A DNA stretch of 12,911 bases from Dinochytrium kinnereticum (taxonomy: Eukaryota; Chytridiomycota; Chytridiomycetes; Chytridiales; Chytridiaceae): assembly GCA_027604005.1 (NCBI GenBank), contig JADGJT010000531.1, forward strand, positions 1 to 12,911. Direction: 5' to 3'. Below are positions 1 through 12,911 of this stretch, piece after piece. The notes beneath the pieces were generated by a model. It did not search any database. It was not told where the DNA came from and saw nothing but the letters and a program-made list of their open reading frames with translations. The position numbers were made by a program, and so were the translations under genes. Within the stretch, counting starts at the first letter, position 1; each line of letters opens with the position of its first letter.

Positions 1-76
1 GGAGCGATGAAAGCGCGTCGGCACTTTTAAAGGTAAATCATACTGTGAAATCGCCGACAGGACTGAATATTTCACA
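1..76 (-). repeat. Start of the 3' LTR (U3 end, truncated by window edge)
   Basis: Read on the minus strand, the segment begins TGTGAAAT immediately after a purine-rich tract. The first seven bases are the exact reverse complement of the last seven bases of the other LTR (TTTCACA at 12837-12843), the usual TG...CA terminal inverted repeat bound by integrase. The rest of the LTR is outside the window. This part does not overlap in sequence with the 75 bp seen at the other end, so the LTR is at least about 150 bp. A TTTAAAAG stretch is the only TATA-like element and is weak. Confidence 0.88.
44..76. repeat. Inverted repeat at the LTR tip (8-bp arms)
   Basis: The terminal octamer of the LTR recurs inverted 17 bp further in: tgtgaaat at 44-51 and atttcaca at 69-76, a perfect 8-bp match. 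The LTR edge is thus itself a small palindrome-like structure, and an integrase-recognised tip sequence is present twice in opposite orientation. Its function is unknown. Confidence 0.7.
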
Positions 77-90
77 TTCTCCCGGTTTTT
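77..90 (-). promoter_or_regulatory. 3' polypurine tract (plus-strand primer)
   Basis: On the coding strand the 14 nt before the LTR start read AAAAACCGGGAGAA. They lie between the ORF2 stop and the TG of the 3' LTR, where the RNase H-resistant primer for plus-strand DNA synthesis must be. The tract is interrupted by two pyrimidines (CC), so the working primer may be only GGGAGAA. The same 14 nt plus TG recurs exactly at 4044-4059. Confidence 0.8.
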
Positions 91-108
91 ATCACCATGG
101 TTACAGGG

Positions 109-3100
109 TTAAGAGGATAGTTCCGAATCACTATTGAAACGGAAACCTTCATTATCACGAGGGGTGATAATTCTGGCAGTAGTGGGATTAGCTGGAGATG
201 TATCAGCGTGTTTGCGGGGACGCCCGCGTTTACGAGGGGGGCTAATACGAGAAAGTGTATTACCTTTTCGGTTAGCTATATTTTTAAGGGAGCGCTGGCG
301 CATAGCGTACTCAATAGGGTTATGGACCCTTAGATCTTCCCAGTAGTCAGCAACCAGTGCGGCGGATAAGTCGTTTTCTGCAAACCACTTGTTGTGGTGT
401 GTCCCATAGCCTAACCATTTGACATGGTAGTAAAACTTCTTTTCACGCTGATTATAAGAATGGCGCGATAAGCGTTCAATATAGATCTCAGGATCATCAG
501 GGTCATCATTTTCAACAAGATCTGGGTCGTATCGTCGGAAAAGCTCACGAGATACGCCGACCTGTGCCTTGAAGTGGGGCGGGCGGCGTTCAAGAACAGC
601 CATATCGCGCCAAGCCTTAATTTCCGCTTCAAAATCGGAACGAGGGGAGCCAATAGCAGCTACGTCAGGGCTACTATCAGGCGGCACGTTATGGTATCGT
701 CTAAGGCGAGCAGCGTTAGCGACGCGAGGGAGCAAACGGCCATCGGGTAGGTATTCAACCAAATTAAATCGTTTCCTATCGGGCGATACGCCAATGACAC
801 GCATGGGGCCGGCCCAGCGAAAGGCGAACTTGTGAGAGGGATCGACGCGTCGCGCGTCAAAGGGTACAGAAACCCAGACGAGATCCCCAAGGTCAAAACG
901 CAGGGGTTCGAGCTTTCGGTTAGGTGTATCAGCAACGCGATCGCGATGATATTTGGCCAATAGCCCTTTAGCAAGGGCTAAGCGGGAGGTCAGACGCAGG
1001 ATGTGGTCCTTAGCATGAAGACGATGGTCTTTAAGTTTTTCGTCCAGGAATTTGTCGATAGCCTTAGACACGTTGGCAAGCACAGCTGGTGAAGACTGGG
1101 CGGTATCGTAGAAGTCATCAGAATTCGAGGCACTTCCGTTAGGTAGGAAACAGCCTTCGCGAGGAACCAAGAGGAGGCGGGGTGCTTGCTTCGACCCTTC
1201 CCATAAAGGTGAGCCAAGTGTTCCTTCAGAAACAAGGAGGGGTTGAATGAGATCTCTACCATAGTACTGCAAGCAGCCCGTGTGGGCATGGAGATAAAAC
1301 GGTAAGCCTTTAGTCGGGAGAGAAAGAAGCCGTCGATGAAACACATGGACAGAGCGGAAACCACGGACGCGGTTACAGGAGGTACCAATACACCCAATCA
1401 AATGCGAGTGTGTGGAAACCTTAATCTCGAAGAAATGAGGTAGGTCAACAGATTTGCCATCGACGGAGGTATTGACTATGTAAAGGACATCTAGATCAAA
1501 CTTGGACATTAACGCTGAAATCCGCGTGGCGGGTGTTGTATCAGCGACGCAGTCAAAGAGGTTGGAATCCCAAGCATTGAACATGGTCCGCCAATGACGG
1601 ACAGATGTCAGTGCTACTCTGTAAACAGGGGGATCGCCCTTGACAGTGTCATAAGATTGTGTTAAAATCTGAGCATGGTCTGGGTTGGCACGCTCGTCAT
1701 CGTAAACGTCTTTGGTGGAGAATCCAAATCTAAGATCAGCAGGAACGAGGGGCTCACGACCGAACATCAACAGGAAAGGTGTCTGTTGTGTGGTGGGGTG
1801 CACTGTTGTACGATAAGCAAACAACACATATGGTAATATATCATCCCAGTCGTCGTGCTCAGCCTGATTTATGTAAGCCCGAATCATCTGGCATAAAGTT
1901 TTGTTGAAACGTTCGACAAGCCCATTGGCACGCGGCCAGTAAGGCGATGAGAAAGACCGGTGATATCCTAAGGCTAAACTAACCTTCTTCATGAGTTCGC
2001 TCAAAAAGGGTTGGCCCTGATCAGAATGGAGACTAAGGGGGATACCATACCGGCAAAAACACTGTTCGACAATGGTGCGAGCGACAGTGTCGGCATTGAT
2101 ATCAGGGGTGGCATAGGCATCGGACCAGCGGGTAAAGTAGTCGGTAAGGACTACTATATAGGTGTTCCCTTTTTTGCTCTTTTTTAGAGGTCCCACACAG
2201 TCTATGGCGACCCTGTCCCATGGCTTTAAACCGAAGGGTACGGGAGTTACAGAACCGACTCTGAGGGGTATATCCTTGATTTTCTGGCACGTAGCGCAGG
2301 AACGTACATGAAGGGTGATATCGGTAGTAATAGTAGGCCACCAATATTTATCCAGCATGGTGGGTTTGATCTTTTGGTCGCCAAGATGTCCAGCAAAGAG
2401 GTCATCATGAACCTGGGCACAGGCTGTGGTCCGGAGCTCTATGGGTATGCAAAGGGCCACTCGGACGGGGGACCGTTTAAGCAGATAATCGGCAACATGG
2501 GTAACCTTATACAGTAGTGAGTCGCGCATGATCATAGTTTGAGACTGTCGGATCACCTCAATGCGGCGTTCATTATCGTCGGGGAGGAATCCATCTTCTA
2601 AAAAGAAGATAATATCACCAAAATCTGGATCTAATCGTTGGAGGTCACGGAAACGTTCAGAGGGTACGCGAAAGAGGGTGAGCTCCTCGGTTGAATTTAC
2701 ATCTTTCGATGGGTTGTGTAAGACTGGTAAAGTAATGTTCTCCGGGTCCGTAGAGAGGTTATCAGCAGCCAGCTGAAAAATAACGCATGCATGATCCATG
2801 AAACCATTAGGGTACTCGTGATCCACTGTCCATACGCCGGGGATATTGTTATCTATCATGGCATAATCAACTCTCCATATTGCTTTGAAGCGGTCTTGCG
2901 GGTTAAACCACGTATACCCAGGGTCATGTGGGTGTGAGTGACGGAAACCATCGATAAATCCCATCTTCAAGAAGAAATTGAACCAGAGTCGTTCTTCATC
3001 GGTGAATCCCGAGACTCCATCGAAACGATGAGGGCGGCACACATCAAAAGCGGTGTGGGAGATGTTAAAATCGCCAACAGCGATGACGTTGTTAGTCTCG

Positions 3101-6100
3101 CGGAGGTCTGCATTGAATGAGGAGAATGCCTTAAGGAACTTCATCTTGTAATGATGGCGATCAGGGCTGCTAGTACCATTGGGTACGTAAACATTAACAA
3201 CAGTCAAAAAAGGTAGGATAACTGTGAGACATCGTCCCTCGTCACCGAATGGTCCAGTATTAGGCTCGACTGGGTCAGTAGGTTCGTCGAGTTTAGACGC
3301 GTCCAAACCGCGGATAACGTTGAGGACGGGTATGTCTCTCTTCACCAAGGTAATAACACCGTTTTTTCCAGCCTGAAAAGCAGCATTTGTGAACACATTC
3401 CACTCTTTTAATTGGTGAAGGGACTTCCATACTTTTGAGTCTGTGTCCAGCATGGTTTCTTGGAAACATGCGACGGAGACATTTAGGTCTTCAAGATATT
3501 TTGCTAGGAATTCAACCTTGTTAAGGTCAATGCTTTCTTTCTTAAGCCCATAAAGGTGGTTCAAGAAAGCACGGAAACTGTTGACGTTCCAGCTCAAGAT
3601 CTTAAGATCCTTATCCATAAATATTGAGCGGGGTTCGGGACTTAACGGCCAGATCTGGGTCATTCGTGATTGAGTGCATATGGCTAGAGGGGTTGATGGT
3701 CGTGAAAACACATCGATCGAATGATATCTTCGTAAGGTCTCTACCGACAATGGTACTGAGAGACTTGAGATCTTAGTGATGGGATAGCTAAAGCAAAGCT
3801 TGCCTTTTGTGGGTGGTATAAGGGTACCGACAGAGATGACATGTGTAAGCTGCTTCACAGAGCTAGTCTGAACTATCCATAGTCTCTCGACGCAGGGCAG
3901 TTCATAGGGTTTGAGAATTTGTAGGCTTTTTTGATCTAAAATATTCTTAAGCTGTTGGGGGCTTAAGCAGATTATCACGTCTGTTTCTCCTTCGGAGTGT
4001 ATTGAGTCGTTGGTCATTATAGTTACTTCTTGACCCTGGTGGTCATTCTCCCGGTTTTTGACATTTGACGTAGGGGTTGGACTAACATAAGTGTCAATAT
4101 GAGAGCCAGCTCTCTTTCCCAAATAAACGATTTGCTGACAGGAAGGGTGGGTTTCTTCGGAATCTGGGAGGGTTATGGGTACCTCGGGAGGGAGTTCCTT
4201 ATATGCTCTAGACAGTGCATCAGCCACGGCCTGGCTTTTACCAGGTGTATATACTAATTCGATATCGTGATCGTGAAGTGCATATGCAAAGCGTGCAAAG
4301 CGGCCGGTTAAATCACCTCTTTTAAATAGTGGTAATAGAGCATTATGATCAGTTTCAATTCTATATGGTGTATTCCAAGTATAATGGGCAAATGTGTCGG
4401 CCGCCCAGACTACAGCGAGTCCTTCTCTATCAGTGTTAGAGTAATTTTGCTCAGTGGCTGAGAGCGTTCTGGACGCAAAGGCGACAGGATGGTAGACGCC
4501 ATTGTCGTTTATAAAAAGAGCGGCTCCAAGTCCGGTCTTCGATGCATCGCATGAAATTACTAGTTTATCACCGCGTTGTGGTAACTTCATAGTTACTTGT
4601 CTTTTTAGGATTGATATAAGCGAATTGAAGGCATCAGAGCAGCTCTGAGACCAACAAAATGGAGTGTCTTTTTTAGTCAGGGATATTAGAGGTTGAGCTA
4701 TATCCGAAAAATTTGGTACAAACCGACGGAAATATTGAGCAAGTCCAAGGAACATTTGAACCTCTTTTAAATTACGTGGTATTGGATATGCATCCAATGT
4801 TTTTATTTTGTCAGGGTCGGCCTTCAGGCCGTCAGCCGAAACAACATGTCCCAGGAAGGGTAGGACCGTAAAGCAAAAGTTACACTTTTTTGGTTTAAGT
4901 TTCAGATTGAACTCGACAAGGCGGTCAAAGACAGCGGCGAGGTTTTGAAAATGAGATGTGGTATCTCGTGAAAATATAATTATATCATCTATGTAGACCA
5001 TACATAGAGACCATTTTAGACCGGCGAGGACCATATCCATACATCGTTGGAAAGTCGGCGGGCTGTTAGTCAAGCCAAAAGGCATTACTTTATATTGCCA
5101 TTGTCCTCCTGAGGTGACAAACGCGGTTTTATGTCGATCCCTAGCTGGTATCTTAATCTGCCAAAATCCTGACAACAGATCTAGCGAGCTAAATAAAGTC
5201 ATGCCTGCTAGACGATCGAATGTCTCGTCAATGCGAGGTAAGGGGTATTTGTCTTTTATAGTAACCTCATTAAGTTTTCTAAAATCGGTACAGAAACGTA
5301 ATGTTCCATCCTTCTTTTTGGCCAGGCACACAGGTGCCGCATAAGGAGAGCGTGCAGGTTCTATTATATTATCTGATAACATTTTTTGAACATGTTCGTG
5401 TATAACTGCGGCACGTTCCAAACCTTCAGGGTAAGGGGCGGAGTTTGGCGGGCGCGCGAACGGTTTCTCTTCTATGGTATGTTCTCCTGGACTTTTGGTC
5501 CCGGTAACCACATAGTCCCTGAAAACATCGCCATATAAGATAATAAATTTATGAAGCTGATCCAAAAGATCGGGGTCAGTGATGTGAGATAGGTCGAACT
5601 TTTTTATCAACTCCTCATCGGAGATCTTTTCCGTTTCTTTAAAGTAATCCATCTTGTCTTCTAACGAAGTGTCTTTCGGCCGGAGGCGAGAGGGAACAGA
5701 GTCCTGAGGCAAGATGTCGGAGACATCGGTGACATCAGGTAGCGGAGATGCTGAAGTCAAATGACTCTTATCCGTGGCGACGACCTCTGCGTCGTCCTCA
5801 TCTTTAGGAATGAGGCGGGGTCTTTCTCCATTCTCTGTTACATAGGTGTCAAAAGAGTTCAAGGACATGGAGATGAGATGATCACAGGTGGCGGTCATCT
5901 CGGAGGTGACTAAATCTATTTCGTTATTTATAACCGGTACTGAGATATCAGGGGGTGAATCCATATATGGGTCGTGGACAGGATCAGCATTGCGGTTTAT
6001 GGAGTCAATAACACGTGAGAGCGTAGTCTCCGCTTGGGTATCAGGTGTTGGGGACAGATTATTATCACCTTCAGGTTGTTCGCCTCTTTTGGCTTTACCT

Positions 6101-9100
6101 ATCTTACATTCAAGGTGGGTCATGAAGTTAGTTAGTGATTTAACGTCACTGTTTGCCATAAGTTCGGCGACTAAAGCAATAAGGGTAGCGGGGTCATCCA
6201 TTAACTCGGGGGAGAGGGGTACAGTGAAGTCAATATCAGATGAGACATCATCGACCAAATAAGCAAGTCGCGTCCCTTTGGGTAAAACGACAGGTTCGTC
6301 GTGAATACAATCAACAAAAATCTTGAAAGGTTTCATATTTACTGATCTTTTCAATCTTTTAGAGTGAGACTTATCGCTGGCGTATGTGTATGAGGGTGGG
6401 CTGTCCGGTGGAAACAGATCATTATGATCATACAGGGTGCGTCGAACTAACGCGCACTTATCAAGCATTCGTTGTCGTGGGTTGAATGTGTAGGTGGATA
6501 AGGTCACGTCAGGTAATCTATTTAAGCGACACGGTACAGCTGTGCTAGTAAACGAAGTTAAGGTCACAGCCTCGGTGGTGTAGGCATAGATGAACGGGTC
6601 AGGGTTGACAAAAGTTGAAGCGTTAGCTATGAGTTTGAGAGGTGTCTCATGGGCCGTCACTTTCTCGTTACCATCAACTATCTCGGAGGTGAAGAACCGG
6701 AGCATTTGTCTGCTGCCGAGTAAGTCCATATGGAACAGGTTTATCACTGGGGTACCTAAGATGATATCACGTGGGCAGCGTTGTGTTATATTAAAGGTGA
6801 CAGTGCGTCTAGTACGGTAATCGACGCCTGGTGATAAGGAGAGGTGACAGTAGCCAATCAAAGCTTCGCGTCCACCAATACCAGTGGAATACATAGTTGT
6901 TTTATAAGGATACACTCTTATTCTATGTGAAGAACGTAGTCTTTTTAGAAAAGATAAAGTTATAACATTACAATTGGAGCCAGAGTCCAGCAAAGCGTCG
7001 TTGATGAAAGTGCCTTCAAGGCGAGCGCATATCTGAGCTATAACATGATCATTTCTTACTGGTAGTGTTTTTGGAACCGGATCCACAATAGTGGGGTCGG
7101 TTTGACAAACCGCATCGGCAGACAGCGGATTTTGGTAGGATGAATACGTAACTACGTATCGTGGATCCAGGGAGGTGTCTACTGACCTTAAATCGTCTGG
7201 GGTTTCCAATGATTTAAGCGAAGTGGTGTTGGTGTCAGATTCGTCGGCAGGTAAAGGTAAGCTGGCGAGGTCCTCAGGGGAAGGATCGCATGCCACAGCC
7301 GTATGGAGGACACCATCCTCTGGCAAATCACTAGCGACGAATGTGTTAGTCAGAATATGGGTATCAAGTGACATCCCATATTCCTGGCATTTTGACTCGG
7401 GTAAGTGTAATGTGTGAGATATATCTTCAACGTGCAGGTCACGCTGAAGTCGAGATAAAGTTATAGTTGTCGGTAATCGAGTAACTTTGTCAACATTGTA
7501 TTTAAATAGGTTGAGTTCATTATTTGTAGCAGTAATCGGGCTCACGTGTAATATATACCTTACAGCATTAATAGGAAAAGTTTCTAAAACCCATACGCGT
7601 GCAACTTCGGTTGGCAATGTTTCCTCTAAGTTTAGATGTAGGGTTTCTTTAAAGACAAACCTCTCCATTGACTCGGGGTCAAGGGGAAGAATGACATCAG
7701 TCTGAATGACATCAGTCTTGAGGGCGGTCGGTGTGATCGGCCCTAAGTTTTCTGATGCGTTTGGTAAAGACTTGGTAGAAGGGTCAAAGGTGACGATACG
7801 TCGCGTTTTCGAGCGACTCTTGGAACCTGAACCGGCAATATGAGATATAAAAGAGGTGACCCTATCGTGGCGGTCAGAGTCAGTGATGCCATGATCAGCA
7901 AAAAAGATTTCAGGAACCGATATTGACTTGGCTGCCAAGCCGATTAAATCAGAGCGTTGATCCCTAGATAATTGTTCGGGGATTGTATTAGATCCATGAT
8001 GGATCCACATTTTAGAATGAGTAGGGGTGGACAAAACCTTATCAAGTAACTTTGGTTGAGGAACTGAGTGGTGTCCACTGGGTATTGGTTTAACCTGAAA
8101 CAGGGGGAGAGTGACTGGAGCTGCAGTTACTGGAAGAAGGAGGTACTCGGGGGTCCTGACTTCGAGATCGCGAGTTCCAGCGGTATCAATTCGCCACAAT
8201 ATCATAGCTTCAGGCTCAGTAACCTGTTTACGCCAGTTATCAGGAGCGACCAGGACTGATAGTGGTGAACAATGTGTCAAGTGGCTCAGGAAAGGAGCGA
8301 GAATGGCCGAAGCATCTGCGGGTAAAAGGAGCAATGCTCCAAGTTTGTGTTTTATCAAATCAAATAAGAATGGTAGAGCACGGTCAGTGGAGAGCCAACA
8401 TAAAGTACTCGGATCCCAGTCATTAAAAATATCCCTGTCACTCTCATCAAAGTTCAGAAGAGTAACGTTTTTTGAAAACGAAAGTTCTTTATTAAAGGCA
8501 TTACAAAGAACAGACCCAACAGTCGTACTATCGGGGTAAAAGTGAGATCGCAGAGAAAAAACTAAGTGGTCAGGTACAACAGAGCCTGTCGTGGGTGTTT
8601 CTACTTTTTGGATACTGTTTAAATCAGTTTTGGTACAAGTTGGACTAAGATTCATACCTTTAAGAGATTGTAAAGCGGCTTCTATCTCAGGTAAGCGAGG
8701 GCACCTGTCGGTGAAATGGTCACTATTAGGTCCGCAAAGCACGCAATTTCTGGGAGGAGAAGGCCTGAAAGGCTTTGTATCGGCAGCGGTACGAGGTTGG
8801 TAAGTTCCACGGCGGTACTGCCCAACATCGCGCAAAAAGCGAGATCGGGTCACGTCATCAATAGGCCGGCCTACTTCGTTCTCATACACTTGAGTGGCGA
8901 ATGTTTCTAAGGTAACAAAACACTTTGGATCATCCTGAGGGTGGGGAAGGTAGTCAAAAGAAGAGGGGTCCTCTTGATGGCTCTCATAGATAAAGTCAAA
9001 GAGGTGGGTATTGAGGTCAGGACGTGATCTACGCTGACCAGTTGCTTCCAATATCATCCTCTTGATCTTAGCTTCGTCAATAGTGGTAGTCGATCGGGGA

Positions 9101-10962
9101 GCAGTACCAAGTGTGGGGAAACGCGACAAGTAGGTGGTAATGTCGTCGAACGACACGTCGGGATCATTCCAGGACGCGCCAAGTTTAGCATTGCCCGATG
9201 TATCTGTGCACTCATATGTGGATGACTTAACAATAGTGACCCACTGGTGATTCTGACACTTGTGAACAAAGTGCTCTTTAAGAGCAGCATCGGCTAATCG
9301 GTGGGCTGGAGGGAGTAGGGAGTTCTCAACGCTGATCTTCCTGAAGCGATCATCGGCATCTTCTGGAGTCGTATAGGGCCATCGGTCGCCGAGTACGTCG
9401 GACACCCAGGAGTCAACACTGTAACCCTTCGCAAAGCAATTCTTAACAAGTGACTCAAAGGCTTTCCAAGTATCTAAAAGCGCGAAGTTGGTCGCTAGGA
9501 TGTCTGAGGCTGGTCCTGTTAACCAGGATCTGACCTTGCATCCGTTAAAGCAACTGTCTAAGTCAGGGTAGGGACGAGTAGAGGCCGTCGTTGACGTTGA
9601 CGTCGTTGAGGCTGATGAGGTCGGAGGGACATCAGAATAGGTCTGTAGAGTCCGCTTCAAAGCAGCTAGGAAAGTGAGAGCTGCTCTGGGGGACGATCCA
9701 TCAAAAGAATGGAGGGCTGCGGCACGCTGTGCATCTTTGATCCTGAATCCACTGCTCATGGTATGGATTATGGGAGAAGGATTTCTGAGTTCAGTGTATG
9801 ACAAAACATGATCCTGCGCCACACGCGAATTGTCAGCCTCGTTCACTGAAGTCCACAAAGGACTTGGAGGGGCGGGGCGTCGCGCTGGACTAGCCCTAGG
9901 GGAGTGTCGCTGCAGACGGGCAGACTGGGACTCAAGGAATGTACGTGTTAAATCATCAAGTTGATCGCAGTGAGCGGTGAGTTGGTTGCGGTACCGAATA
10001 ATCTCGTCAATATAACTTCCTTCCTCACTAGGGAGACTCTCCCGGTTTTCGAGCGAAGGGTCACTCAGAGCAGGGGAGGGGTTTGAGTAAATTGATTCCT
10101 CGCCCCAATTGACAACGGTAGAGGGGCGGGTGAACCATAATGGTGGTAGATCCGTCGGGAACTTATAACTTTTATCTATTTTGATTTCGCGGCCAGTGGT
10201 CATGTATGGCCACAAGTGGAATAGCATACAGGCCCATAATGGTGAGCCGTCCCTTGGTAACGATAAGCTGTCGGCTAAGTCATGTAGTGTAATCGGAGAA
10301 GTCAGGTCAACAGAGTCTAGGTTCTGCGATTTAACTGGAATAAAGTCTATGAGGATAGCACCAGAGATGCCCCTTAGAACAACCTTAAACCAAATATAGT
10401 CGATACGGTTAAAACACAACTGTACTAATGGCGGTAAGCAGTCAGTATCGTATAACAAAGATCCAACAAAAGTAACAGATAACAGATCGCGATACTGACG
10501 CTCAGGTACTTCGCGAAAGAAGGCGAAAACGTTCAAAAACTCCCCAAGGGTGACCAACTCGGAGGTATACTGAGGCGGGGACCTGATTTTGAAAAGCCCG
10601 GTAATCGGCGGGGAGATTAATAGACTATAATCAGAAACAAAATATATCTCCAAAGTCTTATAATACTTGATCCACTCATCAGCGTGGGAATTGCGCCGCG
10701 GGACGGGGGGTACCGAGGAACCAAAAGAGAAGTCCGTGAATGTAAGGACAGGTCCAAGGACCATGTGGTCGTTATCTTCAGGCACATCATCGAGAACGAG
10801 GCGGATCTGATGTCGTTTCGGGTCAGAGGTATCGTAACCGAAAACGGCAATATGAGGGTAGCGCACTCCGTTTTCTAAGATAAGGAGTGGGAGGAGCGCA
10901 TATTTAAATGGAAAGGAGGAAAGGTCCCATCGATTAGATTTCCGAAAATCAAAAGGAGTCAT
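109..10962 (-). CDS. ORF2: Gag-Pol-like polyprotein with protease, RT, RNase H, ExoIII-type endonuclease, integrase and chromodomain
   Basis: A single frame of 3,617 residues from ATG (10960-10962) to TAA (109-111). The frame stays open to 11007, but no ATG lies upstream in it, so this start is chosen. Order: unassigned 1-401 with an Arg/Pro-rich stretch near 365-380; Gag-like 402-760 with a CCHC knuckle; unassigned 761-1300; protease D1326; acidic linker; RT with YIDD at 1990-1993; RNase H; linker 2250-2448; ExoIII/APE1-type endonuclease 2449-2733; integrase HHCC and D-D35-E 2852-3017; insertion; GPY/F-like module; chromodomain near 3491-3547; AT-hook 3577-3585. It should make the enzymes for reverse transcription in particles and nuclear integration, after cleavage by its own protease. 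Gag and Pol are fused without frameshift or stop, so their ratio must be set some other way. The endonuclease between RNase H and integrase is the oddity. All catalytic residues checked are intact. Confidence 0.95.
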   Translation of the reverse strand: MTPFDFRKSNRWDLSSFPFKYALLPLLILENGVRYPHIAVFGYDTSDPKRHQIRLVLDDVPEDNDHMVLGPVLTFTDFSFGSSVPPVPRRNSHADEWIKYYKTLEIYFVSDYSLLISPPITGLFKIRSPPQYTSELVTLGEFLNVFAFFREVPERQYRDLLSVTFVGSLLYDTDCLPPLVQLCFNRIDYIWFKVVLRGISGAILIDFIPVKSQNLDSVDLTSPITLHDLADSLSLPRDGSPLWACMLFHLWPYMTTGREIKIDKSYKFPTDLPPLWFTRPSTVVNWGEESIYSNPSPALSDPSLENRESLPSEEGSYIDEIIRYRNQLTAHCDQLDDLTRTFLESQSARLQRHSPRASPARRPAPPSPLWTSVNEADNSRVAQDHVLSYTELRNPSPIIHTMSSGFRIKDAQRAAALHSFDGSSPRAALTFLAALKRTLQTYSDVPPTSSASTTSTSTTASTRPYPDLDSCFNGCKVRSWLTGPASDILATNFALLDTWKAFESLVKNCFAKGYSVDSWVSDVLGDRWPYTTPEDADDRFRKISVENSLLPPAHRLADAALKEHFVHKCQNHQWVTIVKSSTYECTDTSGNAKLGASWNDPDVSFDDITTYLSRFPTLGTAPRSTTTIDEAKIKRMILEATGQRRSRPDLNTHLFDFIYESHQEDPSSFDYLPHPQDDPKCFVTLETFATQVYENEVGRPIDDVTRSRFLRDVGQYRRGTYQPRTAADTKPFRPSPPRNCVLCGPNSDHFTDRCPRLPEIEAALQSLKGMNLSPTCTKTDLNSIQKVETPTTGSVVPDHLVFSLRSHFYPDSTTVGSVLCNAFNKELSFSKNVTLLNFDESDRDIFNDWDPSTLCWLSTDRALPFLFDLIKHKLGALLLLPADASAILAPFLSHLTHCSPLSVLVAPDNWRKQVTEPEAMILWRIDTAGTRDLEVRTPEYLLLPVTAAPVTLPLFQVKPIPSGHHSVPQPKLLDKVLSTPTHSKMWIHHGSNTIPEQLSRDQRSDLIGLAAKSISVPEIFFADHGITDSDRHDRVTSFISHIAGSGSKSRSKTRRIVTFDPSTKSLPNASENLGPITPTALKTDVIQTDVILPLDPESMERFVFKETLHLNLEETLPTEVARVWVLETFPINAVRYILHVSPITATNNELNLFKYNVDKVTRLPTTITLSRLQRDLHVEDISHTLHLPESKCQEYGMSLDTHILTNTFVASDLPEDGVLHTAVACDPSPEDLASLPLPADESDTNTTSLKSLETPDDLRSVDTSLDPRYVVTYSSYQNPLSADAVCQTDPTIVDPVPKTLPVRNDHVIAQICARLEGTFINDALLDSGSNCNVITLSFLKRLRSSHRIRVYPYKTTMYSTGIGGREALIGYCHLSLSPGVDYRTRRTVTFNITQRCPRDIILGTPVINLFHMDLLGSRQMLRFFTSEIVDGNEKVTAHETPLKLIANASTFVNPDPFIYAYTTEAVTLTSFTSTAVPCRLNRLPDVTLSTYTFNPRQRMLDKCALVRRTLYDHNDLFPPDSPPSYTYASDKSHSKRLKRSVNMKPFKIFVDCIHDEPVVLPKGTRLAYLVDDVSSDIDFTVPLSPELMDDPATLIALVAELMANSDVKSLTNFMTHLECKIGKAKRGEQPEGDNNLSPTPDTQAETTLSRVIDSINRNADPVHDPYMDSPPDISVPVINNEIDLVTSEMTATCDHLISMSLNSFDTYVTENGERPRLIPKDEDDAEVVATDKSHLTSASPLPDVTDVSDILPQDSVPSRLRPKDTSLEDKMDYFKETEKISDEELIKKFDLSHITDPDLLDQLHKFIILYGDVFRDYVVTGTKSPGEHTIEEKPFARPPNSAPYPEGLERAAVIHEHVQKMLSDNIIEPARSPYAAPVCLAKKKDGTLRFCTDFRKLNEVTIKDKYPLPRIDETFDRLAGMTLFSSLDLLSGFWQIKIPARDRHKTAFVTSGGQWQYKVMPFGLTNSPPTFQRCMDMVLAGLKWSLCMVYIDDIIIFSRDTTSHFQNLAAVFDRLVEFNLKLKPKKCNFCFTVLPFLGHVVSADGLKADPDKIKTLDAYPIPRNLKEVQMFLGLAQYFRRFVPNFSDIAQPLISLTKKDTPFCWSQSCSDAFNSLISILKRQVTMKLPQRGDKLVISCDASKTGLGAALFINDNGVYHPVAFASRTLSATEQNYSNTDREGLAVVWAADTFAHYTWNTPYRIETDHNALLPLFKRGDLTGRFARFAYALHDHDIELVYTPGKSQAVADALSRAYKELPPEVPITLPDSEETHPSCQQIVYLGKRAGSHIDTYVSPTPTSNVKNRENDHQGQEVTIMTNDSIHSEGETDVIICLSPQQLKNILDQKSLQILKPYELPCVERLWIVQTSSVKQLTHVISVGTLIPPTKGKLCFSYPITKISSLSVPLSVETLRRYHSIDVFSRPSTPLAICTQSRMTQIWPLSPEPRSIFMDKDLKILSWNVNSFRAFLNHLYGLKKESIDLNKVEFLAKYLEDLNVSVACFQETMLDTDSKVWKSLHQLKEWNVFTNAAFQAGKNGVITLVKRDIPVLNVIRGLDASKLDEPTDPVEPNTGPFGDEGRCLTVILPFLTVVNVYVPNGTSSPDRHHYKMKFLKAFSSFNADLRETNNVIAVGDFNISHTAFDVCRPHRFDGVSGFTDEERLWFNFFLKMGFIDGFRHSHPHDPGYTWFNPQDRFKAIWRVDYAMIDNNIPGVWTVDHEYPNGFMDHACVIFQLAADNLSTDPENITLPVLHNPSKDVNSTEELTLFRVPSERFRDLQRLDPDFGDIIFFLEDGFLPDDNERRIEVIRQSQTMIMRDSLLYKVTHVADYLLKRSPVRVALCIPIELRTTACAQVHDDLFAGHLGDQKIKPTMLDKYWWPTITTDITLHVRSCATCQKIKDIPLRVGSVTPVPFGLKPWDRVAIDCVGPLKKSKKGNTYIVVLTDYFTRWSDAYATPDINADTVARTIVEQCFCRYGIPLSLHSDQGQPFLSELMKKVSLALGYHRSFSSPYWPRANGLVERFNKTLCQMIRAYINQAEHDDWDDILPYVLFAYRTTVHPTTQQTPFLLMFGREPLVPADLRFGFSTKDVYDDERANPDHAQILTQSYDTVKGDPPVYRVALTSVRHWRTMFNAWDSNLFDCVADTTPATRISALMSKFDLDVLYIVNTSVDGKSVDLPHFFEIKVSTHSHLIGCIGTSCNRVRGFRSVHVFHRRLLSLPTKGLPFYLHAHTGCLQYYGRDLIQPLLVSEGTLGSPLWEGSKQAPRLLLVPREGCFLPNGSASNSDDFYDTAQSSPAVLANVSKAIDKFLDEKLKDHRLHAKDHILRLTSRLALAKGLLAKYHRDRVADTPNRKLEPLRFDLGDLVWVSVPFDARRVDPSHKFAFRWAGPMRVIGVSPDRKRFNLVEYLPDGRLLPRVANAARLRRYHNVPPDSSPDVAAIGSPRSDFEAEIKAWRDMAVLERRPPHFKAQVGVSRELFRRYDPDLVENDDPDDPEIYIERLSRHSYNQREKKFYYHVKWLGYGTHHNKWFAENDLSAALVADYWEDLRVHNPIEYAMRQRSLKNIANRKGNTLSRISPPRKRGRPRKHADTSPANPTTARIITPRDNEGFRFNSDSELSS
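208..234 (-). other. AT-hook motif at ORF2 C-terminus
   Basis: Residues 3577-3585 read RKRGRPRKH, with the GRP core and flanking basic residues of an AT-hook, a minor-groove AT-DNA binder. It lies about 30 residues after the chromodomain and 33 residues before the stop. It may add DNA binding, or a nuclear localisation signal, to the integrase tail. The motif match is clear; the function is inferred. Confidence 0.75.
322..492 (-). other. Chromodomain of the integrase tail
   Basis: Residues about 3491-3547 show the chromodomain pattern: an aromatic near IYIERL, then a variable basic loop, YYHVKWLGYG (W3516) and NKWFAENDL (W3526). These correspond to the strand carrying K-W-x-G-Y and the following W-E/A-x-x-x-L segment. 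Chromodomains bind methylated histone tails and steer chromovirus integration to heterochromatin. The aromatic cage residues appear to be the two tryptophans plus an N-terminal tyrosine; this is inferred by pattern only. Confidence 0.85.
703..900 (-). other. Integrase C-terminal GPY/F-like module
   Basis: Residues about 3355-3420 contain LGDLVWV (W3363) and, 20 residues later, RWAGPMRVIGV (W3383, G3385, P3386). This is the layout of the SH3-like GPY/F module after the gypsy integrase core, here with Met in place of the aromatic. Its role is DNA contact and multimerisation. A helix-rich segment (3296-3345) precedes it, as in other gypsy integrases. Confidence 0.8.
1078..1667 (-). other. Unrecognised insertion of about 195 residues in the integrase C-terminal region
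   Basis: Between the end of the integrase core (about residue 3080) and the helical segment leading to GPY/F (about 3296) lie some 195-215 residues that match nothing I know. Most gypsy integrases have a few tens of residues here. The insert looks globular, with alternating hydrophobic strands, Cys and His residues and no obvious low complexity except a Ser/Asp-rich end. It could be a separate domain; no function is proposed. Confidence 0.55.
1723..2505 (-). other. Integrase zinc-binding domain and DDE catalytic core
   Basis: Residues about 2820-3080. The N-terminal part begins at RDSLLYKV, typical of this position, and carries H2852, H2859, C2889 and C2892 (HHCC zinc finger) with the YWWP motif between. 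The core has D2921 (VAIDCVG), D2981 (HSDQGQPF) and E3017 (GLVERFNKT), with exactly 35 residues between the second D and the E, the retroviral D,D35E signature. It processes LTR ends and joins them to target DNA in the nucleus. No missing residue was found. Confidence 0.95.
2764..3618 (-). other. Exonuclease III/APE1-type endonuclease domain (EEP superfamily) inside Pol
   Basis: Residues 2449-2733, starting at an in-frame Met. Motifs in order: ILSWNVNSFRA (N2459, N2461), CFQET (E2502), VYVPNG (Y2592), GDFNISH (D2631, N2633), a GFTDEER segment, FRHSHPHDPGYTWF, RVDY (D2699) and MDHACV (D2723, H2724). This is the full metal-binding and catalytic set of Mg-dependent AP endonucleases. The GFTDEER...FRH...GYTW stretch is characteristic of ExoIII/APE1 repair enzymes rather than the endonuclease of LINE elements. 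Expected activity is AP-site incision and 3' phosphodiesterase or exonuclease on DNA. Its position between RNase H and integrase suggests release from the polyprotein by the element's protease. Confidence 0.92.
3706..3885 (-). other. Candidate repeated module, copy 2 (residues 2360-2419)
   Basis: This 60-residue stretch in the linker between RNase H and the endonuclease begins RLWIVQT. It aligns without gaps to residues 1122-1181, which begin RVWVLET: I count 10 identities in 60 (including R, W, T, F, Y and K), with most other hydrophobic positions conserved. Strand-like alternation suggests a small beta domain. Identity is low, so homology is suggested, not proven. Confidence 0.4.
4044..4059 (-). 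promoter_or_regulatory. Candidate central polypurine tract
   Basis: On the coding strand AAAAACCGGGAGAATG is identical over 16 nt to the 3' polypurine tract plus the first two LTR bases (75-90). By chance, about one such match in more than 100,000 windows of this size would be expected. It lies inside ORF2 (encoding K-N-R-E-N near residue 2302), in the linker before the endonuclease. Lentiviruses and Ty1 are known to carry a second internal polypurine tract that starts plus-strand synthesis mid-genome; that role here is inferred. Confidence 0.7.
4213..4569 (-). other. RNase H domain
   Basis: Residues about 2132-2250 with D2139 (SCDASKTG), E2180 (DREGLAV), D2205 (ETDHNALL) and D2248 (VADALSR), the four acidic residues of gypsy RNase H. 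It degrades the RNA strand of the RNA/DNA hybrid and makes the polypurine primers. It directly follows RT through a usual-looking connection. Confidence 0.93.
4618..5481 (-). other. Reverse transcriptase domain
   Basis: Residues about 1828-2115. Seen are the primer-grip side LAKKKDGTLRFCTDFRKLN, KYPLPRID, first catalytic D1928 (LFSSLDLLSGFWQI), MPFGLTNSPPTFQ, YIDDI with D1992 and D1993, and FLGHVVS (H2039), followed by the thumb/connection motif FLGLAQYFRRFVPNFS. These are the canonical gypsy RT blocks in order, with no disruption. It makes element cDNA from genomic RNA. Confidence 0.97.
6703..7065 (-). other. Retropepsin-like aspartic protease
   Basis: Residues about 1300-1420: hydrophobic strand then LLDSGSNCNVI with catalytic D1326, and 73 residues later DIILGTPVI (1399-1407), the second conserved strand-helix motif. 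DSG replaces the more common DTG, which is known in gypsy proteases. It works as a dimer and should cut the polyprotein into its parts. There is no tyrosine recombinase and no other protease. Confidence 0.88.
7420..7599 (-). other. Candidate repeated module, copy 1 (residues 1122-1181)
   Basis: Partner of the stretch at 3706-3885; it starts RVWVLET and ends in a segment with TITLSRLQRDL. It lies in the long unassigned region between the zinc knuckle and the protease. A third, weaker relative may be residues about 188-236 (W191, then ILIDFIPV and SPITLHDLADSL). Evidence is pattern similarity by eye only. Confidence 0.38.
7689..7718. repeat. Perfect 15-bp tandem duplication in ORF2
   Basis: The unit gaatgacatcagtct occurs twice in a row (7689-7703 and 7704-7718). 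It is five codons long and keeps the frame, giving the protein repeat TDVIQTDVI in the unassigned region before the protease. It looks like a recent replication-slippage or RT-jump duplication. Confidence 0.9.
8683..9759 (-). other. Gag-like segment with CCHC zinc knuckle
   Basis: Residues 402-760 begin at an internal Met (MSSGF). They have helical, capsid-like character, including a stretch with WLTGPASDILATNF and a following helix-rich region. They end with a knuckle at C740, C743, H749 and C754. The spacing is C-X2-C-X5-H-X4-C, one residue longer than the usual X4. Zinc knuckles of nucleocapsid bind genomic RNA for packaging. Capsid assignment is by position and character, not by a firm family match. 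Confidence 0.65.
10038..10049 (-). promoter_or_regulatory. Third polypurine-tract-like copy near the start of ORF2
   Basis: The coding strand reads AAAACCGGGAGA, a 12-nt exact match to the core of the 3' polypurine tract. It encodes E-N-R-E-S near residue 305, in the same reading frame as the central copy (K-N-R-E-N). It could be a further plus-strand start or a coincidence; it is shorter than the central copy. Confidence 0.35.
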
Positions 10963-11053
10963 GATATTCAAGATGAGCAGAGTATGACCCAATTTATTTT
11001 TGTTTATTCAACTACAGATACCACAAAAAATGGGGGATCTTACAGATCAAGAG
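10963..11053 (-). other. Gap between ORF1 and ORF2 with two AATAAA motifs
   Basis: The 91 bp between the ORF1 stop and the ORF2 ATG are A/T-rich on the coding strand. They carry AATAAA at 11003-11008 and again at 10993-10998, plus a GTAAGA donor-like hexamer just after the ORF1 stop. ORF1 and ORF2 are in different frames and do not overlap, so simple ribosomal frameshifting cannot join them. The motifs fit a short ORF1-only polyadenylated transcript or may be chance in A/T-rich DNA. Confidence 0.5.
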
Positions 11054-12097
11054 TTAAACAACTTTGGTCAAAGAAGAGGTGGAGGGGTCGAGCTGCATAG
11101 ACGACTCAAGGGCGTCGGTAGCACGGGCTGAGGTAGTCGGAGTAGCCGAGGTCGCCTCAGAGGCAGTCGACTTGCCTTTAGGGTCTTTGCGGTTTGGTTT
11201 AGGCTTGCTCGCAGCCTGAGTAGGTGGGAAGGTTGACCTCGGGTCGAAGGCCTTAGAACTAACCCAGTTAGGTGGGAACTCAGGACGAGAGGACCTGTTG
11301 TTCCAAAAGGTAAGGAAACGAGCTGAAATAGATGAAAGTTCGTGGTCGGTCAACGAGGGTAAGTCAGACAGATCAGGGAACGAGACTAAAAGGTAACCGC
11401 CGTCTTTACCACGGATAGCGCGATAGATCAAAGAAAGTCGATGGATAACTGACTTCCTAGCTCTATGAAGGCGGACGTGGAAAGTGTGTAAGGCACTAGA
11501 AAGAGCCTCGTCGTCGTCGCGGACTCGGTTGACGTATTCGATACCTGGAATGGTGTCGACAATAGGATCGATCAAGCGGAGGATCTCCAGCTGGTGGGTG
11601 AGCTGGGCGACGCTTTCCTCGCGATCTGCAGGAACAACAAAAGGAGGGGGAGGCGTATTGGCTCGTGGACGCTTCGCGGCAGGATCCTCAGCGAAACGAG
11701 AGTTCCTTTTCCCGGTACGGACGTCGTCGGAGTCAGGGAAGGGAACCTCAGGACCAGGTATCGGGCGCGAGGTAAGATTATTCTGGACTGACCGCGGCAC
11801 AGGGGCAGGTCGGGATGGACCAGAAGTAGGACCAGACTCTCGTACTCGATCTCGTTCGCCCCAAACTTGGGCGATCTCCAGCAGACGGGAGGTAGGGTCG
11901 GCGATCGTCGGGTTCTCACGAACAGTGGTGATAAGGTCGTTAATCGCCGTCAGCTCCGAAAAGCGTTGGTGGTTGAGATCCCTCGTGTTATTGATGAGAT
12001 TATGGCCGCCAATGAAACGGGGATCAGACCGGGGTCTGTTAGGTCGTCTTCCACGACCACGAGGGGTAAAAGAGTGTTGGTCTTTAGAGGACGACAC
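11054..12097 (-). CDS. ORF1: unrecognised basic protein, start codon not identified
   Basis: An open frame ending at TAA (11054-11056); 347 residues if counted from a GTG at 12095-12097, and open further to 12184. No ATG occurs in it except at residue 334, so the true start must come from splicing, a non-AUG codon or elsewhere. Visible parts: N-terminal RG/RP-rich tract (12-24), Pro-rich middle, AKRPRA nuclear-signal-like cluster near 141, Pro run 149-153, a probably helical region (159-270) with LHRARKSVIHRLSLIYRAIRG, and a Ser/Thr/Lys-rich tail (295-345). No zinc knuckle or enzyme motif. Being first in the element and basic, it may be an RNA-binding or accessory Gag-type protein; that is inference from position only. 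The antisense frame here is open too (11484-12113), so openness alone is weak evidence, but the composition looks protein-like. Confidence 0.6.
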   Translation of the reverse strand: MSSSKDQHSFTPRGRGRRPNRPRSDPRFIGGHNLINNTRDLNHQRFSELTAINDLITTVRENPTIADPTSRLLEIAQVWGERDRVRESGPTSGPSRPAPVPRSVQNNLTSRPIPGPEVPFPDSDDVRTGKRNSRFAEDPAAKRPRANTPPPPFVVPADREESVAQLTHQLEILRLIDPIVDTIPGIEYVNRVRDDDEALSSALHTFHVRLHRARKSVIHRLSLIYRAIRGKDGGYLLVSFPDLSDLPSLTDHELSSISARFLTFWNNRSSRPEFPPNWVSSKAFDPRSTFPPTQAASKPKPNRKDPKGKSTASEATSATPTTSARATDALESSMQLDPSTSSLTKVV

Positions 12098-12130
12098 TAA
12101 AGTTGCGTTATAAATAAAGCAATGTGAGAA

Positions 12131-12160
12131 CTGAGAACACAGAGGGTCAGGTGTCTCTAA
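12131..12160 (-). promoter_or_regulatory. Candidate splice acceptor sites before ORF1
   Basis: The coding strand has CTGAC, a branch-point-like pentamer, followed by a pyrimidine-rich run to CTCAG (AG at 12131-12132). Just upstream, TTTTTCTTAG (AG at 12157-12158) is a second acceptor. Both fall inside the open ORF1 frame upstream of its GTG. A strong donor-like AA|GTAAGA lies at 12538. A spliced 5' exon would explain the missing AUG, but I could not find a donor that puts the first leader AUG in frame with ORF1. Confidence 0.35.
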
Positions 12161-12376
12161 GAAAAATTCGGGCAGAGATTCTCCCTATTTATTAATGCTA
12201 AGGGGGGGTAGAGCCTTGGCTCAATACCCTGGAACGAGGACTATTGGCAGAGCCTAGTGTATATCAACAAAACTCCCTAAGTTGGCCTTAATAGGTCAAC
12301 AAAAGGCTAATGAAGTTACAAAAGGTGACCCAACTCCTGGAACCGACAAGATGGTCAACCTACAACCTCCAAGGCG

Positions 12377-12435
12377 AACCTCAAAGGCTAGGGACAAGTC
12401 AACCTCAAGCCTCAGCGAGGGACAGTCAACCTCAA
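12377..12435. repeat. Short degenerate repeats in the leader
   Basis: On the plus strand aacctcaa occurs at 12377-12384, 12401-12408 and 12428-12435. The last two are part of a longer near-repeat, agggaca(a)gtcaacctcaa, with one base of length difference. A further gtcaacct stands at 12354-12361. Spacing of 24 and 27 bp suggests an eroded tandem array. Function unknown. Confidence 0.6.
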
Positions 12436-12598
12436 AATCCGATAAGCGGAGAGGGACAATAAAGAAGGAAAGGAAAAAACAAAGGAAGAAAACAACAAAG
12501 GTTTCGTCCAAGCAAAACAGCAAAGCAAAACTTCTTACTTCCAACCGATCTTGGGAAGCAAGGTAAGGTGGTGTGGTAGGAGCAATTAGTGCGTAATC

Positions 12599-12718
12599 TC
12601 AGTCGAAGGGTGAAGAGAAAAAAAAACGAGAAGCGTCGTACAAAATCGAGACGCTAGTTAAGTACCCCGCATGGGTAGAATCCTGATGATGGGAGACAGG
12701 AGAAGAATAAGCATCCAT
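12599..12718 (-). CDS. Upstream ORF of 39 codons (first AUG of the leader)
   Basis: From ATG at 12716-12718, preceded by TAG and followed by G (moderate context), to TGA at 12599-12601. The predicted product starts MDAYSSPVSHHQD and has no recognisable motif. An overlapping second frame from ATG 12712-12714 gives 18 codons. As the first AUG after the LTR it should intercept scanning ribosomes, or it may be the start of a first exon with a GGG|GTACTT donor-like site inside. It is equally likely to be non-functional. Confidence 0.25.
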   Translation of the reverse strand: MDAYSSPVSHHQDSTHAGYLTSVSILYDASRFFFSSPFD

Positions 12719-12730
12719 CTATGTAGTTAA

Positions 12731-12755
12731 CAGGTTGTGTCTGCAGACACACCTG
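12731..12755. repeat. Palindrome in the leader, dimerisation-signal-like
   Basis: TGTGTCTGCAGACACA at 12736-12751 is a perfect 16-bp palindrome. Four more pairs (cagg / cctg) extend it to 12731-12755 with a single bulged base. It lies about 70 nt downstream of the primer-binding site and just before the first AUG. Retroviral dimerisation initiation sites are short palindromes in this same place; that function here is inferred. Confidence 0.6.
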
Positions 12756-12822
12756 GGAGACGAAGAAACAAAGGATTCAGAAAAAACTCAGCTTGATCAA
12801 TCGCAGCAAGGCTCCAAAGTTA

Positions 12823-12835
12823 GGTTGGGCCCCCA
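12823..12835 (-). promoter_or_regulatory. Primer-binding site, probably tRNA-Pro
   Basis: On the coding strand TGGGGGCCCAACC starts one base after the LTR end. It opens with TGG, the complement of tRNA CCA, and its first seven bases (TGGGGGC) equal those of the known tRNA-Pro-type site used by murine leukaemia virus. Read on the plus strand it resembles a tRNA 3' end with discriminator C and an acceptor strand TTGGGCC. The match beyond the first eight bases depends on the host tRNA, which is not known. Confidence 0.7.
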
Positions 12836-12836
12836 A

Positions 12837-12911
12837 TGTGAAAACTCTGGCCCCAGGCGGGGAGCTATAAGCCCTTGCCACCCAGAGTTCACGGGAGTCG
12901 GAGTATTCGGC
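12837..12911 (-). repeat. End of the 5' LTR (U5 end, truncated by window edge)
   Basis: The coding strand ends GTTTTCACA one base before the primer-binding site and mirrors the TGTGAAA of the 3' LTR start. Inside, aactctgg (12843-12850) and ccagagtt (12882-12889) form an 8-bp inverted repeat around 31 bp, with a small CCCC/GGGG hairpin in the loop, so the RNA end may fold into a stem. The rest of the LTR, promoter included, is beyond the window. Confidence 0.86.

What the first reader, a model, noticed from the sequence alone, without database searches (positions are those of the whole stretch)
2764..3618. A complete ExoIII/APE1-type AP endonuclease lies between RNase H and integrase of an LTR retrotransposon
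All metal-binding and catalytic positions are present (N2459, E2502, Y2592, D2631, N2633, D2699, D2723, H2724), along with ExoIII/APE1-type segments (GFTDEER, FRHSHPHDPGYTWF). LTR elements integrate with a DDE integrase and do not need such an enzyme; LINE elements use a different APE branch for target-primed transcription. Here both an intact integrase and an intact repair-type endonuclease occur in one polyprotein. This suggests capture of a cellular repair gene. Possible uses are trimming blocked 3' ends of cDNA, removing abasic sites, processing plus-strand flaps or gaps at the central polypurine tract, or a second integration route.
Basis: partly seen in the sequence, partly recalled or inferred. 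Interest (0 to 1): 0.88.

Follow-up and report, generated by a model that had tools for sequence, protein, structure and literature searches.

The report
DNA-repair nuclease inside fungal LTR retrotransposon
A young-looking LTR retrotransposon in a zoospore-forming fungus carries, inside its own polyprotein, an intact-looking DNA-repair nuclease of the exonuclease III type between its copying and its integrating enzymes, which suggests that the element repairs or finishes its own DNA copy before integration.

The parts
2758..3606 (-). ExoIII-type EEP domain (aa 2463-2745; N2469, E2512, Y2602, D2641, N2643, D2709, D2733, H2734 in the TTG numbering)
   Evidence: Pfam PF03372, NCBIfam xth over cut-off, PDB, conserved columns, model and fold search
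109..10992 (-). Gag-Pol-type frame, 3627 codons and stop
8701..8745 (-). zinc-knuckle-like CVLCGPNSDHFTDRC (read by eye; no Pfam match)
   Evidence: position; no Pfam match for it
6973..6987 (-). aspartic protease motif DSGSN
   Evidence: position; Asp_protease_2 only E 0.013, under cut-off
4843..5319 (-). reverse transcriptase (RVT_1)
4273..4653 (-). RNase H (RT_RNaseH / RT_RNaseH_2, aa 2114-2240)
4044..4059 (-). exact 16-nt copy of the tract before the 3' LTR; possible central PPT, in the RNase H-EEP linker
2275..2448 (-). integrase zinc-binding domain H2C2
1936..2214 (-). integrase core (rve); D2931, D2991; E3027 just beyond
337..480 (-). chromodomain
   Evidence: 23.9 bits, under the cut-off of 25.1, in the whole protein; 26.1, over it, in the C-terminal piece
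75..90 (-). tract AAAAACCGGGAGAA + first two LTR bases (3' PPT position)
3..76 (-). start of the 3' LTR (TGTGAAATATTC...), cut at the contig end
   Evidence: 99% to bases 1-74 of the 1054-bp LTR on C30
12837..12911 (-). end of the 5' LTR (...TTTTCACA), cut at the contig end
   Evidence: 100% to bases 980-1054 of the LTR on C30
11054..12097 (-). upstream frame of 347 aa (GTG), no Pfam match; role unknown

Best explanation
A Ty3/Gypsy chromodomain retrotransposon took an ExoIII-family gene, long ago, into the linker between RNase H and integrase. The domain is made as part of the polyprotein, so it should be packaged in the particle with reverse transcriptase and integrase. There it would act as a base-excision-type nuclease on the element's own cDNA: it nicks at abasic or uracil sites and cleans blocked 3' ends, so that a sound double-stranded copy reaches the integrase. 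Shown: the domain, its place, its kept catalytic residues, its predicted fold, a second element with the same order, integrase-type target duplications. Inferred: packaging, cleavage, activity, substrate and timing.
For: xth family over cut-off; PDB best matches are ExoIII/AP endonucleases; eight catalytic positions kept, each present in 81 of 81 prokaryotic rows; model pLDDT 79, pTM 0.82, nearest solved structures Mth212 (a DNA uridine endonuclease), Mm3148, ExoA; uninterrupted frame over all domains; same order EEP then integrase in decayed C361; C269 keeps E and Y, C361 keeps E, Y and GDxN although the EEPs are only 38-43% identical to the window's. Analogy (recalled): nonprimate lentiviruses carry dUTPase at the same place, between RNase H and integrase, against uracil in cDNA.
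Against: No activity or packaging data. Likely substrate loops are changed: S for G at 2472 (81 of 81 G), F for N at 2657 (62 of 81 N), three residues missing before W2706 including an 81-of-81 G, M for S at 2732 and C for P at 2736 (81 of 81 each), so AP-site activity may be altered or lost. EEP identity between copies (38-43%) is lower than that of integrase (45-61% in pieces). C22 has GKFN for GDFN. No sign of selection in the one codon-position test possible. Elements of this lineage without the domain could neither be found nor excluded.
Confidence: 0.45

Rival explanations
1. The domain works at a plus-strand discontinuity: a central PPT starts a second plus-strand piece, and the ExoIII-type 3'-5' exonuclease trims the upstream 3' end at the central overlap or gap so that the strands can be joined.
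For: The 16-nt tract that abuts the 3' LTR recurs exactly in the RNase H-EEP linker; of 200 shuffles one reached the three matches seen with up to 2 mismatches. 3'-5' exonuclease activity is a recalled property of ExoIII.
Against: The tract holds CC and is not a pure purine run; four other groups of repeated 13-mers occur on the sense strand, one of them a close tandem. Other elements with a central PPT do without such a nuclease (recalled). A displaced plus strand leaves a 5' flap, which a 3' exonuclease does not cut.
Confidence: 0.2
2. The domain is kept for binding (DNA, RNA or a host factor) or as a spacer, not for cutting, as Crc shows for an ExoIII-like fold (recalled).
For: Substrate-loop changes; Crc is among the PDB matches (E 1.4e-7).
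Against: All eight catalytic positions are kept, which a pure binder would not need.
Confidence: 0.18
3. The domain gives a second integration route (nicking the target, as in LINEs).
For: Only the superfamily likeness to LINE endonucleases.
Against: Two insertions, the window's own element (CTCA) and the solo LTR on C30 (CGCC), have 4-bp target duplications and exact TG...CA LTR ends; integrase triad present; LINE-type score E 0.032.
Confidence: 0.05
4. Chimera: a cellular ExoIII gene was joined to the element by mis-assembly or by a chance insertion into this one copy.
For: EEP DNA like the window's occurs once in the assembly.
Against: One frame runs through both junctions; a diverged element on another contig has the same order; the host's APE1-like and APE2-like genes are different.
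Confidence: 0.02

Closest known systems
Exonuclease III / AP endonuclease family (Mth212, Mm3148, B. subtilis ExoA, NApe, APE1)
   Different: At most 36% identity in the sets compared; changed likely substrate loops; part of a retroelement polyprotein
Ty3/Gypsy chromoviruses of fungi
   Same: Order RT, RNase H, integrase, chromodomain; LTRs TG...CA; 4-bp target duplication
   Different: Extra EEP between RNase H and integrase; very long frame (3627 codons)
Nonprimate lentiviruses with dUTPase between RNase H and integrase (recalled)
   Same: An enzyme linked to base damage or uracil at the same place in pol
   Different: Another enzyme and fold: it acts on DNA, not on dUTP; no dUTPase was reported in the Pfam scans
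LINE elements with APE-type endonuclease
   Same: EEP superfamily domain in a retroelement
   Different: Another branch (best LINE-type chain E 0.032); there it is used to nick the target (recalled), here the insertions bear integrase-type duplications

Membership tests
ExoIII/xth AP endonuclease family | Family profile over curated cut-off | tested here: met
   TIGR00633 141.8 bits, cut-off 99.05; the narrower TIGR00195 was under its cut-off (133.9 against 182.55)
ExoIII/xth AP endonuclease family | Catalytic and metal residues | tested here: met
   8 of 8 kept, each 81 of 81 in the comparison rows
ExoIII/xth AP endonuclease family | Fold | tested here: met
ExoIII/xth AP endonuclease family | AP-site nicking or 3' exonuclease activity | not testable with these tools
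   needs an assay; substrate-loop changes make it uncertain
Mth212-type DNA uridine endonuclease | Nicks directly at uracil | not testable with these tools
LINE APE endonuclease | Sequence nearer to LINE endonucleases than to ExoIII | tested here: not met
   LTX (an L1 endonuclease variant, by recall) E 0.032 against ExoIII 7.2e-26
Ty3/Gypsy chromovirus | RT-RNase H-integrase order and chromodomain | tested here: met
   the chromodomain passes its cut-off only in the C-terminal piece
Ty3/Gypsy chromovirus | LTRs TG...CA with a short fixed target duplication | tested here: met
Ty3/Gypsy chromovirus | tRNA primer site after the 5' LTR | not tested
   TGGGGGCCCAACC follows the LTR end by one base; not compared with tRNAs

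The most novel reading that the evidence does not exclude
A lineage of fungal LTR retrotransposons carries its own base-excision nuclease, with substrate loops retuned for replication intermediates, and uses it, perhaps with a central PPT, to proofread or finish its cDNA in the particle: a nuclease counterpart of the lentiviral dUTPase, acquired independently at the same place in pol.
Probability: 0.3. Interest if true: 0.85.

Novelty: new variant of a known kind. Interest (0 to 1): 0.64.

Why it matters
LTR elements are thought to need only protease, RT, RNase H and integrase. A repair nuclease kept at the place where some lentiviruses put dUTPase would suggest that base damage in cDNA is a wider limit on retroelements, and one enzyme domain makes that testable. 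It would also be an EEP in a retroelement without the LINE-type role in integration.

Tried and rejected
Distribution: the protein database search could not be made, so whether elements of other species carry the domain is unknown. Scans of viral contigs with the EEP, the RT and a two-row RT alignment gave no relative. Phage and plasmid records gave matches in 10 and 197 records; those shown with annotation are ExoIII or endonuclease genes, and many shown bear none. No DNA-level match in plasmids.

Second integration route: rejected as main role by two 4-bp target duplications. LINE-derived EEP: rejected by scores. Recent capture from this host: not supported; host APE1-like exon pieces (C123) rank 82 of 83 in likeness to the window in each of three segments. 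That comparison is biased: the 80 genome loci were the best of 566 confirmed matches, found with one GF..EER pattern from an alignment led by the window, and whole sequences were set against exon pieces. One origin of the retro-EEPs is only moderately supported: window with C269 94/82 on long branches; for the short C22, C529 and C361 pieces one, two and one of 82 prokaryotic rows score higher than the window does.

Selection: codon positions of C269 against C361 differ in 10, 5 and 10 of 107, 108 and 108 places, no clear sign; C361 is decayed. Third-position GC of the EEP (0.495) lies within the range of the rest of the frame (0.360-0.513), so composition gives no hint of a recent foreign insert. 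EEP-less sisters: C83 gives no match after RNase H and tells nothing. The window alone shows no LTR pair, because each LTR is cut at a contig end. Fold search with VIA-align lists no LINE endonuclease among the 50 entries shown; that absence is no test.

Full report
The element. Chitin synthase matches on four contigs (8 matches) and a radial-spoke RSP3 gene together point to a zoosporic fungus. On the minus strand one frame of 3627 codons (109-10992) encodes, in order, a long N-terminal part with a zinc-knuckle-like motif, a DSG protease motif, RT, RNase H, the EEP, the integrase zinc-binding and core domains, and a chromodomain. The knuckle is read by eye, the protease matches Pfam only below its cut-off, and the chromodomain passes its cut-off only when the C-terminal piece is scanned alone. 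Apart from the EEP this is the order of Ty3/Gypsy chromoviruses (recalled).

Ends and insertion. The window's two ends are LTR edges: 3-76 matches bases 1-74, and 12837-12911 bases 980-1054, of a complete 1054-bp LTR on C30. That LTR begins TG, ends CA and is flanked by CGCC on both sides. I call it solo because only LTR sequence of the window matches there. C350:2-78 repeats window 1-77, and the start of C9 repeats the window's other end; both then run into other sequence, and the four bases next to the LTR edge are CTCA in both. This is what an assembler would leave of one insertion with near-identical LTRs and a 4-bp target duplication. That the LTRs are near-identical is inferred from this, not read. 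The insertion thus looks like ordinary integrase work.

The domain. The EEP (2758-3606) scores 141.8 bits to the xth model, cut-off 99.05. Against PDB sequences: archaeal and bacterial ExoIII E 7e-26 to 9e-21 for the best eleven, plant ARP 3e-17, human APE1 about 3e-15, E. coli ExoIII 7e-10, APE2 0.0085, LTX (an L1 endonuclease variant, recalled) 0.032. Of 63 columns conserved in at least 85% of 81 prokaryotic rows (the 80 loci and one plasmid gene) the window agrees in 42, among them all eight catalytic ones. The loci were found with one GF..EER pattern, so that stretch is conserved by choice. The window differs where substrate contacts are likely: S for G at 2472 (81 of 81), F for N at 2657 (62 of 81), three residues missing before W2706 including a G (81 of 81), M for S at 2732 and C for P at 2736 (81 of 81 each). 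That these loops touch DNA is recalled from APE1. The AlphaFold model of a 332-residue piece, from 25 sequences, has pLDDT 79 and pTM 0.82. Foldseek ranks Mth212, a DNA uridine endonuclease, first; by Z, Mth212 (34.1), Mm3148 (34.0) and ExoA (33.7) tie, with APE1 (1bix) at 32.3.

Other copies. DNA like the window's EEP was found nowhere else in the assembly. Protein search gives C269 (38%, end of contig), C361 (43%, start of contig), C529 (37%, end of contig), C22 (39%, start of contig) and C42 (36%), which I read as the host's APE2. On C361 the EEP pieces (273-740) are followed by the linker and integrase pieces (909-1826) in the window's order, the integrase-side pieces at 45-61% identity (57 and 63%). 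C361 is decayed, with stops and frameshifts, and differs from C269 in 25 of 323 aligned bases, gaps aside. C269, C529 and C22 run into contig ends. So the EEP stands before the integrase in the 2 elements of this lineage in which that stretch could be read; this is few. C22 has GKFN for GDFN. An RT relative on C83 (82% and 71% in two pieces) shows no match after RNase H.

Origin. Pieces of an APE1-like host gene lie on C123 (each below the xth cut-off, read), and an APE2-like gene on C42. The APE1-like pieces are less like the window than 81 of 82 prokaryotic rows in three of three segments, with the biases told under Tried and rejected. In a tree of 84 rows the window and C269 join at 94/82 on long branches, apart from the prokaryotic rows. 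An old capture is likely; the donor is open, because no eukaryotic APE1 set was included.

Central PPT. AAAAACCGGGAGAATG, the tract before the 3' LTR with the LTR's first two bases, recurs exactly at 4059-4044 in the RNase H-EEP linker. With up to two mismatches the 13-base core gives 3 matches (exact at 77-89 and 4046-4058, one mismatch at 10037-10049); the shuffle mean is 0.51, and 1 of 200 shuffles reaches 3. Against: four other groups of repeated 13-mers exist on the sense strand, and the tract holds CC, while no pure purine run of 12 or more is found.

Mechanism. Packaged with RT and integrase, an ExoIII-type enzyme could nick abasic or uracil sites, clean 3' ends, or trim the upstream end at a central discontinuity. 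The place recalls lentiviral dUTPase (recalled). The changed loops leave room for a changed substrate, or for a binding role. Which of these holds is not shown.

Literature. The paper search failed at every try. One survey of fungal LTR elements, PMC3248453, was reached: I saw its outline with abstract and six passages. They mention additional domains in complex, multiply inserted elements, but no EEP. I do not claim that the architecture is unreported, only that I recall no report.

Noticed in passing
window 4044-4059, 75-90 and 10037-10049: Tract before the 3' LTR recurs exactly (16 nt) in the RNase H-EEP linker and, with one mismatch in 13, near the 5' end of the frame: possible extra plus-strand starts.
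   Followed up: partly
window 3-76 and 12837-12911; C350:2-78, C9:1-77, C30:82406-83459: Window bounded by LTR edges; neighbouring contigs carry the flanks with a 4-bp duplication; a solo LTR on C30; about 30 further LTR pieces of 68-100% identity.
   Followed up: partly
window 11054-12097 (minus): 347-aa frame upstream of Gag-Pol, GTG start, no Pfam match; it ends 47 bases before the big frame opens, so not a simple frameshift pair.
   Followed up: no
window, aa 1-400 and about 3120-3480 of the big frame: Long stretches without Pfam match before the knuckle and between integrase core and chromodomain.
   Followed up: no
L042 (C58) 415-1605; C58:1576-1802: Another Gypsy integrase with chromodomain (29% to the window's) directly followed by a 74% match to the end of this LTR.
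   Followed up: no
L040 (C230), L039 (C272), L043 (C497): RT frames that I read as DIRS-like (recombinase-like frame downstream), LINE-like and copia-like; not classified by profile beyond RVT_1.
   Followed up: no
L152 (C123:27300-29000): Host APE1-like gene in pieces; its first piece reads CWNIVSLQSS where the family has WNVNG(L/I)RA, so it may be unusual itself.
   Followed up: no
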